DNA of 64,000 bases, from assembly GCA_021740845.1 (NCBI GenBank), contig JAIOYZ010000001.1, positions 211,246 through 275,245 of the forward strand. The letters run 5' to 3'. This document shows positions 1 through 64,000 of the stretch, one piece after another. Positions within the stretch are counted from its first letter, which is position 1, and every line of letters starts with the position of its first letter. The position numbers and the translations under genes were made by a program. This DNA comes from Bacteroidia bacterium (GTDB lineage: Bacteria; Bacteroidota; Bacteroidia; UKL13-3). The notes under the pieces are model-generated. The model made no database searches, was not told where the DNA came from, and saw only the letters and a list, made by a program, of their open reading frames with translations.

Positions 1-285
1 CCAAACAATTTCAGGCAACATTCTAAATGCAATCACCACCTGTAAATCTGCTTTTAAAGATTTTAGCTCTTCAATAAAATTTGGGTCGCGCAATTTTTCT
101 GGTTGCATTACATGCAGATTGCGTTCTTCTGCAAACTTCTTTACAGGCGATTGTTGCAATTGCATTCCTCTACCTGCAGGTTTGTCTGGAGCCGTAATTA
201 CACCCACAACATTAAAACCCGCATCAACAATTGCGCGCAAAGATTCAACTGCAAAATCTGGGGTTCCAAGAAAGATTATTCTCAT
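1..285 (-). CDS. fmt: Methionyl-tRNA formyltransferase, 5' part (runs off the left edge)
   Basis: Reading the reverse strand from the ATG at 283-285 gives about 95 residues beginning MRIIFLGTPDFAVESL and continuing through APDKPAGRG and VVIAFRMLPEIVW. These are the N-terminal formyl-transferase-fold signatures of Fmt, the enzyme that formylates initiator Met-tRNA from 10-formyl-tetrahydrofolate in the cytoplasm. The rest of the gene, including most of the catalytic domain and the C-terminal domain, lies outside the window. It follows the S46 peptidase gene on the same strand, with a 73-base gap that carries one copy of the interspersed GGTTTGAACC motif. Identification is by recognisable family motifs. 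Confidence 0.9.
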   Translation of the reverse strand, partial: MRIIFLGTPDFAVESLRAIVDAGFNVVGVITAPDKPAGRGMQLQQSPVKKFAEERNLHVMQPEKLRDPNFIEELKSLKADLQVVIAFRMLPEIVW

Positions 286-319
286 GTTTGCGGTGGGGTT
301 AATTTAATAAATCAATTTC

Positions 320-329
320 GGTTTGAACC
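320..329 (+). repeat. Interspersed motif GGTTTGAACC, intergenic copy
   Basis: Exact core with the full wider consensus (TTCGGTTTGAACCAAA spans about 317-332). It lies in the gap between the S46 peptidase gene and fmt, both on the minus strand. Confidence 0.85.
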
Positions 330-358
330 AAATTTGCCAAGTTTATAATATTTAAAAA

Positions 359-2518
359 TTAGTTTGGATTAACATTCAATTCCTTTAGCAAGAAATCTGC
401 TTTAGCAACTTTTTGTACGGTCCATAATACATACCGAATGTCAACACCAACGCTTCTGCTATAAGCTTCGTTCCAAGCATAATCATTAATAGTTGCGGTA
501 TATGCACGGTCGAAATTTACGCCAACCAAACTACCATCAGCATCCATAACCGGACTACCACTATTTCCACCAGTGGTATCCAAATTGTATAAGAAATCAA
601 CTGGTAGTTCATTTAAATCTGGGTTCATAAAAATGCCATAATCTTTAGCTGCGTATAGGTCTTTTACAATTTGCATTAACTCATATTCTTTTCCATCTTC
701 TTTTTCAATAACACCGCGTAAAGTGGTAAAAGGTTTGTTGTATTCTGCATCGTTAGGGTAATAGCCTCTTACGTAACCGTAAGTAAAACGCAAGGTTCCG
801 TTGGCATCAGGAATAAATTGTTTCTTTTGAAATGCACTTTTTGCATCTGCATATCTGCCTAATAGAGCATTTAAAGTTCCATTTCTTTGGTTGTCTATAT
901 TATCTGCTGCATTCATTTCCCAATTAATAGAATTGGCAAGCTTGGTTAATCCATCTTGAATCTTAGAGAAATCAGCAGAACTATCCGCTAATATTTTGAG
1001 CATGTATTCTCTATTGTTCAACTTAGTTTTACTATAAATTTGATCGATATATAAACTTCTTGCTTCTTCTGTTTTGTATTTGGCATAAAAATCTTCTACA
1101 GCACTTATTTTATTTTTCTTGTTATAAGCATGTGCATCTTCCATAACTTTTAAAATAGCAGCTTTCTCAAATACTGGATCCATTTGTCCGTACAAACGTT
1201 GAAAAGTAGTTTTCAATTTAGGTACTTGAACGCGAAGGAAATCTTGCTTTTCAGTTTTGCTTTTCAAGCTTAAATAACTCGCCTTGTAATTATCAACCGC
1301 AGCAGCCATTTGCAAGGTAGGTGCAACAGAATACACAAAATCGAAGAATAGATTTTTTGGAGCATTGTCAATAATCTCATCATACAATTTGTTGATGGAA
1401 GGAATTACTTCACCAAATTCCTTTTTTAGGTTTGGTTCAGACAGTAAAAATTCTTGCAATTGCTTTTCTTCTGCAAACTTTTTCTCTGTTAAACCAACTC
1501 TTCTAAAGCCTTGTAATTTGCCTTTAAAGTTTTTGGTGGTATTGGCTAAAGATTTAATTTTACCAGCATATTTAATTTGCAGGCTATCGTTCCCTTCACC
1601 CATTTGCTCCATTTTGTTGATTTCCCAATCAAACAAATCACTTACATATTTCAAGAAATAATCTTCGTGATATTTATAATACGAAGCAGGTTGGTTTCTA
1701 TAGGTTCTTCCAGGGTAACCCAATACAAATACGAAATCATTTTCTTTGATACCGTTGACGTTTATTTTTAAAAACTTTTTAGGCTTAAACGGAACATTTT
1801 CTGGAGCATATTCTGCGGCGCTACCATCAGGTGCCACATAGGCGCGAAGGAAAGCAAAATCGCCACTATGACGAGGCCAAACCCAATTGTCTTTTTCTCC
1901 GCCGTATTCGCCAATACTTCTAGCAGGCACATAAACCACACGCACATCTTTTAATAATTGGTAGCGAAACAGGACATAGTTTTTTCCGGTAAACATTTCC
2001 GAAACCTCGCATTGTAGGCTGGGGTTCTTTTTGTTTTCTTCATCGGTAACTTTTTTGGTATTGGCCGCAATAATTTGCAAGCGTTGCAAAGGATCATTGG
2101 TGCTTTGAGTTCCCATTAATATTTTATCCGAAACATCTTCGTAGCTCGCAGTTATTTTGCAAACAAGGCCTTTTGCTTGTGCTTCTTGCTCGTGGGTATT
2201 TGCTAAAAAGCCTTCTTTAATATAATTGTTTTGAACCGTGCTCATCGCTGCCACAAAGCCAAATGCGCAATGGTGATTGGTTACTATAAGTCCATCATTG
2301 GAAACAAAAGAACCGGTACAGCCACCAACTCTAACAATGGCATCTACCAAACTAATTCCATTTGGGTTGTACAAAGCCACTGGATCCATGCGTAAACCCG
2401 CTTTTTTTAAGTCGATGTTTTTCATTTCCGACATGGGAAACATGCCTTCATCGGCTTTATGACTGCTAAATAATAGGGTAGATGCTAGTAGGACAAAAGT
2501 AAAATAAATTTTTTTCAT
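359..2518 (-). CDS. S46 family dipeptidyl-peptidase, DPP11-like
   Basis: About 719 residues from the ATG at 2518. I preferred this start to one 13 codons upstream because it opens directly with a signal peptide (MKKIYFTFVLLASTLLF). The protein has the S46 chymotrypsin-like fold: the His region VTNHHCAFG near residues 80-87 and the Ser motif GGNSGSPVMDADGSLVG near the C-terminus. Family members release dipeptides from peptide N-termini in the periplasm or at the cell surface. The residue after NFD, just downstream of the serine motif, is Arg. From memory, Arg here marks DPP11 (Asp/Glu at P1) whereas DPP7 has Gly, so acidic-residue specificity is inferred. Length matches the family (about 700-720). 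Confidence 0.92.
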   Translation of the reverse strand: MKKIYFTFVLLASTLLFSSHKADEGMFPMSEMKNIDLKKAGLRMDPVALYNPNGISLVDAIVRVGGCTGSFVSNDGLIVTNHHCAFGFVAAMSTVQNNYIKEGFLANTHEQEAQAKGLVCKITASYEDVSDKILMGTQSTNDPLQRLQIIAANTKKVTDEENKKNPSLQCEVSEMFTGKNYVLFRYQLLKDVRVVYVPARSIGEYGGEKDNWVWPRHSGDFAFLRAYVAPDGSAAEYAPENVPFKPKKFLKINVNGIKENDFVFVLGYPGRTYRNQPASYYKYHEDYFLKYVSDLFDWEINKMEQMGEGNDSLQIKYAGKIKSLANTTKNFKGKLQGFRRVGLTEKKFAEEKQLQEFLLSEPNLKKEFGEVIPSINKLYDEIIDNAPKNLFFDFVYSVAPTLQMAAAVDNYKASYLSLKSKTEKQDFLRVQVPKLKTTFQRLYGQMDPVFEKAAILKVMEDAHAYNKKNKISAVEDFYAKYKTEEARSLYIDQIYSKTKLNNREYMLKILADSSADFSKIQDGLTKLANSINWEMNAADNIDNQRNGTLNALLGRYADAKSAFQKKQFIPDANGTLRFTYGYVRGYYPNDAEYNKPFTTLRGVIEKEDGKEYELMQIVKDLYAAKDYGIFMNPDLNELPVDFLYNLDTTGGNSGSPVMDADGSLVGVNFDRAYTATINDYAWNEAYSRSVGVDIRYVLWTVQKVAKADFLLKELNVNPN

Positions 2519-2568
2519 ACGAGGGCGAAGATAATTATTCTTGAGAATTGCCGCCAATGAGATTTTGG

Positions 2569-2826
2569 CTAATAATGTCCCTTTGCCGAATAAATATAAA
2601 GGGTGTTTTCAAGAATGGCATAAACAATTCTATTTTCTTTATCAATCCTTCTTGACCATTTTCCAGAAAGTTGGTACTTTAACGGCTCAGGCTTGCCAAT
2701 ACCTTCAAAAGGATTTTCTAATATTGCCCTTACTAAAATGGCAAATCGCTTGATAGATTTCTTATCACCAGATTTTTTGTAAAATTCGATATGTTCTAGG
2801 GCTTTGGGTAGAATAATTATTTCCAT
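2569..2826 (-). CDS. yoeB: YoeB/Txe-type mRNA interferase toxin
   Basis: The 85 residues match the compact YoeB/RelE fold. The body contains NPFEGIGKPEPLKYQLSGKW and NRIVYAI, and the protein ends in KGHY, corresponding to the C-terminal His-Tyr active site of YoeB. Such toxins cut mRNA at the ribosome when freed from their antitoxin. The ATG overlaps the last 10 bases of the upstream antitoxin gene on the same strand, which is the standard antitoxin-first, translationally coupled arrangement. No catalytic residue appears to be missing, so the pair is probably intact. Confidence 0.88.
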   Translation of the reverse strand: MEIIILPKALEHIEFYKKSGDKKSIKRFAILVRAILENPFEGIGKPEPLKYQLSGKWSRRIDKENRIVYAILENTLYIYSAKGHY

Positions 2827-3038
2827 AAGTCATCGAGTTCTTTCAGACTTACTTTTTTTCCTTTTCCCTTTTTTATGTCCGCATCACCTTGTTCAATCAT
2901 GTCTACAAACTCTTTGTTGTAGGGCGACTTTCCATCTTTTATTTCAAATTTAATTTTTAAGGCATTTAAAAATGCTGTCAAAGCTTCAATCTTATCGTCG
3001 CTGTTAGGATGGGCAATTATAATATCAGATGTTTTCAT
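2817..3038 (-). CDS. Antitoxin of the YoeB-type pair
   Basis: A 73-residue protein from the ATG at 3038, chosen over a start six codons upstream because MKTSDIIIAHPNSDD is a typical opening. It is charged and Lys/Glu-rich, with a predicted strand-helix N-terminus and an acidic C-terminal tail (KVSLKELDDLWK). This tail is the kind of segment that wraps around a RelE/YoeB toxin. It sits directly upstream of, and overlaps, the toxin gene. By family analogy it would neutralise the toxin and autorepress the operon. Assignment rests mainly on context and size. Confidence 0.75.
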   Translation of the reverse strand: MKTSDIIIAHPNSDDKIEALTAFLNALKIKFEIKDGKSPYNKEFVDMIEQGDADIKKGKGKKVSLKELDDLWK

Positions 3039-3253
3039 ATTGAAACAATTTAGCAATGAAATTAATTTGAAATGACTTTTTCAATTTGTTTAGCAAAACA
3101 AAAGTATGAGTAAAAAACTTTTTAATCAACTATTCTGATACGAATACTTTTAGGGATAAAACAGTTTTTGTTAATGAAAATGTCAGTTCATTTGAACCTA
3201 GGTAAAATGAAAATTAGGCTGCGAAATTGAAAGGTTTTATAATACTAATTAGA

Positions 3254-3961
3254 TTATTTAAGTGCTATTAATTTAAAATTTTTAGGTGTATTCAATGCAT
3301 TTGTTAAAATTCTCTCCTCTGCATTTAGAAGGTCGTTTGCAAAACAGGCCTTTTCGATAACCTCATTTTGTTCCATAAATAATTCTCTACCAATACCTGC
3401 CACACAGCCAGAGGAAAGGGGAGGAGTGAACCAAAGACCATTTTGTTTCCAGAAAATATTGGAGGAGCTGGCTTCAATTACATGGTTCTCGGTATTTAAT
3501 ATTAGCGCATCGTCCAAATTGTTTTCTTGGGCCCAGAGGCTTGCCATTACATAAATCAAGGCATTGCCAGTTTTTAAATTTGCCAAAATTCCAGGGGCTT
3601 TTTGTTGGTCGGGGTAAATTCCTAAACGCAATACTTTTTCCATGGGTTTTGGTTCAAACCGAAAAACCTCTATAAAATAACTGCTCTGATTGCTGTCTGG
3701 CAAATAGAACCCGCCTGATTTTCGGTTCAAAACAAAACGGATACGAAATTGACTACAATCGGAGTTTTTTACCTTAAATTGGTTCAAAACTTGGGTTAAT
3801 TCTTGGTGAAATTTTTCCTCATTTAACCCACATAAATCCATTTTTAGAATGGCGGAAGATTTTTCTAAACGCCTGAAATGTTGCGAAATATATGGTATTC
3901 CGACAGGTGTTGCCAATATGGTTTCAAATAATAAATCGCCGTATAGAAATGCTCTTTCCAT
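3254..3961 (-). CDS. Class IV PLP-dependent aminotransferase / aminodeoxychorismate lyase-like
   Basis: About 235 residues from the ATG at 3961; a TTG one codon earlier is possible. The protein has the fold-type IV pattern: a short N-terminal domain (MERAFLYGDLLFETI), the segment LANLKTGNALIYVMA, whose Lys near residue 130 is the expected PLP-binding lysine, and EASSSNIFWKQNG for phosphate binding. The family includes branched-chain aminotransferase, D-amino-acid transaminase and PabC. The small size and the ERAFLYGD start are closest to PabC-like proteins, but the substrate cannot be told from sequence alone. It is divergent from the thiolase gene, with a 64-base shared upstream region. It carries one interspersed-motif copy in frame (RFEP, 3651-3660). 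Confidence 0.78.
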   Translation of the reverse strand: MERAFLYGDLLFETILATPVGIPYISQHFRRLEKSSAILKMDLCGLNEEKFHQELTQVLNQFKVKNSDCSQFRIRFVLNRKSGGFYLPDSNQSSYFIEVFRFEPKPMEKVLRLGIYPDQQKAPGILANLKTGNALIYVMASLWAQENNLDDALILNTENHVIEASSSNIFWKQNGLWFTPPLSSGCVAGIGRELFMEQNEVIEKACFANDLLNAEERILTNALNTPKNFKLIALK

Positions 3962-3970
3962 CAATTTGGT

Positions 3971-3999
3971 TTGTTCGTAAAGGTAAAATCATACATTTG
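3971..3999 (+). promoter_or_regulatory. Bacteroidota-type promoter of the thiolase gene
   Basis: TTG (3971-3973), an 18-base spacer, then TACATTTG (3992-3999), matching the -33/-7 form TTTG-N18..21-TAnnTTTG. It ends 26 bases before the thiolase ATG. Confidence 0.65.
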
Positions 4000-4025
4000 C
4001 CGCACCAAATTAAGTTTATTTTCAA

Positions 4026-5207
4026 ATGAAAAAAGTTTATATCGTATCGGCAGTGCGCACACCAGTAGGTGCATTTAACGGAAGCTTAGCGGCTTTAACT
4101 GCACCTCAATTGGGTTCAATTGCTATTAAAGGAGCTTTGGCCAAAGCAGGTGTAGCACCAGAAATGGTTCAAGAAGTATTTATGGGAAATGTAATTTCCG
4201 CAGGTTTGGGTCAGGCACCTGCAACACAAGCTATGTTAGGCGCAGGAATTCCAAATACAGTTCCTTCAACTACTATTAATAAAGTATGTGCATCAGGTTC
4301 TAAAGCAATTATGTTAGCTGCTCAATCTGTAATGATGGGTATTAATGATGTTGTTGTGGCTGGTGGAATGGAAAGCATGAGTAATATTCCTTACTATTTA
4401 GATAAAGCCAGAAATGGTTATAGATTAGGAAATGGAACCATTATAGATGGTATGGTGAAAGATGGTTTGTGGGATGTTTACAAAGATTACCACATGGGAA
4501 ATGCAGCAGAAATGTGTGCAAGAGATTATAAATTCTCAAGAGAAGATCAAGATGCTTTTGCTATTGAATCTTATACCCGCGCTCAAAATGCCTATGCTAA
4601 GAATGCATTTGCGGATGAAATTATTCCTGTTGAAGTTCCAGTTAGAGGTAAAGATCCAATTGTAGTTAGTGTTGACGAAGAATATACCAAGGTGAATTTT
4701 GAAAAATTGAAAACCTTGAAACCAGCGTTTGAAAAAGATGGTACCATTACGGCTGCCAATGCTTCTAAATTGAATGATGGAGCAAGTGCTTTGGTTTTGG
4801 TTAGTGAAGAAAAAGTAAAGGAATTAGGTTTGAAACCTTTGGCGCAAATTATTGGATTTGCAGATGCGGCTCAAGCACCTGAATGGTTTACAACTGCACC
4901 TGCTATTGCGGTTCCTAAAGCATTAAAAATGGCTGGTGTTGATGCTAAAGATGTAGATTTTTATGAATTGAACGAAGCCTTCTCTGTAGTAGGTTTGGTG
5001 AATATGCAAATCCTTGGATTAGATGCAGAAAAAGTGAATCCTCGCGGTGGCGCAGTAGCGTTAGGACATCCATTGGGAAGTTCTGGTTCTCGTATTGTGG
5101 TTACCTTGGTTCACGAATTATTGCAAGAAGGAAAACGTTATGGCGTAACCGGAATTTGCAACGGCGGTGGTGGAGCTTCTGCAATTGTTATTGAAGCTGT
5201 AAAATAA
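4026..5207 (+). CDS. Acetyl-CoA C-acetyltransferase (thiolase)
   Basis: The 393 residues are the normal length for a biosynthetic-type thiolase. The catalytic triad is in place: acyl-accepting Cys88 in NKVCASGSKA, His348 in GHPLGSSGSR and Cys378 in CNGGGGAS. The enzyme condenses two acetyl-CoA to acetoacetyl-CoA, or cleaves 3-ketoacyl-CoA in the reverse direction, in the cytoplasm. It stands alone, without beta-oxidation partners beside it, so direction and pathway are open. A clear promoter precedes it and a hairpin follows it. Confidence 0.95.
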   Translation: MKKVYIVSAVRTPVGAFNGSLAALTAPQLGSIAIKGALAKAGVAPEMVQEVFMGNVISAGLGQAPATQAMLGAGIPNTVPSTTINKVCASGSKAIMLAAQSVMMGINDVVVAGGMESMSNIPYYLDKARNGYRLGNGTIIDGMVKDGLWDVYKDYHMGNAAEMCARDYKFSREDQDAFAIESYTRAQNAYAKNAFADEIIPVEVPVRGKDPIVVSVDEEYTKVNFEKLKTLKPAFEKDGTITAANASKLNDGASALVLVSEEKVKELGLKPLAQIIGFADAAQAPEWFTTAPAIAVPKALKMAGVDAKDVDFYELNEAFSVVGLVNMQILGLDAEKVNPRGGAVALGHPLGSSGSRIVVTLVHELLQEGKRYGVTGICNGGGGASAIVIEAVK

Positions 5208-5216
5208 TTTTTTATT

Positions 5217-5280
5217 AGCCACGAAATTAAATTGGTTCAAACCGTAATTTTTTGCGTTTGAATAGTTTGATTTCGTGGCT
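5217..5280 (+). terminator. Hairpin after the thiolase gene, with the interspersed motif in its loop
   Basis: Perfect 11-bp inverted repeat AGCCACGAAAT (5217-5227) and ATTTCGTGGCT (5270-5280), followed by a T-rich run. The 42-base loop holds one exact copy of the interspersed 10-mer (5234-5243, reverse orientation). The loop is long for an intrinsic terminator, so termination is likely but not certain. Confidence 0.55.
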
Positions 5281-5324
5281 TCTTTTTTTATACCTATTTT
5301 TATTCCCTAATCGTTTTAGAATAC

Positions 5325-6197
5325 ATGAAGAAAATACTCTGCTTACTATTTGTGTTGTTGGCATTGGTTGAAGCCAAAGCTCAAAAGCAAAAAATTGATA
5401 GCCTTTCTTTGGATTCTTTGCGCGACTATGAATTAAGATTAAGTGGCTTAAGTTTTAATATGGTGCGCAGTTTTGATGAGGAGGTGCGCATTACCTCGGG
5501 TAGAAATTTTATTAGGCAAATGGGCCGAGCCATGAAAGTAAAGAACTCTTTTTACTACCCTTTTGATTCTCTAAAAAACGTAATGATTGTTTATGCTCCA
5601 GATATGTTTTTTAGAATCATAACTTGGAATGTGGCTACCGACGATGAGCGGTTTAGGTATTTTGGGGTGATCCAAATGAATCCTGAAAAGATTGCCAAAC
5701 TAAACAAGAAACAAGAAATTTTTTATCCTTATTATCCTTTGATTGATAGAAGTGATAGTTTGGGCTCTTATTTATTTAAAGAAACGGATGCCGACCATTG
5801 GTTTGGTGCAGCTTATTATAAGATTGTAAAAAACACGTTCAATAAGGTAGATTCCTATACGCTTTTGGGTTGGGATGGAGCCGGACCAGAAACCAATAGA
5901 AAAATTGCCGATTATTTAGTTTTTAGGGAAGGCGAACCAATTTTTGGAGCACCCGTTTTTGATTTGAAAATAAATCGCAAACCCAAGTTCTACAGAATGG
6001 TTTTTGAATTTAATAACCAAGCCACCATGGCATTGCGTTACGATGAAAAGCGCAAGATTTTAATTTACGAAAATATAGTTCCAGATAAACCAGAGAACGC
6101 CGCTTTCTTTGAGCACTATTATCCCGACGGGAGTTTTGATTTTCTCCTCTTCAAAAACGGAATTTGGGAAAAACAGCCGGGGATGTTGGAGAAATAA
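5325..6197 (+). CDS. Secreted protein of unknown function
   Basis: A 290-residue protein with a clear Sec signal peptide (MKKILCLLFVLLALVEAKAQ, cleavage after AQ), so exported to the periplasm or surface. The mature part has no membrane segment. It is rich in aromatic residues and has alternating hydrophobic patterns (NVMIVYAPDMFFRIITWNV, FYRMVFEFNNQATMALRYD) that suggest a beta-rich fold. I recognise no catalytic motif and no T9SS sorting domain. It resembles conserved hypothetical exported proteins of Bacteroidota. It stands between the thiolase terminator and the heptamer repeat array and seems to be monocistronic. Confidence 0.7.
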   Translation: MKKILCLLFVLLALVEAKAQKQKIDSLSLDSLRDYELRLSGLSFNMVRSFDEEVRITSGRNFIRQMGRAMKVKNSFYYPFDSLKNVMIVYAPDMFFRIITWNVATDDERFRYFGVIQMNPEKIAKLNKKQEIFYPYYPLIDRSDSLGSYLFKETDADHWFGAAYYKIVKNTFNKVDSYTLLGWDGAGPETNRKIADYLVFREGEPIFGAPVFDLKINRKPKFYRMVFEFNNQATMALRYDEKRKILIYENIVPDKPENAAFFEHYYPDGSFDFLLFKNGIWEKQPGMLEK

Positions 6198-6216
6198 TTT
6201 GGTCTTTGGGGGGGGC

Positions 6217-6325
6217 AGCTTCTAGCTTCTAGCTTCTAGCTTCTAGCTTCTAGCTTCTAGCTTCTAGCTCCTGGCTCCTGGCAAATATTTGTAGAATGAA
6301 TCAACGCAATTAAAGCCAGTAGCCT
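6217..6325. repeat. Heptamer tandem array with conserved flank (repeat family, locus 1)
   Basis: Seven perfect tandem AGCTTCT units (6217-6265), then AGCTCCT and GGCTCCT (6266-6279), running into a segment with the core GCAAATATTTGTAGAATGAA near 6281-6300 and AAAGCCAGTAGCC near 6312-6324. The same core plus CTAGC/CCAGT heptamers recurs at 7407-7496 and, inverted, several times at 39805-40065. A short related patch also lies at about 6399-6418. Confidence 0.8.
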
Positions 6326-6418
6326 TTCAAGTAGAGCCAAACAGTATCGAACTATAAAACATTAAGCCAAGTTTGGTAAAGTCGGATTGCAAAACAAGCA
6401 ACTAGCTTCTAGCCTCTA

Positions 6419-6428
6419 GTTAGTGGCA
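6419..6428 (+). other. GTTAGTGGCA, possible left boundary of a gene cassette
   Basis: This 10-mer lies 20 bases before the ATG of the 6448 gene. Its exact reverse complement TGCCACTAAC lies 5 bases after that gene's stop codon (7277-7286). In integron cassettes, a GTTRRRY-type core and its RYYYAAC counterpart bracket the gene in this way. The match to the strict consensus is imperfect. Confidence 0.4.
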
Positions 6429-6447
6429 ATAGTAAACAGACATCAAA

Positions 6448-7272
6448 ATGACAAACAGTATTAAAATAATTCTTGCCCTTTTATTAATTGTTTTGACAAA
6501 TATACTTGGACATTATTTTCCTCCGACATCAATAATGTTGAGTCCATTGACTATTGGGCTTTTGACAGTTTTACTAATATTTACAGATTTAAAAATAGGT
6601 TATCGTATTCTGTTAATAACATTGGCAATAATCGTTAATGACATTTGTATCAAAAATTTTGCTGGTGGTACTTACGATTTGGAAGGAGCAGGCTTTATAA
6701 ATGCTTTCTTAATCATTGGTTTAATTATTTCGACAATAATAATTCTAATCAAAACTGTTGTCCTTAAAAACAAGAACGCAATCATTAAAATAATGCTGAC
6801 ATTAATGATGCCAGCCATCATGTTTTTGTATTTGCAATATTTCGGATTTTATGGTTTATCATTTTCCAAATCTATGAGCCTGACAAAAGAGAATGCAATA
6901 GAAAACAAGACATTCCTTTCTGACCTAGATTTTTCAGAAAGCGAAATTATTTATGATATTGACAGCATTCGCATTATTTCTGGGTGGACAGAAAAGGAAC
7001 TTATGCTGAATCACAACTCTCTAATCCGTAACACAGAAGAAACAGGAAATATCAATTATAAGGTAAAAATCAAACACAATTTTAAGCCTTACGAATTTTC
7101 AATCTATTATAAAGTTAATAGTGAGGATGTGAATGGTGCAAACCCAGTTGACTCTGTGTTGGAATTTACGGCAAATAAATCAGAAAGTATTACCTTGACA
7201 ATTTTTAAATTAAGAAACGGCTCTGTTAACAGAGACACCATAATAAAAAGGGTGACAATCAAACCCAAATAA
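6448..7272 (+). CDS. Membrane protein of unknown function, possible cassette cargo
   Basis: A 274-residue protein with four hydrophobic segments in its first half (about residues 5-23, 30-60, 85-106 and 113-135). A soluble C-terminal half of about 140 residues follows, with beta-type alternation (NYKVKIKHNFKPYEFSIYYKV). It has no known catalytic motif. The gene is very AT-rich, is bracketed by GTTAGTGGCA/TGCCACTAAC, and is followed by a 20-bp imperfect inverted repeat with attC-like geometry. Both sides also carry the heptamer repeat family in direct orientation. This context suggests an acquired single-gene cassette. Function is unknown. Confidence 0.65.
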   Translation: MTNSIKIILALLLIVLTNILGHYFPPTSIMLSPLTIGLLTVLLIFTDLKIGYRILLITLAIIVNDICIKNFAGGTYDLEGAGFINAFLIIGLIISTIIILIKTVVLKNKNAIIKIMLTLMMPAIMFLYLQYFGFYGLSFSKSMSLTKENAIENKTFLSDLDFSESEIIYDIDSIRIISGWTEKELMLNHNSLIRNTEETGNINYKVKIKHNFKPYEFSIYYKVNSEDVNGANPVDSVLEFTANKSESITLTIFKLRNGSVNRDTIIKRVTIKPK

Positions 7273-7276
7273 CCAC

Positions 7277-7402
7277 TGCCACTAACAGGGTGCAATCGCC
7301 ATTGGGGCTGATGTGGAAACGGCAATTTTTATTTTTGGAGGTAAACTACTAAAGTGATAATTTGTACTCGCAAACCCCAACAGCGGTTGCACCCAAAACG
7401 CT
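7277..7402. other. attC-like imperfect inverted repeat after the 6448 gene
   Basis: TGCCACTAAC (7277-7286) is followed at once by a 20-base arm (7288-7307, starting GGGTGCAA and ending TTGGGG). The complementary arm at 7375-7394 pairs at 17 of 20 positions across a 67-base spacer. Total size of about 120 bases, imperfect arms and position just after a stop codon are those of an integron attC site. The right-hand core would be at about 7400-7412, where GCTACTAGCAATA matches GTTAGTGGCAATA only partly. A large terminator hairpin is the alternative reading. Confidence 0.4.
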
Positions 7403-7406
7403 ACTA

Positions 7407-7496
7407 GCAATATTTGCAGAAAGAATTAGCACATTTAAAGCCAGTTGCTAGTTGCTAGCTGCCAGTTGCCAGTTGCCAACAGCCAACAGCCTTTCC
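7407..7496. repeat. Repeat family, locus 2
   Basis: The core GCAATATTTGCAGAAAGAAT and AAAGCCAGTTGC correspond to the core at 6281-6325 in the same orientation. Degenerate heptamers (GCTAGTT, GCCAGTT, GCCAACA) then run to 7496. Together with locus 1 it forms direct repeats around the 6448 gene. Confidence 0.7.
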
Positions 7497-7497
7497 C

Positions 7498-8454
7498 TCA
7501 ATTCCTCCCTGCTCTCGAAAGTCTATCATTAATCGCTCTTCCCAAATGCTCGTTGGGAAATTCTTCTGCTATAATAATTTTCACCTTCAACCTATCTGCT
7601 TCTCTAATTGCTCCAAATAGTTTTTGTGCTGCTTCCTCCAAATCTCCACTTGTAGATAGCACCAATTGTTGCGAAATAGGAATGTTTGGATTTGCTTTTT
7701 CAAAGGCAATAAATCCCATTTCATCATAATTGTATTCATCTAAAAAATCTTCTGGGTTCCCTATTCTCAATTTAGTTGCTGGCGCATAATGTTTGCTTAG
7801 CATCCCAGGGGCTTCTGGGTTATCGTTGTTGATGAGTTTGCTTTTGTCTAATGGCATTCCCAAAACGTCTTCTATGGCTTCTACAGATAAGCCTCCCAAG
7901 CGTAATAATTGAGCTTGCTCGTGCACAAATGAAACAATGGTAGATTCCAATCCAATTGTGCATGCGCCTCCGTCTAAAACTCCGCCAATCAATTTACCCA
8001 ATTGTTTTTCTACGTGTAGCGCGGTTGTTGGACTAACAGTTCCAGATATATTGGCACTCGGCGCTGCTAAAGGGAATGGGAGTTGTGCCAAAAGTTCTAA
8101 TACCAATGGATGATTGGGAATTCTAATGGCAACTGTTGTATGTCCTGCTGTAACAATATCTGGTATTAATTCCGATTTAGGCACTACAAACGTTATAGGT
8201 CCTGGAGAAAATTTCTTGGCCAATTGAAGTGCTGCCTCAGGTAAAAATAATCCCCATTCTTTAAAGCGTTCCAAAGAATTAGAATGAAGTATCAAGGGGT
8301 TAAATTGGGGTCGGTTTTTAACCTCGTAAATTTTAGCAATTGCCTTTCCATTAAACCCATTAGCGGCCAAGCCATATACGGTTTCGGTAGGAATAGCAAG
8401 CAATTCGCCTGCTTCCAAAATTTGTTTGGCGTCCTTAAGGTTGGTAATAATCAT
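7498..8454 (-). CDS. sua5: L-threonylcarbamoyladenylate synthase, Sua5 type
   Basis: About 318 residues from the ATG at 8454; an upstream ATG nine codons earlier is less likely because MIITNLKDA is the usual start. The YrdC domain fills roughly residues 1-200 with the hallmark PTETVYGLAA and KNRPQFNPLI, and the C-terminal Sua5 domain follows (PGMLSKHYAPAT). The length indicates the two-domain Sua5 form and not the short TsaC form. It makes threonylcarbamoyl-AMP from Thr, bicarbonate and ATP for t6A37 modification of ANN-decoding tRNAs. Its stop lies directly against the end of repeat locus 2. Confidence 0.93.
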   Translation of the reverse strand: MIITNLKDAKQILEAGELLAIPTETVYGLAANGFNGKAIAKIYEVKNRPQFNPLILHSNSLERFKEWGLFLPEAALQLAKKFSPGPITFVVPKSELIPDIVTAGHTTVAIRIPNHPLVLELLAQLPFPLAAPSANISGTVSPTTALHVEKQLGKLIGGVLDGGACTIGLESTIVSFVHEQAQLLRLGGLSVEAIEDVLGMPLDKSKLINNDNPEAPGMLSKHYAPATKLRIGNPEDFLDEYNYDEMGFIAFEKANPNIPISQQLVLSTSGDLEEAAQKLFGAIREADRLKVKIIIAEEFPNEHLGRAINDRLSRAGRN

Positions 8455-8621
8455 TCTCGACTGCAAATTAATACAAATCAAGCAAGTGTTGCAAAAAAGC
8501 TTTCGGCTTCTTTAAGTTTCGCTTTGAACCAATATTTTGGCTAAATCTTTTATTGGTAAATATAAGTCATACCTATAGATTTGAGAACCTAAAATTTTCC
8601 CCTAAAAATAAACTAAACACC

Positions 8622-9257
8622 ATGTTAGAATTGCTATTTCTCATTATTGTTTTTGCCTCCATTTATTTGTTCTATTTGGGGACAGGTAAAAATAAACTGG
8701 TCCTAAATTTCTTTTCTGTTTGGATGATACTCATCAGTATGGCCGCCAATTTGGATGTGTTTAAGGATACATCTGCTTTTCCTCCACGCATCATGCTTGT
8801 TCTAGTAAGCAATATTATTTATGTAGTTTATTTCTACAGAAAATTGGATGTAAAATTAATAGAAAGCAGTTACCTAATTGGAATTCATGTATTGAGAATC
8901 TTGGTAGAAATTGTCCTTTTCTTACTTTTCCTAAAAGGCATGGTTCCTCAAATAATGACATTTGAGGGTTTGAATTACGATATTTTATCTGGTGTTTCTG
9001 CTTTGGGCATTCTACTTATTTTGCGTTTTTCAAATGGCGGTTTGAACCAAAAGTTATTTCGTATGTGGAATTATTTTGGAATAATTATGTTAGCTATAAT
9101 TGTTGTGATTGCCACACTTTCCGCCCCAACTCCTTTTCAACAATTAGCATTTATGCAACCCAATATCGCTATTTTAAGTTTCCCTTATACCTTATTGCCA
9201 GCTATTGTAGTTCCTATTGTTTTGCTTTCTCACCTCTTATTACTTAAGAAAGGGTAA
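8622..9257 (+). CDS. Polytopic membrane protein of unknown function
   Basis: About 211 residues from the ATG at 8622. The open frame extends 23 codons upstream, but that part is charged and unlike a membrane-protein start, whereas MLELLFLIIVFASIYLFYL begins with a membrane helix. Six or seven hydrophobic segments cover nearly the whole protein. There are no motifs I recognise. Its stop overlaps the start of the next gene by one base (TAATG), so the two are probably translated together. One interspersed-motif copy is read as GLNQ (9039-9048). Confidence 0.7.
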   Translation: MLELLFLIIVFASIYLFYLGTGKNKLVLNFFSVWMILISMAANLDVFKDTSAFPPRIMLVLVSNIIYVVYFYRKLDVKLIESSYLIGIHVLRILVEIVLFLLFLKGMVPQIMTFEGLNYDILSGVSALGILLILRFSNGGLNQKLFRMWNYFGIIMLAIIVVIATLSAPTPFQQLAFMQPNIAILSFPYTLLPAIVVPIVLLSHLLLLKKG

Positions 9258-9661
9258 TGAAATTTAGATTAAGCTTTTGCAATCCCTTTACCCCAATCAT
9301 TGAGGATTTGGGAATGAAAAACGACTCCGAAATTATTGATTGCTTTAAGAATATTCCTTGGGAAGATTTCTTAGATAGAATTGTTAAAGTTGATAAAGAT
9401 AAATTGGATTATTCTCCAACTTTAGAAATTATAGATACTTCTACAAAGCATGCAATTAGCATCTCTGCATTAGGAGATGGAGTGTGGTTGGTGTTTTATA
9501 AACGCCCAAAGTTAGTAAGCAAATGGTTTGGTTTGACCCAAATCTTAAATGAAAATTATAATACAGAAGTGGAGGTAGGAAATCAAGAACAAGTAATTGA
9601 ATTTATACAAGCACTTTTAGAAAACAACCATTCTCATTTAGAAAACAAAATTCTCGACTAA
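9257..9661 (+). CDS. Small soluble protein of unknown function
   Basis: A 134-residue, acidic, probably cytoplasmic protein without signal peptide or membrane segment. The pattern DCFKNIPWEDFLDRIVKVDKDKLDYSPTLEIIDTSTKHAISISALGDGVWLVFYKRPK suggests an alpha/beta fold; I do not recognise the family. It starts inside the stop codon of the preceding membrane-protein gene, which argues for a shared role. It ends 60 bases before miaA. Confidence 0.68.
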   Translation: MKFRLSFCNPFTPIIEDLGMKNDSEIIDCFKNIPWEDFLDRIVKVDKDKLDYSPTLEIIDTSTKHAISISALGDGVWLVFYKRPKLVSKWFGLTQILNENYNTEVEVGNQEQVIEFIQALLENNHSHLENKILD

Positions 9662-9721
9662 GCTTTTTCTTTCATTTCAACCACATTTTTTTTGCTGCTT
9701 CTTTTTAACGTTTTTCGCGGC

Positions 9722-10606
9722 ATGGAATCCACCTTGATTGTAGTAACTGGTCCAACCGCCGTTGGGAAAACCAAATTAGCCATTGAGTTGGCCCAACATT
9801 TTAATACAGAAATTATCTCAGCAGATTCCAGACAGTTCTATAAAGAAATGAGCATTGGAACAGCCAAACCTACAGCAGATGAACTTGCCCAGGTGCCACA
9901 TCATTTTGTAAATAATTGTTCCATCCAAGAAGAATATTCTGCAGGCGATTTTGAAAGAGAAGCCTTAGATTTTTCTAAACAATTCTTTGGTTCAAACCGA
10001 AATATTTTAATTGCTGTTGGCGGCTCTGGCTTATATGTGAAAGCACTTTGCGAGGGCTTAGACGATATGCCTCCCGTAGATTACGAATTGAGAAACCACT
10101 TAATTGCTAGCTACGAAAAGGAAGGAATTAACTGGCTTCAAAAAGAAATGGAGAGGCTTGATCCAATCAAATTTCAAAGTGTAGATCAACGCAATCCACA
10201 ACGCTTAATGCGTATGATTGAAATCCATCACCAAGCGCCCTTTATCAAAAAAGAAAAATTGCCTCGCCCATTCCGTGTTATTAAAATTGGAGTGGATTTA
10301 CCTCGAGAAATTCTTTACAATAGAATCAACAAAAGGGTAGATCAAATGATGGAATTGGGTTTAGAAGCAGAGGTGAAATCACTACTTCCTTTTAAAGATT
10401 TGAATGCCTTACAAACTGTTGGCTACTCAGAATTTTTTGATTATTTTGATGGACAAATAAACCTCGATAGGGCAGTGGAATTAGTTAAACAACACTCCCG
10501 AAATTACGCCAAACGCCAGCTCACTTGGTTTAGAGCTGATGCCGACATAAAATGGTTTTCGCCTGATAAACAAAGTGATGTGCTAAATTTCTTGCCCAAG
10601 TTTTAG
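9722..10606 (+). CDS. miaA: tRNA dimethylallyltransferase
   Basis: About 294 residues from the ATG at 9722. The frame extends ten codons upstream, but MESTLIVVTGPTAVGKTKLA is the standard opening. The Walker A motif GPTAVGKT is at about residues 10-17. The substrate-site signatures DSRQFYKEMSIGTAKP and AVGGSGLYVKALCEG follow. The enzyme transfers dimethylallyl from DMAPP to A37 of tRNAs reading UNN codons. Length is normal. The interspersed motif occurs once in frame, as GSNR (9989-9998). Confidence 0.95.
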   Translation: MESTLIVVTGPTAVGKTKLAIELAQHFNTEIISADSRQFYKEMSIGTAKPTADELAQVPHHFVNNCSIQEEYSAGDFEREALDFSKQFFGSNRNILIAVGGSGLYVKALCEGLDDMPPVDYELRNHLIASYEKEGINWLQKEMERLDPIKFQSVDQRNPQRLMRMIEIHHQAPFIKKEKLPRPFRVIKIGVDLPREILYNRINKRVDQMMELGLEAEVKSLLPFKDLNALQTVGYSEFFDYFDGQINLDRAVELVKQHSRNYAKRQLTWFRADADIKWFSPDKQSDVLNFLPKF

Positions 10607-10631
10607 CGGTATTTTCATGTTAATTTATTTA

Positions 10632-10639
10632 TACCTTTG
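10632..10639 (+). promoter_or_regulatory. -7 element upstream of the TerC gene
   Basis: TACCTTTG matches the Bacteroidota TAnnTTTG -7 box and lies 17 bases before the ATG at 10657. I see no convincing -33 TTTG at the right distance, so the site is weakly supported. Confidence 0.4.
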
Positions 10640-10656
10640 CAGGCGAATTAAAATTA

Positions 10657-11421
10657 ATGGACATTTTTCACCTTTTTCTTAAAGCTTCCACTTGGATATC
10701 GTTGATAACCCTAACACTAATGGAAATAGTTTTGGGAATCGACAATGTAATTTTTATTTCTTTGGTGACAACCAAATTGCCCAAGGATGACCAAAACAAA
10801 GCCAGAAAATTGGGCTTGTTTTTTGCCCTATTTATTAGAATCATTTTATTGGCTTTTATCAGTTATATAGTTCACCAATTAAAAGAACCCATTTTTTATT
10901 TATTAGATCATGGCATTAGCTGGAGAGACATTATTTTATTGGCTGGTGGTTTGTTCTTATTGTATAAAAGCACCCTCGAAATTGTGGAGTTATTAGAAGA
11001 CGAACCAGAAGAAACTAGCTCAAAGGTTAATCCTACTTTTTGGAATGTGGTGCTCATGGTAATTCTCATTGATATTGTTTTTTCTTTTGATTCCATTATC
11101 ACCGCTGTGGGCTTAGCTCAATTTTTACCTGTTATGATTTTGGCCGTTATTATTTCCATGATTATCATGTTATTCTTTTCGGGTGCCATTGCTAATTATA
11201 TTAATAAACATCCAAGTATAAAATTATTAGCTCTTGCCTTTTTGTTGGTAATTGGTATCATGCTTTTGGTAGAAGGTTGGAGTCATGAAATTGCAGAAAA
11301 ATACAACCTTAAAGGCTATGTGTATTTTGGAATGGCTTTCTCTGTTATGGTTGAAGTGCTAAACATGAAAATGCGCAAGAAAAAATCTGATCCTGTAGAG
11401 CTTAAAGATATTTATAAATAA
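10657..11421 (+). CDS. TerC family integral membrane protein
   Basis: A 254-residue inner-membrane protein with seven or more helices. The TerC signature acidic motifs lie within membrane segments: EIVLGIDNVIFISLV near residues 22-36 and DIVFSFDSIITAVGLA near residues 140-155. TerC proteins are linked to metal-ion homeostasis and export (Mn, and tellurite resistance in some contexts), and some support loading of secreted enzymes with Mn. No ter operon is nearby, so a housekeeping metal role is more likely than tellurite resistance. lipB follows four bases later, so they are probably co-transcribed. Confidence 0.9.
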   Translation: MDIFHLFLKASTWISLITLTLMEIVLGIDNVIFISLVTTKLPKDDQNKARKLGLFFALFIRIILLAFISYIVHQLKEPIFYLLDHGISWRDIILLAGGLFLLYKSTLEIVELLEDEPEETSSKVNPTFWNVVLMVILIDIVFSFDSIITAVGLAQFLPVMILAVIISMIIMLFFSGAIANYINKHPSIKLLALAFLLVIGIMLLVEGWSHEIAEKYNLKGYVYFGMAFSVMVEVLNMKMRKKKSDPVELKDIYK

Positions 11422-11425
11422 GCTC

Positions 11426-12124
11426 ATGCCAACTGTAAACTTTATTGATTGGGGCCAAGTAGATTACCAACAAGCGTGGGATCAACAAGAACAAATTTTT
11501 AAAACAATAGTTGATCACAAATTAGCCGAAAGAGAATTGCCTCAGGAGCAAAAAACTGTATTGGCAAATTCTGTAATTTTCTGCCAGCATCCTCATGTTT
11601 ATACCTTAGGGAAATCTGGCAAGAAAGAAAATTTATTGTTAGACGAGGCTGGTTTAAAAAGAGTAGAGGCAACTTTTTATCCTATCAATCGTGGTGGCGA
11701 TATAACGTATCATGGTCCCGGACAATTAGTAGGTTACCCCATTTTAGATTTGGAGCAATTCTTCACCGATATTCATAAATACCTTCGCTTTTTAGAAGAG
11801 GCTATCATCCTTACTTTAGCAGAATACGGAATTAAAGGCGATAGATATGAAGGTTATACTGGTGTTTGGTTAGATCCCGATAAACCCAATGCACGTAAGA
11901 TTTGCGCCATGGGAGTTCGTTGTAGTCGTTGGGTAACCATGCATGGTTTTGCCTTCAATATAAATACTGATTTAAACTATTTCAAAAACATCATTCCTTG
12001 TGGCATCGATGATAAAGATGTAACGAGCATGGAACGCGAGTTGGGTTACAAATTAGATTTTGAAGGAGTTTCTCAAAAACTAAAAGCCAATATTGCCAAG
12101 CAATTTGAGTTTCAGTATTCTTAG
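11426..12124 (+). CDS. lipB: Octanoyl-[ACP]:protein N-octanoyltransferase
   Basis: The 232 residues carry the LipB signatures RGGDITYHGPGQLVGYP (about 89-105) and KICAMGVRCSRWVTMHG. The catalytic dyad Lys158 and Cys192 (in NIIPCGI) is present, matching K135/C169 of the E. coli enzyme. It moves octanoyl from ACP to the lipoyl domains of 2-oxoacid dehydrogenases and GcvH in the cytoplasm, the first step of lipoate assembly. No lipA is in the window. It ends one base before the stop codon of the convergent DUF1501 gene. Confidence 0.95.
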   Translation: MPTVNFIDWGQVDYQQAWDQQEQIFKTIVDHKLAERELPQEQKTVLANSVIFCQHPHVYTLGKSGKKENLLLDEAGLKRVEATFYPINRGGDITYHGPGQLVGYPILDLEQFFTDIHKYLRFLEEAIILTLAEYGIKGDRYEGYTGVWLDPDKPNARKICAMGVRCSRWVTMHGFAFNINTDLNYFKNIIPCGIDDKDVTSMERELGYKLDFEGVSQKLKANIAKQFEFQYS

Positions 12125-13705
12125 TTATCGTTTTACCAAAAGTTTATTGCTCATTTTTTGTTTGCCATTGTTTAGCTGGTAATAATAAATTCCTGTAGGC
12201 AAACTGGCTGTTTCAATTCTTATTTTTTGAGCGCCACTTGGGAAATATTCATTGGCCAAATTCAGCACCAATTCTCCTTTGCTATTTAATAAATCTATTT
12301 GAACCAAACCTCCAATAGAAGGGAAGCGAATCATCGTATATTCATTGGCTGGATTTGGATAATTGCTTAAGCCAATTTGGTTCAAACCGATATTTTCTGA
12401 AACACTTGTTGGTGCACCGTTGATGAATGGAATAGTGCTAAAATTACTTCTTAGCAATTCGGTTAAATCGCTATCGCTAACTTCAAACCAGTCTTTAAGA
12501 ATGGTGGCATAAACTTGTCTAAAATCATAGTTCATGGCCACATTATCTCCCGGACTAGGATTTGTTGGAATAACAGCATTTGGTCCAAAAATACCTCCGT
12601 TTAATTTGGCTCCAAATAAGAACAAAGGTGCAGCAGCTCCGTGGTCGGTTCCAAGGCTATCATTACTTTTTATTCTTCTTCCAAATTCAGAAAAAGTCAT
12701 TCCCAAAACACGTTGGTCAATGGCCAATAATTTCAAATCATCCTGAAAAGCATTTACTGCTTCTGATATTTTTTGCAAGAGCGTTGCATGAACTCCTGTT
12801 TCAGTTCCTCCCGTTGTGCTTACTTGTCCGGCATGGGTGTCAAAGCCTCCAAGACTTACCATAAATACTCTTGTTTTTAATCCGCCAGCAACCAATCGCG
12901 CTACAATTTTTAATTGATCTGCTAAGGTATTTGTTCCAGCAGTTGGATACAAAGTAGAAAGGTTTGTTGCCTTATCTGCCGCAGCTTTTACACTGCCAGA
13001 ATATTGTTGGGTTTGTTGAGCAACCAAGCGCACAAAAGTTAATTCGTGTCCCATTGGAGTATCTGGTGCAGTATCCACAGTTCCCGATACAAAATTATAA
13101 AAGTTGGTTGGGTCTGTAATGCTAATTCCTAAACTCATATTAGCACCTTGCAATGCAGGAGAAATTAATGCTCCAATTTGTATAGCAGGCGGGTCTGGGT
13201 AATTGGCGTTTGGGTAATTTGTTGGGAAGCCTGGAAACTTGGTGTCTAAATACCTTCCCATCCAACCTGTATCTTCATACTTATCTGCATCGCTAGCAGT
13301 AAGCCAAATGTCTGTAGAACGAAAATGAGAATAATCCTGATTGGGATAACCCACGTTTTGGATGATGCTTATTTTTCCATCGTTATACATGTTTTGCATA
13401 TGCGTCATTACAGGATGCAAACCCGTAGCTTGAGTTCCATTTAAGGCAAGCACCTTTGATTCTGTAATGGTAATATTTCCTCTGGCTTCCACTAATTTTT
13501 CGTATTGATCCAAAGGGATAACAGTATTCAATCCATCATTTCCGCCATTCAATTGTATCAATACCAAAACATGATCTTCATTGCCTGCTTTGTTCAAAAA
13601 TCCCAATAAGGGTGAGTCGGCAAAGGCTTCAATTGAAAAGCCATTGAGCACCACGGGCAATAATCCCGCTCCTATACTTTTTCCTATAAAATCTTTTCTG
13701 TTCAT
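12125..13705 (-). CDS. DUF1501 protein with T9SS type A sorting domain
   Basis: A 526-residue protein. The N-terminal region (MNRKDFIGKSIGAGLLPVVLNG) is signal-like. The middle is the DUF1501 domain, with VLVLIQLNGGNDGLNTVIPL, DYSHFRSTDIW, SLGGFDTHAGQ and TFSEFGRRIKSNDSLGTDHG. This alkaline-phosphatase-like pattern has been compared with sulfatases, but its reaction is unknown. The last 80 or so residues (IGLSNYPNPANEYTMIRFP to the end) are a type A C-terminal sorting domain, so the protein should cross the outer membrane by T9SS. It lies 12 bases downstream of the DUF1800 gene, its usual partner. The motif copy at 12379-12388 encodes GLNQ. Confidence 0.9.
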   Translation of the reverse strand: MNRKDFIGKSIGAGLLPVVLNGFSIEAFADSPLLGFLNKAGNEDHVLVLIQLNGGNDGLNTVIPLDQYEKLVEARGNITITESKVLALNGTQATGLHPVMTHMQNMYNDGKISIIQNVGYPNQDYSHFRSTDIWLTASDADKYEDTGWMGRYLDTKFPGFPTNYPNANYPDPPAIQIGALISPALQGANMSLGISITDPTNFYNFVSGTVDTAPDTPMGHELTFVRLVAQQTQQYSGSVKAAADKATNLSTLYPTAGTNTLADQLKIVARLVAGGLKTRVFMVSLGGFDTHAGQVSTTGGTETGVHATLLQKISEAVNAFQDDLKLLAIDQRVLGMTFSEFGRRIKSNDSLGTDHGAAAPLFLFGAKLNGGIFGPNAVIPTNPSPGDNVAMNYDFRQVYATILKDWFEVSDSDLTELLRSNFSTIPFINGAPTSVSENIGLNQIGLSNYPNPANEYTMIRFPSIGGLVQIDLLNSKGELVLNLANEYFPSGAQKIRIETASLPTGIYYYQLNNGKQKMSNKLLVKR

Positions 13706-13717
13706 GGGAGTTTTATT

Positions 13718-15424
13718 TTAGCACAATTGATATTCTGCTTGACCAAACAAATATTTTAATAAAGCTTGAAGCCTTGTATTCACCGCGGCCTTATTGACTG
13801 TATTGCTAGGGTTGGCTATATAGGCATTCCAAGCATCCGTCCAATATGTATCGGTGCTTTGTCCCGATAATAAAAAGGAGGTTTTAAGGAAGTTTAAGGT
13901 GGTTGAACTCAATTCCATTGGATACAAAATTTTGACCAAATCAATTAACAAGGTATTGGGGTTGGCTGGGATGGAAGTATTGTTGGCCAAGGCAATGCAA
14001 TCCATTATTAATTTAAACCCAAAGCGTGTTACTCCAGTATAAACCATGGCATCGCATAAGGTATTTCTTTTTGGTAAAGAATCTGAGTTGATCCAAAGCT
14101 CTGTATACTGTGGCTCTTGGTAATATGCAGGCCAACCAGCCACATTCGGTGGGTCGCCAATATCCTGACTTAATACCAAGCCATATTGTTGAGCCAATTG
14201 GTAATGTCCGTATTGTGTTTGAATGCTAGTAGAATCTGGAAACTGAATTTGAGTACTTCTGCACAAGCCAATAATATGGTCCATTGGCGATTTTATCATA
14301 CAGGCCCTATTAAGTGGATCGAAAAAATGTTCACTTTTAAACAAGGTTTCTAGAACAGGTTTTATATCATAACTGTTGTTTCTTAAAATGGTTGCAAGTG
14401 GCGAAATTACATTGGCTTCAACCGTTTCATCAATAAGATAATAAACAAAATAGCGGTAAATTTTTCTGCAGATATATTTAGATACTTCTTGTTGTGCGAA
14501 AATCATCGTTAGCAAATCATCCAATTCTAAATTTCCAGCATTGAGGCCACTTCTGCCTGTAATTACGGTATTGCCATAAAAGGAAGAAAAGGTTTTATTT
14601 CCCGTATCGTGTTGGGTAGAATCGAAAAATGAAACACCTGTTCCTCTATTATTTCTCCAACCTGTTAATACTCTTGCGGCTTCTTTAACGTCTTGTTCTG
14701 TATAATGATTGGGTAGGTCTTTGCCTATGGTAAATAATTCTTGTAGCTCTCTTCCATAATTTTCATCGGGTGCAGTTTTGCCATTTTTTTCTCCATTTAA
14801 ATAAACCAACATTGCCGAATCTGTGGTAATCATTTTTACCAACGACTTAAAATTTCCCAAACAATTAGCCCGCAACATGGCGTGATGTTTATAAGAAAAC
14901 CGGGAGTCCTGAACCGTAATCATTTCAGTTGAAAAGTGATTGTGCCAAAACAAGGTCATCTTCTCTTGAATATTCCTTTCTTGGTTTAATAATAAACCTG
15001 TCCACCAAAACTTAATTGATTGTATTCTAGCTCCGTTAAGCAAAGGGTTATTGGGAGCATTTACCCAAGTTGATCCATAAGGCACATCGGGGTCGTTTTG
15101 ATTTGGGTTCAAACCATAATGATTTAAGGGCGGGTTTGGTGCAGTGGTGGGAACAGTTAATAAATAATCCACTGCCTCACTTAAGGTTTTGGTTTTAAAA
15201 AAATCCAAATCTGCCTTGGTCGCACCAAATAAGGTTCTTCTTAAAAGGTGCATTATTTCTGCATCACCAAATGTTCCAGCATAGGCAGAAACTCCTGTTG
15301 ATGTTTTCTGCAAACTCCTCGGAAGGTCTTTGTTGGAAGGGTCTACATAAGGATACTCTTTAATGCCAGTATCCGATTCGGTAGATTTAAAGGACAAAAA
15401 TTCTTTGCGGTTTATTTTTCCCAT
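13718..15424 (-). CDS. DUF1800 family protein
   Basis: About 568 residues from the ATG at 15424; the frame continues two codons upstream to a TTG. Diagnostic DUF1800 segments are LLRRTLFGATKADLDFF, EKMTLFWHNHFSTEM, NYGRELQELFTIG and DVKEAARVLTGWRNN, with GDPPNVAGWPAYY nearer the C-terminus. DUF1800 and DUF1501 proteins are nearly always paired in Bacteroidota and planctomycete genomes and are thought to act together outside the cell; the reaction is unknown. It has no obvious Sec signal peptide and no sorting domain of its own. One motif copy is read as GLNP (15106-15115). Confidence 0.9.
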   Translation of the reverse strand: MGKINRKEFLSFKSTESDTGIKEYPYVDPSNKDLPRSLQKTSTGVSAYAGTFGDAEIMHLLRRTLFGATKADLDFFKTKTLSEAVDYLLTVPTTAPNPPLNHYGLNPNQNDPDVPYGSTWVNAPNNPLLNGARIQSIKFWWTGLLLNQERNIQEKMTLFWHNHFSTEMITVQDSRFSYKHHAMLRANCLGNFKSLVKMITTDSAMLVYLNGEKNGKTAPDENYGRELQELFTIGKDLPNHYTEQDVKEAARVLTGWRNNRGTGVSFFDSTQHDTGNKTFSSFYGNTVITGRSGLNAGNLELDDLLTMIFAQQEVSKYICRKIYRYFVYYLIDETVEANVISPLATILRNNSYDIKPVLETLFKSEHFFDPLNRACMIKSPMDHIIGLCRSTQIQFPDSTSIQTQYGHYQLAQQYGLVLSQDIGDPPNVAGWPAYYQEPQYTELWINSDSLPKRNTLCDAMVYTGVTRFGFKLIMDCIALANNTSIPANPNTLLIDLVKILYPMELSSTTLNFLKTSFLLSGQSTDTYWTDAWNAYIANPSNTVNKAAVNTRLQALLKYLFGQAEYQLC

Positions 15425-15523
15425 AACCAAAATATTTTACTTAGGATAAAGGTAATGGCCAAAGGTTTAATTTGATACAATTTTTAAAATATGACAATTT
15501 TGTGCTTTTCAATCCTTTGCTTA

Positions 15524-15533
15524 GGTTTGAACC
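15524..15533 (+). repeat. Interspersed motif directly before a start codon
   Basis: An exact GGTTTGAACC ends on the base before the ATG of the aldehyde dehydrogenase gene, so the motif fills the region where a ribosome binding site would lie. Confidence 0.8.
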
Positions 15534-16976
15534 ATGCAAAAAATTCTTAATTATATCAATGGCGAATTAATTGAGCCGGTATCCACTAATTTTATTGAAA
15601 ATACCGATCCTTCAACTGGTGAGGTGTATAGTCTTTGTCCAGATAGTGATGCCCAAGATATTGAATTAGCTTACCAAGCAGCCGAAAAAGCTTTTCCTAT
15701 TTGGAGCGAAACTTCTGCCAATGATAGAAGCAAGGTGATGTTAAAAATTGCTGATTTAATTGAGAAAAATTTAGATGAATTGGCTTTAGCAGAAAGCATC
15801 GACCAAGGCAAGCCTCTTTGGTTAGCAAAAAATGGAGAGATTCCAAGAGCTCAAGCCAATATTCATTTTTTTGCAACTGCTATTGAACATTATGCATCAG
15901 AAGCGCATCCAATGGGAAACCATGCTATCAATTATACTTTGCGCACTCCAATTGGTGTAGTAGGTTGTATTAGTCCTTGGAACTTGCCTTTGTATTTGTT
16001 TACTTGGAAAATTGCTCCAGCCATTGCTGCTGGAAATTGTGTGGTAGCAAAGCCAAGTGAAATTACTCCCATGACAGCCTATTTGTTTAGCAAAATATGT
16101 ATGGAGGCTGGCTTGCCAAAAGGTGTTTTAAATATTGTGCATGGCTTAGGACCAAAAGTTGGTTCAGCCATGGTAGCGCATAAAAATATTACTGCAATTT
16201 CATTTACGGGCGGTACCAAAACAGGTGCAGAAATTGCTCGTGTGGCTGCGCCAATGTTTAAGAAATTGTCGTTGGAATTGGGTGGTAAAAATCCAACTCT
16301 CGTTTTTGCCGATTGCGATTTTGATAAAACAGTAAAAGAAGTGGTGCGTGCTAGCTTTACCAATCAAGGTGAAATATGCTTGTGTGGCTCAAGGTTATAT
16401 ATTGAAAGAAGCATTTACGAGAAGTTTAAAACAGCTTTTGTAGGACAAGTAAAGGCTTTAAAAGTGGGTGACCCCTTATTGCCAGATACCAAGGTTGGTG
16501 CCATTGCCAGCAAAATGCATTTCGATAAAGTTTTAAGTTATATTGAATTGGCAAAAGAGGAGGGAGGAACCATTTTATGTGGTGGCGTTAGTACCAATCC
16601 TGAAGGCAGATGCCAAACAGGTTATTTTATTGAGCCAACAGTTGTTGAGGGTTTGGGGCATTTGTGCAGAACCAATCAAGAAGAAATTTTTGGTCCGGTT
16701 GTAACCATACAAGCATTTGATACAGAAGAAGAGGTTTTGGAAATGGCCAATAGCACAGATTACGGTTTGGCTTGCTCCGTTTGGACAGAAAATTTAACCA
16801 AAGCACACCGAGTGGCGGCTAAAATGAAAAGTGGAATTGTATGGATTAACTGCTGGTTATTGCGCGATTTACGTACTCCATTTGGTGGCATGAAACAAAG
16901 TGGTGTAGGAAGAGAAGGCGGCTGGGAAGCCTTGCGTTTCTTTACCGAAGCCAAGAATGTTTGTATTAAAATGTAA
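15534..16976 (+). CDS. NAD(P)-dependent aldehyde dehydrogenase (ALDH8-like)
   Basis: The 480 residues form a complete aldehyde dehydrogenase: Asn150 in PWNLPL, Lys173 in VAKPSE, the cofactor loop FTGGTKTG (about 224-231), general base Glu248 in LELGGKNP and nucleophile Cys282 in NQGEICLCGSR. The ICLCGSR context is closest, from memory, to the ALDH8 / 2-aminomuconate- and hydroxymuconate-semialdehyde dehydrogenase group. That would place it in tryptophan (kynurenine) or aromatic degradation, but no pathway neighbours are present. It is monocistronic and divergent from the DUF1800 gene across a 109-base region. Confidence 0.9.
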   Translation: MQKILNYINGELIEPVSTNFIENTDPSTGEVYSLCPDSDAQDIELAYQAAEKAFPIWSETSANDRSKVMLKIADLIEKNLDELALAESIDQGKPLWLAKNGEIPRAQANIHFFATAIEHYASEAHPMGNHAINYTLRTPIGVVGCISPWNLPLYLFTWKIAPAIAAGNCVVAKPSEITPMTAYLFSKICMEAGLPKGVLNIVHGLGPKVGSAMVAHKNITAISFTGGTKTGAEIARVAAPMFKKLSLELGGKNPTLVFADCDFDKTVKEVVRASFTNQGEICLCGSRLYIERSIYEKFKTAFVGQVKALKVGDPLLPDTKVGAIASKMHFDKVLSYIELAKEEGGTILCGGVSTNPEGRCQTGYFIEPTVVEGLGHLCRTNQEEIFGPVVTIQAFDTEEEVLEMANSTDYGLACSVWTENLTKAHRVAAKMKSGIVWINCWLLRDLRTPFGGMKQSGVGREGGWEALRFFTEAKNVCIKM

Positions 16977-17082
16977 ATGGATTTAATTCCTGTTTTGGGT
17001 GAATAATTGAGGTTTTTTAATTTACTGATTAAACCTCCGTGTTGAATAGATCGAAAATTATTTTGGATTTACAATCTTACAT

Positions 17083-17526
17083 CTAATATTTAATTGGTCC
17101 TTTTTTAAAATTTAATTGAGAAGGAAGGGTTGGGGTAAAAATTAGTATTTTTTTGAATTCTGTTTTTTGGTTGAATAATGCTTCGGCTAAAATTACCACC
17201 TCTTTTTCACCAAAATTGGAAGATTTACCTCTCCAATCCCAAAATTTCTTTTCATCGTAATCTAATTGGAAACTACCCAAATAATATTCCTCAAAATCCT
17301 GACCAATATTTAAAATGCTTTTTCCAAATTTAACACTAGAGTAAATTTCATTTTTATCAACTAGACTTTGATATTTTGAGTCTCTTAAATCACTATAAAA
17401 AAATAATTTTTCGACTTTACCAGATTTAATAGTTGCTTGTTTTTTTAGGTGAATTCCTATTGGGCTAGCATAAATAGTATGTTCTAAACCTTCAATAATT
17501 AAGGTGAAATAAGATATGCCTAACAT
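17083..17526 (-). CDS. Hypothetical protein
   Basis: A 147-residue protein with no signal peptide. It is Lys- and aromatic-rich with short alternating hydrophobic stretches (LGISYFTLIIEGLEHTIYA, KVEKLFFYSDLRDSKYQSL, EVVILAEALF), suggesting a small alpha/beta fold. I do not recognise the family. It stands alone between the aldehyde dehydrogenase and the GldL-like gene, with AT-rich gaps on both sides. Coding status rests on length, plausible composition and an ATG start. Confidence 0.55.
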   Translation of the reverse strand: MLGISYFTLIIEGLEHTIYASPIGIHLKKQATIKSGKVEKLFFYSDLRDSKYQSLVDKNEIYSSVKFGKSILNIGQDFEEYYLGSFQLDYDEKKFWDWRGKSSNFGEKEVVILAEALFNQKTEFKKILIFTPTLPSQLNFKKGPIKY

Positions 17527-17650
17527 GTTCTAAAAGAATTTAACTAAATCAAATCTATTAATTTATTCCATTTTACAAAATAATTCAGAAGGAATTATGG
17601 GGATTAAATAAGGAACGCACTTGTATCCCGAATGAAAGAAATTAAAGTTT

Positions 17651-18163
17651 TCAATTCAATTTTTCTTTACTCATTAAAAACGATTGATAAATTAGAATTA
17701 TCCAAAAAAGATAGTCGTGCAGGTAGTTCATTTTTTGCAAGGGCCCATGCGTATCAATCCAGGGTGCCACAGCAAAAATGAGCACTACCCATGCCAATTT
17801 CAACCAGCTTATTGCATGTTTATTTTGGTTCAAACCGAACCTAAATAAATAGCTTAAAGCGATTAGCATGCTGGAGGAAATGAGAATTTCTTCTCCGTAA
17901 TTCCAATGCATAATTTTAAAAATAGTTCCAATAAATAGGAAGGCAAAAAATACCATGGCAATTTTTCCTTGCAGGCTTTTATAAAAGGTTCCAAAATAAA
18001 TCAAATACATTAAAGCTAGCAACCTAGCACCCGCAAGAACGGCGTAAAATTTGGGTTGTAATTCGGTTTGAACCAAAGCGCTGAAGTCTAAAAGGCTTTG
18101 TAGAAAAAGCAATAGAATGCCTATAATTACGATAGCGAGAAAGATTGGATTCTGTGTTTTCAT
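17651..18163 (-). CDS. Small membrane protein with a GldL-like motif
   Basis: A 170-residue protein with five or six hydrophobic segments. The segment FKIMHWNYGEE, inside a membrane-helix context, resembles the FKIMHWPG hallmark of GldL, the inner-membrane motor subunit for gliding and type IX secretion. It lacks the long cytoplasmic C-terminal part of true GldL and is not beside gldK/gldM/gldN, so it is a relative and not GldL itself. Two interspersed-motif copies lie within this short gene, encoding LVQT (18065-18074) and GLNQ (17827-17836). Confidence 0.65.
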   Translation of the reverse strand: MKTQNPIFLAIVIIGILLLFLQSLLDFSALVQTELQPKFYAVLAGARLLALMYLIYFGTFYKSLQGKIAMVFFAFLFIGTIFKIMHWNYGEEILISSSMLIALSYLFRFGLNQNKHAISWLKLAWVVLIFAVAPWIDTHGPLQKMNYLHDYLFWIILIYQSFLMSKEKLN

Positions 18164-18251
18164 TTAGGACAGGTAGTTTGGTGGCGGAATTTAACAGAAA
18201 AAACAAAGGCAATTTCAAAGCAAATTATATCTTCGTCGAAATTTACAAATC

Positions 18252-18566
18252 ATGGATCAAGAACATAACCCAAATCAATTACAAATTGAGTTAAGCGAAG
18301 AAATGGCTGAGGGCATTTATTCTAATTTAGCAATTATTACTCATTCAAATAGCGAGTTCGTTATAGATTTTGTGCGCGTAATGCCAGGTGTGCCTAAGGC
18401 AAAAGTAAAATCAAGAATAGTTTTAACACCAGATCATGCCAAGCGTTTATTAATGGCTTTAAATGATAATATCAGCAAATTTGAAGACATCAATGGAGAT
18501 ATTGCCATCAACGATTCAACACCACCTTTTCCAATGAACTTTGGTGGCCCAACTGGCCAAGCTTAA
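18252..18566 (+). CDS. DUF3467 family protein
   Basis: A 104-residue cytoplasmic protein matching the DUF3467 pattern: QIELSEEMAEGIYSNLAIITHSNSEFVIDFVRVMPG, then AKVKSRIVLTPDHAKRLLMALNDNI. Family members are small conserved proteins of unknown function found widely in Bacteroidota. It ends three bases before an interspersed-motif copy and a hairpin terminator shared with the convergent marC-like gene. Confidence 0.88.
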   Translation: MDQEHNPNQLQIELSEEMAEGIYSNLAIITHSNSEFVIDFVRVMPGVPKAKVKSRIVLTPDHAKRLLMALNDNISKFEDINGDIAINDSTPPFPMNFGGPTGQA

Positions 18567-18569
18567 TTT

Positions 18570-18618
18570 GGTTTGAACCTAAATTTTGAAAAGCAGAAGG
18601 AGAAATCTTTCTGCTTTT
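18570..18618. terminator. Motif copy plus hairpin between convergent genes
   Basis: An exact GGTTTGAACC (18570-18579) is followed by a 10-bp stem AAAAGCAGAA (18589-18598) / TTCTGCTTTT (18609-18618) with a 10-base loop and a T run. It separates the DUF3467 gene (plus) from the MarC gene (minus), so it can terminate transcription in both directions. Confidence 0.75.
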
Positions 18619-18619
18619 T

Positions 18620-19192
18620 TTATGGATGTCCGTAAATATTTGATTTGAAAATACGCACAGCAATGCTCAATAAAACGATTCCGAAAAATTTCCGAACGAG
18701 TGTCAGTCCAGAATCTCCAAGCATTTTTTCAATCCAAGACGAGGATTTTAAAACGATATAAACAAATATTAGGTTCACCAAAATACCCAAAAAGATATTT
18801 GGTAAACTATATACAGCACGCATACTTATAATGGTTGTAAGCGTTCCAGAACCTGCAATAATTGGGAAAGCTATTGGGATGATACTTCCTGTTTTTGCAG
18901 CTGGGTCGTTCTTTAATAGCTCAATTCCCAAAATCATTTCTAAGCCAATAATAAAAATTACAATGGAGCCCGCAATGGCAAATGATTGAATATCTACCCC
19001 AAAAAGTTGTAAAAACTGCTCTCCAATTAATAAGAATGCAATCATCAAAGCCCCAGCAGAAAGGGTTGCCTTGCCGCTATCTAAATGATTTTCCTTATTC
19101 TTAATGCTAATAATTACTGGCAAAGAGCCAATTATATCAATAATGGCAAAAAGGGTTAGTGTAATAGTGATGATATCTTGAAATGAAAACAT
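18620..19192 (-). CDS. MarC family integral membrane protein
   Basis: About 190 residues from the ATG at 19192, preferred over an in-frame start 16 codons upstream because MFSFQDIITITLTLFAIIDIIGSLP opens with the family's first helix. Six hydrophobic segments and the MarC/UPF0056 signatures are present (FAIIDIIGSLPVIISI, FPIIAGSGTLTTIISMRAVY, SSSWIEKMLGDSGLTLVRKFFGIVLLSIAV). The family's role is unsettled; despite the name it is not the multiple-antibiotic-resistance determinant. It is divergent from the PASTA gene, 50 bases apart. Confidence 0.9.
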   Translation of the reverse strand: MFSFQDIITITLTLFAIIDIIGSLPVIISIKNKENHLDSGKATLSAGALMIAFLLIGEQFLQLFGVDIQSFAIAGSIVIFIIGLEMILGIELLKNDPAAKTGSIIPIAFPIIAGSGTLTTIISMRAVYSLPNIFLGILVNLIFVYIVLKSSSWIEKMLGDSGLTLVRKFFGIVLLSIAVRIFKSNIYGHP

Positions 19193-19242
19193 GGTGGCAA
19201 AGATAGCTTTGTACTCTCTTAAATTATTAATATTTTGCAACC

Positions 19243-19989
19243 GTGAGATTCATAAAAACATTAGTAATAAATTTATTTTTAATCGGGGTAGTAGTATACG
19301 TGCTCGTATGGCTTGCTGCACAAGTGTTGAGCGTTTATACCCGACATGGGCAATCCTTAACTTTGCCCAATTTGCAAGGCTTAAATATTGAGGAAGCCGA
19401 GAAAATTTTACAACAAAAGAAATTAAGGTACGTAATTACCGATACCGTTTTTGTTGATAAACTACCAAAATTGGGAGTTGCAGAGCAAAATCCAAATGCA
19501 AACTCAAAGGTAAAAGAAGATAGAATTGTTTATCTAAGCATTAATTCTGATGCGAGTGCTACCGTTCTTATGCCTAATTTAATTAATAGCTCTTTGCGTT
19601 ATGCAGAAACTGTATTAACAGGTATGGGTTTGATAGTTGGTAATGTAAGTTTTAAGCCAGATATCGCTCAAAACGCTATTTTAGATCAATTGTGGAAAGG
19701 ACAAAGTTTGCAGCCGGGTGTTAAAATTCCAAAAGGTGCTGCCATTGATTTAGTGGTAGGAGATGGAAGTGGGGGAGCATTGGTTTCCTTACCAAACCTT
19801 AAAGGCTTATCTTTATTAGATGCAACAAATGTATTGCAAACTTCGTTGTTGCAGCTTGGAACTGTTGTTTACGAAGGTCCTGTAAAAGATAGCAGCCGCG
19901 CTGTAGTTCAAAGGCAGAATCCTCCCTTCGAAGAAGGTGCAACGCTTTCAGGTGGTGATTTTGTAGATATTTATCTTTCTATACCTTAA
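19243..19989 (+). CDS. Membrane-anchored protein with three PASTA domains
   Basis: A 248-residue protein from a GTG start: one N-terminal transmembrane helix (about residues 5-28), then three PASTA repeats. The first begins LTLPNLQGLNIEEAEKIL, the second VLMPNLINSSLRYAETVL and the third VSLPNLKGLSLLDATNVL. PASTA domains bind peptidoglycan or muropeptides. Here no kinase or transpeptidase is fused, which is the usual Bacteroidota form. It should sit in the inner membrane with the repeats in the periplasm. Its stop overlaps the start of the T9SS protein gene by one base (TAATG), indicating translational coupling. Confidence 0.9.
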   Translation: MRFIKTLVINLFLIGVVVYVLVWLAAQVLSVYTRHGQSLTLPNLQGLNIEEAEKILQQKKLRYVITDTVFVDKLPKLGVAEQNPNANSKVKEDRIVYLSINSDASATVLMPNLINSSLRYAETVLTGMGLIVGNVSFKPDIAQNAILDQLWKGQSLQPGVKIPKGAAIDLVVGDGSGGALVSLPNLKGLSLLDATNVLQTSLLQLGTVVYEGPVKDSSRAVVQRQNPPFEEGATLSGGDFVDIYLSIP

Positions 19990-22841
19990 TGATTAAAACT
20001 AAAGGATTTTTACTTGGAATTTTAAGTTTGCTTTCTTGCTCCCTTTGGGCACAAGAGGTTAGTGTCCCCTTAAATTCTAATCCCAAATTGGCAAATAGCT
20101 CCAATAGAAAAGTTGAGCTTGCTCAAAATAAAAAAGCTGAAGGTGTTTTTCCTTTAATTGATTTTTTTGTTGGTTCTGGTAAGGCCAATCCCATTTATTG
20201 GCAAAGCAATTCGTGCTCTATAGCAAATAGAAAGTTAATATTTAATGCCTTAGATAGCAATGGAAATGTTTATCCAAGTTCCGTTTTTGGAGATGAAATA
20301 AGTAGCAATTCCATTAATACATTAAATGCTTCACAAGTATTTTTAAGCTTTACCCTTTCACCAGGAAATTCATATAAAGCGGATGATTCTTTACTAGTTT
20401 ATGGCCTAGATAGATTTGGACAATGGCAATTGCTTTGGCAAAGTCCAAATGCCATGTTAGGTGGCAGAGAGGTTTTAATAGAATTGCCAGCATCACAATT
20501 TGGTTCAAGCATATTTGCAATTAAATTTAGTGCCTTTATTTCCAATCCAAGTACGGCAGATATTGATAATTTTGGGGTCTCTCAATTGGTATTAGCTAAT
20601 AAATTAAGTTTGCCATTTTATAATTACCAACGTGTGTTTACACCTATTGATTCCATGGTAGTTTGGGATTATTTTGCGGCTCCAGATGTGAAGGTAAAAT
20701 TGGGTGCTGATTTAGGCTATGTTTATGGAAATGTTGCCAAATTAGATGTGCATGATGCATTGGATTCTGTTTACTTTAATGCCAATAATACCTATAACGG
20801 AACAGATACTTTTTATACACATCCTTTCAATGTAATGGCATTTGAGGAGGCAGATACAATATTGTATTCTTTTGTTTTAAGGTCTGGTACCAACAATACT
20901 TTAAACGATTCATTGATTGTTGAATTTAAAAACAATTTAGGACAATGGGTAAGGGTTTTGGCACTCAATGGTATTGCTTTAAATAAATTTACAAATTTCA
21001 CTTTCAATATCAATTCCGGAAGAAATAGACATGCTAATTTTCAATCGAGATTTGTTTTTAAAAGTAACGCAAGCAAAAGCAATGAGGCCTTTTATTCTTT
21101 ATCGGGAATACGTTTAAATAAAACAATTGCCTTGCCGTTTTTTGATGATTTTTCAAATTCAAGAGTTAGGGTAAGTACTGAAAGATGGTTAGACAATTTT
21201 GTTTATGTTAACAATGATTTTCCAGTAAAACATCCAAGTATTAATGTGGCTACCTTCGATGGTTTGGATCAAAACGGAAATGCGTATTCTAAATTCCCAA
21301 CCAAGGCCATTTGTGATTATTTAACTTCTTGGCCAATCAATTTAAGCAGCTTACAAGCTTCCGATTCTGTAATTCTAAGTTTTTATTATCAATACGAGCC
21401 ACAAGGAACCACCAACCAAGTTTTCCCTGATGATTCGCTGATTATTGAATTGAGAAGTTCTGCTTTTGAAAAAGATTCTTTTGAAATCATAAAAATGATT
21501 GCGGCAGATGATTCTTTGTTAAATACATTCTACTTATTTCAATATGTAGTTACGGATCCAAAATTTTTCCATTCCGAATTTCAAATTAGAATCAAAAATA
21601 GAGGAAGCCAAAGTGGAAATTTAAGTCATTGGCATGTAGATTATATTCGTTTCAACAAAGGCAGAAAGCTGAACGATGCCAATAAAGATTTGGCTTTGAG
21701 CAATACGCCGCCAATTTATTTAGGACCTTATACCAGCATGCCTTGGAGGCAATATCAAGCCAATCAAGGGGCTTATTTGCATGAGGTAGATTTGTTGCGC
21801 TTGGTAAATCACGATAACCAACCTTATGCGGTGGATTATTTTAGAACTGTTTTAAAACCAGAGGGAGATACCTTAGATAAATACAATAATATCCTACCTA
21901 CCATTTTGGCAACAAGTGATAGCACGGTAAGCATCGACAAAGGTTTTAATTTTTCTACCACTATTACAGAGGCAGATAGTTTTATTTTTCAAACTCGCTA
22001 CCGGGTAAAAATTAGTGGCAACCAAAACGATAATGTTACGGGCAACGATACTTTTAGTGTTCCTACCATTTTTAGTAATTACTATGCCTACGATGATGGC
22101 ACTGCCGAAAGTGGTTATGGAATTCAAAAGAAGACCAATGTGGGTGCAAGTTTAAAATACAAATTAGAGGTTCCAGATTCTATTGTTGGTGTTTATGTTT
22201 TTTTCAACCAATCCGAATTAGATGTGAGCACGCAACGTTTTAAATTAAAAGTTTGGAAATCGATTTCGCCTCTTTTTGATCCAGCCATTAACGATGTGGT
22301 TTTGTATTCTCAAGATGTAAACAAACCTATTTATACCAATCAAATTAATGGATTTACTTCCTTCTTGTTTTCAAATCCAATTGCAGTTACAGATTCATTT
22401 TATATAGGCTGGGAACAAACCAATGCCTTTTTATTAAACATTGGTTTAGATAAAAATTACAGGTTCGGTTTGAACCAAAATATGTTCTTTAAAATGGATG
22501 GAAGATGGTATCCTTCAGAAATAGCTGGTGCTTTGATGATTCGTCCGATAATGGGAAGATTTTATGGTGTTCCAACTGCAGTAAATGAAATTCAACAAAA
22601 GGAAGAAATTCAATTCAATCTTTTTCCAAATCCAGCGCATAATTTGGTTCAAACCGATTTAAAAAATGCACAAAATTATGCTGTAAAAATGATTGACCTT
22701 TCTGGAAAAGAGGTGGCCACATTAGTTGTTTCCAATAATCAAATTCAATTGCCAGAAGTTACTGAAGGATTTTACATTCTTATTTTTGAAAATAAATTAA
22801 CAGAACAGAAATTCGCAAAAAAATTAATCATTCGTCATTAA
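19989..22841 (+). CDS. Large secreted protein with T9SS type A sorting domain
   Basis: A 950-residue protein with a signal peptide (MIKTKGFLLGILSLLSCSLWAQ). The long body contains several beta-rich repeats in which phrases such as DSLIVEFKNNLGQW, DDSLIIELRSSAF and DYIRFNKGRKL recur, suggesting jelly-roll or Ig-like modules. The last 75 residues (FNLFPNPAHNLVQTDL to KKLIIRH) are a type A sorting domain, so it is exported through T9SS and probably anchored at the surface. No catalytic motif is recognised. It is coupled to the PASTA gene. Two motif copies (22467-22476 GLNQ, 22646-22655 LVQT) lie near the 3' end, the second inside the sorting domain. Confidence 0.9.
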   Translation: MIKTKGFLLGILSLLSCSLWAQEVSVPLNSNPKLANSSNRKVELAQNKKAEGVFPLIDFFVGSGKANPIYWQSNSCSIANRKLIFNALDSNGNVYPSSVFGDEISSNSINTLNASQVFLSFTLSPGNSYKADDSLLVYGLDRFGQWQLLWQSPNAMLGGREVLIELPASQFGSSIFAIKFSAFISNPSTADIDNFGVSQLVLANKLSLPFYNYQRVFTPIDSMVVWDYFAAPDVKVKLGADLGYVYGNVAKLDVHDALDSVYFNANNTYNGTDTFYTHPFNVMAFEEADTILYSFVLRSGTNNTLNDSLIVEFKNNLGQWVRVLALNGIALNKFTNFTFNINSGRNRHANFQSRFVFKSNASKSNEAFYSLSGIRLNKTIALPFFDDFSNSRVRVSTERWLDNFVYVNNDFPVKHPSINVATFDGLDQNGNAYSKFPTKAICDYLTSWPINLSSLQASDSVILSFYYQYEPQGTTNQVFPDDSLIIELRSSAFEKDSFEIIKMIAADDSLLNTFYLFQYVVTDPKFFHSEFQIRIKNRGSQSGNLSHWHVDYIRFNKGRKLNDANKDLALSNTPPIYLGPYTSMPWRQYQANQGAYLHEVDLLRLVNHDNQPYAVDYFRTVLKPEGDTLDKYNNILPTILATSDSTVSIDKGFNFSTTITEADSFIFQTRYRVKISGNQNDNVTGNDTFSVPTIFSNYYAYDDGTAESGYGIQKKTNVGASLKYKLEVPDSIVGVYVFFNQSELDVSTQRFKLKVWKSISPLFDPAINDVVLYSQDVNKPIYTNQINGFTSFLFSNPIAVTDSFYIGWEQTNAFLLNIGLDKNYRFGLNQNMFFKMDGRWYPSEIAGALMIRPIMGRFYGVPTAVNEIQQKEEIQFNLFPNPAHNLVQTDLKNAQNYAVKMIDLSGKEVATLVVSNNQIQLPEVTEGFYILIFENKLTEQKFAKKLIIRH

Positions 22842-22848
22842 TAAAGAT

Positions 22849-23151
22849 ATGTCAGATATAAATATACACGAACTGCATGAACGCATGCAAAATGGAGAAA
22901 AATTAAACATCATTGATGTAAGAGAACCTTACGAATTTGAGGAGTTTAATATTGGAGCAACCTTAATTCCATTAAATGAGTTACCTAGTAAATTAGCCGA
23001 ATTAAGTAACCTAAAAGACCAAGAAGTTATTGTTCATTGTCGTAGTGGCGCAAGAAGTAACAATGCCAAAATGTTTATGATGAGCGAAGGTTTTACCAAT
23101 GTAAGAAATTTAATTGGTGGAATGATGGCTTGGCAAGCAGAAATTAATTAA
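22849..23151 (+). CDS. Single-domain rhodanese-like protein
   Basis: The 100 residues form one rhodanese module: INIHELHERM, IIDVREPYEFEEFNIGA, then the active loop VIVHCRSGARS with Cys64, and a final GGMMAWQAEI. Such proteins pass sulfane sulfur or detoxify cyanide in the cytoplasm. There is no signal peptide. It lies seven bases after the T9SS gene and ten before the multihaem cytochrome gene, all on the plus strand, so they may share a transcript. A sulfur link with the cytochrome is possible but unproven. Confidence 0.92.
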   Translation: MSDINIHELHERMQNGEKLNIIDVREPYEFEEFNIGATLIPLNELPSKLAELSNLKDQEVIVHCRSGARSNNAKMFMMSEGFTNVRNLIGGMMAWQAEIN

Positions 23152-23161
23152 GATTCTTCAT

Positions 23162-25108
23162 TTGAAAAAGGCGTTTATTTTTCCATTTTTATTAATTTTA
23201 CTAGGTATCGCCTTTTTCAATTTTTACTGCAATCAAAATTCTACCCAATCTGCCTCTCCCTATTTAAACCATTCGGATACCATTCATTATGTTGGTATGG
23301 AGCAATGTCGTGCTTGCCATCCAAGCATCTACGAATCCTTTATACAAACTGGTATGGGGCAATCGTTTGGCAGAGCCACAAAAGAAAAGTCTACGGCTAA
23401 TTTTCATAACTTAAAACCAATTTACGATTCTAGTTTAAATCTATATTATCTACCTCATTGGTTAAAAGATACTTTATACATAACTGAGTTTCGCTTGCAA
23501 GGAAAAGACACCCTTTTCAAAAGAACTGAGCGAGTAGATTATATAATTGGTTCTGGCCAACATACCAATTCTCATTTGGGTTCAAGCAATGGTTTTATTT
23601 ACCAATTGCCTTTAACTTGGTATGCGCAAAAAGGAAAATGGGATTTGCCTCCCGGCTTTGAAAATGGAAGAAATGTTCGCTTCTCCCGTGCCATCGAATT
23701 TGAATGCATGAGTTGCCACAATGCCATGCCTGTTCTTTCTCCTGGTTCTGTAAATAAATTTGAAAAAATACCCGAAGGCATCGATTGCGAAAGATGCCAT
23801 GGTCCTGGCGAGGCTCATACAACAGAGAAGCATCATGGAATTTTTATTGATACCAGCACGCAAATAGATTATACCATTGTTAATCCCCGAAAGCTAAGTT
23901 GGGAACTACAAATAGATGTTTGTCAGCGTTGCCACTTACAAGGAAATGCTATTTTAAAACCAGGTAAAACCTTTGCAGATTTTAGACCTGGAATGCGCCT
24001 AAGTGATGTTTACGAAGTGTTTTCTCCAAAATATGAGGGCAAAGACGATGAGTTTATTATGGCTTCGCATGCGCAACGTTTGCAGTTAAGTAAATGCTTT
24101 ATTGAATCCAATAAAACCAATAAATCAGAACCGGGTAAAGCTTTTAGTAGCATGAACCTAACATGCATTACTTGTCATAATCCACATGTAAGTGTTAAGG
24201 TAACTGGCAAGCAAATTTTTAACAATGCCTGTTTAAAATGTCATCAAGATAATTCTTGCAAAGAGGTGAAAGAAACTAGATTGCTTAACAACAACAATTG
24301 TGTTGAATGCCATATGCCTAAAAGTGGTTCAATAGACATTCCGCATGTAAGTGTTCACGATCATAAAATTAAGATTCCTATAAAAGAAAAACAACTTAGC
24401 GATCTTAGGAAATTTGCTGGGATTTATGCTGTAAACGCAAAGGAAAGCAATGCTCAAACCAAAGCAAATGCCTATTTAAATTACTTCGAGAAATTTGAAG
24501 GCGAAGCTATTTCATTAGATTCTGCCAATTTTTATTTGAACCAATTTTCGGATCAACCCAATTTTGCTGCTCAAAAAATTCACTATTTATATTTAAAAAA
24601 TAATTGGGAAGAAATCATTCAATTGGCTCAAACCATAGATTTAAAATTAGAGAAAGATCCTTGGGTTTGTTATCGTGTGGGTCAGGCTTATCAAAATTTG
24701 GGTCGAACCAAAAATGCACAAGAGTCCTATATTTTAGCCACGACATTAGCCCCAGATAATTTATCTTTTATTAATAAACTGGGAATAACTTATGTGGAAT
24801 TAGGGGAGTTTAAAAATGCCATTTCTTTATTTGGAGTTAGCTTGGCCAAACAACCCAAGCAAGCAGATGTATGGATAAATTTGGGATTTGCATATATTAA
24901 TACAAAACAAAGTGATTTGGCCTTACAAGCCTATAATAAAGCGATAAGCCTCGATCCTGATAATTTTCAAGCCTTGTTAAATAGAGCAGCATTGTTCAAT
25001 CTTCTTGGAAAAAAAGACAAAGCAAAAAAAGACTTACAACTAATTTTAAACGCAAATCCAGATAACCAGCAAGTAAAGGATTTGCTCCAACAATTAAATT
25101 CTGAATAA
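23162..25108 (+). CDS. Heptahaem c-type cytochrome fused to TPR repeats
   Basis: A 648-residue protein from a TTG start, with an N-terminal hydrophobic export segment (about 4-20) followed by Cys23, which could be a lipid-attachment site. Seven CxxCH haem motifs begin at residues 49, 182, 209, 254, 335, 357 and 380. From about 470 to the end are TPR repeats (WVCYRVGQAYQNLGRTKNAQESY, DVWINLGFAYINTKQSDLALQAY). Related multihaem/TPR proteins with a cytochrome c554-like N-terminal half are known in environmental bacteria; the physiological electron partner is not evident here. It needs cytochrome c maturation and a periplasmic or outer-membrane location. Confidence 0.9.
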   Translation: MKKAFIFPFLLILLGIAFFNFYCNQNSTQSASPYLNHSDTIHYVGMEQCRACHPSIYESFIQTGMGQSFGRATKEKSTANFHNLKPIYDSSLNLYYLPHWLKDTLYITEFRLQGKDTLFKRTERVDYIIGSGQHTNSHLGSSNGFIYQLPLTWYAQKGKWDLPPGFENGRNVRFSRAIEFECMSCHNAMPVLSPGSVNKFEKIPEGIDCERCHGPGEAHTTEKHHGIFIDTSTQIDYTIVNPRKLSWELQIDVCQRCHLQGNAILKPGKTFADFRPGMRLSDVYEVFSPKYEGKDDEFIMASHAQRLQLSKCFIESNKTNKSEPGKAFSSMNLTCITCHNPHVSVKVTGKQIFNNACLKCHQDNSCKEVKETRLLNNNNCVECHMPKSGSIDIPHVSVHDHKIKIPIKEKQLSDLRKFAGIYAVNAKESNAQTKANAYLNYFEKFEGEAISLDSANFYLNQFSDQPNFAAQKIHYLYLKNNWEEIIQLAQTIDLKLEKDPWVCYRVGQAYQNLGRTKNAQESYILATTLAPDNLSFINKLGITYVELGEFKNAISLFGVSLAKQPKQADVWINLGFAYINTKQSDLALQAYNKAISLDPDNFQALLNRAALFNLLGKKDKAKKDLQLILNANPDNQQVKDLLQQLNSE

Positions 25109-25172
25109 ATGGTGCAGAAAGTAGTTTTGGTTTTAATTATTGAATTAGCAAATTCGTTACACTAAATTATTT

Positions 25173-26237
25173 ATGCAGAAATCCTTTATAAATCCTAACG
25201 CTAAACCCGGCAAGAGTTTTAGAAACATTAGCTTGGTACTGCTTTTTTTGTTAGCTATTGCTGCTTATAAATTATACTCAGATGTGTTTAGTTCTAATGT
25301 AGGATTAAAATACAGCCAGGGCAAAACCTATATTTTTGTCCATTCCAATAAAGACATGAATCGTTTTTATAATGAATTGGAAAAAGGTTATTACTTAAAC
25401 AATTTTGAATCATTTAGTCGCCTTGCTAATATCCTAAATTTAGATGAAAAAATTAAGCCAGGCAGGTACTTGTTAAAAGTGGGAATGAGCAATTATGATC
25501 TTATAAAAATGCTTATCAATGGAAGGCAAGAAACCATTAACCTAACATTTAAATATGCCGAAAGACTTGAAAATATTGCAGGATTTCTAGGGCGTAATTT
25601 TGAGTTGGATAGTGCTCAGTGGTTATACTTTTTAAAAGACACCAGCATTTTTAATAAATGGGGATTTGATTCTTTAAATACGGTTGGCATGTTTATTCCC
25701 AACACTTATAATGTTTATTGGAATACCAATCCTCTAGCTTTTTTAGATCGCATGCATAAGGAGTATAATTCTTTCTGGACAGCAGAGCGCATTAAGTTAG
25801 CTTTAGATTGCGGTTTGAACCAAAACCAAGTAAGTACTCTAGCATCTATAGTTCAAAAGGAAAGTAATAAAATAGATGAAATGCCTGTGATAGCTGGTGT
25901 TTATATCAATCGGTTGCGAATGGGAATGGCCTTGCAAGCAGACCCAACAGTAATTTATGCTTGGAACGATAAAAGTATAAAACGAGTTACTGGAATTCAT
26001 ACTGCACTTAATTCGCCTTATAATACATACCTTAATGCAGGTTTGCCTCCAGGGCCAATTTGTTCTCCTTCTATCCAAGCCATTGATGCGGTATTAAACT
26101 TTACCCAACACAAATATATTTACTTTTGTGCTCGCGAAGATTTTAGTGGCTACCATTCTTTTGCAGCATCTTTTGCGCAACATCAAGAAAATGCTACACG
26201 CTACCAAAGGCAATTAAACAAGCTCCAAATCAGGTAA
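25173..26237 (+). CDS. mltG: Endolytic murein transglycosylase
   Basis: The 354 residues are typical of MltG/YceG: an N-terminal transmembrane anchor (about 18-36), a LysM-like segment near 80-120, then the catalytic YceG domain with GMFIPNTYNVYW (172-183) and the catalytic Glu230 in ASIVQKESNKIDEMPVIAGVYINRL. It cleaves nascent glycan strands near the inner membrane and sets their length. The interspersed motif is read as GLNQ at residues 214-217, close to the active-site segment. It is followed by the arsenic operon, which has its own promoter. Confidence 0.95.
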   Translation: MQKSFINPNAKPGKSFRNISLVLLFLLAIAAYKLYSDVFSSNVGLKYSQGKTYIFVHSNKDMNRFYNELEKGYYLNNFESFSRLANILNLDEKIKPGRYLLKVGMSNYDLIKMLINGRQETINLTFKYAERLENIAGFLGRNFELDSAQWLYFLKDTSIFNKWGFDSLNTVGMFIPNTYNVYWNTNPLAFLDRMHKEYNSFWTAERIKLALDCGLNQNQVSTLASIVQKESNKIDEMPVIAGVYINRLRMGMALQADPTVIYAWNDKSIKRVTGIHTALNSPYNTYLNAGLPPGPICSPSIQAIDAVLNFTQHKYIYFCAREDFSGYHSFAASFAQHQENATRYQRQLNKLQIR

Positions 26238-26262
26238 TTGAAAAATAATTTGGGTTAAGCTT

Positions 26263-26294
26263 TTGTATATTAAATTTTATTCATCGTATATTTG
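26263..26294 (+). promoter_or_regulatory. Promoter and possible ArsR operator of the arsenic operon
   Basis: TTG (26263-26265), a 21-base spacer and TATATTTG (26287-26294) match the Bacteroidota promoter form, 17 bases before arsR. A short dyad ATCG...CGAT (26283-26286 and 26295-26298) brackets the -7 box, where ArsR repressors commonly bind. The dyad is only 4 bp, so the operator part is weak. Confidence 0.55.
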
Positions 26295-26311
26295 CGATAT
26301 AAAATTAAGGC

Positions 26312-26644
26312 ATGGCTGTTAACAAGAAATCACTATTTAGTTCAGAGGATATTGCCTTGGCAGAATTTGCCAAAGCCTTGGGTCATCCTGCAAGAATTGC
26401 CATTATGAAAGAGTTGGCAATACGCAACGAATGTATATGTGGAGAGATTGTAGAAGTATTGCCTTTGGCTCAATCAACAGTTTCGCAGCATTTACAAGAA
26501 TTGAAAAAGGCAGGACTAGTGAAAGGCACCGTTTCTGGTGTGCGTTCTTGTTATTGCATCAATTGGGAAAACTTTAGCAAGGTGCAAGGTCTTTTCAATT
26601 TAGCCATGGTTGAAATAAATAAAAATCAAAAACAATGTTGTTAA
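26312..26644 (+). CDS. arsR: ArsR-family metalloregulatory repressor
   Basis: A 110-residue winged-helix protein: FAKALGHPARIAIMKELAIRNECICGEIVEVLPLAQSTVSQHLQELKKAGLV contains the recognition helix (LAQSTVSQHLQEL). Cys41 and Cys43 in ECICGE, with further Cys80 and Cys82 and a terminal CC pair, could form the As(III) sensor site. It should dissociate from the operon promoter when As(III) binds. It is the first gene of arsR-arsM-acr3-arsC, with gaps of 19, 13 and 10 bases. Confidence 0.92.
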   Translation: MAVNKKSLFSSEDIALAEFAKALGHPARIAIMKELAIRNECICGEIVEVLPLAQSTVSQHLQELKKAGLVKGTVSGVRSCYCINWENFSKVQGLFNLAMVEINKNQKQCC

Positions 26645-26663
26645 ATCATTAAAAGAAAAAATT

Positions 26664-27503
26664 ATGAAAACAGATTTGGAATTAAAAGAATTGGTAAGAG
26701 AAAAGTATGCAGAAATTGCTAACCAAGACAAAGAAACAAATATGAGTTCTTGCTGTGGTAGCGGTTCTTGTTCTACAGAAGTGTATAATATCATGAGTGA
26801 AGATTATACAAAATTAGAAGGTTATGCAGTTGATGCCGACTTAGGTTTGGGTTGCGGAATACCAACCGAACATGCTTTATTAGCTCCCGGACAAACCGTT
26901 ATAGATTTAGGCAGCGGAGCAGGCAACGATTGTTTTATTGCGAGGAGTTTTGTTGGCGAATCTGGTAAAGTAATAGGCATTGATTTTACCCAAGAAATGA
27001 TTGATAAAGCAAGAATCAATGCTGATAATTTGGGCTATAATAATGTAGAGTTCCGCTTTGGTGATATAGAAAAAATGCCTGTTGCAGCAGATAGAGCAGA
27101 CGTGGTAGTGAGTAATTGTGTGCTCAATTTAGTTCCAAATAAAAAGAATGTAATCAACGAAATTTTTCGTGTGTTAAAGCCTGGTGGACATTTCAGTATT
27201 TCAGATGTTGTGCTTAAAGGAATACTTCCTACAGAATTGCAAAATGCTGCAGAAATGTACGCGGGTTGTGTTAGTGGTGCCATTCAAAAAGAAGAGTATT
27301 TGCAGTTTATTCAGGAAGCTGGATTCAAAAATATCTTGGTTCAAAAAGAAAAAGTAATAAATATACCAAACGATATTTTGGCCAAATACTTAGATGAAAA
27401 TGCTTTGAATGAATTTGAAACTAAAGGTCAAGGAATTTTTAGCATAACTGTTTATGCCGAAAAACCTGAAGCTTGTTGTACTCCTGGTGGTGGCTGTTGC
27501 TAA
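26664..27503 (+). CDS. arsM: Arsenite S-adenosylmethionine methyltransferase
   Basis: The 279 residues are the normal ArsM length. SAM motif I is DLGSGAGND (81-89). Cys64 (LGLGCGIPTEHA), Cys152 (VVSNCVLNL) and Cys202 (YAGCVSGA) are in the conserved ArsM positions that bind As(III). Extra cysteine clusters lie near the N-terminus (SSCCGSGSC) and at the C-terminus (CCTPGGGCC) and may help capture the metalloid. It converts As(III) to methylated arsenicals, some of them volatile. Confidence 0.93.
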   Translation: MKTDLELKELVREKYAEIANQDKETNMSSCCGSGSCSTEVYNIMSEDYTKLEGYAVDADLGLGCGIPTEHALLAPGQTVIDLGSGAGNDCFIARSFVGESGKVIGIDFTQEMIDKARINADNLGYNNVEFRFGDIEKMPVAADRADVVVSNCVLNLVPNKKNVINEIFRVLKPGGHFSISDVVLKGILPTELQNAAEMYAGCVSGAIQKEEYLQFIQEAGFKNILVQKEKVINIPNDILAKYLDENALNEFETKGQGIFSITVYAEKPEACCTPGGGCC

Positions 27504-27516
27504 TTGGTGAGCGATT

Positions 27517-28551
27517 ATGAAATTAAAGTTTTTAGATAGGTTTTTAACGCTTTGGATTTTTCTAAGCATTGCTTTAGGATTGTCTGTATCCGTTGTTTTT
27601 CCTCAATTTGTTGAGGTATTAAATAGTAATTTGTTTTCTTCTGGAAGTACAAATTGGTTATTGGCAATAGGCTTATTATTAATGATGTTTCCGCCTTTTG
27701 TAAAGGTAAAATACCAAGAGTTACCTGCCGTTTTTAAGGATGTAAAATTGCTTGGCTTTACCTTATTATTCAATTGGATTATTGCCCCATTGGTAATGTT
27801 TACCTTGGCATGTATTTTCATGCAAGATAATCCCGAATATTTCACAGGATTAATCTTAATTGGAATTGCACCTTGCATTGCCATGGTTTTGGTTTGGAGC
27901 GAACTTGCTGGAGGAAATAGAGAGTACGGAACAGGTTTGGTTGCCTTAAATAGCATCCTTCAAATTTTATTGTTTAGTGGCTATGCTTGGTTCCTATTAT
28001 CTGTTTTGCCTGCTTGGGTAGGATTAAAAAACTTGGTAGTGGATATTCCCATGTCGGAGATTGCCAAAACAGTTGGTATTTATTTAGGCATTCCGTTTTT
28101 GGCTGGTTATATAACTAGAAAAATTGTTTTAAACTTTAAAGGTGACAAATGGTTGAACCAAAAGTTTATTCCATTTATTTCACCTCTTACTTTAATTGCA
28201 TTATTGTTCACTATTTTTCTAATGTTTTCTCTCAAGGGCGCAAGCGTTTTAGAGTTGCCATTTGAAGTAATTAGAGTTGCCATTCCACTACTATTATTTT
28301 TCCTTATTTTATTTATGTCGGTATTTTTTATTGCAAAATCTATAGGCATATCTTATGAGAAAAATGTAACTGTTTCCCTAACTGCCTCAAGCAATAATTT
28401 TGAATTGGCCATCGCTGTTTCAATTGGTGTTTTTGGTTTGCAATCTGGGGAGGCATTTGCTGGTATTATTGGTCCTTTGGTGGAAGTTCCAATTATGTTG
28501 GCCTTGGTGAAATTTGCTAAAAATCAACAAAAAAAATATTCAAAATCTTAA
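27517..28551 (+). CDS. acr3: Acr3-type arsenite efflux permease
   Basis: A 344-residue inner-membrane protein with ten predicted helices. The invariant Acr3 cysteine is present as Cys120 in LIGIAPCIAMVLVWSELAGGNREY; the glutamate-containing helix near the C-terminus is FGLQSGEAFAGIIGPLVEVPIML. It exports As(III) using the membrane potential. It works with arsC, which supplies As(III), and is regulated by arsR in the same operon. Confidence 0.93.
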   Translation: MKLKFLDRFLTLWIFLSIALGLSVSVVFPQFVEVLNSNLFSSGSTNWLLAIGLLLMMFPPFVKVKYQELPAVFKDVKLLGFTLLFNWIIAPLVMFTLACIFMQDNPEYFTGLILIGIAPCIAMVLVWSELAGGNREYGTGLVALNSILQILLFSGYAWFLLSVLPAWVGLKNLVVDIPMSEIAKTVGIYLGIPFLAGYITRKIVLNFKGDKWLNQKFIPFISPLTLIALLFTIFLMFSLKGASVLELPFEVIRVAIPLLLFFLILFMSVFFIAKSIGISYEKNVTVSLTASSNNFELAIAVSIGVFGLQSGEAFAGIIGPLVEVPIMLALVKFAKNQQKKYSKS

Positions 28552-28561
28552 GTATTATTAA

Positions 28562-28975
28562 ATGAAAAAAATACTCGTTTTATGCACTGGAAATAGTTGC
28601 CGTAGTCAAATGGCTCATGGTTATTTAGAGAAGTTCGCTGCTGGCAAAGCTGCCATTTATAGCGCAGGTATAGAAACTCATGGTTTGAACCAAAGAGCCG
28701 TTAAAGTTATGTTAGAAGATGGCGTTGATATTTCTTCTAATACTTCCAATAATGTTTTAGAATATTTGGATATTCCTTTTGATTATATCCTCACAGTGTG
28801 CGATCATGCAAATGAAAATTGCCCTTATATTCCTGGCAATGCAGAACGCTTTCATTATAATTTTCCAGATCCTGCAAAAGCAACAGGTACCGAAGATGAA
28901 ATTCTAGAAAAATTTAGATACACCCAAGGTTTGGTAAAAGCTTATTGCCAAGAATTTTTGTTAAATAAAATCTAA
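28562..28975 (+). CDS. arsC: Arsenate reductase, thioredoxin-coupled (LMW phosphatase fold)
   Basis: A 137-residue protein with the CX5R P-loop CTGNSCR (Cys8 to Arg14) and the redox pair Cys80 and Cys87 in VCDHANENCPYIPG. This matches the C10/C82/C89 arrangement of the pI258-type enzyme and not the glutaredoxin-coupled type. It reduces As(V) to As(III) for Acr3 or ArsM. An interspersed-motif copy is read as GLNQ (28682-28691). It is the last gene of the operon and is followed at once by the motif-built hairpin. Confidence 0.93.
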   Translation: MKKILVLCTGNSCRSQMAHGYLEKFAAGKAAIYSAGIETHGLNQRAVKVMLEDGVDISSNTSNNVLEYLDIPFDYILTVCDHANENCPYIPGNAERFHYNFPDPAKATGTEDEILEKFRYTQGLVKAYCQEFLLNKI

Positions 28976-28980
28976 AAAAA

Positions 28981-29018
28981 AATCGGTTTGAACCAATATA
29001 TTTTGGTTCAAACCGATT
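28981..29018. terminator. Bidirectional terminator made of two inverted copies of the interspersed motif
   Basis: Left arm AATCGGTTTGAACCAA (28981-28996), six-base loop (28997-29002), right arm TTGGTTCAAACCGATT (29003-29018): a perfect 16-bp stem. An A run precedes it and an A/T-rich stretch follows. It sits between the convergent arsC and zinc-peptidase genes, where it can stop transcription from either side. Confidence 0.85.
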
Positions 29019-29044
29019 AAATATTAATAGTTAGATTGGAGATA

Positions 29045-29716
29045 TTAATCTCTTCTACCCATATAAATTTGAAGGTAATACAATAAGGTGGCAATAGATG
29101 CCAATGCTGCTACAACATAAGTACTAGCCGCCCATTTTAACGCATCTTTAGTCATTGGATATTCATCCTGTCTTACAATTCCTTTTGTATCCAACCAAGC
29201 CAATGCTCTTCTACTTGCATCAAATTCTACAGGCAAAGTAATAATTGAAAACAAAGTTGTTGCTGCAAACAAAATAATACCTGCTAATAATAATGCTGGG
29301 AAACTATTAAGTAACAAAATACCTCCTAATAAAACCCATTGCATGTATTTAGATGCAATGCTTACAACTGGCACCACACTCGATCTAAATTGAAGCCAAA
29401 CATAGGCTTTAGAATGTTGCACGGCATGCCCGCATTCGTGTGCAGCAACTGCTGCGGCAATTACACTTCTGCCGTAAAATACGTCATGACTCAAATTCAC
29501 AGTTTTCTTTTCTGGATGGTAATGGTCGGTTAATTGGCCTTCAACACTTTATACTTGTACATCAAAAATGCCATTGTCTTTTAACATCATTTTGGCAATT
29601 TCTTCACCTGTTAAATGGTTAGCTAAGCCAACTTGAGAATATTCTTTTACCTTAGATTTAAAGCGCCAGCTCACATAAAAGCTAAGCAGCATAGGAACGA
29701 TAATGTATAAAATCAT
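29045..29716 (-). pseudogene. Zinc metallopeptidase (YugP-like) interrupted by an in-frame stop
   Basis: From the ATG at 29716 the frame reads MILYIIVPMLLSFYVSWRF and continues as family-like sequence to VQV, meets TAA at codon 56 (29549-29551), and continues in the same frame with SVEGQLTDHYHPEKKTVNLS to the normal end. The zinc site HECGH (about residues 93-97) and three or four membrane helices lie after the stop. Total length of 223 codons fits YugP-like membrane zinc peptidases. There is no frameshift. Either this is a recent nonsense mutation or a base-calling error; a GTG at 29500 could restart the distal part, but it would lack the first membrane segment. Confidence 0.8.
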
Positions 29717-29741
29717 ACTTGTTTATTTTGAGATGGATTTC

Positions 29742-29906
29742 TTACAAGGAGCGTACCATTCGCACAATTAGTACAATTATGGCAAAAAGGAATAGCAAAA
29801 TGCTAATTCGATTTATTCCATGCATCACTTTTAGGTTAAATGATGACGGAGTGTCAGGGTTTGGCTTTTTCCAAAACAGAATATACTGCAAAAATTTATT
29901 CCACAT
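29742..29906 (-). CDS. Small single-helix membrane protein (DUF6728-like)
   Basis: A 54-residue protein beginning MWNKFLQYILFWKKPN, with SFNLKVMHGINRISI followed by a membrane helix (LLFLFAIIVLIVRMV). Similar short proteins with an FNLRxMHGINRISI core are, from memory, conserved in Bacteroidota as DUF6728. The gene lies 25 bases upstream of the zinc peptidase gene on the same strand, so they are likely to be co-transcribed. Function is unknown. Confidence 0.6.
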   Translation of the reverse strand: MWNKFLQYILFWKKPNPDTPSSFNLKVMHGINRISILLFLFAIIVLIVRMVRSL

Positions 29907-29966
29907 AATGGCACAAAACTAATCAAAAATTGGGGATAGGGAAATTTGATTTTTAGTGTAAATAAA

Positions 29967-29996
29967 AAATATTTTTAGACTTATCTAAAAATATTT
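29967..29996. promoter_or_regulatory. Perfect dyad, probable operator for the MntR-like regulator
   Basis: Two 13-base arms AAATATTTTTAGA (29967-29979) and TCTAAAAATATTT (29984-29996) are exact reverse complements around CTTA. The dyad ends 13 bases before the ATG of the DtxR/MntR-family gene. The TTTAGA/TCTAAA core is like DtxR/MntR-family operators, which points to autoregulation of the regulator-transporter pair by metal. Confidence 0.7.
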
Positions 29997-30009
29997 ATAA
30001 GTTTGTGAC

Positions 30010-30681
30010 ATGTATTCGTTTACAGAAGAAAATTATTTAAAAGCCATCTATAAATTGCAAGAGCAATCGGATGCCAATATTAACACAAATGCCATTGCGC
30101 TTAGTGTTCAAACCAAAGCTGCATCTGTTACAGATATGGTTAAGAAGCTATCTGAAAAGAAATTGCTAAAATACGAAAAGTATAAAGGTGTAGAATTAAC
30201 GGCGGAGGGAAAAAGGGTTGCAATTGAAACGGTTAGAAAGCACCGTTTGTGGGAAACATTTTTGCATACCAAGTTAAACTTTTCTTGGGATACCGTTCAC
30301 GATATTGCAGAGCAATTGGAACATATTCAATCGCAAGAATTGGTAGATAAATTGGATGAATTTTTAGGTTTTCCTAAACACGATCCACATGGAGATCCAA
30401 TTCCAGCAAGAGATGGAGAGATTCAAAGAGGAAATTTTGTACAATTAAATGAATTGAAAACTGGAGAAGAAGGTGTTATTAGTGGCGTGGTTAACCATAG
30501 CTCAGTTTTCCTAAAACACTTGGAGAAAAATGAATTAACCCTTGGCAAAAAAATTCGAATAATGGAAATTAGTGAATTTGATCAATCGGTGCAAATTTGG
30601 CTCAATGAAAATTCTAAAATGCAATTGAGCAACGAAGTAGTTAGAAATATCTTAGTTAAAAAGGGCATTTCTTATGAATAA
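30010..30681 (+). CDS. DtxR/MntR-family metal-dependent regulator
   Basis: A 223-residue protein: N-terminal winged helix (YLKAIYKLQEQ, TNAIALSVQTKAASVTDMVKKLSEKKLLKYEKYKGVELT), a dimerisation and metal-binding domain (HRLWETFLHTKLNFSWDTVHDIAEQLEHIQS, with FLGFPKHDPHGDPIP) and a C-terminal FeoA/SH3-like domain from about 150. On binding Mn(II) or Fe(II) it should repress the operon through the dyad upstream. It overlaps the Nramp gene by eight bases, so regulator and transporter are translationally coupled. Mn is the likelier metal given the Nramp partner. Confidence 0.92.
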   Translation: MYSFTEENYLKAIYKLQEQSDANINTNAIALSVQTKAASVTDMVKKLSEKKLLKYEKYKGVELTAEGKRVAIETVRKHRLWETFLHTKLNFSWDTVHDIAEQLEHIQSQELVDKLDEFLGFPKHDPHGDPIPARDGEIQRGNFVQLNELKTGEEGVISGVVNHSSVFLKHLEKNELTLGKKIRIMEISEFDQSVQIWLNENSKMQLSNEVVRNILVKKGISYE

Positions 30682-32548
30682 ACTTTCAGACAAATCTCTG
30701 AGTGAAGTGCATGAAAGTGTGGATGCAACTCAGAATAAAGGTAGATTTAAATCTTTTCTTGCGTTTATTGGTCCTGCCTACTTGGTTAGTGTAGGTTATA
30801 TGGATCCCGGCAATTGGGCAACAGATATTGCTGGTGGAAGTAGGTATGGTTATACCTTAATTTGGGTTTTATTATTGAGTAATTGGGTGGCTATTTTATT
30901 GCAAAGTTTAGCTGCCAAATTAGGCGTAGTAAAGGGTTGGGATTTGGCTCAAGCTAGCCGCCAACAATATCCAAGTTGGGTAAATGTTTCGCTTTATGTT
31001 TTGGCAGAAATTGCCATTGCTGCTACAGATTTAGCAGAAATAATTGGTATGGCCATCGGTTTGAACCTACTCTTTCATCTACCCATGCTGTATGGAGTTT
31101 TAATTACTGTTTTTGATACTTTCTTGCTTTTGTTTTTAATCAATAAAGGCATCCGTAAAGTGGAGTTGTTTATAGTGAGTTTGGTAACCATTATTGGAAT
31201 ATCTTTCTTAACGGAAATGTTTATTGTAAAACCAGATTTTGGTGGATTGGCGGCTGGTTTTATACCTAGCTCTCTTACTGGTGATGCTTTGTATATTGCA
31301 ATCGGTATTATAGGAGCAACCGTGATGCCCCATAATTTATACCTTCATTCTTCCTTGGTTCAAACCAGAAGAATTACCAGAAATGATGAAGGCATAAAAC
31401 GCTCCCTTAAATTTAATTTCTTTGATTCTGCAATTGCCTTAAACGCAGCATTTTTTGTAAATGCTGCCATTTTAGTATTAGCTGCAGCTGCTTTTCATAC
31501 CAATGGTTACAATGAAGTGGCAGATATCTCAGACGCCCATCAATTGTTAAGTGGGATTTTTGGTGATTTAGCTCCTGCTTTATTTGCCATTGCCTTAATT
31601 GCTGCTGGTCAATCCTCCACAATTACTGGCACTTTAGCTGGGCAAATAGTTATGGAGGGCTTTTTGAACCTACGAATTAGTCCATGGGCAAGAAGAATCA
31701 TAACCCGATTGGTTGCAGTGGTACCTGCTGTTTTTACCATTTTGTATTACGGTGAAAGTCAATTAGGGGAACTTTTAATATTAAGTCAGGTTATTCTAAG
31801 CTTGCAACTTGGTTTTGCAATTATCCCTTTAATTCATTTTACAAGTAGTGAAAAATTAATGGGTAAGTTTTCCAATAAATTATGGATAAGAATTTTGGCT
31901 TGGTTTTCTGCTGTAATAATTGTTGGGTTAAACATTAAATTAGTTGGACAAGAATTAACCTCCTTTTTTATTTCAGATTATGGAAATTCTTTACCATGGC
32001 TTGTGCTTCTTTATGCATCTTTAGCATTTATTGCCTTTCTTTTAATTTATGTTACAATAAATCCAATTGTTACAGCGATCAAGGAAAAACAAATGATTCC
32101 TCACCAACCGATTCAAAAATTGGATTTAAGTAAACCCGACACATTTCATAAAATTGGTATCACTGTAGATTTCACATCACATGATGAAATTGGGATCAAA
32201 CATGCATTGGATTTGGGTGGAAAAACTTCTCAATATTTTTTGATTCATATCGTAGAATCGGCAGCTGCAAAGCAATATGGAGAAGAGGTAATGGACAAGG
32301 AAACCCTTAAAGATTTGCAATGGATTCAATCTTATGCTAATGATTTAAAAGAAGCCGGTTATAATGTTGAATACCGTTTGGGCTATGGAGCAAGAGCTCG
32401 CAATATTAAAAAGATTAGCGAGGATTGTGAGTTGCAACTATTAGTAATGGGAGCACATGGCCACTCTGGAATAAAAGATTTAATTTTTGGTTCAACCGTT
32501 GATGCAGTTAGGCATATGGTTAAAATTCCTATTTTGGTTGTTCGCTAG
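30674..32548 (+). CDS. mntH: Nramp divalent-metal transporter fused to a universal stress domain
   Basis: The 624 residues comprise an Nramp transporter of 11 or so helices up to about residue 470. It has the metal-binding DPGN (44-47) on helix 1 and MPHN (218-221) on helix 6. A cytoplasmic UspA domain follows (about 490-624), ending with the ATP-binding pattern GAHGHSGIKDLIFGSTVD. It imports Mn(II) or Fe(II) with protons; the USP domain may sense nucleotide or stress. Canonical MntH lacks this tail. Two motif copies are in frame: GLNL (31058-31067) and LVQT (31357-31366). Confidence 0.93.
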   Translation: MNKLSDKSLSEVHESVDATQNKGRFKSFLAFIGPAYLVSVGYMDPGNWATDIAGGSRYGYTLIWVLLLSNWVAILLQSLAAKLGVVKGWDLAQASRQQYPSWVNVSLYVLAEIAIAATDLAEIIGMAIGLNLLFHLPMLYGVLITVFDTFLLLFLINKGIRKVELFIVSLVTIIGISFLTEMFIVKPDFGGLAAGFIPSSLTGDALYIAIGIIGATVMPHNLYLHSSLVQTRRITRNDEGIKRSLKFNFFDSAIALNAAFFVNAAILVLAAAAFHTNGYNEVADISDAHQLLSGIFGDLAPALFAIALIAAGQSSTITGTLAGQIVMEGFLNLRISPWARRIITRLVAVVPAVFTILYYGESQLGELLILSQVILSLQLGFAIIPLIHFTSSEKLMGKFSNKLWIRILAWFSAVIIVGLNIKLVGQELTSFFISDYGNSLPWLVLLYASLAFIAFLLIYVTINPIVTAIKEKQMIPHQPIQKLDLSKPDTFHKIGITVDFTSHDEIGIKHALDLGGKTSQYFLIHIVESAAAKQYGEEVMDKETLKDLQWIQSYANDLKEAGYNVEYRLGYGARARNIKKISEDCELQLLVMGAHGHSGIKDLIFGSTVDAVRHMVKIPILVVR

Positions 32549-32551
32549 ATT

Positions 32552-32956
32552 ATGAAAAATCCATTTAACATTGGCGATTTAAAATCGTATGAAATACTCG
32601 TTGGAGAAAAGGATACTGCCTCTTTTGAAAGTGGCTCGGTTCATCCTGTTTATGCTACATTTGCTTTAGGTAGAGATGCCGAATGGTGTTGCCGCTTATT
32701 TGTTTTAGAAATGAAAGAAGCCGACGAAGAAGGCATTGGAACTTTTTTAAGCATCGAACATCAGAGTCCGGCATTGCTAGGCTCTCAGGTTAGGTTTGAA
32801 GCCAAAATTATTAAGTTAGAGAAAAATGAAATTGTTTGTTCATACGAGGCAAAAATAGGAGAGAGGCTTATTGCAAAAGGAGAGCAAGGACAAAAAATAC
32901 TAAAAAAAGAAAAGCTAGAATCACTCTTTAACAAATTATCGGAAAGGAAAGATTAA
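32552..32956 (+). CDS. Hotdog-fold thioesterase-like protein
   Basis: A 134-residue cytoplasmic protein whose central part (GSVHPVYATFALGRDAEWCCRLFVLEM, LSIEHQSPALLGSQVRFEAKIIKLEKNEIVCSYEAKIG) has the pattern of the FlK-type thioesterase family. The conserved V(Y)ATxALxxxxE-like region is at about 33-50 and a beta-rich second half follows. Substrate is unknown. It begins three bases after the transporter stop, so it is probably the third gene of the metal operon, although no functional link is evident. Confidence 0.7.
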   Translation: MKNPFNIGDLKSYEILVGEKDTASFESGSVHPVYATFALGRDAEWCCRLFVLEMKEADEEGIGTFLSIEHQSPALLGSQVRFEAKIIKLEKNEIVCSYEAKIGERLIAKGEQGQKILKKEKLESLFNKLSERKD

Positions 32957-32987
32957 ATTCGCCTCCCCATGAAGTGTGGGAAATGGA

Positions 32988-33437
32988 ATGGCACTGAAGA
33001 AAGATATTCATATAGTAAATAAGAAGGCGGGATTTGAATACATCTTGTTACAAAAATATGTTGCAGGAATTCAAATTACTGGCACAGAGGTTAAATCAAT
33101 TCGCCTAGGAAATGCGGGTATTAGTGATGCTTTTTGTTTTTTTAAGGGCGATGAATTATTTATTAGAGGAATGAATATCGGCACCTTTAAACAAGGAAGC
33201 CATTTTAACCACGAGCCTTTTCGGCTGAGGAAACTATTGCTAAGGAAAAAGGAATTAAACAAACTAAAAACCAAAGCAGCAGAAAAAGGAAACTCTATTA
33301 TTCCACTAAAATTGTTCGAATCTGATAGAGGTTTTATAAAGTTAGAAATTGCAGTTGGTCAGGGTAAGAAGGCCTTCGATAAAAGAGAAAGTATAAAAGA
33401 ACGTGATGTAGAAAGAAGTTTAAGAAGAACAGAATAA
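32988..33437 (+). CDS. smpB: SsrA (tmRNA)-binding protein
   Basis: About 149 residues from the ATG at 32988; a GTG at 32976 is an in-frame alternative. Family signatures are KAGFEYILLQKYVAGIQITGTEVKSIRLGNAGISDAFCFF and FNHEPFRLRKLLLRKKELNKL, with the basic C-terminal tail KKAFDKRESIKERDVERSLRR. It binds tmRNA and carries it to stalled ribosomes for trans-translation. A strong hairpin terminator follows. Confidence 0.95.
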   Translation: MALKKDIHIVNKKAGFEYILLQKYVAGIQITGTEVKSIRLGNAGISDAFCFFKGDELFIRGMNIGTFKQGSHFNHEPFRLRKLLLRKKELNKLKTKAAEKGNSIIPLKLFESDRGFIKLEIAVGQGKKAFDKRESIKERDVERSLRRTE

Positions 33438-33470
33438 AAAAAATCCCGACTTGCAATAAGTCGGGATTTT
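33436..33470. terminator. Intrinsic terminator between smpB and the outer-membrane protein gene
   Basis: A stem with core ATCCCGACTT/AAGTCGGGAT, a five-base loop (33453-33457), an A run on the left and a T run on the right. The symmetry allows it to work in both directions between the convergent genes. Confidence 0.9.
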
Positions 33471-33494
33471 TTTTATAAAATTTTGAGATGAAAT

Positions 33495-34196
33495 TTAGAA
33501 AACAAATCCTAAACGAACACCACCAGTAGATACTCCAAATAGATTGTTAGAGCTTGATTTAGTAGTTTTATTTGTAACAGAATTTCCACCAATTTTCACT
33601 GTTGTTTCGCCTTCACCAACAGAAGTCATTCCAAATAAACCTAGGCCAAATTCAGCACCTACATAAACTCCATCAGCAATGTAGTAATCAGCACCCATCA
33701 TCAAACCTAAATTTAAACCAAATACTGAACCAGAGGTTGTTTTAAATGAATTGTCTTTTACAACATCACCTGATGTAGGATTTGAGACTGCTGAGTTAGT
33801 TACCTCAGTTGACATTTTACCTCCTAAAGAAATTCCCAATTGAGCACCAGCATATGGAGAAAGTTTACTAGTTCCTTCAAAATGCATTTCATATCCAGGA
33901 GTTAAAGTTAAACCAAATCCAGTTTTGTTGGTAATGTCTGAAGTAACATCTCCACTAACACTTTTAACTGATGATTTGTCGGTACCAGATGCTAATCCAA
34001 AGCGAATTCTAAGGGCTGAATTATCAGCTAAAAAATAACGTAATCGAAGTTCTGCAGGCAAATTGTAGCTGATTGCAGATGTACCAGTTTGAAAATTCAA
34101 GTTAACCTCAGCAGTTTTGTTTCCAGCTGATGGTTTTTGAGCGAACGCAAAAGAACCTGCTAATGCGAATGCTGCAACAAGTAGTGTTTTTTTCAT
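33495..34196 (-). CDS. Outer-membrane beta-barrel protein
   Basis: About 233 residues from the ATG at 34196, chosen because it opens with a signal peptide (MKKTLLVAAFALAGSFAFAQ); the frame extends upstream but without a plausible start region. The mature protein has alternating amphipathic strands and Gly/aromatic turns typical of an eight-stranded OmpA/OmpW-like barrel (LRLRYFLADNSALRIRFGLASG, SPYAGAQLGISLGG) and ends with a C-terminal F (VRLGFVF), as barrels usually do. No ligand can be assigned. Confidence 0.85.
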   Translation of the reverse strand: MKKTLLVAAFALAGSFAFAQKPSAGNKTAEVNLNFQTGTSAISYNLPAELRLRYFLADNSALRIRFGLASGTDKSSVKSVSGDVTSDITNKTGFGLTLTPGYEMHFEGTSKLSPYAGAQLGISLGGKMSTEVTNSAVSNPTSGDVVKDNSFKTTSGSVFGLNLGLMMGADYYIADGVYVGAEFGLGLFGMTSVGEGETTVKIGGNSVTNKTTKSSSNNLFGVSTGGVRLGFVF

Positions 34197-34369
34197 AAAA
34201 ATGTTTTTATTTGGTAAAAACAAAGTTAAACGAAAAAGAAACCGCATTGTCAAGTGCTTGTAAAATTAAACTGGTAACTTTTTGTTTATTTGCATCCTTT
34301 TTATTACTAATATGCTATTAGTCAGCAAACTAATAGTTCTTCACTTTTCTTGTTGATAAACTATCCCAA

Positions 34370-35020
34370 TTACCAGGCTTGATTTCCAATCAATGGCACA
34401 AAACGAAATTTTTCTAAAGCAATATTTTCAATGCTTCCATCCATCTTTTTAATAAGTGTATGCATTACCTGTTCTTTATTATCTCCAACAGGAATAATCA
34501 AAATTCCACCAATCTTAAGTTGTTCCAGCAAACTTGTTGGAATTTTTGGTGCCCCTGCTGTAACAATAATCTTATCATAAGGCGCTCCTTCTTTGTGTCC
34601 TTCAGAACCATCTCCTAAAATAAATGTACCTGTATAACCCAATTTTGTTAATAGCTTTTTGGTTTTTAAATACAGCTTTTCTTGGCGTTCAATGCTAAAT
34701 AATTTAGCCCCCATTTCCATTAGTATAGCTGCCTGGTATCCAGAACCAGTTCCTATTTCTAGTATTTTATCATTAGGTTCAATATGTAATAATTGAGTTT
34801 GATAGGCAACAGTATATGGTTGTGAAATAGTTTGTCCTTCCCCAATAGGAAAAGCCTTGTCTTGATAAGCATGCCACCTAAAGTCCTTGTGAATAAAATG
34901 ATGCCTAGGTACCTTAAGAATAGCTTGTAAAACCTGCTCGTCTTGTATTCCTTTTTCACGTAATTCCTTAACTAGTAGTTTTCTAGCCCCTTTGTCTTTG
35001 TATGTATCCGTTTCTGTCAT
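34370..35020 (-). CDS. pcm: Protein-L-isoaspartate O-methyltransferase
   Basis: About 216 residues from the ATG at 35020 (MTETDTYKDKGARKLLVKEL); the frame extends nine codons upstream. Signatures are VPRHHFIHKDFRWHAYQDKAFPIGEGQTISQPYTVAYQTQLL and the SAM-binding EIGTGSGYQAAIL, with IIVTAGAPKIPTSLLEQLKIGGILIIPVG. It repairs isoaspartyl residues in aged proteins using SAM. It is a single gene with nothing unusual. Confidence 0.95.
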   Translation of the reverse strand: MTETDTYKDKGARKLLVKELREKGIQDEQVLQAILKVPRHHFIHKDFRWHAYQDKAFPIGEGQTISQPYTVAYQTQLLHIEPNDKILEIGTGSGYQAAILMEMGAKLFSIERQEKLYLKTKKLLTKLGYTGTFILGDGSEGHKEGAPYDKIIVTAGAPKIPTSLLEQLKIGGILIIPVGDNKEQVMHTLIKKMDGSIENIALEKFRFVPLIGNQAW

Positions 35021-35095
35021 TCTTCCTGCAATTAGCACTAAAACCAATTAATTTACCTAGTCAAAGTGTTTTTTTTCTCAACATTTTTTTAGGTT

Positions 35096-35105
35096 CGGTC
35101 TGAAC
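35096..35105 (+). repeat. Near-copy of the interspersed motif (GGTCTGAACC)
   Basis: One substitution from the 10-mer, followed by AAA as in the consensus. It lies in the 249-base region between pcm and the Gfo/Idh/MocA gene. That region also has a TACATTTG -7 box at 35237-35244, without a good -33. Confidence 0.55.
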
Positions 35106-35269
35106 CAAATAATTATAAATACGATTTTTATATGAGGAAGGTTTTTTTATTTGAGGTGTATAATTTTTATGATAAGTTAAGATAGGTCTGTTTAAATCTA
35201 TTCTTTTAATGTCGCACTTATGCAGTTGTGCAAGGATACATTTGTGTTCATTAATAGCACCCCAAGCGA

Positions 35270-36199
35270 ATGATAAATATTGGCATTGTTGGAGCCAACG
35301 AAATAAGTAAGCGGCACATAGAAAAACTAGTTGAACTTAAAGAGTTTAACTTAGTGGGTCTATACGACCATGATATGAGCAGTGCCTTGGGCATTGAGAA
35401 TAAGTATGGAATCAAACGATTTGATTCCTATTCTGATTTAATTCATAAAGTGGATGCAGTTGATATACTAACACCAGTAGGTTCTCATTATCAATTTGCT
35501 TCCAATGCCATTCGTAATTGCCGCCATGTTTTTGTAAAACAAGTTTTAAGTGAAGATTTAGAAGAGGCAAAAGAGTTAAATAAGTTGGCAGATGAAGCAA
35601 ATATTCAATTATATGTTTCCCACCACGAAAAGTTTCATCCTAATTACCAAATGCTTAAAAGGCTTTTGGATCAGCCATTTTATATAGAAAGCGCTAGGTT
35701 CGACCCAACTATTTTAAACTATAGTTTAGAAAATATGGTGTTTGATTTACTCTTAAATGAACTAGAGTTAATCTTAAACTTAGTAAAAGCCAACGTTAGA
35801 AAAGTTAGAGCAACGGGAGCTTGCTTGCATCATGCTCATGTAGATTTTATTAATGTAAGAATAGAGTTCGATAATGGTTGTGTGGTAAATTTGGTTTGTG
35901 GTAATTTTGAATCTGAACAAAAAAATGCCATACGCTTTTTTCAGAAGAATAGAACCTATAACCTTAATTTGGATAATTTTAAAATATCTATGCTAAATTC
36001 TTCTGTGCCTGATCACATTGAACACGAGCTAAATACTGCCAAAACCAAGAATATTTCTGATATGATCAAGCGTGAATTATCCTATTTTGCCGATTCTATC
36101 TCCAATCAATCCCTCAACTTAAGAACTCATTACGATAACTATCAGACACTTGAAGTAGCACATCAAATTATTGATAAACTAAATATCAATAAAAGATAA
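35270..36199 (+). CDS. Gfo/Idh/MocA family oxidoreductase
   Basis: A 309-residue protein with an N-terminal Rossmann NAD(P) motif (MINIGIVGANEISKRHIEKL) and the usual second domain. The canonical EKP is altered here to VKQVLSEDLEEAKEL, while the HHEKFHPNYQMLKRLL region is retained. Family members oxidise or epimerise sugar nucleotides and inositols. The next two genes (surface lipoprotein and sugar-phosphate transferase) suggest a role in surface polysaccharide precursors. The changed EKP Lys region leaves activity uncertain. Confidence 0.82.
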   Translation: MINIGIVGANEISKRHIEKLVELKEFNLVGLYDHDMSSALGIENKYGIKRFDSYSDLIHKVDAVDILTPVGSHYQFASNAIRNCRHVFVKQVLSEDLEEAKELNKLADEANIQLYVSHHEKFHPNYQMLKRLLDQPFYIESARFDPTILNYSLENMVFDLLLNELELILNLVKANVRKVRATGACLHHAHVDFINVRIEFDNGCVVNLVCGNFESEQKNAIRFFQKNRTYNLNLDNFKISMLNSSVPDHIEHELNTAKTKNISDMIKRELSYFADSISNQSLNLRTHYDNYQTLEVAHQIIDKLNINKR

Positions 36200-36231
36200 T
36201 ACTTTTGCGGCCTAATCGTTTAGGTTTGCTC

Positions 36232-37107
36232 ATGCCCAAAAGAATACTTGGATTTATATTATTGGCTTTTTTAGGTATTACTTCTTGTAAACAAAGAGAT
36301 GTTTTTGTACCTTCTTATATCCATCTTAAACCTGTTGTATTAACTTCCAATAACCAAGATGTTCAAGGATATCCTTCTGCAAAAGTTGAAGATGTTTTTG
36401 TATTTAGTAACGGAACAACGCGTGGCTTATTTGCTATAGGTGCAGATGTGCCTTTGCAAAATACAGGGAAAACAAATATCCGCATTTCACCAGCAATTAA
36501 ATACAATGGCTATGGTGAACAAAAGGCCATTTATCCTATGTTCAATTTTTTTGAGAAGGACATTGACCTTACCGAAAATAAAGTGGATTCGGTTCAACCC
36601 GTATTTACTTATGTAGAAAATGCATTTTTCCCTTTTGTGGAAGATTATGATGGTAATGGCGTGCAGTTTGAATACAACCCTCAATTTAAATTAAATGGAG
36701 ATACCATTATAAAAGATAATTCTGATAAAGCTTGGTTGCCAGGCAAGAATTCGGGAAGGGTGCAAATGGGAAGTGGTGCCAGTTCTGAAAATATCCTAGA
36801 AGTTTATTCCAAAGTTTTTACCAATTGGCCTACCTATACCGATTTTTATTTGGAAATGGATTATAAGGGCAATATTCCAATTACAGTTGGTTTGTACGCC
36901 ACAAACGCACAATTTGAAACATCACGAGTAAAAATGTATATTACCAATCCAAAGGAGGATTGGAATAAGTTGTATTTAGATCTTCAGCCAGAAATAAATA
37001 GCAGAGGTTCTAACATTCAATACCGATTGTTTATTAGTTTTAATAGAGCCGATGTTGTAAATCCCGAAGCATGGATTGACAATATAAAAATTATATACCT
37101 TGATTAA
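36232..37107 (+). CDS. Lipoprotein of unknown function in the polysaccharide block
   Basis: About 291 residues from the ATG at 36232; a TTG nine codons earlier opens the frame, but MPKRILGFILLAFLGITSCKQ is a proper lipoprotein signal with lipobox and Cys. A -7 box TACTTTTG (36200-36207) lies just upstream. The mature part is beta-rich, and its last 110 residues (DFYLEMDYKGNIPITVGLYA, RLFISFNRADVVNPEAWIDNIKIIYL) resemble a carbohydrate-binding-like sandwich. No enzyme motif was found. It overlaps the next gene by eight bases. Confidence 0.72.
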   Translation: MPKRILGFILLAFLGITSCKQRDVFVPSYIHLKPVVLTSNNQDVQGYPSAKVEDVFVFSNGTTRGLFAIGADVPLQNTGKTNIRISPAIKYNGYGEQKAIYPMFNFFEKDIDLTENKVDSVQPVFTYVENAFFPFVEDYDGNGVQFEYNPQFKLNGDTIIKDNSDKAWLPGKNSGRVQMGSGASSENILEVYSKVFTNWPTYTDFYLEMDYKGNIPITVGLYATNAQFETSRVKMYITNPKEDWNKLYLDLQPEINSRGSNIQYRLFISFNRADVVNPEAWIDNIKIIYLD

Positions 37108-38524
37108 TAAAAGAAGAATTCATACCCTATTAATTGCTCTGTTTGATGGACTATCAGGCGGTATCAGTTGGTCTGTATTCTTTGCCTATAGAAAATACAT
37201 TATTGAATCCGACAAGTTTGGGTACAAAATCCCAGTTGAATTAGATAAGAACTTTTATTTAGCACTTATTCTAATTCCCGTTTATTGGGTGATTCTGTAT
37301 TTCTTAGCTGGTCATTACAAAGATGTTTGGCGCAAATCTAGAATCAACGAAATTTCAAAAACTTTTACTGTTACCGTTATTGGCGTTGTACTCCTATTTT
37401 TTGCCCTATTATTAGATGATGAGGTAAGATCCTACCAATCTTATTATAAGAGTATCCTAACTCTTTTTGTATTAAATTTCGGTTTGACCCTATTTTTTAG
37501 ACTGATAGGAGCAAGTATTATTAAGAATTTACTAAGGAAGAAGAAAATTGGATTCAATACCATTGTGGTTGGAAACAATCAAAAATCCTTGCAATTGGTT
37601 CAAGAATTATTAAATGAAAGAACCACCCAGGGCAATATTTTTAAGGGTTTTGTAAGCGTAAATGGCGATGCCGATAAACACTTATTAAAAGATGTTTTAA
37701 CCAATTTAGGGAATTATAAATTACTGCCTTCACTCATAGAAAAGTATGAGGTTGAGGAAATAATTTTGGGAATAGAAAGTTCGCAGCACAACGATATTAA
37801 TAAGGTTACCAATGTTTTGGAGGATCAACAGGTGGTTCTTAAAATCATTCCAGATTTGTATGATATGATGAGTGGGCAAGTGCGAATGAATAACGTAATT
37901 GGAACCGCACTCATAGAAATTAACCACGATAGCATGCCTCAATGGCAAAAAGTGGTGAAGCGTGTTTTAGATGTTTTTGTTTCCGCAATGGTTTTGCTAG
38001 TTGCTTTGCCCTTATTTATACTGATTGCCATTGCTGTAAAGATGGGTTCAAATGGTCCTATTTTTTACCAACAAATACGCATTGGGTTTAAGGGAAAACC
38101 ATTTCATATCTATAAGTTTAGAACCATGATTCAGGATTCAGAGGTTGCAGGCCCAATGCTTTCTAGCCTGAATGATTCTAGAATTACGCCTGTAGGCAAA
38201 TGGCTTAGAAAATATCGCTTAGATGAAATACCACAGTTTTTTAATGTGTTAATAGGAGAAATGAGTTTGGTTGGTCCACGGCCAGAACGTAAGTTCTTTA
38301 TAGATCAAATTGTTCAATTGGCACCGCATTACAAACATTTACACAGGGTAAAACCTGGCATTACCAGTTGGGGACAAGTAAAATACGGGTATGCCGAAAA
38401 TGTAGAACAAATGGTAGAACGCCTTAAGTTTGATATTTTATACATTGAAAATAGATCCATTGCTATCGACTTTAGAATACTGATATACACAGTGTTAACG
38501 GTTGTTCAAGGGAAAGGCAGGTAG
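37100..38524 (+). CDS. Polyprenyl-phosphate sugar-phosphate transferase (WcaJ/WbaP type)
   Basis: A 474-residue protein from a TTG start. Four or five N-terminal membrane helices are followed by a soluble Rossmann-like domain (NTIVVGNNQKSLQLVQELL) and a last helix. The C-terminal catalytic domain of the bacterial sugar transferase family follows: VKRVLDVFVSAMVLLVALPLF, KGKPFHIYKFRTM, KYRLDEIPQFFNVLIGEMSLVGPRPER. It starts exopolysaccharide, capsule or O-antigen repeat units by moving a hexose-1-phosphate onto undecaprenyl phosphate. The eight-base overlap with the lipoprotein gene indicates co-expression. Confidence 0.92.
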   Translation: MINKRRIHTLLIALFDGLSGGISWSVFFAYRKYIIESDKFGYKIPVELDKNFYLALILIPVYWVILYFLAGHYKDVWRKSRINEISKTFTVTVIGVVLLFFALLLDDEVRSYQSYYKSILTLFVLNFGLTLFFRLIGASIIKNLLRKKKIGFNTIVVGNNQKSLQLVQELLNERTTQGNIFKGFVSVNGDADKHLLKDVLTNLGNYKLLPSLIEKYEVEEIILGIESSQHNDINKVTNVLEDQQVVLKIIPDLYDMMSGQVRMNNVIGTALIEINHDSMPQWQKVVKRVLDVFVSAMVLLVALPLFILIAIAVKMGSNGPIFYQQIRIGFKGKPFHIYKFRTMIQDSEVAGPMLSSLNDSRITPVGKWLRKYRLDEIPQFFNVLIGEMSLVGPRPERKFFIDQIVQLAPHYKHLHRVKPGITSWGQVKYGYAENVEQMVERLKFDILYIENRSIAIDFRILIYTVLTVVQGKGR

Positions 38525-38552
38525 ACTTTTTGAATAATTTGCCTTTTATTAA

Positions 38553-38582
38553 TTGGAATATTTAATATGTTACTTATATTTG
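38553..38582 (+). promoter_or_regulatory. Promoter of rplU-rpmA
   Basis: TTG (38553-38555), a 19-base spacer and TATATTTG (38575-38582): a near-ideal Bacteroidota promoter, 23 bases before the rplU ATG. Confidence 0.75.
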
Positions 38583-38605
38583 CCGTCCTTAAAAAATAAT
38601 AAATA

Positions 38606-38917
38606 ATGTTTGCAATAGTTGAAATTGCTGGCCAACAATTTAAAGTTGAAAAAGACCAAACAGTTTATGTGCACAGATTGGCACAAGCTGAAGGCGCCAG
38701 CATTGAGCTCGAAAACGTGTTGTTAGTTAACAACAACGGAAATGTGAAAATCGGTTTACCAACCGTAGCAGGTGTAAAAATCAACGCTACAGTTTTGAGT
38801 CATCTTAAAGGCGATAAAGTTATCGTTTTCAAGAAGAAACGCAGAAAAGGTTACAGAAAATTGAACGGTCACCGTCAATCTTTCACAAAAATTAAAATTG
38901 ATTCTATTAACGCATAA
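38606..38917 (+). CDS. rplU: 50S ribosomal protein L21
   Basis: The 103 residues match L21: [25 protein letters not shown] at the start and the basic RNA-binding [23 protein letters not shown] at the end. It binds 23S rRNA in the large subunit. The rplU-rpmA order, 19 bases apart, is universal. Confidence 0.98.
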
Positions 38918-38936
38918 TTGTCAGGAGAAATAAGAA

Positions 38937-39200
38937 ATGGCACACAAAAAAGGGGTCGGTAGTTCAAAAAACGGTCGTGAATCTCATAGTAAGCGTTTAG
39001 GCGTAAAAATATTTGGCGGTCAAACTGCAATTGCAGGAAATATCATTATCCGTCAAAGAGGTACTAAACATCATCCAGGTGAAAACGTAGGTATTGGTAA
39101 AGACCATACTTTATTTGCTTTAGTTGATGGTAAAGTTGTGTTCAAAAAGAAAGCAAATGATCGTTCATTTGTTTCTATTGAGCCAATTGCACAAGCATAA
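38937..39200 (+). CDS. rpmA: 50S ribosomal protein L27
   Basis: The 87 residues begin [20 protein letters not shown], the N-terminal tail that reaches the peptidyl-transferase centre, and include [26 protein letters not shown]. It is the second gene of the rplU operon and is followed by a strong terminator. No N-terminal cleavage extension of the Firmicutes type is present. Confidence 0.98.
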
Positions 39201-39224
39201 TATTCAAACAAAATTGAAAAGACT

Positions 39225-39265
39225 ATTCTGATGGTACTCTGGTATCATCAGAATTTGTTTTTTAT
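39225..39265 (+). terminator. Terminator of rplU-rpmA
   Basis: A 13-bp stem (39225-39237 with 39242-39254, one G-T pair) and a four-base loop TCTG, followed by a T-rich run. Confidence 0.88.
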
Positions 39266-39363
39266 TAACCTGTGGTAATTGCTGTGTGTGGGATTATTAT
39301 AGTTTGAAATTGCGTTGCGATTTCACATCGATAATACTATCGGCAGCGGTAAAATAAATTATT

Positions 39364-39437
<74 letters not shown>

Positions 39438-39462
39438 CAAAAGCACCTTCGGGTGCTTTTTC
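39438..39462 (+). terminator. Terminator of tRNA-Ala
   Basis: AAAAGCACC and GGTGCTTTT around the stable TTCG tetraloop, with a T run. The same hairpin recurs after the first decayed tRNA copy at 39543-39567. Confidence 0.88.
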
Positions 39463-39466
39463 TGTT

Positions 39467-39542
39467 TTTGGATTAGCTCAATTGGCAAGCGCGTCCCGAA
39501 TTAACATCGGGAAGGCGACCGGTTCGAATCCGGTATTCTCCA
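39467..39542 (+). pseudogene. Decayed tRNA copy 1
   Basis: The 3' half (GGCGACCGGTTCGAATCCGGTATTCTCCA) is identical to the tRNA-Ala above. The 5' acceptor strand is TTTGGAT, so three of seven acceptor pairs are lost. The D-stem partner is broken, and the anticodon arm is a different sequence (CCCGA/TCGGG around ATTAACA). A formal TAA anticodon in a tRNA without a long variable arm would not be a normal tRNA-Leu. It is most likely a non-functional tandem duplicate or recombinant. Confidence 0.7.
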
Positions 39543-39567
39543 CAAAAGCACCTTCGGGTGCTTTTTC
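39543..39567 (+). terminator. Second copy of the UUCG hairpin
   Basis: Same AAAAGCACC-TTCG-GGTGCTTTT hairpin as at 39438, repeated after the decayed tRNA copy, showing that the duplicated unit included the terminator. Confidence 0.8.
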
Positions 39568-39571
39568 TATT

Positions 39572-39612
39572 TTTGGATAAGCTCAATTGGCAAGGGCGTC
39601 CCGAATTAATCA
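39572..39612 (+). pseudogene. Decayed tRNA copy 2, truncated
   Basis: TTTGGATAAGCTCAATTGGC and the start of the anticodon arm (CCCGAATTAA) match copy 1. The similarity then stops before the T-arm. It is a third, broken unit of the same tandem array. Confidence 0.7.
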
Positions 39613-40153
39613 CTCAAAACTCACACTCCAACCCAAACTGAAAATTTCAATTAATACAAATGCTTGACTAAATAGATAAGCACTTAATGCCAACTAACTT
39701 TTTCATTTTTCAAGTTACTTTAAATCGGATTTCGAGCATTCTATTTGACCAATAAAAATTATTTTTTGGAAAGTTCGATTCTCATTGTCTCAACTTGAAG
39801 AAGGCTGTTGGTTGCTGGCATCTAGTATTCTGGCTCCTAGCATCTGGCTATAATATTGCTGAATCATTCTTTAATATTTGCCAGAAGCTAGAATACCAGC
39901 AGCCAGTAGCATATATATTGCATTGATTATTTCTATAACATATTTGCCAGAAGCTAGAAGCCAGTAGCAGTTGCATGTGTTTTGCATTGATTCTATCTAC
40001 AAATATTTGCCAGAATACTAGAGGCCAGCAGCCAAAATTTCAATCGGCATTTGGCTTCTAGCGTGAAGAATTTTACTCAAAATGTCAAAATTAAGTTTTT
40101 ATAAAGCAACCTTTTTGCCCAGAAATAGTATCTTCCCATTGTAATTAGTATAC
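39613..40153. repeat. Gene-free tract with interspersed repeat family (locus 3)
   Basis: No gene is seen. From about 39805 to 40065 there are at least three cores of the form ATTGATT...(A/C)ATATTTGCCAG (near 39869-39884, 39918-39953 and 39984-40014). Each is followed by degenerate heptamers such as AAGCTAGAAGCCAGTAGC and CAGCAGCCAGTAGC. They are the inverse of the unit at 6281-6325. The part before 39805 is plain AT-rich sequence. Confidence 0.75.
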
Positions 40154-43100
40154 ATGAGAAAATACTTACTCATCCTTTTATTTTGGATTCCTATTTTATT
40201 GCAAGCACAAAATTGCAAAATTAGCACTGCAACTACTAAGGTATGCTTGGGTAATACGCTACTTTTTAATGTTTCATTTGATGCTGGCTATACTGCTAGC
40301 AGCTATAGTTGGAATTTTGGTAATGCTGCCTCAAGCTCTCAAGGTAATCCTGTTTACCAATACCCTGCTCGTGGTAAATTTGTGCCCAGCGTAACAATTA
40401 ATTTTACAAATTCTACTAGTTGCACTGTTAGTGGCGATACCATTCAAGTGGTAGATAATCCTGTTTCTAACTTTAGCGTAACCACCGCATTAACCCAATG
40501 TTTTAAGAATAACCAAACTTGCATGAACGACCTTTCTGTACCTGGTGCAGATAATGCTCCAATTGATAGTCGTTTGTTTTTATATGGTGATGGCGGCTTT
40601 AGTAATGCTGCGCCAGGAACTGGCAATTTAATTTGTCACAATTATACCAACCCTTTAGGTGGTGTTTATACCCTCGTTTTGGAAGTAACTGATGCTAATA
40701 ATTGTGTATCTAGAAAAGAACGGACTGATTACATAACTGTCTTTTCTAAAATGCAGGAAGTGAGTTTTAGAACCAATTACGTTACTCAATGTAATACCAC
40801 ACCTTCCCTTTATACTAATACAAGTAAGATTCCACAATCGCAAGTGAAATCCTATAAATGGGATTTTGGTGATGGAAATGTAGCCAGTAGTCCTTGGACA
40901 GGTTTTACACATAATTATACTACATCAGGTATTTTTATGGCTAAACTTTTTGTGGAAGATATTAATGGATGTAGAGACACCGCTGTTGTTTACCCTGCTG
41001 CAGAAAATTATGTGATTGATAGTACAATCTATTTAAAGCAAACCACTTCCTGTTATTACCATAATGGATTTACGGTTCACTCAAACAATAATTATGGTCC
41101 TGCTTCCCAAATATTTTGGGCCTATTATAAAGTTGGAAGCCCAACTAGAGTAGATACTTCCATTGCAATTTATACCGATTCTATCAACTTTCCCGATTGT
41201 GGTGAATTTCAAATTAGAATGTATGTTAAAATTGGAAATTGCTTTTTGAGAAGAGATACTACTGTGAAAGTTTTTGGGCCCAAATCTTTAATTGAAAAAT
41301 TGGAAGACCCAATCATAAATAGCATTCAATGTGAGGTGCACGATACGGTCTTATTTAGAACACCTGTAGGCGACCATTCTTGCTTTTATAACAATGGGGC
41401 ACTTCTTAGAATTTGGGATTTTGATGATGATTTTGCTCCACCTTGTACAACCGACACCAAATTGGGTTTAAATATTGGCTTAAATTGCAGATATAGTAAA
41501 GATAGTGCTAATGTAAAACATGCCTATAAACCAGGTGAAGACAAATGTTATTTTCCAAAATTAATATTAACCGATATTGTTTCTGGTTGCACTGATACAA
41601 GCACCGCTGCAATGAAACTTACTCAGCCAGATGCTGGATGGGATAGCCTTTCAACGCCAATCAGGAGAGGATTATACCATTTAAAAACCCATCCTTGTTT
41701 GGATCAATCAATAGAATTTTTCTTGGATGAAACCTTGCCTTTATGTGGTAGGCAAAAGGTGTGGTTTATGCCAGATTCTTTATGCCCCGGAGCGCAATGG
41801 ATACCTCAAGATTCTTTAGCTATTTATTTTACTCATACCTATACAACTACTTGCGACCCTAACGGATATGTTACAACAGGTTTGATAATAAAAAATGGAA
41901 AAGATAAAAATGGGAACGATTGCTACGACACTGCATGGTACCACAATATGTTTAGGTTTTTTCCAATCAACCCTCTATTCACATTAACTAGGTTAAATAC
42001 TGGTTGTGGCCCCTGGAATGTAAAATTGGCGTTTGCCGACTCTATTCAGGATTCCATTAAAACTGTAGTAATTAGTTTTGGGGCTACAGGTGGTTCTAAA
42101 GTTATAAATTTTGGCCCTACCGATTCTATAATCCCTAGTCAGTACTTTACGTATACTAAACAAGGAGTTTACAGGGTTTCTGTTGGTATTACCAATACGC
42201 GGAATTGTACTAAATCATACACCCAAGAAATTTATTTTGGCTTTTTACGATCGTTTAAACCCGAAAGGCCAATTCTGTGTTTAGGTGATTCTGCTCTGCT
42301 AATTGACGATATTAGTTATTATAATTCCGCTTATGCTTTTTGGCGAGATCCTTTGAGGGCGGCGGCTGGTAAAGAACAAATAAAATGGGATTTTGGAGAT
42401 GGGCGAGGGTTTGTGCAAACAGGCGGCTTACCAAAATTTAAGTATCCAAAAGTTGGAAATTTCTTGCTTAAAATGGTTGCCATTGATAGCCTTGGTTGTG
42501 GTGATACCTTTACTTATTTACCTAGATTAAAAGTGGTGGATTTACAAGCCTTCATCAAACCCATGCAAGCAAGATATTTGTGTGCTCCTCAAATTTTAAC
42601 CTTCACAGACCAATCATTATATTTTGATTCTAGCGCATTGTATTTCGAAAATCCATATGATACCATACGTTATTGGACATGGACTTGGGGTGATAATAAA
42701 GATTATAGTTTGATCCAAAATCCAGTTCATGATTATACAGCCAATGGAACATATACAGTTAAATTAGTGGTTCAAACAGGAAATGGATGCATTGATTCTG
42801 CTAGCATCCCAATTTGGATTGATGGGCCTAGGCCTTCCTTTACCATTGTTTCAGACACCGTTGGTTGTGCACCTTTTGAGGTAAACCTAAAAAATACTAC
42901 CGGCTATCCGCTGGTAAATTGGCTATGGTATTTTAGAGATCAAAACAATGCCATTGCAAGTACTCAAATAGATACCAATGTGAAACATGTTTATACCAAA
43001 GGTGGGATTTATAAATTATACTTGGTTGGTGAAGACACCATATTTAATCCTCTTTCGGGTCAATATAAAACTTGTGTTTCTGTGTTTCCAGATTCAATGA

Positions 43101-43945
43101 ATATTAATGCACCGGTAAGAACTATTAGGGTTATTGATCCTATTAAAGCTGGGCTAGAAGCTCCTGATACAGTTTGTATTGGTATTCCTTTTGAACTAGT
43201 TGCAAGGCCTGAGCAAATTGTACCTGGTTTTATGTGGAGCATGGGAGATACTTCTAAAAATAAACAAAGTCTTTACCCAGATACTATTTTTAACCATACT
43301 TATTTTTCTACTGGCACCTATAATGCAAGAATGTATCCTTTAATGACAGGAAATGTTTGTACTGATACCGCCGAAAAACAAATTACTGTCACAGATATTA
43401 AAGCAGATTTTGATATGGATGAATCTGAAACCCCTGTGGTTAAATTCATAAATAAATCAGTGAATGCGGTAAGGTACGAATGGGATTTTGGCCATTTTGT
43501 AAGTGGTTCAAGTAATTATAGTACTCTCGAAAATCCTACTCACTCGTTTATTGGAGATTCTGGTTCTTTTGTGGTTTGTTTAAAATCCTTTAATAGCCAG
43601 GATTGTTGGGATAGCATTTGCAAGAAAACCGAACCGGCTGATTTAAGGTTAAATATTCCTAATGTTTTCACTCCTAATAACGATGGTATTAATGATGCAT
43701 TTGATATTGACATTGTTGGTTATACACAATATGAAATTGTGATTTATAATCGTTGGGGAAATAAGGTATTTGAAGGAAGTAAAGATGGTTATTTCAATGA
43801 TGGAATTAATTGGAACGGAAATAATTTTAACAATGGAGCTGAATGTCCAGAAGGAGTTTATTTCTTTGTTTTTAAATACCAAATGGTAAATCAAACTTCA
43901 CCTAAATTGGTAAACGGAACCATTACTTTATTAAGGGATAACTAA
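40154..43945 (+). CDS. PKD-repeat surface protein with gliding-type (type B) C-terminal domain
   Basis: A 1263-residue protein with a signal peptide (MRKYLLILLFWIPILLQAQ). At least five PKD-like modules are marked by YSWNFGN, YKWDFGDGN, IKWDFGDGRG, WTWTWGDNKD and YEWDFG, each with a later NGxYxVKLxV-type strand. The last 90 residues (NIPNVFTPNNDGINDAFDI, YNRWGNKVFE, CPEGVYFFVFKYQ) are the gliding-motility-associated type B sorting domain. It should be exported by T9SS and displayed or released. Numerous cysteines suggest disulfides. PKD modules mediate adhesion or polysaccharide contact. Confidence 0.93.
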   Translation: MRKYLLILLFWIPILLQAQNCKISTATTKVCLGNTLLFNVSFDAGYTASSYSWNFGNAASSSQGNPVYQYPARGKFVPSVTINFTNSTSCTVSGDTIQVVDNPVSNFSVTTALTQCFKNNQTCMNDLSVPGADNAPIDSRLFLYGDGGFSNAAPGTGNLICHNYTNPLGGVYTLVLEVTDANNCVSRKERTDYITVFSKMQEVSFRTNYVTQCNTTPSLYTNTSKIPQSQVKSYKWDFGDGNVASSPWTGFTHNYTTSGIFMAKLFVEDINGCRDTAVVYPAAENYVIDSTIYLKQTTSCYYHNGFTVHSNNNYGPASQIFWAYYKVGSPTRVDTSIAIYTDSINFPDCGEFQIRMYVKIGNCFLRRDTTVKVFGPKSLIEKLEDPIINSIQCEVHDTVLFRTPVGDHSCFYNNGALLRIWDFDDDFAPPCTTDTKLGLNIGLNCRYSKDSANVKHAYKPGEDKCYFPKLILTDIVSGCTDTSTAAMKLTQPDAGWDSLSTPIRRGLYHLKTHPCLDQSIEFFLDETLPLCGRQKVWFMPDSLCPGAQWIPQDSLAIYFTHTYTTTCDPNGYVTTGLIIKNGKDKNGNDCYDTAWYHNMFRFFPINPLFTLTRLNTGCGPWNVKLAFADSIQDSIKTVVISFGATGGSKVINFGPTDSIIPSQYFTYTKQGVYRVSVGITNTRNCTKSYTQEIYFGFLRSFKPERPILCLGDSALLIDDISYYNSAYAFWRDPLRAAAGKEQIKWDFGDGRGFVQTGGLPKFKYPKVGNFLLKMVAIDSLGCGDTFTYLPRLKVVDLQAFIKPMQARYLCAPQILTFTDQSLYFDSSALYFENPYDTIRYWTWTWGDNKDYSLIQNPVHDYTANGTYTVKLVVQTGNGCIDSASIPIWIDGPRPSFTIVSDTVGCAPFEVNLKNTTGYPLVNWLWYFRDQNNAIASTQIDTNVKHVYTKGGIYKLYLVGEDTIFNPLSGQYKTCVSVFPDSMNINAPVRTIRVIDPIKAGLEAPDTVCIGIPFELVARPEQIVPGFMWSMGDTSKNKQSLYPDTIFNHTYFSTGTYNARMYPLMTGNVCTDTAEKQITVTDIKADFDMDESETPVVKFINKSVNAVRYEWDFGHFVSGSSNYSTLENPTHSFIGDSGSFVVCLKSFNSQDCWDSICKKTEPADLRLNIPNVFTPNNDGINDAFDIDIVGYTQYEIVIYNRWGNKVFEGSKDGYFNDGINWNGNNFNNGAECPEGVYFFVFKYQMVNQTSPKLVNGTITLLRDN

Positions 43946-44009
43946 ACCTAAGAGAATTCTTAATTGCTTTGGATGGATTATAATTATCCATCTTAATTAG
44001 ATTTGTTAT

Positions 44010-46328
44010 TTAAAAAGGATAACCTACACCAAAGTTAAAAATGGTATATCCCCATAATAAACCTAAATCAGTATAGTCTTTAAATACATATCTTGAACCA
44101 ATAGGTTTCCTTGGGTCGAAAATAGGGAAGGAGGCGTCGAGTCTTAGGATTAAGAAATCTAGGTTCAAACGTAAACCAACACCTGTTCCTACTGCTAATT
44201 GTTGGTAAAAGGTATTGAAATTAAAAACAGCATCTTTCCTTCCATCTTCTTTTATTCTCCAAATATTTCCTGCATCACCAAAAATTGCACCTTCAATAAA
44301 ATGGTTTAAAATATTAAAGCGGAATTCTAAATTAGCTTCCAAACGAACGTCGCCACTTCTATCTAAATTCCCAACATCATCGTAGGAGCCAGGGCCAATA
44401 GAACGTGGTAAAAATGCACGAATACTGTTTGCACCGCCAGTAAAGAATCTTTTATCAAAAGGTACATAGGAAGAAGAATTTCCATAAGGAAGTGCAATGC
44501 CTATTGCAAATCTAGATGCCAACCGATTGTTTTCGTCTAAGTATTTATTGTAGCGAATATCTGCAAAGGTTTTAGCGTATTGAAAATATTGAACACCTAG
44601 AAAGGTATTGTAACCACTATCAGATGGAGCAATATTGAAAACATTATATGCTAAATTTATGAAAGTACCTGCCAATTCTAATACGTCCCATTTTATGTAT
44701 GTATAGTTTTTCTTGCGTATGTTAGATTGGTTATTAAAAACAAATCCATACTTAAAAGAGGTTACTAAGTTATTGCTAAATACACTTTGCAAATAAGGGT
44801 CGTTTTTGCTCTGCTCTTCCAACTGCGCACTGCTAAAATCAGTTTTAATATAACTTAACTCTACAGGGACAAAATAATGATTGATATATTGAAGGTTTCT
44901 TTGCCAAATAAAACTCATTCCATAAACATTCCTTATCCAATCCACATTCTTTTCCCAAATGGTAGAGGCTGTAAGTAAACTCCTATTGGTTGAATTGGTC
45001 CATTTTCTATCTAATTTTGGTAGTAATAAGAGTTTTGGGAAAATTAAACTTGCACTTAAGTTGGATTCAAAACTATTAAAAATTGGATTTCTAGGGATAT
45101 TTGCACCTCGTTGAGCTTCTATTGAAATTCTGTAGGTTAATTGCAAAATTTCTGCATTATGAAAAATGTTTTTATTAGCCAAAGTAACCTGAGATGCCAA
45201 ACCATAATTTCTACCTGTTGAGCCAGTAATTAAGTTAGATTGATCGGAGGTAATTGCCTGCGGTTCAAAAGTGAAATCGTATTTGTTTTTAGGTTGAACC
45301 CTTATAGTATAGTTAATTCCTGGTGTGTCTGATTTTTCATTAACAGGATTCGCTGTCATGTTTATCACCTTAAATAATTGCAAATCATTTAAGCGTTTAA
45401 AGGTGGCATTTGAGGATTCTTGATTGAATGTTTTATGGGGTTCAATCAATAAGGAACGGCCAATTATCTCGGGGTTTAGAGGGAATCCATTTGGTTTATA
45501 AATAAATCGGTTCAAATTTAAACTGTCCCTACTTTTTGGAAACGAATCATCTGTTTCTATTTCAAAATTTATAGATTTAATAGTATAGATTTTATACCTT
45601 AAAAAGTTAGGTTGATTGGCAATATTAATTCCAACCATTGCATGAAAATCACCCATATTGGTATCTAAATCTACCTTTACATAATCTTTAGAAAAAGTAA
45701 AATATCCGCTATTTCTAAATTGCTCGTTGACCCTATTTTTTTCCTTTAAAATGTTTTCTAAACTCAAGCGATTTCCCAAACGGATATCACTAAATTCTTT
45801 CATAGTTCCATACAAAGAATCAATGGTTCTATCTGCAATATGTTGTTCAATTTTATAGATATGATACGGTTTGTTGGTTTTAATATTATAGATTACTTTT
45901 TGTTTATGAAGTCTTCCTTTTACTTCATAAGTAATATCAGAATAGTAATAACCCTCCGTTCTAAGATAATTGTGCATCCCTTTTATGCTGGCTTCAATTA
46001 AACTCGAGTCTAAAATTACAGGTGCTTCTCCTGCTTTAGTTTGTAACGATCTTCCTAACCAAGATTCTGGAAATCTGGAACCCAATTTATACATTCTTAA
46101 TCCAAATCTGGAGGTTCCAAATAAGCGTTTATTGGGTCTTTGTTTTACATAATCGTCTAGGTTACCAGCAAAAATTCTTGCTTCCTTTTTCTCTTCAACT
46201 TTTATTTGAGTTTTATAAAGTAAAGGTCCTTCTTTTCTGGCAAGTTTTGGTAAATTGCAAGCCTGCATTATTCCTGCAAGGAATAACAAAACAAAAAAGG
46301 TACGTATGTTAACTAAAGCTGATATCAA
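44010..46328 (-). CDS. Omp85-superfamily outer-membrane lipoprotein (BamA/TamA-like)
   Basis: About 772 residues from a TTG at 46328. The N-terminus (RTFFVLLFLAGIMQACNLPK) is a lipoprotein signal with Cys24. POTRA-like domains follow up to about residue 330 (LIEASIKGMHNYLRTEGYYYSDITYEVKG). A 16-strand Omp85 barrel with FFTGGANSIRAFLPRSIGPG and a terminal VGYPF completes it. It resembles the Bacteroidota TamL-type lipoprotein paired with TamB, though tamB is not adjacent. The start overlaps the divergent RNA methyltransferase start by about 23 bases; a shorter start would lack a usable signal peptide. Confidence 0.85.
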   Translation of the reverse strand: MISALVNIRTFFVLLFLAGIMQACNLPKLARKEGPLLYKTQIKVEEKKEARIFAGNLDDYVKQRPNKRLFGTSRFGLRMYKLGSRFPESWLGRSLQTKAGEAPVILDSSLIEASIKGMHNYLRTEGYYYSDITYEVKGRLHKQKVIYNIKTNKPYHIYKIEQHIADRTIDSLYGTMKEFSDIRLGNRLSLENILKEKNRVNEQFRNSGYFTFSKDYVKVDLDTNMGDFHAMVGINIANQPNFLRYKIYTIKSINFEIETDDSFPKSRDSLNLNRFIYKPNGFPLNPEIIGRSLLIEPHKTFNQESSNATFKRLNDLQLFKVINMTANPVNEKSDTPGINYTIRVQPKNKYDFTFEPQAITSDQSNLITGSTGRNYGLASQVTLANKNIFHNAEILQLTYRISIEAQRGANIPRNPIFNSFESNLSASLIFPKLLLLPKLDRKWTNSTNRSLLTASTIWEKNVDWIRNVYGMSFIWQRNLQYINHYFVPVELSYIKTDFSSAQLEEQSKNDPYLQSVFSNNLVTSFKYGFVFNNQSNIRKKNYTYIKWDVLELAGTFINLAYNVFNIAPSDSGYNTFLGVQYFQYAKTFADIRYNKYLDENNRLASRFAIGIALPYGNSSSYVPFDKRFFTGGANSIRAFLPRSIGPGSYDDVGNLDRSGDVRLEANLEFRFNILNHFIEGAIFGDAGNIWRIKEDGRKDAVFNFNTFYQQLAVGTGVGLRLNLDFLILRLDASFPIFDPRKPIGSRYVFKDYTDLGLLWGYTIFNFGVGYPF

Positions 46329-47052
46329 ATTTGTAAAGTCGCTTGCCGATAAAAATATTCGTTATGCAAATAAGCTATTTGTTGCCGAAGGTAGCAAATC
46401 GATAACGGATTTGTTATCCTCATCGCTAGAAGTTAAAACTATTTTTGCAATCGAGGCTTGGTTCAAACAACAACCCAAAGAACTTTTGCAAAAAGCCCAG
46501 TGTATTTCTATTACTCAAAAAGAGCTAGAACAAATGAGCTCTTTGCGCAGCACCCGCGAGGTTATAGCTTTGTTTTCTATTCCTCAATTTCGGTTTGAAC
46601 CAAACGCCGATTCTGGTTTAATTTTGGCACTAGACACCCTTCAAGATCCTGGTAATTTAGGCACCATCATTCGTTTGGCGGATTGGTATGGCATTCAGCA
46701 AATTTGGTGTACAGAGCAAACAGTGGATTGTTTTAATACAAAAGTCATTCAATCCACAATGGGTTCAATGGGTAGGGTGCAGGTGCATTATGGCAATTTG
46801 CCTGATTGGTTCAAACAGACCAAACTGCCTGTAATTGCAGCTGATATGGACGGCAAATCTGCAAAAGAATTTCAGTTTCCTAAGAATATGATTTTGCTAA
46901 TTGGAAATGAAGGTTCTGGGATTTCTGCAGAATTGCAAAAATTTGTTAGTGCTACTATTAAAATTGATAGACGCGGAAAAGCAGAAAGCTTGAATGCTGC
47001 CGTGGCCAGTGCCATTTTGGTAGATAGGTATTTTGGTCAGGTTTTAAACTAA
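46306..47052 (+). CDS. TrmH/SpoU family RNA 2'-O-methyltransferase
   Basis: About 248 residues from the ATG at 46306 (MLTKADIKFVKSLADKNIRYANKLFVAEGSK); the frame is open further upstream, but this is the normal family opening. The SPOUT knot signatures are LALDTLQDPGNLGTIIRLADWYG, LLIGNEGSGIS and SLNAAVASAI. It methylates a ribose 2'-OH in rRNA (RlmB or TsnR-like) using SAM. Two near-copies and one exact copy (46592-46601, RFEP) of the interspersed motif are inside. Confidence 0.93.
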   Translation: MLTKADIKFVKSLADKNIRYANKLFVAEGSKSITDLLSSSLEVKTIFAIEAWFKQQPKELLQKAQCISITQKELEQMSSLRSTREVIALFSIPQFRFEPNADSGLILALDTLQDPGNLGTIIRLADWYGIQQIWCTEQTVDCFNTKVIQSTMGSMGRVQVHYGNLPDWFKQTKLPVIAADMDGKSAKEFQFPKNMILLIGNEGSGISAELQKFVSATIKIDRRGKAESLNAAVASAILVDRYFGQVLN

Positions 47053-47109
47053 TGGCATGGCTATTGTAAAATTAATATCCTGCCTACAAAAAATATGAGG
47101 TAAATTTTT

Positions 47110-49584
47110 ATGGGAAAAATGCACGACCAATTGATTTTGAGTAATATAATAAGTGATGATAATGAGTCTTCTGATTTTATTTCCTTGCTAAGCGAGGAAG
47201 AAGAGGACAAAATGAATAAAGAGAACCTTCCAGAAACTCTGCCAATATTGCCGCTTAGGAATACCATTTTGTTTCCTGGCGTAGTAATGCCAATTACTGT
47301 AGCAAGAGATAAATCTATTCAATTATTAAAAGAAGCCTATAAAACCAAAGAAAAATTGGTTGGTGTTTTGGCTCAAAGGTCTGCTGATATTGAAGATCCT
47401 AATATAATAGATTTGTATGGAGTAGGTACTGTTGCAACCATTTTAAGAATGATTAAAATGCCAGATGGCAGTACCATGGCAGTAATTCAGGGTAAGCGCC
47501 GTTTTAGGTTAAACCAACTCAACCAAATAGAACCTTACCTAAAAGCAGATATTTCGGCAATTAACGAGCCTGAGTTTGAGTCGGACGAGGAATCAAAGGC
47601 CTTAGCAGAATCTATAAAAGACTATTCTCAGAAAATAATAAATATGTCGCCAAACATGCCAAGTGAGGCAGCTTTGGCAATAAATAAAATTAAGAGCCCA
47701 ACCTTTTTGGTGAATTTTGTAGCTTCTAATTTAAATTCAGAAATTGAAGTAAAGCAAGATATTTTAGAGGAAATTGGATACAAACCAACAGCTCAAAAGG
47801 TATTGCAAGCACTTAAAAAAGACTATCAATTTGCAGAAATTAAGGCGCAAATAGAAAGCAAGGTTCGTGGTGATTTAGACAAACAACAAAGAGATTTTTT
47901 CTTACAACAACAAATTAAAGCAATTCAAGAAGAGCTTGGTGGAGAAAGTCCTGAGCGCGATATTGAAAACTTAATGAAGTTGGCTAGTAGCAAGAAATGG
48001 GATAAAAAGGTTGCAGAGGCTTTCCAAAAAGAAGTAGATAGAATGCGCCGCACCAATCCAATGGCGCCAGATTATGGCATTCAACTAAATTATTTGCAAT
48101 TGCTATTAGACCTTCCTTGGGGAGAATATTCAAAAGATAATTTTGATTTAAAGCGTGCCGAAAAGATTTTAAATGAAGATCATTTTGGTTTAGAAAAAGT
48201 AAAACAAAGAATATTAGAATACTTGGCTGTTCTTAAATTAAAGAACAATATGAAAAGTCCTATTCTTTGTTTATACGGCCCTCCAGGTGTTGGTAAAACT
48301 TCTTTGGGTAAATCGGTGGCAAAAGCACTTGGCAGAAAATATGCACGTGTTGCCTTAGGTGGTTTAAGCGACGAAAGTGAAATAAGAGGCCATAGAAGAA
48401 CCTATATTGGTGCCATGCCAGGAAGGATTATTCAAAATTTGAAAAAGGTGAAAACCAATAATCCTGTTTTTGTTTTAGATGAAGTTGATAAAATGGGAAA
48501 TAGCTATAGAGGCGACCCAAGTAGCGCTTTATTAGAGGTATTAGATCCTGAACAAAACGGAACCTTCTACGATAATTTCGTGGAAATAGAATACGATTTG
48601 TCTCATGTAATGTTTATTGCCACTGCCAATTCTTTAGATTCTATTCAGCCTGCATTATTAGATAGAATGGAAATTATTGAAATCAATGGATATACCTTGG
48701 AAGAAAAGGTTCAAATAGCCAAGAAGTATTTAATTCCAAAACAAAAAGCCAACCATGGTTTGGTAACTAAAGATTTTGAGTTAACGGATGAAATACTTTC
48801 TAAAATTGTTGAAGGGTATACCCGCGAAAGTGGTGTGCGTGGATTAGAAAAACAAATTGCCTCAGTATGCAGACATGTAGCTAGAGAAAAGGTAATGAGT
48901 AAGAAGTTTACCAAGAAAATTACTACAGAAACAATCTTGCAAATATTAGGAGCAGATAGAGGCGAAAAAGAAATTTACCAAGGAAGTGATGTTGCTGGTG
49001 TTGTTACTGGTTTGGCTTGGACTAGCGTGGGAGGGGAAATTCTATTTGTAGAAAGTATTCTTTCAAAGGGTAAAGGAAAGCTTACCTTAACTGGCCATTT
49101 GGGTGAAGTAATGAAAGAATCGGCAATCACCGCCCTTAGTTATCTAAAAGCAAATTGCGAAAAACTTAAAATCGACCCAAGAGTTTTTGATAATTTTGAT
49201 TTACATATTCATGTGCCTGCAGGTGCTGTTCCTAAAGATGGTCCTTCTGCTGGTGTTACCATGTTAACTTCTTTGGCATCGGTATTTACTCAGCGTAAAA
49301 TTAGACCCCACTTGGCAATGACTGGTGAGATTACACTTAGAGGAAAAGTATTACCGATTGGTGGTGTTAAAGAAAAAATCCTTGCTGCAAAACGGGCAGG
49401 AATAAAAGATATACTTTTGTGTGAAGCCAATCGTAAAGATATTTTGGAGATTAGTGAGACCTACCTAAAAGATTTAACCTTTACTTATGTGAAGGAAATG
49501 TATGAAGTAATTGATTTCGCTTTGTTAGCAGATAAGGTTGCTAATCCTATGGATTTAACCGTTGTTGAGGAAACAAAGAAATAA
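47110..49584 (+). CDS. lon: ATP-dependent protease La
   Basis: An 824-residue protein: N-terminal LON domain ([21 protein letters not shown]), AAA+ module with Walker [10 protein letters not shown] and Walker [10 protein letters not shown], and C-terminal protease domain with the Ser of [11 protein letters not shown] and the Lys of [14 protein letters not shown] (Ser-Lys dyad). It degrades misfolded and short-lived regulatory proteins in the cytoplasm. The acidic N-terminal 35 residues before the LON domain are longer than in E. coli Lon, as is usual in Bacteroidota. Confidence 0.97.
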
Positions 49585-49608
49585 ATCGCAGTTAGAATCG
49601 AATTAATA

Positions 49609-49644
49609 AAAACACCCTTTAAATGAAAATTTAAAGGGTGTTTT
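49609..49644 (+). terminator. Terminator of lon
   Basis: A perfect 16-bp stem AAAACACCCTTTAAAT / ATTTAAAGGGTGTTTT around a GAAA tetraloop. Confidence 0.92.
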
Positions 49645-49742
49645 AGTTTGTATAAATTTTATTGATTACTATCTTTTTTCATTAATTTACTATTGGCTTA
49701 AGAATAATTTTCTGTTAAGTTTGAAAAAATTTAAACAGCAAA

Positions 49743-51731
49743 ATGCCATTGTTGTTTGAAGGTAAATCCTATGAAACCATGCAATTAACCAAAAGAGAAG
49801 AAGGTCGTTCAATTCCCTATTTTATTAAGTTTCTAACAACTATTTATTTAATTGGCTTATCCATTTTCGCGCTATTGCGTTTGGTATTGATTCTTTATAC
49901 AGCACCTAAAAATATTTCTCTGTTTGATCCAATTACACTTAAATCTTTTGCTATAGGTTTTCAGTTTGATAGTGTGATTTTGGCTTACATACTTGCTTTG
50001 CCATTAATATTATTGTTCTTCCAAACTCTTTTTTCTATAAAAGGTAAGTGGCTTTTAAGGGTGGTGGTTATTTATTTAAGCATACTTTTTCCTGTTTTGT
50101 TTTTTATTGCAATCGCAGATATTCCCTACTTTAAATTTTTTAGCAATAGGCTTTCAGAAGCATCCTTTCAATGGTTGGGGAGTTTAGATGTAGTATTTAA
50201 AATGATAGTGGGGAATCGGGAGAATTTAATTTTTCTAATTATTTCCATTTTTGCAACATGTTTTAGTGTTTACTTTTTTTATTCGTTTACACATAGAAAA
50301 TTAGTTGGAATAAACTGGGATGAGCAAAGGGAGAATTCAATGCGTAAGTTTCTATACGGATATTTTGCATTAGCAATTGTCCTTTGTTTTCTGGGTATGC
50401 GAGGCTCTATAATGCGTCCAATTAGGCAAGGAGATGCCTTTTATACTAATAATCCTTACCTAAATCAAATTGGTTTAAATGCGGCCTATTCCATTATGAA
50501 AAGTTATGTCACCAAGGTGAAATTAATGGACAATGAATTAGCATTAAAAAATTCACTAGAACTTCTAAACATAGAGAATCCACTTACTTCTATTTCACCT
50601 ATTGCGCGCTTGGTTCAAACCGATTCTACCATGCGCAAACCCAATATTGTTTTGGTATTAATGGAAAGTATGAGTGCCAATTACATGAGCACTTTTGGTA
50701 ACCAAAATAATTTAACACCCAACCTAGATAGTTTAGCCAAACAATCTTGGTTCTTCGAAAATGCATATAGCGCAGGCATTCATACCAATAATGGAGTGTT
50801 CTCTTCATTGTTTTCTTTTCCTGCTCTTAAAAGAATTAGGCCAATGAGTACGGTTCCTATTAATACCTATAGCGGACTTCCATTTACATTAAGACAAAAT
50901 GGATATAAGAATTATTTCTTTAGTACTCACAATGAAAATTTTGATAATTTATCAGTGTTCATTCCTCAAAATTTTTACGATGATTTGTTTACCGCTGAAG
51001 ATTTTCCTTCTGATAAAATTGTAGGTCCTTTTGGTGTTCCAGATGATTATTTGTTTACCTATGCAAATCAGAAATTTTCTGAGTTTGATTCTAATACACC
51101 GTTTTTTGCAACCATACTAACTACCTCTAACCACGATCCATATATCCTACCAGATTATTATAAAAATTCTCATTCGGAAAAAGATTTAAATGCAGTTTCT
51201 TATGCTGATTGGTCTATTGGGAATTTTTTAAAAGAAGCACAAAAGGCACCTTGGTTTGATAATACCCTATTCGTTTTTGTTTCCGACCATGGCTTAAAAG
51301 TAGGTAATAATCCTTATGATTTGCCGCTTTCTTATCACCATATTCCTATAATTTTTTATTCTCCCAAATTATTGCCTGAACCAATTGTCTATCCTAATTT
51401 TATTGGACAGATTGATATTTTTCCTACCTTAATGGGTATATTAAATGCTTCTTATATTAACAATACTTTAGGCGTTAACGTACTAAACAATAAACGCGAT
51501 TGCATTTATTTTTCTGCAGATGATAAAATAGGTTGTCTAGATGAAAATTGGCTCTATATCTATCGTTTTGGAGGAAATGAGGGTTTATATAAATACAAAG
51601 ATGGCGATTTAACAGATTACTCTCAAACCAATAAGAGCGAGTTTGAAAAATTACGTAAGTATGCACTTTCTCAAACTCAAACTGCCGATTTTATTATTTC
51701 GGGTAATATGGCACAAATACCACTTCCATAA
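49743..51731 (+). CDS. LTA-synthase-like membrane sulfatase/phosphotransferase
   Basis: A 662-residue protein with five N-terminal membrane helices (to about residue 215) and a C-terminal alkaline-phosphatase-superfamily domain. The metal-binding start is KPNIVLVLMESMSANYMSTFGN and later motifs are TSNHDPY and FVFVSDHGLKVG. The architecture is that of LtaS and of periplasmic phosphoglycerol or phosphoethanolamine transferases. In a Gram-negative this would modify an envelope glycan or lipid, and lipoteichoic acid itself is not expected. An ATG 12 codons downstream is an alternative start. The motif copy at 50612-50621 encodes LVQT. Confidence 0.9.
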   Translation: MPLLFEGKSYETMQLTKREEGRSIPYFIKFLTTIYLIGLSIFALLRLVLILYTAPKNISLFDPITLKSFAIGFQFDSVILAYILALPLILLFFQTLFSIKGKWLLRVVVIYLSILFPVLFFIAIADIPYFKFFSNRLSEASFQWLGSLDVVFKMIVGNRENLIFLIISIFATCFSVYFFYSFTHRKLVGINWDEQRENSMRKFLYGYFALAIVLCFLGMRGSIMRPIRQGDAFYTNNPYLNQIGLNAAYSIMKSYVTKVKLMDNELALKNSLELLNIENPLTSISPIARLVQTDSTMRKPNIVLVLMESMSANYMSTFGNQNNLTPNLDSLAKQSWFFENAYSAGIHTNNGVFSSLFSFPALKRIRPMSTVPINTYSGLPFTLRQNGYKNYFFSTHNENFDNLSVFIPQNFYDDLFTAEDFPSDKIVGPFGVPDDYLFTYANQKFSEFDSNTPFFATILTTSNHDPYILPDYYKNSHSEKDLNAVSYADWSIGNFLKEAQKAPWFDNTLFVFVSDHGLKVGNNPYDLPLSYHHIPIIFYSPKLLPEPIVYPNFIGQIDIFPTLMGILNASYINNTLGVNVLNNKRDCIYFSADDKIGCLDENWLYIYRFGGNEGLYKYKDGDLTDYSQTNKSEFEKLRKYALSQTQTADFIISGNMAQIPLP

Positions 51732-51806
51732 TTAATTTGGCCTTCTATTAATTCATGACATTTGTCAAATGATTTCGCTTGCTAATAACTTACTTTTGGG
51801 TAGTAC

Positions 51807-51816
51807 GGTTTGAACC
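51807..51816 (+). repeat. Interspersed motif in the P-type ATPase leader
   Basis: An exact copy with full flanks (CGGTTTGAACCAAAA), ending 13 bases before the preferred ATG at 51830. An upstream in-frame ATG at 51779 would read through it as RFEPK, but that N-terminus is not family-like. Confidence 0.8.
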
Positions 51817-51829
51817 AAAAAAGTTAATA

Positions 51830-54337
51830 ATGGAAAACAATAATTTCCTTCAAGGATTGTCTGATGATGAGGTATTAGAATCCAGGAAAAAGAATGGAAG
51901 CAACCAAATACAAACTGGAGAAAGAAATCACCTATGGCATGTAATTAAGGAAGTAGCAAGTGAACCCATATTCATTATTCTGGTAGGTGTTTCTATTATT
52001 TATTTTGTATTGGGTGAAACAGATGAAGGAATTTATATGTTGGTGGCCCTTGGAATTGTAACTGGTATTTCCATTTTTCAAGAACAAAAAAGCAGAAATG
52101 CAGCAGATGCACTTCAGAAATTATCTGCTCCAAAAACAAAAGTAATTCGCAATGGAATTTCCGTAACAATTGATTCTGGTGAATTGGTTGTTGGTGATGT
52201 TTTTCAACTTTCAGATGGTGACTTAATACCTACGGATGGTATCCTACTTTCGATGAATGATTTTTCTGTTAACGAAAGTATTTTGACTGGAGAATCTTTA
52301 TCTATTTATAAAAAAGAGGAAGGAGAAAATCCAAAAATTTTCCAAGGTACATTGGTTACCACTGGTTCTTGCACGGCGCAGGTATATCAAGTTGGTTCGC
52401 AAACTGAGTTAGGTAAAATCGGTTTGCAAATTCAATCTATAAAAGAAGAGAAAACTCCTCTTCAAATTCAAATAAATGGTTTTATAAAATACATGCTTAT
52501 TGCAGGGTTTATTGCCTTTGTTTTGGTTTTTGCAATCAACCTTTATACTTCCCGTAATTTATTGCATGCCTTATTGCATGGACTAACTTTGGCTATGTCT
52601 GTTTTGCCAGAGGAAATACCGGTTGCCTTTGCAACTTTTATGGCATTGGGAGCATATAGAATGTATCAAAAGAAAGTAATAGTTAGGTCTTCAAATACGG
52701 TTGAGTCATTGGGAGCGGCAACTGTAATTTGCTTAGATAAAACCGGTACCTTAACAGAAAATACCATGCGTATTTCTGGCACCTACCAATTTGTTTCCAA
52801 GCAAACTGATAATTTTATTATGGAGCCACCTTCCTATAATGAGGTAATTAATTATGCTATGTGGTCTTCAGAATCAGAACCATTTGATCCAATGGAAATT
52901 TCTATTCATGATTGGTATTCTAAAAATGCTCCTCAAGACCAAAGAGCCTTGTTTCAATTAGAACACGAATATCCATTGGGTGGCGATTCGCCCATTATGA
53001 CTCACGTATTTTCTAATCTTGGTTCAAACCGAATAATAGCTGTAAAAGGTAGTATAGAAGGGGTTTTAAAACAATGTAGTTTGAACCAAGAAGAGCTAAA
53101 AGAAATTAATAAGAAGGTAAGCGAATTTACCAATTTAGGCTACCGTGTTTTGGGTGTTGCCAAAGGGAAAAGTGATTTGCTTGTTTTGCCAGATACACAG
53201 TTCTCTTTTGAATTTGATTTTGTTGGACTTATTGCTTTTTACGATCCACCAAAGAGCAATATAAAGGAAGTGCTTGCCAATTTTTATAAAGCAGGAATTC
53301 AGGTAAAAATGATTACAGGAGATCATCCTCAAACGGCTATTGCAATTGCCAACCAAATTGGTTTGCCTTTGGGTAATGAAATACTTTCTGGCAACGACGT
53401 TCGGGAAATGGATCTAAAAACACTTTCGGAAAAAGTAAAAACGGTTTCTATTTTTACTAGAATGTTCCCAGATGCTAAACTAAAAATAATTGAAGCTCTA
53501 AAGGCAAATGGGGAAATAGTTGCCATGACAGGTGATGGCGTAAATGATGGTCCGGCTTTAAAGGCTGCACATATAGGAATAGCCATGGGAGGCAAGGGAA
53601 GTGATGTGGCACGGAATACTGCAAGTTTAATTTTAATGGACGATGATTTATGGCACTTAATAGATGCCATTGCACTTGGTAGAAGGATTTATGAAAACCT
53701 GAAAAAGGCTATTAGGTATATTGTTTCCATTCATATTCCTATTATTTTAATTGTTGCATTATCCTTTATTGTATTCAATATAAACATTGAAGTATTCTCA
53801 CCTATACATGTAATATTTTTGGAATTAATTATGGGTCCAACTTGTTCTATTATTTTTGAAAATGAACCCATAGAGGCAAATTCTATGGAGAAAAAACCAA
53901 GAAGTAAAATGGATAATTTCTTTTCAATTAGAGAATTAAGTGTTAGTATTATTCAAGGCTTGGTTATTAGCATTTCTTGTTTGGGTTTGGGTTATTTTTA
54001 TTACCAACAAACGGGTGATGAAACTTTGGTAAGAACCATTGTATTTAGTACGCTTGTTTTTAGCAATGTGTTTTTAACATTGGCAAATCGGTCCTTTTAT
54101 TTTTCTATTTTCACTACCATTAGGTATTCCAATAAATTAGTACCCATAATACTTAGTATATCTATTTTGTTTCTAGCATTTACATTATTTGTCCCGTATT
54201 TGCAGCATTTATTTAAACTCACTCCATTAAATTGGGAGCAATTAGCATTTGTTTTGGCGGCTTCTTCTGCTGGAGTATTGTGGATAGAAATTCATAAATG
54301 GAGAAAAAGAAAAAATGACCTTGAACTCAGTAAATAA
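51830..54337 (+). CDS. Cation-translocating P-type ATPase (P2-like)
   Basis: About 835 residues from ATG 51830. The order is actuator motif LTGESL (about 152-157), PEEIP in helix 4 (260-264), phosphorylated Asp303 in CLDKTGTLTEN, nucleotide domain with KGSIEGVL, hinge MTGDGVNDGPALKAAHIGIAMG, and six C-terminal helices. PEEIP (PEGLP in SERCA-type pumps) and the overall layout point to a Ca2+-, Mn2+- or monovalent-cation pump of the P2 group. The ion is not certain. The motif occurs in frame as GSNR (53031-53040), with a near-copy SLNQ 38 bases later. Confidence 0.93.
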   Translation: MENNNFLQGLSDDEVLESRKKNGSNQIQTGERNHLWHVIKEVASEPIFIILVGVSIIYFVLGETDEGIYMLVALGIVTGISIFQEQKSRNAADALQKLSAPKTKVIRNGISVTIDSGELVVGDVFQLSDGDLIPTDGILLSMNDFSVNESILTGESLSIYKKEEGENPKIFQGTLVTTGSCTAQVYQVGSQTELGKIGLQIQSIKEEKTPLQIQINGFIKYMLIAGFIAFVLVFAINLYTSRNLLHALLHGLTLAMSVLPEEIPVAFATFMALGAYRMYQKKVIVRSSNTVESLGAATVICLDKTGTLTENTMRISGTYQFVSKQTDNFIMEPPSYNEVINYAMWSSESEPFDPMEISIHDWYSKNAPQDQRALFQLEHEYPLGGDSPIMTHVFSNLGSNRIIAVKGSIEGVLKQCSLNQEELKEINKKVSEFTNLGYRVLGVAKGKSDLLVLPDTQFSFEFDFVGLIAFYDPPKSNIKEVLANFYKAGIQVKMITGDHPQTAIAIANQIGLPLGNEILSGNDVREMDLKTLSEKVKTVSIFTRMFPDAKLKIIEALKANGEIVAMTGDGVNDGPALKAAHIGIAMGGKGSDVARNTASLILMDDDLWHLIDAIALGRRIYENLKKAIRYIVSIHIPIILIVALSFIVFNINIEVFSPIHVIFLELIMGPTCSIIFENEPIEANSMEKKPRSKMDNFFSIRELSVSIIQGLVISISCLGLGYFYYQQTGDETLVRTIVFSTLVFSNVFLTLANRSFYFSIFTTIRYSNKLVPIILSISILFLAFTLFVPYLQHLFKLTPLNWEQLAFVLAASSAGVLWIEIHKWRKRKNDLELSK

Positions 54338-54373
54338 TTAAATAGACTTGTTCTGTAAAATAATAAAGAAAAA

Positions 54374-55393
54374 ATGAAATATCAATTGTTTGGTCATACC
54401 GGTTTACGTGTTTCTGAATTGTGTTTAGGAACCATGGGATTTGGAACAGAGTGGGGTTGGGGTGCAGATGAAGCCACTAGCCGCCAAGTTTTTGAAACCT
54501 ATGCTAACGAAGGTGGAAATTTTATTGATACTGCTAACAGATACACCGAAGGCACTTCGGAAAAGTTTGTTGGATTGTTTACTCAAGACGATAGAGACCA
54601 TTTTGTTATTGCAACAAAGTATACACTTAAGGATAGAAATGGAGACCCCAATTATGCGGGCAACCATAGAAAAAATATGATGCGTTCGGTTCAAGAAAGT
54701 TTAAAGCGCATGAATACAGATTATATTGATTTGTTGTGGTTGCACATTTGGGATTTTACAACTCACCCAGAAGAAATACTTCTTGCTATGAACGATTTGA
54801 TTTCGCGCGGTATGGTACATTATATTGGGATTAGCGACACACCTGCATGGCGAGTTGCTCAAGCTAATACTATGGCAGAATTAAGAGGTTGGAATAGGTT
54901 TGCAGGACTTCAAGTGGAATACAACTTAATTAACAGAACTGCTGAAAGAGATTTATTGCCTGTGGCCAAAGCTTTGAATTTGGCTCTTACACCTTGGGCT
55001 CCGTTGGCAGGTGGGGCATTAACAGGTAAGTATTTAAAAGGAGAAAAGGGGAGATTAACAGAAGCTTCTAAAAGGTTAAATGAAAGAAGCGTAAGCATTG
55101 CTAAAAAGGTAGTTGCTGTGGCCAAAGAATTGGGTTGTACACCAGCGCAAGTTGCAATTAGATGGACTATGCAAAGAGATCAAACTATTATACCAATAAT
55201 TGGCTCAACAAAAGCGCATCAATTAACAGATGCATTGGGTGCTGCTCAAATTTATATTCCCGAAAATTTAATAATAGAGTTAAATGAAGTTTCCGATTTT
55301 GAATTAGGATTTCCTCATGATTTCTTTAATGAGCCTGGCGTAATAGATGTTACGTACGGACAAACAAAAGATGAAATAATTATGCGACCTTAA
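54374..55393 (+). CDS. Aldo/keto reductase
   Basis: The 339 residues form a complete (alpha/beta)8 aldo/keto reductase. MKYQLFGHTGLRVSELCLGTMGFG is the usual start. The catalytic set is Asp52 and Tyr57 (FIDTANRYTEG), Lys in VIATKYTL and His in LLWLHIWD. The cofactor loop is IIPIIGSTKAHQL. It reduces aldehydes or ketones with NADPH; the substrate is unknown. The 3' end overlaps the convergent response-regulator gene by four bases. Confidence 0.93.
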   Translation: MKYQLFGHTGLRVSELCLGTMGFGTEWGWGADEATSRQVFETYANEGGNFIDTANRYTEGTSEKFVGLFTQDDRDHFVIATKYTLKDRNGDPNYAGNHRKNMMRSVQESLKRMNTDYIDLLWLHIWDFTTHPEEILLAMNDLISRGMVHYIGISDTPAWRVAQANTMAELRGWNRFAGLQVEYNLINRTAERDLLPVAKALNLALTPWAPLAGGALTGKYLKGEKGRLTEASKRLNERSVSIAKKVVAVAKELGCTPAQVAIRWTMQRDQTIIPIIGSTKAHQLTDALGAAQIYIPENLIIELNEVSDFELGFPHDFFNEPGVIDVTYGQTKDEIIMRP

Positions 55394-55821
55394 ATAATAA
55401 TTTGATGTTCTTCTGTAAGAATTCTTGAATTTTCTAGTTTCTTTAAACTCAAATCAGTTAAAGGTTTGTTTACAAATCCCATTACCAAAGGTTCAAAAGA
55501 AGCACGTTCTGCATCTTCTGGATCTACGGTAGAGGTTAGAATAAAAATAGGCACATGATTTAATTTGGTTGCCAAGTTTTTGCCATATTCCTCAAGAAAT
55601 TCCCAACCATCCATTACTGGCATGTTTAAATCTAAGAAAATTAAATCAGGTAATTTCCTTTCACTTTCGGGAAGGTCAAATTGTGCATTTAAATAGTTAA
55701 TAGCATCCTCACCATTTTCTGCTGTAATTACCTCTTCGCAAAAATTTGATTTCTTTAACCTGATTTCGCAAATCATTAGGTTAACATCATCATCGTCAAT
55801 TAAGAATACTCGCTTGTGCAT
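55390..55821 (-). CDS. Single-domain response regulator (first of two)
   Basis: The 143 residues are a CheY-like receiver without output domain: acidic cluster IDDDDVNLMI, phospho-acceptor Asp64 in LIFLDLNMPVMDGWEFL, Ser/Thr switch ILTST and Lys in FVNKPLT. The long beta2-alpha2 insertion (NAQFDLPESERKLPDL) and the LNMPVMDGWEFL signature are typical of Rcp1-like single-domain regulators. About half its residues match the regulator at 56034, indicating a tandem duplication. It is probably phosphorylated by one of the sensor proteins upstream in the same direction. Confidence 0.93.
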   Translation of the reverse strand: MHKRVFLIDDDDVNLMICEIRLKKSNFCEEVITAENGEDAINYLNAQFDLPESERKLPDLIFLDLNMPVMDGWEFLEEYGKNLATKLNHVPIFILTSTVDPEDAERASFEPLVMGFVNKPLTDLSLKKLENSRILTEEHQIII

Positions 55822-55990
55822 GTTATTTTAAGTAAAAGTACTTCAAATCTATTTCCAAAAAATCTAAATGCAAATGATTCACATTCAAGGGGTATTGTTT
55901 TCTTGTTTTTTTATTCTAAGTGTTAGTTACCTTCTTTTAATTGGGTTATTACATGTTTAATGGCTGTTGATTTTTGTCACTTTTTTTTCT

Positions 55991-56025
55991 GTCTGAACCA
56001 ATACTAAATTAATTTGGTTCAAACC
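55991..56025. terminator. Inverted pair of motif copies between the two response-regulator genes
   Basis: A degenerate copy GTCTGAACCAA (55991-56001) and the exact TTGGTTCAAACC (56014-56025) face each other across 12 bases and can form a stem with one mismatch, nine bases after the stop of the 56034 gene (minus strand). Confidence 0.6.
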
Positions 56026-56033
56026 GGAACATT

Positions 56034-56456
56034 TTATTTATAAAAGTCTCTAAATGGGGCTGAGTTTTTTAACTCTAATAGATTTTCTTCTGTTAAAGGT
56101 TTAGAAATAAACCCAATAATGAGCGGATGATTTTTTGTGCGTTCCTCATCATCTGGGTCCAAACTTGAACTCAAAACAGCGATTCGCACCGAATCAAAAA
56201 TAGCTCGGTATTTTTGATCAAATTCATTTAAGAATTCCCAACCATCCATCACGGGCATGTTTAAATCTAACAGAATTAGCTCTGGTATTTTTCTTATTTC
56301 TTCTTTAAGTAGAAGTTGGTCTTCAAAATATTTAATGGCCTCAGCGCCATTTTCGGTGGTAACCACTTCATCGCAAAACAAAGATTTCTTTAACCTAAGT
56401 TTACAAATCATAAGTGTTACATCATCGTCTTCAATTAACATTACTCTATTTAGCAT
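56034..56456 (-). CDS. Single-domain response regulator (second of two)
   Basis: The 140 residues form a receiver: IEDDDVTLMI, Asp64 in LILLDLNMPVMDGWEFL, VLSSS switch and Lys in FISKPLT. It lies five bases downstream of the histidine kinase gene, so kinase and regulator are co-transcribed and form the most likely phosphotransfer pair. There is no DNA-binding domain; output must be through protein contacts or a phosphorelay. Confidence 0.94.
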   Translation of the reverse strand: MLNRVMLIEDDDVTLMICKLRLKKSLFCDEVVTTENGAEAIKYFEDQLLLKEEIRKIPELILLDLNMPVMDGWEFLNEFDQKYRAIFDSVRIAVLSSSLDPDDEERTKNHPLIIGFISKPLTEENLLELKNSAPFRDFYK

Positions 56457-56461
56457 AATTT

Positions 56462-58930
56462 TTACCTTTCAAATATTATTTCGAATGTAGTTCCTTCACC
56501 AATTTCACTTTTGGCAGTTATTTTTCCGTTCATTGCCAGAACGTGGGATTTTACCAAATACAAGCCCAAGCCTTTGCTATTGCTTTCTTTGCTAAACTTT
56601 TGATACAATCCAAATAATCGATCTTTAACCTTGTTTATATCCATACCAATTCCATTGTCTTTAATTTGTAAATGGAGGTTGTTTTTAACCATAAAGGTTG
56701 TGATTTCAATTTTGGGGCTAATATTTGGTTTGCTAAATTTAATTGCATTAGCAATCAAGTTTAGAAATATATTTTCTAAATAGGATTTAATAAGCAAAAA
56801 GTTGTCGCTTAATAAAGTAAATGAACAAATAATATTTGCATTAGAATTTAAAATTTGAGTGCTCAAATTTGTTTTTACTTTTTCTATAATTTCCTCAAAA
56901 TTAATTGGCTCATATTTGTTTAAAGTGGTTTCTCTTAAAACCAAAGATTTGTTTAAATCATTTACTGTTTCGTCTAATTTTAACGTAGATTTTTTAAATC
57001 CATTAAAAAGGGTAGAAAGTGTTTCATCGTTAATGGTATTAGGATCAACCAAATCTATTATCCCTAATAGATTACTTAATGGTGCTCTAAGGTTATGCGA
57101 AATAATAAATGAAAATTGTTTTAGGTCTTTGTAGTTTTTCATTAATTCATCCACCAACTTCTCTTTCTCTTTTTCTAACTCTATAAGTTGAGTTATATCT
57201 TCTTTAACGCCTATATAATTGGTTTTATTTCCTTCTTTATCGAATACTGGAGATATGGTAGCTTGTTCAAAATACAATTCACCATTTTTTCTTTTATTAC
57301 AGAAAATACCTTTCCATTGTTCATTGTTTTTTAATTTTTCCCAAAGGTTATTATGTGTTTCGGGTGCAGATAAACCTGATTTCAATATTCGTGGGTTTTT
57401 ACCTATAACTTCCACTTCTGTATAACCTGATGCTTTAGTAAAAGCAGGATTAACATATTCTATATTGCCATCCAAATCTGTGATAATAATTGAGGTGCCA
57501 CTTTGCTGAATGGCATGGCTAAACTTCCTAATTTTTTCTTCCGAAAGTTTCTTGTTAGTTCTATCAATTACACTTCCCATCATAGTAGGCTCTCCTTGGA
57601 ACAAGGTTTTTGAACCAAAAATATCAATATGTATGATGTCGCCTGATTTGGAAATTAGCCTGATTTCTTGATTAGTTTCCTGAACAAGTCCCGTCATTAG
57701 GTCGTCAAGTTTCTGGATAAACTGTGTTAAGTCACCGGGATGAATAATATTTTGAATAGGTATATGGTACAATTCTGTTTCATCGTATTGAGTTAAATTG
57801 CAAATGGTTTCATTTACAAAAACAAAACCTTTTTTGCCAATCATTAGAATTCCTAAGGATGCGTTTTGAACCAAATTCCTGAATTTATTTTCCGAGGCAA
57901 TTAAATCGTTTTGTTGTTTTTTTATTAATGTAATATCTAAGATTGATCCAAGCCAATGACTGATTTTTCCATGTTCGTTTTTTAGAGGTGTTATGGTTAA
58001 TTTATTCCAAAACGATTTGCCATCTTTTTTGTAATTTAACAAATTAAATGTCCCCGGTATACCTTTCTTATAATGTTCTTCTAATCGAATAAGTTCCTTG
58101 ATATCTGTTTCAATGCCAGTTAATATATTTGGACTTTTTCCAAGCAAATCCTCTGGTTTATATCCAGTAAGTTTTTCAAAGGCCCAATTGATGTGTGCAA
58201 TTTCTTGGGTGTTGCTAATTTCATCCACCTTTAAAATCATCAAACAATTTGAGTTTTCATTAAAAGTATTTTCAAAAAGTAAAGCGCTATTTTCTAATAA
58301 ACCACCCTTTTCATTTTTTTCTTTTGAAGTAATGATTTCACTTGTTTCCTCAGTTTGTATTGGGTTCTGAAATTTCAAAAAATCGTTAAGCGCATCAAAC
58401 AATTTATTAATTGATAAATTGGTGTTAGCTTTATTTGATAAAAGATTGCTTTGAACAACCAAATTTGAGTTTCCTTCAAGTTTTACAGCATATGCAAATG
58501 AATTTGATTGAGGTAATAAATCAATTCCTTGTATTTGGTTTAAGCTTGTCCCTAAAATTATTCCAAATAGGTTTGAACCAAATCCTTTAAGTAAGGAAAC
58601 ATAAAAATCATAGTTGTCTAATAATGGATTTTTTGAAAATGGTTTGGAGGTAATCTCACCATTTTCGTAAATAAAATAATGCTGGAAAGGAGGTACATAA
58701 ATTCCACCATTACTTGGGTAGTTTGGGGTACTTTTTTTATTCTGGGCAGTGTTTAACTTTAGACTAATTTTTTCCCAGTTTGCAATACTGCATTTTGGAT
58801 TAAAATAGAGTAGAAATGTGCATCCAGAATATAGTTCTTCCAAATTTGGAAGAAGTAAGTTTAGCAAATCAATAGAATCTTCTTCTACTTGAATGCTTAT
58901 CACTTTTTCTATGTTGGATTGGATTTTCAC
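56462..58930 (-). CDS. PAS-domain sensor histidine kinase
   Basis: An 822-residue protein from a GTG start. Residues 1-220 are not recognised. Three PAS domains follow (about 225-345, 350-470, 475-595), with HINWAFEKLTGYKPEDLLGKSP, FVNETICNLTQYDETEL and YVNPAFTKASGYTEVEVIGKNP. A short coiled coil leads to the H-box SHNLRAPLSNLLG and an HATPase domain with NLIANAIKFS (N box), DNGIGMD (G1) and GLGLYLVKS (G2). There is no membrane segment, so sensing is cytoplasmic. It carries one motif copy (58570-58579, GSNL) and several near-copies. Confidence 0.93.
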   Translation of the reverse strand: MKIQSNIEKVISIQVEEDSIDLLNLLLPNLEELYSGCTFLLYFNPKCSIANWEKISLKLNTAQNKKSTPNYPSNGGIYVPPFQHYFIYENGEITSKPFSKNPLLDNYDFYVSLLKGFGSNLFGIILGTSLNQIQGIDLLPQSNSFAYAVKLEGNSNLVVQSNLLSNKANTNLSINKLFDALNDFLKFQNPIQTEETSEIITSKEKNEKGGLLENSALLFENTFNENSNCLMILKVDEISNTQEIAHINWAFEKLTGYKPEDLLGKSPNILTGIETDIKELIRLEEHYKKGIPGTFNLLNYKKDGKSFWNKLTITPLKNEHGKISHWLGSILDITLIKKQQNDLIASENKFRNLVQNASLGILMIGKKGFVFVNETICNLTQYDETELYHIPIQNIIHPGDLTQFIQKLDDLMTGLVQETNQEIRLISKSGDIIHIDIFGSKTLFQGEPTMMGSVIDRTNKKLSEEKIRKFSHAIQQSGTSIIITDLDGNIEYVNPAFTKASGYTEVEVIGKNPRILKSGLSAPETHNNLWEKLKNNEQWKGIFCNKRKNGELYFEQATISPVFDKEGNKTNYIGVKEDITQLIELEKEKEKLVDELMKNYKDLKQFSFIISHNLRAPLSNLLGIIDLVDPNTINDETLSTLFNGFKKSTLKLDETVNDLNKSLVLRETTLNKYEPINFEEIIEKVKTNLSTQILNSNANIICSFTLLSDNFLLIKSYLENIFLNLIANAIKFSKPNISPKIEITTFMVKNNLHLQIKDNGIGMDINKVKDRLFGLYQKFSKESNSKGLGLYLVKSHVLAMNGKITAKSEIGEGTTFEIIFER

Positions 58931-58942
58931 AAACTTTTAAAT

Positions 58943-61900
58943 TTATAGTTCGACTAGATTAAAAATTTCTTTATTAAATATAGATTTAGCTACTTCATTG
59001 TTAATAGGTTTCTCAATAGTGTTTTTAATAAAATCAAAATGAATGGCTTTTTGTTTAATTTCATTAATGGCGTTGGAACTCAATAAAATTAGTGGTGATT
59101 TTAAATTCTTAATTTGATATTCATTGATAAAAGCCCATTTTTCATCTGGGTTTTCATCCATATCCAAAAGCAATACATTACTACCGTTATCAGGTTTTTC
59201 CTTAAAAATAGTTGAGATTTCTTGCGTAGATTTTAGAGAATAAATTTGATTTCCTTCAAAATATTTTCTCAAGAATCGTAGGTTCAGTTTTGCCGAAAAT
59301 TCATCGTTATCTATCCATATTAGTTTCTCAATTGGTTTTAATTTGGAGGCAATAACAAGTTCATTTTTCAACGGAATATTAATCCGTTCCATCAATTTCT
59401 TGATGGCTAAATTTGCCTTTTCAAAAATGGATTTACTTGAAGATAAAATATCCCTTAAATCCTCATCCGCAATTTCTAAGTCTTGAACCAATTCTACAAT
59501 TGCTTGTAGTTTATGAAATTCATGGCTAATCTCATTTGAACTTATTGTTTTTAACTCGTTCAATAGAGTTATTAGATTTTTAATGTCTGTTTCCCTTTGT
59601 TTAATATGGCTAATTTCATTAGCAATGAAAATTATTTCGTTTTCTTGTGTGTCAGAATTTTTTGTTAAAATTAGCTCCACAAGGTAATTGTGCATTACGC
59701 CAAAATTGTCAAGATTGTTGCTTTGGTAGGAAACTTCACCTTTTACCTCCAATACTGAATATAGATTTTCAAATTTTTGTCGAATATCATCAGGCATTAA
59801 GTCTAAAAGGTTTTGTCCTTTTTCTAGATTTTTTTCAAAAAGATATTTTCCAAAATCTTGAGTCTTTTTATTTGAATACAGAATTTCAAAATTGGTGTCT
59901 AATAAAATAAATGCCGAAGATGCTTTGGAAAGAATTTTTTCAATTCTTATGTCGTTTTGTTCTGCTTTATTTTTTAATAAAATTTGGTTTATTTCTGCCT
60001 TAATGTTTTCTGCTACCATATAAAGTAAATTGTATTCCTCATGCAAATACAATTTTTCTTTTTTGATAGGAAGCATTTTGGAATATCCAACTTTTATGAT
60101 TCCCTTGGCACCGTCTAATGTTTCAAAAACCTCATCCACTGTAATTAATTCTGGATGGAATTTACCTGTTGAGTATTCCTTGTCCTTATATTTAATTTGA
60201 GCCACTGCATTTTCAGGGAATTGCCAAGCTTTAGGGATTCTATCACAAGCTTTTTGAAGTAATTCTTCTATATTAGATTTGTTGCTTGCAAAAATTTCTT
60301 GAAGGTCTTGCAAACAAGATAATTCTTTTACCCTTTCTTTCAAATGAGAATTAAATTCCCATGCATTCACAAAGGTGTTTGTCCAAACACAAATTAATTC
60401 CATTAAAGAAATCTCAGATTCTTGAAATTCGTATTCCTCTGGATAATTTACCTCAATTTCTGCATCGCCATGAAATTGGTGAATTTCTTCACACGAAATT
60501 TTGTTTATACTCTTACGGAAGGATTTATTGTAAATATGATAATCTTTATATTTAATTTGAACAGACAATAAATCTGGATGCTCAAATCCAATAGGAATAA
60601 TATTCGTAATTTGATATAAACGTTCTTCAATTGAATTATTCTCTTCTGGGCTAATTTGGGATAATATTTTTAAGGTTTCAAAGGCTTTATTTTTAGAATC
60701 CTTTTCTTTTTCCGATTTCGCAGCCTTAAGTTCGGCAAGCTTAGCTCTTGTTATGTCTATTATTAATTTTGAATATCCGATAATTTCAAAATTGTCGTTT
60801 CTAATTGGAGATACAGATACATTTACATAAACTTTTTCTCCCGCCTTAGTATAATATTCTGATTCAATTCCATTAACCGATTCTCCTTTTATAATTTTAG
60901 ATGCCAAATCCTTTTCTTGATTTAGATTCTCTAAACTAATAAAATCTTTAATTGGATTATGAATTACCTCGTCGTAGTTAAACCCAAATATTTTTTCAGC
61001 ACCTTTATTCCAACTTGTAATAATGCCATTTAAATTCAAAGAATAAATTGCTTGATCCGAGGAATCAACAAGGCTGTTAATAAAAGTTGCTTTTTCTTCT
61101 AAGGCTTTTTTCTCTGTTATGTCCCAGGCAATAACCATATACTGGTAATTTGTTCCTGATGCATCCGAAAACGGATAAATAGTAGTATCAAACCAAATTT
61201 CTTTGTTGTTTGATGATTTTAATAAAAGGTTTCCTTCCCAACTTTTGCCTTCTTGAAGGTGAGTGAAAATTAAGTTCCAATCTTCCTTACTTTGTTGAGT
61301 TGTGTTTAGTTCTAAATACGATTTACCCAATAACTGATTATGATTCCAATTAAGGGTATTTTCGAAATTTTCATTAAATGAAATTATTCTACCTTCCGTA
61401 TTTAAGGTGAACACAATTGAAATATCATTTAATACGGTTTTGTAATCACTTAATTGGGTTTTTGATAGGTTTAACTCTAGTTCTACCTCATTAGATTTTT
61501 CTTTGTTTTCTAAAACTCCAATTCCATAAGTTAAGTTTTGAACCAATCTCTCTAAAACAATTTTTTCTCGAGTATCAAATGCGTTTTTATTAGAAGAATA
61601 AATTGCCAAAACTCCTTTTTGATTTCCTTCTAAGTTTAGGTATAAAATAATGCTACTGTTTAAACCATTTGACAATGCCTTTTCCCTCCAAAAAGCATAT
61701 TGATCATCATTTTCAATAAAATTGGTAACAGTAGTTTTTTGAGTTAATATACAATTGGCTGTTGGCCCTTTTAAAATTTCTGGTTTATTTAGGTCAAAGT
61801 ATAGACCTTCAATAAAATTGGTGTCACCATCAAAGTAATTAGGAAAAATTATGCTTTCCTTTTCCTTCCCTTTTCCATAAAATGCCATCCAGGCCAATTT

Positions 61901-62896
61901 GTAATTCCCTTTTTCAACCAAACAATTTAGGATTCTTTTAATCAAATTTTCCCTAGTATCAGCCAATAAAATCTGGTTGTTTACCTCATTTAAAAGATTG
62001 AGTTCATGGATATATTTTTCAAGCGATTGTTCATTTGATTTTACCTTAGTTTCATTTTGCAGTGAGCGCAAGGCATAAGACAGATTGCTTGAAATTTTTT
62101 CTATAAAATTTATTTGAGATTCTTCAAATGCCTCTGGGTTGTTAGAGCCAATTCCAAATAACCATTGTTTGTCTTCACCTAATTGAAAAGGCGACATTAA
62201 TACAGATTTTATTCCTCCTATTTCAGGAGGTAAAGATTTTCTATCTTCAGGGTTTATTTCTAGAATACTTGGCCTTGAATTTTGAATGGCTTCATTTCCT
62301 TTTTCAAAAATTAAACTTAGAAAGCCAGATTTTTTAAGAGACTCGTTGCTTATATAGCTTTCAGATTCCCTATACCAAATTTCTATGTTACTTGGATTTA
62401 CTTTGGCTACCCAACTAATCTCAAAATTGGCCTTTTTTACTAGTATTTTGCAGAGTTCACCAAAAAGGCCATCCATTTCTTGGATTTCTAAAATAGATTC
62501 ATTTATTGAGTTTAGTAATTGTAAGGATTTATTTTCTCGAATTGTTCTTTGTTCATTAACATTAATAGTTTTGCCAATACATAAAACAGCATTGGCATTT
62601 TGATTCCAATACATGGTCCAGATAATAAAAACCCAGTTGCCATTTTTATGCCTAAACCCAGATTCAAAGTTAACTGCAATGTCTTCTGAAGTAGAAATTT
62701 TCGACTCAATTTCATGCAACTTTTGATTGTCAATTTCTAAAAAGTCTTTAAATTTTTTTCCTAATAATTCTTGTTGGGTATAACCAAAATGGTAGTAAGC
62801 TGCATAGTTAGATTTAATACAAAATCCTTCAGAATTTATTTCCAAAATAATATTGGAAACGGGTTCATTTTCTGTAAGGTTTGCTTTTGTTTTCAT
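58943..62896 (-). CDS. Giant PAS/GAF sensor with H-box and receiver domain but no ATPase domain
   Basis: A 1317-residue soluble protein. In order: PAS (1-130), GAF-like (about 140-280), GAF-like (about 300-470), two PAS domains (490-735), two copies of a short unknown module whose shared core is QIKYKD (about 780 and 925), and another PAS (about 985-1100). A DHp-like segment with SHEFHKLQAIVEL follows, then directly a receiver domain (LIWIDNDEFSAKLNL, LLLDMDENPDEKW, ILLSS, IEKPIN). No N, G1, F or G2 box is present, so it cannot autophosphorylate as a normal kinase. It ends 12 bases before the histidine kinase gene. Confidence 0.88.
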   Translation of the reverse strand: MKTKANLTENEPVSNIILEINSEGFCIKSNYAAYYHFGYTQQELLGKKFKDFLEIDNQKLHEIESKISTSEDIAVNFESGFRHKNGNWVFIIWTMYWNQNANAVLCIGKTINVNEQRTIRENKSLQLLNSINESILEIQEMDGLFGELCKILVKKANFEISWVAKVNPSNIEIWYRESESYISNESLKKSGFLSLIFEKGNEAIQNSRPSILEINPEDRKSLPPEIGGIKSVLMSPFQLGEDKQWLFGIGSNNPEAFEESQINFIEKISSNLSYALRSLQNETKVKSNEQSLEKYIHELNLLNEVNNQILLADTRENLIKRILNCLVEKGNYKLAWMAFYGKGKEKESIIFPNYFDGDTNFIEGLYFDLNKPEILKGPTANCILTQKTTVTNFIENDDQYAFWREKALSNGLNSSIILYLNLEGNQKGVLAIYSSNKNAFDTREKIVLERLVQNLTYGIGVLENKEKSNEVELELNLSKTQLSDYKTVLNDISIVFTLNTEGRIISFNENFENTLNWNHNQLLGKSYLELNTTQQSKEDWNLIFTHLQEGKSWEGNLLLKSSNNKEIWFDTTIYPFSDASGTNYQYMVIAWDITEKKALEEKATFINSLVDSSDQAIYSLNLNGIITSWNKGAEKIFGFNYDEVIHNPIKDFISLENLNQEKDLASKIIKGESVNGIESEYYTKAGEKVYVNVSVSPIRNDNFEIIGYSKLIIDITRAKLAELKAAKSEKEKDSKNKAFETLKILSQISPEENNSIEERLYQITNIIPIGFEHPDLLSVQIKYKDYHIYNKSFRKSINKISCEEIHQFHGDAEIEVNYPEEYEFQESEISLMELICVWTNTFVNAWEFNSHLKERVKELSCLQDLQEIFASNKSNIEELLQKACDRIPKAWQFPENAVAQIKYKDKEYSTGKFHPELITVDEVFETLDGAKGIIKVGYSKMLPIKKEKLYLHEEYNLLYMVAENIKAEINQILLKNKAEQNDIRIEKILSKASSAFILLDTNFEILYSNKKTQDFGKYLFEKNLEKGQNLLDLMPDDIRQKFENLYSVLEVKGEVSYQSNNLDNFGVMHNYLVELILTKNSDTQENEIIFIANEISHIKQRETDIKNLITLLNELKTISSNEISHEFHKLQAIVELVQDLEIADEDLRDILSSSKSIFEKANLAIKKLMERINIPLKNELVIASKLKPIEKLIWIDNDEFSAKLNLRFLRKYFEGNQIYSLKSTQEISTIFKEKPDNGSNVLLLDMDENPDEKWAFINEYQIKNLKSPLILLSSNAINEIKQKAIHFDFIKNTIEKPINNEVAKSIFNKEIFNLVEL

Positions 62897-63120
62897 TATA
62901 TATTTTTTGAAATAAGGTAGCCTATCAATACCAAAATTACTTTAAATAGGTCTTGTAAAAAATGATTTAAATTATAAATTTTGATAGTAACATCGTGAAA
63001 TTTAATGAAAAAATAAATAAAACACCAAATTGCATTTGCAAATAGCAATTTTTATCTTCATTATTAACCAGAATTTGTAAATTAGTTTTGTTTTCAAAGT
63101 TGAATTTATTTTAGGTATTT

Positions 63121-63130
63121 GGTTCAAACC
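63121..63130 (-). repeat. Interspersed motif upstream of the membrane PAS gene
   Basis: An exact GGTTCAAACC within a longer near-palindrome (63117-63134), 16 bases before the ATG at 63147. It sits in the 250-base AT-rich divergent region between the two sensor genes; nothing else is recognised there. Confidence 0.8.
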
Positions 63131-63146
63131 AATTTTTTTAATAGAA

Positions 63147-63803
63147 ATGAAGGAAAGAAATGAAAATATGGAAGACCAAGCTTTGAAGAAAGCAGTTGTT
63201 CCTGTTACTCTTTATTTGTTGATTAGTGTGTCTATTTTTTATGGAATAGATCAAATAAGTTTTTCTGCCACTAACTTACTTGGTGGTGATAAACAAAAAT
63301 TGGTACATATTTTAGAGGTATTGGTAATTGGCCTATTAACTACTTTTATGATATTTTATTTGATTTATAAATTTAAATATGTAGAAATAAATGCCAATTT
63401 AAATATCTCTTTTATTTTTAGTTCTTCACCTTATCCCGTTCTTATTTGTAAACTAAAGGACAATTCAATAGTTAGCTGTAGCCCAATAATGAGTAGGGTT
63501 TTGGGTTATACGGCAAAAGAAATAAAGGAGCTTACTTTGCAAGAGTTAATTACAGAAAGTTCCTATAATTTAATCATGGGAGTTGAAGAAAACAAATATT
63601 ACATCAATCGTGATTTTGAGGGAATTCATTTTATAGAGAAAAACAAATCCCTTCTATCAATTGCTGCCAATGTAATTAAGTATGAATTCTTAGATAAAGA
63701 TTACTTGCTTATTCAATGTCATGCAGAGTCTGTAGGAGGAAAGACTATTTTTGAGGATTTGGAACCTAAACCTAACGAAATAAAAAGACCTTTTCAATTT
63801 TAA
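63147..63803 (+). CDS. Membrane-anchored PAS-domain protein
   Basis: A 218-residue protein: two N-terminal membrane helices (about 15-38 and 50-72) followed by one PAS domain (about 85-195: FIFSSSPYPVLICKLKDNSIVSCSPIMSRVLGYTAKEIKELTLQEL). It has no kinase, cyclase or other output domain. The short size suggests a sensor or membrane partner that signals to the divergent kinase cluster; that link is inferred from position only. An ATG seven codons downstream is also possible. Confidence 0.8.
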   Translation: MKERNENMEDQALKKAVVPVTLYLLISVSIFYGIDQISFSATNLLGGDKQKLVHILEVLVIGLLTTFMIFYLIYKFKYVEINANLNISFIFSSSPYPVLICKLKDNSIVSCSPIMSRVLGYTAKEIKELTLQELITESSYNLIMGVEENKYYINRDFEGIHFIEKNKSLLSIAANVIKYEFLDKDYLLIQCHAESVGGKTIFEDLEPKPNEIKRPFQF

Positions 63804-63841
63804 GCATAAAAAAACCAGCCTAAGCTGGTTTTTTTATGCTT
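63802..63841. terminator. Terminator between the membrane PAS gene and the convergent gene
   Basis: A perfect 18-bp stem (63802-63819 with 63824-63841), four-base loop CTAA, with A and T runs inside the arms, so it can act on both strands. Confidence 0.92.
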
Positions 63842-63855
63842 AAAATCATTCTTTA

Positions 63856-64000
63856 TTAATCTCTGTTTTCCATTAATTTAAAAACATCATAGCTAAATCC
63901 AGTATTGCTAAATCCTCCATCATGAAAAAGATTTTGCATGGTCACCAATCTGCTAAAATCAGAGAACATCATTAAGCAATATTCTGCACATGCTTCTGCA
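63856..64000 (-). CDS. C-terminal end of a probable SDR-type oxidoreductase (runs off the right edge)
   Basis: The reverse strand reads EACAEYCLMMFSDFSRLVTMQNLFHDGGFSNTGFSYDV and ends KLMENRD before TAA (63856-63858), 48 residues in all. The VTMQNLFHDGGFSxTG pattern resembles, from memory, C-terminal ends of short-chain dehydrogenases in Bacteroidota. The catalytic part is outside the window, so the family call is tentative. Confidence 0.45.
   Translation of the reverse strand, partial: AEACAEYCLMMFSDFSRLVTMQNLFHDGGFSNTGFSYDVFKLMENRD

Follow-up and report, generated by a model that had tools for sequence, protein, structure and literature searches.

Introduction

Uptake sequences, the short repeated words tied to self-DNA recognition, have been described for the Pasteurellaceae and the Neisseriaceae (PMC7811141, in the portion available to us). 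The closest precedent for the locus considered here comes from Kingsford et al. (PMC1852404), where the accessible sections of the paper describe paired uptake words that have been co-opted as transcription terminators and are enriched between convergent genes. According to the same sections, inverted pairs within 10 nt number 50 and 25 in H. influenzae, as against 1 and 0 direct pairs, with inverted counts of 226 and 5 in N. meningitidis and of 6 and 8 in H. ducreyi; the word is carried by about 55% of confident Neisseria terminators, and the favoured order of the two copies is explained there by the A-rich 5' flank of the uptake word.

Within the Bacteroidota, transformation of Riemerella anatipestifer (Flavobacteriaceae) involves ComEC, DprA, ComF and RecA, together with four proteins unlike known machinery (PMC8459023, in the excerpts at hand). 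Our search of titles and abstract openings found no report of an uptake word in Bacteroidetes, Bacteroidota or Chitinophagaceae, the matches listed for the motif string itself were unrelated by title, and the available parts of PMC5217627 and PMC3630211 make no mention of "Bacteroid-". Here we describe an inverted pair of a highly abundant word at the junction of two convergent genes in a Bacteroidota genome, and we consider both what the pair may do and what the word may be.

Results

The arsC / peptidase junction

The stretch of DNA analysed, hereafter the window, is 64,000 nt long, and all coordinates are positions in the whole of it. The features that matter for the junction are as follows.

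320 to 63130, no single strand: 26 copies of the motif GGTTTGAACC/GGTTCAAACC over the window, 13 per strand, the first at 320-329 and the last at 63121-63130
28562 to 28975, plus strand: arsC-like gene of 137 aa (PF01451, low-molecular-weight phosphatase fold)
28682 to 28691, plus strand: extra motif copy within the arsC coding sequence, from the motif scan
28974 to 28980, minus strand: T-tract of 7 T outside the stem, which would complete the terminator for the peptidase gene
28981 to 28996, plus strand: left arm AATCGGTTTGAACCAA, read from the sequence, containing GGTTTGAACC at 28985-28994
28997 to 29002, no strand: loop TATATT of 6 bases, read from the sequence and the fold
29003 to 29018, minus strand: right arm TTGGTTCAAACCGATT, with the motif on the minus strand (GGTTCAAACC at 29005-29014 on the plus strand)
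29045 to 29533, minus strand: 3' portion of a gene for a zinc metallopeptidase (PF04298), the transcript of which would stop at the hairpin

An earlier, sequence-only reading of this DNA had placed two motif copies in exact inversion here, and direct reading bears it out: the two arms are exact reverse complements over 16 bases, lying 5 bases from the stop of arsC and 26 bases from that of the convergent minus-strand peptidase gene. An 80-nt stretch around the hairpin folds at -26.4 kcal/mol (z -7.5) on the plus strand and at -24.8 kcal/mol (z -6.4) on the minus strand, a stability that none of 200 shuffles matched, with G-C pairs at only 6 of the 16 positions of the stem. The T-tract overlaps the final two bases of the arsC stop codon.

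The same reading took the hairpin to be a terminator between the convergent genes, which the sequence supports for one strand and not for the other. On the minus strand, a stable 16-bp stem follows the peptidase stop codon and leads directly into 7 T, and a consensus terminator scan of positions 27400-30100 picked out this hairpin with its T-rich tail; the scan gave 3 matches in all, as against 2.0 expected by chance, and every one of them was on the minus strand. The plus strand yielded no scan match in 27400-30100 and has no T-tract after the stem (AAATATTA). Since the T-tract lies on the minus strand only, we consider the hairpin to be, by sequence, a predicted one-way intrinsic terminator for the peptidase gene, in which the U-tract would pause the polymerase and the 16-bp RNA hairpin would then free the transcript. 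Of the 21 Rfam matches with an E of 1 or below, not one comes close to its gathering score.

The peptidase frame (29045-29712, minus strand) carries an in-frame stop upstream of 29533, leaving an open frame of 167 aa as compared with 223-262 aa in 14 congeners; judging from these frames, either the gene is broken in this genome or the assembly is in error.

The same junction in congeners

A protein search found the peptidase in 15 of 19 genomes of the genus, this one included, and the stretch after its stop codon could be read in 11 of the 14 relatives (loci L077, L078 and L080 gave no frame). The motif is absent within 160 bases of the peptidase stop, even with one mismatch allowed, in all 11 readable relatives, and seven of these (L069, L070, L071, L072, L075, L076 and L081, counted by eye from printed sequences) have an ordinary hairpin with A and T runs at its flanks. 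In congener G003 (L081) the neighbour of the peptidase gene is likewise a convergent arsC, and the gap between them holds AAAAAAAGCCC...GGGCTTTTTTT, an ordinary GCCC hairpin with a T-run, instead of the motif pair. Thus, the pair in the present genome occupies the place that a standard terminator has in G003.

Abundance and location of the word

Genome-wide, GGTTTGAACC occurs 1318 times, 672 and 646 by strand, whilst the reversed control word occurs 33 times (18 and 15); it therefore shows the thousand or so copies, shared equally between the strands, that characterise an uptake sequence, although the congeners have fewer. The core of the word is GGTTTGAACCNA and its extended consensus, drawn from 155 sites in 455 kb, is TTCGGTTTGAACCAAA, with TTC before the core, AAA after it and an A at position 12 in 98% of sites. 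The word thus has the extended, directional flanking consensus of an uptake sequence, and beyond about 16 bases no consensus column exceeds 0.16 bits.

By our own simple dicodon gene caller, which is not a curated annotation, 80 of the 155 sites are intergenic and 75 are coding, the latter in several frames, in DNA that is 87% coding and 12.5% intergenic. Density per kb is about 1.95 in convergent gaps, 1.7 in divergent gaps and 1.5 and 0.9 in the two kinds of codirectional gap, and this similarity indicates that single copies are not tied to gene ends. Orientation is unbiased along 355 kb of contig C49 (63 plus, 58 minus). The perfect palindrome GGTTCGAACC is also over-represented, at 28 over both strands (14 places) in the 455-kb sample against 0.3 expected by the same count; it is raised in G003, G004, G008 and G010 as well. 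We had considered a motif-free island as a feature of its own, and dropped it, as the gaps between sites have a mean of 2.9 kb and an SD of 3.0 kb, as for random sites; the longest on C49, at 15.2 kb, lies within the window.

Distribution among genomes

The word was searched for in 147 genomes, namely this one, 18 congeners and 128 others, with reversed words as controls, which are imperfect for words this short. Every one of the 18 congeners is enriched in GGTTTGAACC, with 46-839 copies as against 6-37 of the control, the lowest ratio being 2.5 in G013 (60 vs 24). The 128 other genomes have at most 53 copies (G044, control 22). The loose form YTGAACCMAA has 120-1054 copies in the congeners (controls 27-110), 15 of the 18 standing at at least 5 times the control; none of the 128 others does so, although 25 of them reach at least 2 times, the highest ratio outside the genus being 4.8 (G067, 91 vs 19). 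Three of the four genomes of genus g7 (G024, G035 and G050) hold YTGAACCMAA at about 3 times the control, at the density of the poorest congeners, which perhaps represents an older or weaker form of the word. From these counts the strict word is bound to the genus, and the loose form only mostly so. The word also comes in dialects, as uptake sequences do in sister species: G003 and G004, which have fewer copies of GGTTTGAACC, favour CTGAACCMAA.

Among further observations on these genomes, the YTGAACCMAA excess, about 2-3 times the control over the four genomes of genus g7 of the family, is smaller in G044 than in G024, G035 and G050, and G044 has other over-represented 10-mers, such as TGAAGGGGTC and CTTCAGGGTC (L131-L134). 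In G064 and G067, which belong to other families of the class, YTGAACCMAA stands at 3.8 and 4.8 times the reversed control, with low counts of 96 and 91. G003 carries a palindromic repeat around GGTCGCGACC, found 10 times over both strands, or at about five places, in 140 kb (L088-L092, L121-L122).

The 13-mer CGGTTTGAACCAA is found 723 times in this genome; in the remaining 295 of 296 genomes sampled from the phylum, none of which belongs to its genus or family, counts run from 0 to 2 per genome. A scan of viral contigs for TTCGGTTTGAACCAAA returned 21 stretches; in the 4-14 kb examined of each, the core occurs once in 19 and twice in 2, and nothing points to phages rich in the motif. The peptidase has relatives on a single stretch of viral contig, which lacks the motif. 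When further genome contigs were scanned for paired motifs, one stretch was found (L047), identical over 3030 bases to locus L125 of G010. The Nramp protein of the window, compared with plasmids by tblastn, was best matched among 570 records by Persicobacter psychrovividus (64% identity over 69% of the protein).

Conservation of the word

An alignment of 250 kb between congeners G008 and G010 has 94% identity. In it, 67 of 74 G008 sites are intact in G010 and 67 of 78 G010 sites are intact in G008 (binomial P 7e-11 and 1e-8), as compared with 56% of 10-mers of the same G+C content and 65% of two-mismatch variants of the word; the sites' own flanks are intact in only 38 and 32 of 74 and in 34 and 43 of 78. 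Positions 2 to 10 of the word are kept in 96-100% of cases and position 12 in 100%. Coding sites are intact in 53 of 59 cases both ways (control 56%) and intergenic sites in 14 of 15 and 14 of 18 (controls 54% and 52%), so the word appears to be maintained both within and between genes. DNA exchange between the two lineages could have added to this conservation.

Just 15 of the 74 aligned G008 sites are intergenic, and the intergenic preference is therefore weaker there than in the present genome. DNA that G008 and G010 do not have in common holds 7 copies in 57 kb as against 17.7 expected (P 0.0035); taken singly, the depletion reaches significance for G010, with 1 copy in 26 kb (P 0.006), and not for G008, with 6 in 31 kb (P 0.38). 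At about 72% identity only very few single sites can be compared: 0 of 5 are kept each way with G005, and 1 of 2 and 1 of 1, the same site, with G008.

Inverted pairs across the genome

We surveyed the whole genome for exact tail-to-tail pairs within 30 nt (60 nt had been proposed), using our own gene calls. There are 18 such pairs, as well as 12 head-to-head and 4 direct; the numbers fall to 12, 4 and 1 within 16 nt, and to 3 tail-to-tail and 1 head-to-head within 10 nt. Uniform placement would give 3.3 pairs of each inverted kind within 30 nt, and placement with intergenic clustering 7.9. With clustering allowed for, tail-to-tail pairs are in excess by about 2.3-fold (P 0.0013) and head-to-head pairs show no excess (P 0.10), whereas direct pairs fall short (4 vs 15.8 expected, P 0.0005).

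Fourteen of the 18 tail-to-tail pairs are intergenic and four lie within genes. Convergent genes flank eight of those 14; for intergenic head-to-head pairs the figure is 1 of 11, and for single intergenic copies 8 of 78. A stop codon lies within 30 nt of 8 of the 18 tail-to-tail and 2 of the 12 head-to-head pairs. Other inverted pairs at gene ends thus exist, and their absence, which the sequence-only reading had named as grounds for refutation, is not what the genome shows. In six of the eight convergent pairs, 6 or more of 8 bases are T in a terminating direction, compared with 16 of 79 single intergenic copies on the outer 5' side (P 0.03).

That reading had gone further, seeing in the arsC/peptidase pair its strongest local support for an uptake sequence, and here we part from it. 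Tail-to-tail pairs take up 36 of the 1318 copies (2.7%), to which head-to-head pairs within 30 nt add 24. In 455 kb we counted 393 gene ends; perfect hairpins of at least 7 bp stand at 48 of them, of which only 2 use the motif, both being ends of the arsC/peptidase locus. All 18 congeners together have just 3 tail-to-tail pairs within 16 nt (one in G008, two in G010), and those with 655-839 copies have 0-2 each; in the three richest, 0.5-0.8 would be expected in each under uniform placement and 1.3-2.0 with the clustering of the present genome, so that pairing there is about at chance. Given that so few copies are used and that the richest congeners pair at chance level, the pairing lends modest support to an uptake sequence, and abundance and conservation lend stronger support.

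Some pairs deserve mention in their own right. One of the three congener pairs lies between convergent genes, at a locus common to G008 (L123) and G010 (L124); the two genomes are 93% identical there over 3 kb, and the pair has almost the same arms in both but a different loop in each. One head-to-head pair, at L109, has T-rich tails on both sides. Three of the head-to-head pairs, nearly identical and grouped within 5 kb, make up one repeat at L052:11369-16276 (about 91.4-96.3 kb of contig C49); they sit in longer direct repeats, of 71 bases in three copies and of 217 in two, along a run of minus-strand genes with long gaps.

Candidate uptake machinery

All 19 genomes of the genus have ComEC, as do 10 of 14 control genomes. 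Matches to the T2SSE family (PilB/PilT) were short and weak: they came from 10 of the 19 genomes, a single one passed the cut-off, and none was full-length. Known uptake sequences go with a type IV pilus machine and its minor-pilin receptor; by this family search the known pilus route is not seen, and a receptor would need to be of another kind. Matches to the DUF5689 family, to which a Riemerella protein belongs, are weak as well: 10 of 19 genomes have one at an E of 0.001 or below, and in 3 of 19, this genome not among them, it passes the cut-off.

Discussion

Abundance, strand symmetry, near-restriction to one genus, variants between species and conservation together lead us to regard the word as a putative self-mark, through which members of a Bacteroidota genus would tell the DNA of their own kind from other DNA and favour it for uptake; this is its most likely role. 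With somewhat better than even confidence, we posit that the junction holds a predicted terminator for the peptidase gene, built from two copies of a genus-wide, uptake-sequence-like word. The terminator part of this proposal is grounded in what can be read from the DNA, namely the stem, the T-tract, their place after the stop codon and the ordinary hairpin terminator at the same junction of a congener. As the word is abundant on both strands, two inverted copies would offer easy raw material for such a hairpin.

Could the pair instead be a chance meeting of two abundant words beside an A-run, with no terminator function? The tail-to-tail excess is about 2.3-fold over the clustered expectation, the peptidase gene has an in-frame stop, and 10 of the 18 tail-to-tail pairs lie more than 30 nt from any stop codon, all of which would suit such an accident. 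We nevertheless consider it improbable, in light of how strongly convergent gaps draw the intergenic tail-to-tail pairs, as compared with head-to-head pairs (P 0.03) and with single copies (P 0.0002), and of the T-runs that follow six of the eight convergent pairs in the terminating direction. A fairer challenge concerns the word rather than the pair: an ordinary intrinsic terminator might have formed from sites for a chromosome-wide DNA-binding protein, involved in nucleoid organisation, segregation or global regulation, with no part in uptake. The near-palindromic core and the over-represented palindrome would suit a dimeric protein, and strong conservation fits any binding site, which makes a chromosome-organising protein a fair rival. 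On the other hand, 1318 copies, about half of the sampled ones in genes and all gap kinds served alike, are ill-suited to a regulator; the lack of an orientation preference along 355 kb is ill-suited to a segregation guide; and the flanks are asymmetric. We hold this explanation to be unlikely, yet worth keeping in view.

Two further candidates fare worse. Chi and KOPS sites are expected to show strand bias. A Chi-like signal for RecBCD/AddAB-type repair would likewise be abundant, short and largely genus-specific, but the word has no strand bias in the genome (672 and 646) or on C49 (63 and 58) and prefers intergenic DNA (80 of 155 sites in 12.5% of bases), and we judge this reading very unlikely. 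Slighter still is the probability of a dispersed palindromic repeat of REP/MITE type that spread by transposition and formed terminators by chance. Inverted pairs occur, and three near-identical head-to-head pairs on C49 lie in longer repeats, but the sites have little common sequence past about 16 bases (155 sites), 75 of 155 copies are coding in several frames, and inverted pairs within 30 nt account for 36 plus 24 of the 1318 copies; the longer homologous unit and the intergenic confinement of such elements are not seen, save for that one local exception on C49. Taken together, abundance, strand symmetry, genic copies, a range nearly limited to the genus, species variants, conservation and the thinning of copies in unshared DNA would be better explained by a self-mark than by a regulator, by a repeat element or by a Chi-like site.

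A bolder form of the self-mark proposal has a true DNA uptake sequence with dialects across the genus, read by a receptor other than a type IV pilus, whose paired copies have started to serve as terminators, all of it with an origin independent of the Neisseriaceae and the Pasteurellaceae. We regard this fuller account as evenly poised between true and false. A word kept by selection throughout a genus of Bacteroidota, where the search gave no full-length pilus motor, would suggest a separate origin of self-DNA recognition. It would also be a lead towards the DNA receptor in the outer membrane of these bacteria, and a second case in which to test how uptake words accumulate. The pair itself would represent co-option into a terminator, and the congener with an ordinary terminator at the same junction allows the two states to be compared.

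Set beside known systems, the hairpin resembles intrinsic (Rho-independent) terminators in its stable stem and T-tract just past a stop codon, and differs from them in having G-C pairs at 6 of 16 stem positions, in being made of a word repeated genome-wide and in carrying its T-tract on one strand only. The transformation route of Riemerella anatipestifer is akin in that competence involves ComEC, and a receptor of another kind may hold there too; the available excerpts of PMC8459023 mention no uptake sequence, unlike the proposal here, and its DUF5689 family was matched only weakly in the genus. With the USS of the Pasteurellaceae (AAGTGCGGT; Haemophilus influenzae), the word has in common hundreds to about 1500 copies per genome, equal strands, extended flanks and, by the accessible sections of the literature, inverted pairs far outnumbering direct ones. 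It is nonetheless unrelated in sequence and in phylum, its inverted pairs are rarer, its flanks lack A- and T-tails, and no full-length pilus motor match accompanies it. The DUS of the Neisseriaceae (GCCGTCTGAA) and its dialects offer the parallel of a lineage-bound word with variants in sister species, here the GGTTTGAACC and CTGAACCMAA forms, and of pairs between convergent genes, but the word sits at only 2 of 48 hairpin-bearing gene ends here, well below the share of confident Neisseria terminators given in those parts of PMC1852404 that we could consult.

As far as the accessible sections of Kingsford et al. allow comparison, then, enrichment between convergent genes and scarcity of direct pairs are alike, whilst the number of pairs here is at the low end. 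The order of the two copies does not lend itself to comparison between words, since the name tail-to-tail depends on which strand is chosen as forward. What does differ is the 5' flank, which is TTC and not A-rich, so that a tail-to-tail pair brings no T-tail with it and the T-tail must arise separately; this additional step may explain why so few pairs are found here.
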